A DNA stretch of 6,365 nt from positions 1 through 6,365 of the forward strand of contig JAHQVR010000262.1 in the NCBI GenBank assembly GCA_019634245.1, written 5' to 3'. Numbering within the stretch: position 1 is the stretch's first letter; the number at the start of each line of letters is the position of its first letter. This stretch comes from Gammaproteobacteria bacterium (GTDB lineage Bacteria; Pseudomonadota; Gammaproteobacteria; Granulosicoccales; Granulosicoccaceae). Made by a program: the position numbers and the translations under genes. This document shows positions 1-6,365 of this stretch, piece by piece. Below the pieces are notes generated by a model. It saw only the letters and a list, made by a program, of their open reading frames with translations. It was not told the origin of the DNA and made no database searches.

Positions 1-578
1 CCTGACACATAAAGCGTGCATACTTCTTTTTCAGCGGGTGAGAGTTTGTAGAGTATCCCTATTCTTTCGGTGGATAATGCATGCACAGAATCCGGATCGG
101 TAAGGCTCACCAGAACCTCACCGAGCAAATCCGTTACTTTTCGAAGTGCCTTTCGGGTTGCCGATATTTCCACTATAAGCCGGCTGTTTGAGCAACCGGC
201 CAGACCACCACATAAAAAGGCGTTTATAGACTTTACATCGTCACTATCACTTTTTTGCGCCTCCGCAATGCCCGATTGCACGCTCATTGATAGCTGTCGA
301 TCCTTGAATGTCAGGCAATTCTTCGATGTGATCCCCACGAGAGGACTTCGATCAATAAGCTCTATCGCAGCTTTGTTGGCGTGAACCACGTACCCGCTAC
401 GAGTCACATGGCACAAACCCATACATACCTTATCTAAAGCTGCTAAATAAGCATCGACGAAGGTACTTGGAGCCTCGGTCGATGAGATTGTGTGTTTTCT
501 CCAGAGTCCAGATGAAATCAGAGGTTTTTTGAAACCAGTTAACTGTGCATCTGCAGTGTGTGTAAGGTAAGTATTCAC
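1..578 (-). CDS. LuxR-family transcriptional regulator, N-terminal part (3' end outside window)
   Basis: A minus-strand frame stays open from a GTG at 578 to the window edge (192 codons plus two bases). Residues about 41-92 resemble a PAS-type sensor segment (YLAALDKV...GYVVHANKAAIELI). Residues 155-163 read VLVSLTDPD, a stretch typical of LuxR-family proteins just before the DNA-binding domain. Residues 179-192 (LSPAEKEVCTLYVS) match the first helix of the LuxR C-terminal helix-turn-helix; the recognition helix lies beyond position 1. The GTG is chosen because an in-frame TGA sits two codons upstream (582-584) and the frame has no early ATG. No Shine-Dalgarno sequence stands at normal spacing, so a later start such as the ATG at residue 53 is possible. 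It lies 67 bases downstream of a small secreted repeat protein on the same strand, with a hairpin between them. The sensed signal and target genes are unknown. The family call is firm; the exact start is not. Confidence 0.82.
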   Translation of the reverse strand, partial: MNTYLTHTADAQLTGFKKPLISSGLWRKHTISSTEAPSTFVDAYLAALDKVCMGLCHVTRSGYVVHANKAAIELIDRSPLVGITSKNCLTFKDRQLSMSVQSGIAEAQKSDSDDVKSINAFLCGGLAGCSNSRLIVEISATRKALRKVTDLLGEVLVSLTDPDSVHALSTERIGILYKLSPAEKEVCTLYVS

Positions 579-592
579 GATTCAAGGCGTCT

Positions 593-632
593 AAAACTGA
601 ACTAGCCAAGCACCTCCTGCTACCTGGCTAGT
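593..632 (-). terminator. Hairpin, probable rho-independent terminator
   Basis: A perfect 8-bp inverted repeat (ACTAGCCA at 601-608, TGGCTAGT at 625-632) lies 13 bases after the stop of the secreted repeat-protein gene. A further AGC/GCT pairing is possible inside the stem. Read on the minus strand the stem is followed closely by TTTT (596-593). This fits a modest intrinsic terminator between the repeat-protein gene and the LuxR-type gene. The short T tract means it could also be an attenuator allowing read-through into the regulator. Confidence 0.5.
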
Positions 633-645
633 CATAAGTTCATCA

Positions 646-1056
646 TTACTTGATGACAGCCAGATCAATCTTAGCCTTGTTGTGGTTACCAGAAGCCAAA
701 GCGGTAACGCTATGGGTCAGTACAGTCAAAGTGGCGTTTCCACCCACTCGGCTGTCTTTAACAACGGCCATGTTGATTTTTGCTTTGTTTGAAGAGCCTT
801 CTGCCTTGGCAGTCGCTTCTTGAGCGTATACATAGGCATTTACATTGCCGTGTATGTCGCTGTTATCCACTGTGCTAGCGCGGACGCTACATTTGTTGTT
901 ATCGCCGCCAGCGACACATAACACATTGCGAATCTCAACGGTCAGCGCAGCATCTCCACCGATGTTGCTGCCGTACCCACTACCACCGGCTACCGCGGCT
1001 GTTCCAGTCAAAGCACCAAGGGCGAAAACGGCTGCTGTTAAAAGTTGCTTGCTCAT
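646..1056 (-). CDS. Small secreted protein with three 36-residue curlin-like repeats
   Basis: A short exported protein of unknown exact function. The start is set at the ATG at 1056 because GGAG (1065-1068) lies 8 bases upstream. The ATG at 1062 is only 2 bases from that site but remains an alternative, and residue numbers here count from it. Residues 3-26 form a Sec signal peptide with likely cleavage after AVA (residue 26). After a Gly-rich linker the rest is three tandem repeats: 37-72, 73-108 and 109-138 (the last cut to 30 residues). Shared columns include TV or YV near the start, G-x-x-N-K-[AC] in the middle, and S-x-[IV]-x-G-[ND] across the junctions. G-x-x-N-x-A is also the core of curlin repeats (CsgA/CsgB), and each unit splits into two N-x-[AT]-x-[IL] halves, suggesting a beta-solenoid or amyloid-like fold. 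The usual curlin Gln ladder is absent. Cys49 and Cys58, both in repeat 1, could form a disulfide. No curli export genes are visible here. Secretion is well supported; the amyloid role is inference. Confidence 0.85.
   Translation of the reverse strand: MSKQLLTAAVFALGALTGTAAVAGGSGYGSNIGGDAALTVEIRNVLCVAGGDNNKCSVRASTVDNSDIHGNVNAYVYAQEATAKAEGSSNKAKINMAVVKDSRVGGNATLTVLTHSVTALASGNHNKAKIDLAVIK
649..954 (-). repeat. Three in-frame tandem repeats (108, 108 and 90 bases)
   Basis: The coding sequence of the secreted repeat protein consists of three head-to-tail units at 847-954, 739-846 and 649-738 (minus-strand order). They align without gaps at the protein level over 36, 36 and 30 residues. Units 2 and 3 share the NKAKI core and the AV[VI]K segment. 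Unit 1 is the most diverged and carries both cysteines. The DNA copies differ clearly, so the duplication is old and held by protein-level selection. Confidence 0.8.
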
Positions 1057-1064
1057 TGTCATTA

Positions 1065-1070
1065 CTCCAG
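1065..1070 (-). promoter_or_regulatory. Ribosome binding site deciding the repeat-protein start
   Basis: On the minus strand CTGGAG is followed by TA and ATG at 1062, then by a second ATG at 1056. The gap from GGAG is 2 bases to the first ATG and 8 bases to the second, so the second is the better start. Confidence 0.6.
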
Positions 1071-1349
1071 TATTTGTTAATCAATTAGTTAAAAGTTAAG
1101 AAGGTCTAGAAGTGATCCTGATGGGCCATTTCCCCCTCTTGCCTGGACTAATGCGGTGGAATTCAAAAAGTTTTAATGAAGCCAAAAATATTTTATTTTT
1201 TTTCAAAAGCGCCGTCTCATGCGGCTTCGACCCACCATTTTTATCGAAGAACTAAATCCCAGGTTGCCCGATACGAGCTGCGGGTAGACAGGTGTGAGCT
1301 TACAGAGGCTGAACCAAGGTTAATAAAGAATCGCATTTGTATGCCTTAA

Positions 1350-1365
1350 CTAACCTAACGGTTAG
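1350..1365. repeat. Short inverted repeat CTAACC-N4-GGTTAG
   Basis: Two perfect 6-bp arms flank a TAAC spacer, giving a 16-bp dyad in the divergent intergenic region. It has the size of a dimeric regulator site or a small hairpin. No T tract follows, so it is not a terminator. The binding protein is unknown. Confidence 0.4.
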
Positions 1366-1419
1366 CCTTTGAGCTTCACACTAGACTAAAGATTAATTAT
1401 CACCCTCCCCAGCCATTAA

Positions 1420-1451
1420 TAGAACATCCACAGCCTTAAATATTTGTTCTA
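1420..1451. repeat. Inverted repeat TAGAACA-N18-TGTTCTA
   Basis: Two perfect 7-bp arms (1420-1426 and 1445-1451) are separated by 18 bases, about 170 bases before the caspase-lipoprotein gene. The layout fits a two-site operator or the base of a longer RNA hairpin. It matches no binding site that I recognise. Confidence 0.4.
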
Positions 1452-1618
1452 ATGCAGAATCGGTCGAACGCTTTCATCGTGACGTTTGGCAATTAAAATC
1501 AGCCCCCTTGAGGGTTATTGTTTGGGTGGTTTGCTCGTGTTAGGTTTCATTTCAGATAGTTAACAGCCAACCTTGGGAAATTAACCGCTGAGGCACCAAT
1601 GCAGCAGCACTGACAAAC

Positions 1619-4429
1619 GTGATGAAACGAGCCACCTTATATAGCTTCGCATTATCAGCGGTACTGATCGCATCGGCGTGCAGCACGCCTGAGCGACTGC
1701 CCGCGGATGCGGCATCTTCAGCGGGCCGCGACCCTGATCGATTGCTTGTTGTGGACTGTCTGCTACCGGGACAATTACGTCGTTTGGGTAGAAGTATCAC
1801 TTTCATGACGCCCCGCCGGCCTACCCGAGTCAGTGCCTCTGAGTGTGAAATAAGAGGCGGAGAATATGTATCCTACGACCGAGCCAACTTTGCCACCTCA
1901 CTGAAAGTGTGGCTACCAAAAGCGGAATCTGGAGACCCTGAAGCACAAACTTTTGTCGGGGAAATTTTTGAAAAAGGTCTAGGCCAAGTCGCAGACCCTC
2001 TGATTGCTGCCCAATGGTATACGCGGGCAGCTGACCAAGGTTACTCCCGCGCACTGATAAATTTGGGCTACCTGTATGAAAGTGGGCTCGGGGTAGAACA
2101 GAACATGGTCACCGCGATGAATTACTATCGCCAAGCCGCCGGTTTCACTGACGGTGAATTGGAATACCTCACATCAGTACAGATTGCCAATAGAAAAAAA
2201 CAGGACGCAGAATTGCCTGTGCTTAGAGCCCAGGTAGAGCAAGCCAATGCTCAATTGCAAAGTGAGCAGCAGGCCTTTGCGCAACTACAGGACGAGTACA
2301 GCTCCCTTGAACAAGAGGCTGCGTCCATTCGAACAGAACTATCCCAGCAAAGTTCACGTGGCAGTGCGAGCACTTCATCTGATTCAAATAACTCCGCAGA
2401 AGTAGGCGCTCTTTTAAATGAAATAGAGTCCCTGAAAGACCAATTGGCTGCCTCTGAGTCGGAAAGCTCGGACATTATTGCTGCTCTCGAGCAGCAGCAG
2501 CAGCAAACCAGTGAACTTAGAAAAAAAATGTCAGGAGTTACCAAGCAACTTTACGAAACAGAAGACGAACTGGCGCAACAGACCAAACTCATGGATTCAC
2601 TTGAATCCGAGATTGCGGCCACTAAAAACTCAGGTAATAACGACAATGCGACGCAACTACTCGAACTAGAAGCCAAACTCGCCAACACTGTCCAATCCAG
2701 AGACAATTTGCAGCAGCAGATTGAGCAGCTAGAGGCCCAACAAACTCAGGAATCGTCGCAACTAGAATCAGAGTTGACCGTTGCTGAAGCTCGAGAGACG
2801 TCGCTAATTCTAGATCTTGAAACGAGCAGACAAGCGTTGGCCGAGCTGCAGTCGGCCTTACAAGCCAAAGACGAAGACTATCAAAAACAGATAGCGACTT
2901 TGGGGCGTACTAATACAGGTCTGGAATCTCGCCTGCAGCAGCAACAAAGCAAAATTAGCACCTTGGAAAGTGAGATAGCCGCCGTAGAAGAGAAGAAAAA
3001 CACGGAGAGTGCTGAAAACGAAAGTCAGCTTACGGCTGAAATATCTCGGTTACAGGCCGAGCTCGCGGTAGCACAAGCTGAACTTGAAGTATCCGAACGA
3101 GAACGGGAAGCTGGCGAACAAAGCTCCATTGAAAAATTATCAAGATTGGAACAACAGCTTCAGTCGCGTCGAAGCTTGATCGAAACTCAACAACAGAAAG
3201 TAGAAACACTACAGAAAGAAGTATCCAAGGAGCAAGCGGTTAAGTCAGGGCCCTCTATCGAAGAAATTTCAAGTGTGGTCACCGAAGGCCCTACGATAGA
3301 AATCATCGACCCTGCAGTCAGGGTGAAAAACGGTGCCATGGCAATACCGGTTTACCCCACCCAAAGTGGAGTAGATCTGATAGGCCGCGTGTCCCACCAA
3401 AACGACCTACTTTCATTCCGAATCAATGGCAACCAACAAACCGTCAGCGATAAGGGGATTTTTCAACATACTGCATCTACTACCGATTCCAATAGACTAG
3501 AGCTAGCCGCCGTGGACAGTGCTGGCCTTCGTGCCGCAGTAGAAGTGCAGCTTTATGAGGAAAATTCCAACCCAGACGCCACGCGATCCATTCGCGTGGA
3601 TGTCAGTCAGTTGAATTTTGGTAGCTATCACGCGTTGGTGATTGGCAATAGTAAGTATCAACAGATGCCCACCATCGATACAGCCGTATCTGATGCCACA
3701 GCTATAGCTAAGATTCTGGAACAGCAATATGGGTTTCAAGCTGAACTGCTGGTGGATGCAGACCGGTACGATATTCTGGCTGCTCTAAACAGAAAACGCG
3801 ATGAGTTAACACGTAACGACAATCTGCTGATCTATTACTCCGGCCATGGCGAAATTGGCAGAGGCAAGGGGTATTGGTTGCCAACCGATGCCGACCCGGC
3901 GGATAAAAACTCTTGGGTGTCGAACGCCTCGGTTACATCGATTATCGACTCCATGTCAGCAAAACACGTCATCGTAGTGGCAGATTCTGTGTTTTCAGGT
4001 ACGTTGTCAAGATCGTCACTGGTTAGAATCAGCGATGATATGGATGCTGATGAGCGGCTGCGATTCTACGACCTAGTCGCGCAATCTAAAGTTCGAACCG
4101 TATTGACCTCTGGTGCAACTCGCCCGTTTGTGGACAGCCTGCAGAATAGCGATCATTCAGTGTTTGGTTCCAGTTTTCTCCAAGCACTCTCGTCGTCAGA
4201 TGATGAAGTAATTATGGCGCACGATCTTTTCATCAAAATTCGAAACTCATTAAGTTCGGTATCGCTCCCTTCCGATCAAGCAGCGCTCCCTCAATATGCA
4301 CCACTGCGCTATGCCGGCCATGAAAATGGCGAGTTTCTATTTATTCCGTTAGATCGCCAGGTGGGCCGAAGCGATGTGGTTGAGTCTTACCTTTCGACCG
4401 ACGCCGAACCTGATGTATCCATTCATTAA
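1619..4429 (+). CDS. Lipoprotein with Sel1 repeats, long coiled coil and C-terminal pseudocaspase (C14-like) domain
   Basis: A 936-residue envelope protein. Residues 1-20 are a lipoprotein-type signal peptide with a relaxed lipobox (ASA-Cys21). Residues 44-100 carry a motif-rich segment (VDCLLPGQLRRLG, CEIRGGEYVSYDRAN) that seems typical of this protein type. Residues 106-175 hold two Sel1 repeats (EKGLG..., ESGLGV...). Residues about 190-540 are Gln/Glu-rich coiled coil. Residues about 557-647 look like a small beta-sandwich. Residues 667-910 form a caspase-like domain: HALVIGNSKY (671-680), catalytic His743 in YYSGHGE, YWLPTDADP (752-760), then DSVFSG (789-794). The usual nucleophile Cys is Val791, so proteolysis is unlikely and the domain is probably a pseudocaspase. 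Sel1 repeats and coiled coil suggest a scaffold anchored to a membrane. The start is uncertain: GTG at 1619 is directly followed by ATG at 1622, and neither has a clear ribosome binding site. An in-frame TGA at 1589 rules out starts further upstream. It is first in a likely operon with the beta-barrel gene 62 bases on. Confidence 0.9.
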   Translation: MMKRATLYSFALSAVLIASACSTPERLPADAASSAGRDPDRLLVVDCLLPGQLRRLGRSITFMTPRRPTRVSASECEIRGGEYVSYDRANFATSLKVWLPKAESGDPEAQTFVGEIFEKGLGQVADPLIAAQWYTRAADQGYSRALINLGYLYESGLGVEQNMVTAMNYYRQAAGFTDGELEYLTSVQIANRKKQDAELPVLRAQVEQANAQLQSEQQAFAQLQDEYSSLEQEAASIRTELSQQSSRGSASTSSDSNNSAEVGALLNEIESLKDQLAASESESSDIIAALEQQQQQTSELRKKMSGVTKQLYETEDELAQQTKLMDSLESEIAATKNSGNNDNATQLLELEAKLANTVQSRDNLQQQIEQLEAQQTQESSQLESELTVAEARETSLILDLETSRQALAELQSALQAKDEDYQKQIATLGRTNTGLESRLQQQQSKISTLESEIAAVEEKKNTESAENESQLTAEISRLQAELAVAQAELEVSEREREAGEQSSIEKLSRLEQQLQSRRSLIETQQQKVETLQKEVSKEQAVKSGPSIEEISSVVTEGPTIEIIDPAVRVKNGAMAIPVYPTQSGVDLIGRVSHQNDLLSFRINGNQQTVSDKGIFQHTASTTDSNRLELAAVDSAGLRAAVEVQLYEENSNPDATRSIRVDVSQLNFGSYHALVIGNSKYQQMPTIDTAVSDATAIAKILEQQYGFQAELLVDADRYDILAALNRKRDELTRNDNLLIYYSGHGEIGRGKGYWLPTDADPADKNSWVSNASVTSIIDSMSAKHVIVVADSVFSGTLSRSSLVRISDDMDADERLRFYDLVAQSKVRTVLTSGATRPFVDSLQNSDHSVFGSSFLQALSSSDDEVIMAHDLFIKIRNSLSSVSLPSDQAALPQYAPLRYAGHENGEFLFIPLDRQVGRSDVVESYLSTDAEPDVSIH
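2492..2506 (+). repeat. Short CAG run inside the coiled coil
   Basis: Four CAG codons and one CAA encode Gln292-296. It is the longest single-codon run in the window and may be prone to slippage, though five units are few. It fits the general Gln richness of the coiled coil. Confidence 0.5.
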
Positions 4430-4491
4430 CCATGTATTCAGTTAAAACTGAGCGCAAACGTTCAAACCACTACAGGGAAGCTTTTTAAACC

Positions 4492-5985
4492 ATGATGAAA
4501 CTCAGCACCAAGTCGAAACTCAGCAATTTTAGACCATTTAAAACCAGCCTCTGTGTTGCTGGTGCTTGGTTCCTCTGCATGCCTGCTGTTCAAGCCTATG
4601 ACCCTACTACTACACTGGGAAGCGTAGATGGCTTAACTGAACAACAACAAAGAACCGGTGATGCTATTCAATCGGTCTGCGGACAGTTTCTAGCGACAGG
4701 AGCCGCCAATGGCGAGTTCGACACAACGCGAGAAGATGTCGCCCAGCAGCAAGCGCTCTTCGATGCCTGTGGTGAAATGGTGCACACAGCGAATTCACTC
4801 GCCGGCAACGACGGACCAACGGCTAAAGATCTAGGCATTAATGAACAACAACTAGCTGCTGCGTTACAAAACGTAGCCGCCGAAGAAGTCGCTGCCGCTG
4901 GTAGTTTGGCCACCGAATCGGTCGCTGGACAATCTAACATCGTCGGACGCCGTCTGGCAGGTATCCTGTCTCGCGCTTCCACACTTCAAGTGAGTAGTGC
5001 GAATATTCAAGGCAGCAACTCTATTATCCTCGCTTCTCTTCCTGAAGAATTTGCACTGGCAGAATCGGGTGGAGCAGCTGCAGCGGACGATCCTGGCTTG
5101 TCCAGTCCTCTAGGCTTTTATATTAACGCTTTGGGTGCTTCAGCCCGCAAAACCGGCACTGAGCGCGAAGATGGTTTCAGCTCTGATACGGGTGGCATAT
5201 CTCTTGGAATTGATTACCTGTTTACCAACAGCTTTTTGGCGGGTATCAATTTAGGCTTTTCAAGTTCAGTCACTGACTTTACGATCACCGACAACGTCTC
5301 AGGTGGCAGCATGGATGCCACACAAACCAATGTGTCCGCCTATGGCATGTGGTTCAACGATGTGGGATACATAGATGTGGTCGCAGGCTTTGGTGCGGGT
5401 AGCTATGATATGGATCGGCGCATCATAGTGCCTTCTGCAGACGACGCCGCTGAAGGCAATGATGGAGCGAATGCCACCGTGACTGGCAACACCGACAGTA
5501 CAGCTGGCCGCATTAGTCTCGGTGGCGGGATGGAAATTCGATCGGGTGCATTGAGCTTTGCGCCCTACGGTCGAGTGTCTTATCTAGGAGTAGCGATGGA
5601 CGGATACGAAGAAGAGGGAGAATCGGCCTTGAAACTGCGCGTAGAATCTCAAGACATCGACTCGCTAACCACCGGGTTCGGATTTCGCCTGGTAGGCACC
5701 TACAGTGGTACCAAGGCCATCGTATCACCTCAGTTTAACGTTGAAATGATCCACGAATTTTTGGACGACAGCCGACAGATCGTATCCACCTATGTTCACG
5801 ATCCTCGCAACATTCCATTGGTCATTGTCACTGACAACCCCGACCGCACCTACTACACCATGGGTATTGGCGCATCGGCGGTGTTTACTAATGGACTACA
5901 GCTGTTTGGCGAAGTTCGTTCACTAATGGACCTGGATGACCTCAACGAATTCTCAACGACCGCTGGGCTTAGATTCGCTTTTTAG
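4492..5985 (+). CDS. Autotransporter-type outer-membrane beta-barrel protein with short N-terminal region
   Basis: A 497-residue outer-membrane protein. Residues 1-35 are a long Sec signal peptide ending AVQA. Residues 36-170 are mostly helical and Ala/Gln-rich, with Cys63 and Cys93 (SVCGQF, DACGEMV) as a possible disulfide pair, then a conserved-looking LGINEQQLAAALQNVAAEE stretch. Residues about 207-497 (some 290 residues) alternate polar and hydrophobic residues with many Gly and aromatics, and the protein ends RFAF with a terminal Phe, the usual outer-membrane insertion signal. Length and pattern fit the autotransporter beta-domain, normally a 12-strand barrel. There is no long passenger, so this is not a classical autotransporter; it may be an anchor, a pore or a translocation partner. 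Two adjacent ATGs (4492, 4495) compete. AGGGAAG at 4474-4480 lies 11 bases before the first, a little far. It sits between two caspase-family genes, which suggests a shared role. The barrel call is strong; the function is unknown. Confidence 0.88.
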   Translation: MMKLSTKSKLSNFRPFKTSLCVAGAWFLCMPAVQAYDPTTTLGSVDGLTEQQQRTGDAIQSVCGQFLATGAANGEFDTTREDVAQQQALFDACGEMVHTANSLAGNDGPTAKDLGINEQQLAAALQNVAAEEVAAAGSLATESVAGQSNIVGRRLAGILSRASTLQVSSANIQGSNSIILASLPEEFALAESGGAAAADDPGLSSPLGFYINALGASARKTGTEREDGFSSDTGGISLGIDYLFTNSFLAGINLGFSSSVTDFTITDNVSGGSMDATQTNVSAYGMWFNDVGYIDVVAGFGAGSYDMDRRIIVPSADDAAEGNDGANATVTGNTDSTAGRISLGGGMEIRSGALSFAPYGRVSYLGVAMDGYEEEGESALKLRVESQDIDSLTTGFGFRLVGTYSGTKAIVSPQFNVEMIHEFLDDSRQIVSTYVHDPRNIPLVIVTDNPDRTYYTMGIGASAVFTNGLQLFGEVRSLMDLDDLNEFSTTAGLRFAF

Positions 5986-6006
5986 CGATTTATTGCCGGT
6001 TATAAA

Positions 6007-6365
6007 ATGAATCAGTTTGGTCTACTGTTATCGGCACTGACGATTTTGTTAGTGCCGATTTGCACGGTGGCCTCAGACGATTCAGACTCCAAAAGTGACA
6101 GTCGTGGGGTACACCGCACCATGCTCAAAGCTGTCACAGGAGACAGTAATGAGCCTTTATCGCTCTACCGAGAAAGTCACGCGTTGCTGGTCGGAGCAAG
6201 CCGTTACTCCGCCTGGCCGCAACTAAACAGTATTCCCGGTGAACTCGACTCTGTGGAAGAAGTTCTAACGAAAACAGGTTTCAATGTGGAACGACTGGCA
6301 GACCCAGACGCCGATCAATTGAAAACTGGCATCACCAACTTTATTAACAATTATGGCTACGAGCC
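6007..6365 (+). CDS. Secreted caspase-family (peptidase C14) protein, N-terminal part (3' end outside window)
   Basis: The frame is open from ATG 6007 to the window end (119 codons plus two bases). Residues 1-22 are a Sec signal peptide, with likely cleavage after TVA before Ser23. A Cys at 19 lacks a lipobox, so it is probably not a lipoprotein. Residues 23-55 are a polar linker. From residue 58 the start of a caspase fold is visible: HALLVGASRYSAWPQL (58-73), then GELDSVEEVLTKTGFNVERLADPD (78-101) and FINNYGY (112-118), which in this family comes just before the strand carrying the SGHG or AGHG catalytic His. The His and Cys positions lie beyond the window, so activity cannot be judged. It starts 21 bases after the beta-barrel gene with no terminator between, so it is probably co-transcribed. 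No strong ribosome binding site is seen, which suggests translation coupled to the upstream gene. Proteins with this N-terminus often carry extra C-terminal domains. Confidence 0.82.
   Translation, partial: MNQFGLLLSALTILLVPICTVASDDSDSKSDSRGVHRTMLKAVTGDSNEPLSLYRESHALLVGASRYSAWPQLNSIPGELDSVEEVLTKTGFNVERLADPDADQLKTGITNFINNYGYE

What the first reader, a model, noticed from the sequence alone, without database searches (positions are those of the whole stretch)
3986..3997. Caspase domain with the catalytic Cys replaced by Val
The lipoprotein keeps the caspase core including SGHG (His743), the YWLPTDADP strand and the segment after the active site (TSGATRPFVD). At the nucleophile position it reads DSVFSG, with codon GTG at 3989-3991. 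The C14 family needs Cys here. The rest of the domain is intact and the frame is open, so this looks like a kept pseudoenzyme, not a decaying gene. Pseudocaspases next to an active relative often act as regulators (compare eukaryotic FLIP and caspase-8).
Basis: partly seen in the sequence, partly recalled or inferred. Interest (0 to 1): 0.75.

Follow-up and report, generated by a model that had tools for sequence, protein, structure and literature searches.

The report
Clade-wide dead caspase beside live one
A bacterial caspase-like protein has lost its cutting residue in a whole group of relatives, not just in this sequence, while a second caspase gene close by appears to keep its own, so the dead copy may serve as a binding or regulatory part.

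Summary
In detail: codon GTG 3989-3991 is Val791, at the Cys position of a C14 caspase domain. It is not a lone variant. The eight closest relatives also carry Val or Ile there and form one clade with the window (100/100); the sister proteins keep Cys. None of the nine has a Cys within the caspase domain, and the window's model keeps the caspase fold.

The domain is not fully intact across the clade: it diverges faster than the Sel1 part, and some members lose His or GHG residues. The gene heads a tight run: pseudocaspase (CasA), autotransporter barrel, second caspase (CasB). The window cuts CasB off before its active site. In the 120 best of 3210 CasB hits plus the query, Cys and His are kept in 121 of 121 rows, four of them tied to pseudo-CasA contigs by equal contig length.

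Most likely CasA is a membrane-anchored, non-proteolytic binding subunit, with proteolysis left to CasB. A direct FLIP-like action on CasB is possible but untested. Pseudo-orthocaspases are known; this His-Val/Ile lineage with a live partner is a new variant.

The parts
1619..4429 (+). CasA: 936-aa predicted lipoprotein, Sel1 repeats, coiled coil, beta-sandwich, pseudo-caspase domain
   Evidence: lipoprotein call is by eye
1679..1681 (+). Cys21 of the likely lipobox (IASAC)
   Evidence: sequence, by eye; Cys21 present in 8 of the 9 pseudo members, P0002 starting after it
1724..2188 (+). Conserved N-terminal segment with two Sel1 repeats (residues 36-190)
3281..3583 (+). Predicted beta-sandwich (Ig-like by inference), residues 555-655
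   Evidence: AF2 model shows strands there; no Pfam match
3596..4354 (+). Caspase (Peptidase_C14) fold domain, residues 660-912
3692..3694 (+). Asp692, invariant; equivalence to an S1-pocket acid is my analogy
   Evidence: pocket residues of TbMC2 in the passage, not aligned here
3845..3847 (+). His743, the catalytic-type His, kept in the window
3983..3985 (+). Asp789, invariant, two residues before the nucleophile position
3989..3991 (+). Val791 codon GTG in place of the catalytic Cys
4492..5985 (+). Autotransporter beta-barrel protein, 497 aa, 62 nt after CasA
   Evidence: PF03797 E 4e-47; gap
6007..6365 (+). CasB: start of a second caspase protein, 21 nt after the barrel gene, cut by the window end before its active site
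   Evidence: PF00656 E 5e-4, 20.3 bits against a cut-off of 21.4; 59% identical to L001 CasB residues 45-128

Best explanation
CasA is a clade-wide pseudo-orthocaspase. Its ancestor was a Cys-His orthocaspase on a lipoprotein-type chain; one lineage replaced the Cys with Val or Ile. The protein was kept because its Sel1, coiled-coil and caspase-fold parts bind partners in the cell envelope, not because it cuts. The protease at this locus is CasB, two genes downstream, with an autotransporter barrel between them. Shown: the residue change, its conservation in a clade, a kept fold in the model, the gene order in the window and L001, CasB's intact dyad in the relatives read. Inferred: lack of proteolysis, envelope location, the binding role, and that the window's own cut-off CasB is active.
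Against: No interaction, localisation or activity was measured. The relatives come from a database of predicted proteins, so broken copies would not be listed and 'open frames' is partly built in. The caspase and beta-sandwich domains evolve faster in the pseudo clade, so part of the domain's work may be lost. CasB linkage in the clade rests on equal contig lengths for 4 of 8 relatives; the window's CasB is cut before its active site.
Confidence: 0.6

Rival explanations
1. FLIP-like regulator: the CasA pseudo-domain pairs directly with the CasB caspase domain and switches it on or off.
Against: CasA and CasB domains are only about 27% identical. L044 has a pseudo-CasA without a CasB among the ORFs of 120 aa or more in its 9670-base locus. 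A Cys-bearing CasA also sits beside CasB in L001, so a dead CasA is not needed for the pair.
Confidence: 0.25
2. CasA works with the barrel alone, as a periplasmic scaffold for the autotransporter; CasB is a separate gene that happens to be near.
For: A barrel hit lies within 4 kb of CasA in 36 of 55 genome loci, and farther out in 5 of 55. In L044 a pseudo-CasA is followed after 2 nt by the ORF of a barrel protein. In G020 a barrel relative lies near CasA and no CasB was found at E <= 1e-80.
Against: 53 of the 54 readable CasA proteins of those loci keep Cys, so the barrel link does not explain the loss. 19 of 55 loci had no barrel hit within 4 kb, several with little DNA on one side.
Confidence: 0.25
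3. Relaxed leftover: once CasB took over, the CasA caspase domain lost its job and is drifting, while the Sel1 part is kept.
For: Faster caspase and beta-sandwich evolution; losses of His, GHG and SG residues in some members.
Against: Mean pairwise identity in the domain is still 0.60, 66 of 162 Cys-set invariant columns are kept in all nine, and GHENGEF near the C-terminus is invariant in all nine. Changes are not significantly concentrated at the active site (Fisher p 0.10). Open frames count less, as the database lists predicted proteins only.
Confidence: 0.2
4. Still a protease through another nucleophile, such as Ser790 or Thr795.
For: Ser790, Thr795 and Ser797 are invariant in the 15 proteins of A1.
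Against: They are equally invariant in the Cys-bearing set, so they did not arise as replacements; His743 is lost in P0007.
Confidence: 0.04
5. Sequencing or assembly error.
For: The window appears to be one whole contig of 6365 bases.
Against: Val or Ile in eight further proteins whose contigs have other lengths.
Confidence: 0.01

Closest known systems
Bacterial pseudo-orthocaspases (PMC6426788; passages seen)
   Same: p20 caspase-fold protein with a substituted His-Cys dyad, presumed inactive, found in several lineages
   Different: There 90% are from Alphaproteobacteria and Cyanobacteria, with dyads such as YS, YA, FS, QC, HA, YN, YG, HG in the passages seen. Here His-Val/Ile in a Granulosicoccus-type clade beside a second caspase gene. 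'Valine', 'Val' and 'Ile' do not occur in its main text; its figures and supplements were not seen.
SyOC of Synechocystis (PMC7889975; abstract and section list seen)
   Same: Pseudo-orthocaspase with an in vivo effect in a bacterium
   Different: Cyanobacterial; the other paper lists the dyad of strain PCC 6803 as Tyr-Gly (passage). Deletion raised oxidative-stress tolerance. No caspase partner is named in the abstract.
MALT1 paracaspase
   Different: MALT1 is an active eukaryotic protease (recalled); CasA is a bacterial lipoprotein-type protein without the Cys
c-FLIP / caspase-8
   Same: Idea of a dead caspase-fold partner beside a live caspase (recalled)
   Different: Only gene linkage and fold resemblance here; no pairing shown

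Membership tests
Peptidase C14 (active) | Caspase-fold domain | tested here: met
Peptidase C14 (active) | Catalytic Cys | tested here: not met
   Val791; Val or Ile in 9 of 9 clade members
Peptidase C14 (active) | Catalytic His | tested here: met
   His743 in the window; Arg in P0007
Peptidase C14 (active) | Proteolytic activity | not testable with these tools
   needs an assay
Pseudo-orthocaspase | Substituted His-Cys dyad in a p20 domain | tested here: met
Pseudo-orthocaspase | No p10 domain | not tested
   no p10-specific model was run
FLIP-like regulator | Encoded beside an active-type caspase | tested here: inconclusive
   Window CasB is cut before its active site; L001 shows the order but with a Cys-type CasA; for 4 of 8 pseudo relatives linkage is by equal contig length only
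FLIP-like regulator | Binds and modulates that caspase | not testable with these tools
   needs binding and activity assays
Autotransporter (neighbour gene) | Autotransporter beta-domain | tested here: met
   PF03797 E 4e-47

The most novel reading that the evidence does not exclude
The locus is a bacterial envelope version of a dead-caspase/live-caspase pair: lipoprotein pseudo-CasA senses or docks through its Sel1 and coiled-coil parts and directly controls exported CasB (caspase plus sulfatase-modifying-factor domain in L001), with the autotransporter barrel as target or anchor.
Probability: 0.22. Interest if true: 0.8.

Novelty: new variant of a known kind. Interest (0 to 1): 0.52.

Why it matters
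Pseudo-orthocaspases are known in bacteria, but their roles are little understood (my judgement; one in vivo study was seen as an abstract). Here a dead copy, its Cys-bearing sisters and a second caspase gene occur in comparable loci, so the effect of losing the Cys can be studied by direct comparison. The wider link of this caspase type with autotransporter barrels and Ser/Thr kinases gives a concrete place to look for what these caspases act on.

Tried and rejected
No whole genome is held for the window. Neither the genome-contig scan (57 loci, column readable in 54, 53 Cys and L044 Val) nor the family and order searches (the same 48 genomes; column Cys in all 22 readable matches among loci L058-L088, some overlapping) gave a member of the nine-protein clade. 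So no DNA of its relatives was at hand and dN/dS was not computed. Erosion focused on the active site was not significant (p 0.10). Single origin of the L044 Val with the nine: not rejected on the caspase domain alone (AU p 0.29), rejected with the N-terminal part added (p 0.02); the group was chosen after seeing the first tree and L044 has a long branch. In one search the outgroup sums look wrong after rerooting and are not used. The promoter scan found 2 sites against 5.1 in shuffles, none just before CasA; a terminator-like stem spans the end of the barrel gene. The whole-protein Pfam scan did not list C14. The beta-sandwich was not searched by fold. PADLOC gave only a weak generic caspase match.

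Literature, listings only unless stated: orthocaspase with autotransporter, 0 papers; metacaspase with autotransporter, 2 papers whose titles and abstract openings do not concern such a pair, 20 of 94 listed, none with the term 'caspase family protein', 1 paper, a seagrass review, none; searches listed no paper whose title or abstract opening names this locus. Only the held open-access library was searched.

Full report
Observation. The 936-aa frame 1619-4429 is open. DNA 3986-3997 reads TCT GTG TTT TCA, so Val791 stands where C14 peptidases have Cys; His743 is kept. The domain alone matches Peptidase_C14 at 3.4e-18, although the whole-protein scan did not list it at E <= 0.1.

Is it a lone change? 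No. Of 1123 database hits the best 120 were listed and aligned with the window: Cys 111, Val 8, Ile 2 of 121 rows; His 120, Arg 1. The non-Cys rows are the window, P0001, P0002, P0003, P0005-P0009, and P0004, a protein of another architecture with two caspase domains. In a tree of 99 rows with the active-site columns dropped, the window and the eight relatives form one clade (100/100); the sister group is six Cys-bearing proteins (joined at 94/82), one of them on an uncultured Granulosicoccaceae contig. P0003 is labelled Granulosicoccus sp.. A second tree of 37 rows with the N-terminal part added gives the same clade (100/100) and sister (98/93).

Two further Val cases lie outside the clade: P0004 domain 1 and L044 from an uncultured Cocleimonas contig. 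Parsimony on the first tree needs three changes. That L044 is separate is moderately supported: AU p 0.29 on the domain, 0.02 with the N-terminal part, chosen after the first tree. Of the 57 loci, 55 have a CasA domain in the DNA held (L039 and L057 do not) and 54 show the column: 53 Cys, 1 Val.

State of the domain. No pseudo member has a Cys within the caspase domain (P0008 has one beyond it). Of 162 columns invariant in six Cys sisters, 66 are kept in all nine pseudo proteins, 28 are changed in all nine and 68 in part. Changes include His743 to Arg (P0007), Gly744 to Ser (three members), Ser793 and Gly794 in several, and Gly833 in all nine. Asp692 and Asp789 are invariant in A1; by analogy with the TbMC2 residues named in a passage, not by alignment, they may be pocket acids. 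Mean identity within the pseudo and Cys sets is 0.82 and 0.83 for the N-terminal/Sel1 part but 0.60 and 0.80 for the caspase domain. Mean branch depth, pseudo against Cys, is 0.19/0.14 (N-terminal), 0.89/0.41 (beta-sandwich) and 0.48/0.18 (caspase), with P0002 left out because it lacks the N-terminus. Changed columns are not significantly concentrated in the active-site windows (8 kept, 22 changed, against 58 and 74; p 0.10). The relatives come from predicted proteins, so broken copies would not be seen. The AF2 model has pLDDT 87.5 and pTM 0.85; MALT1 gives the best matches.

Surroundings. CasA is followed after 62 nt by an autotransporter barrel gene and that after 21 nt by a second caspase gene, CasB, cut by the window end. 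L001 shows the same order with complete genes: CasA with Cys, barrel, and CasB of 620 aa with DSCFSG and a sulfatase-modifying-factor domain. CasB rows have Cys and His in 121 of 121 (the query and the 120 best of 3210 hits). Equal longest-contig lengths tie CasB to four of the eight pseudo relatives (P0002, P0003, P0005, P0009) and to three Cys sisters (P0013, P0018, P0020); for P0018 the DNA of L001 confirms it. The barrel is tied in the same way to five of eight (P0001, P0002, P0003, P0006, P0009). P0007 and P0008 have neither tie in these capped lists. In the seven tied contigs CasB's caspase domain is nearly as conserved in pseudo lineages (0.77) as in Cys ones (0.83), while CasA's is 0.59 against 0.77.

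Wider context. Over 55 CasA loci a barrel hit lies within 4 kb in 36, and farther in 5 (0.95 against 0.14 hits per 10 kb). A Ser/Thr kinase lies within 4 kb in 32, farther in 2 (0.90 against 0.05 per 10 kb). Related loci are not independent, and several have little DNA on one side. No kinase lies near CasA in L001, and none is among the window's ORFs with a family match.

Mechanism. I read CasA as a non-proteolytic binding subunit of the envelope whose protease role at this locus lies with CasB (0.6). The FLIP-like and barrel-scaffold models are more specific forms that the data do not separate; drift of the domain remains possible. Prior work: pseudo-orthocaspases were 858 of 9994 bacterial orthocaspases, 90% of them in Alphaproteobacteria and Cyanobacteria (PMC6426788, passages); 84% of bacterial metacaspases kept the dyad in an earlier survey (PMC3501461, passages). 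I saw no Val dyad in the passages and term counts, nor this locus in the searches named under Tried and rejected.

Noticed in passing
L001-L056: Sel1-coiled-coil orthocaspase genes lie near an autotransporter barrel gene in 36 of 55 loci and near a Ser/Thr kinase gene in 32 of 55.
   Followed up: partly
L044:381-8535: Another Cys-to-Val CasA (DSVYSG); the ORF of a 1004-aa autotransporter begins 2 nt after it, with TagF-, PP2C- and kinase-type genes upstream.
   Followed up: partly
P0004 (595 aa, contig 1852): One chain holds a DSVYSG caspase domain and a DSCFS caspase domain; the protein ends soon after the second motif.
   Followed up: no
window 3-578 and 646-1062, minus strand: Two divergent ORFs upstream of CasA without Pfam or NCBIfam matches; the first runs off the window.
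   Followed up: no
window 1-6365: The window appears to be a whole contig: the barrel protein's longest contig is listed as 6365 bases.
   Followed up: no
G020 contig 1, 4755494-4762851: In a genome with a 7.78-Mb contig, a barrel relative (60% identical) lies divergently upstream of a Cys-bearing CasA, without a CasB match at E <= 1e-80.
   Followed up: partly
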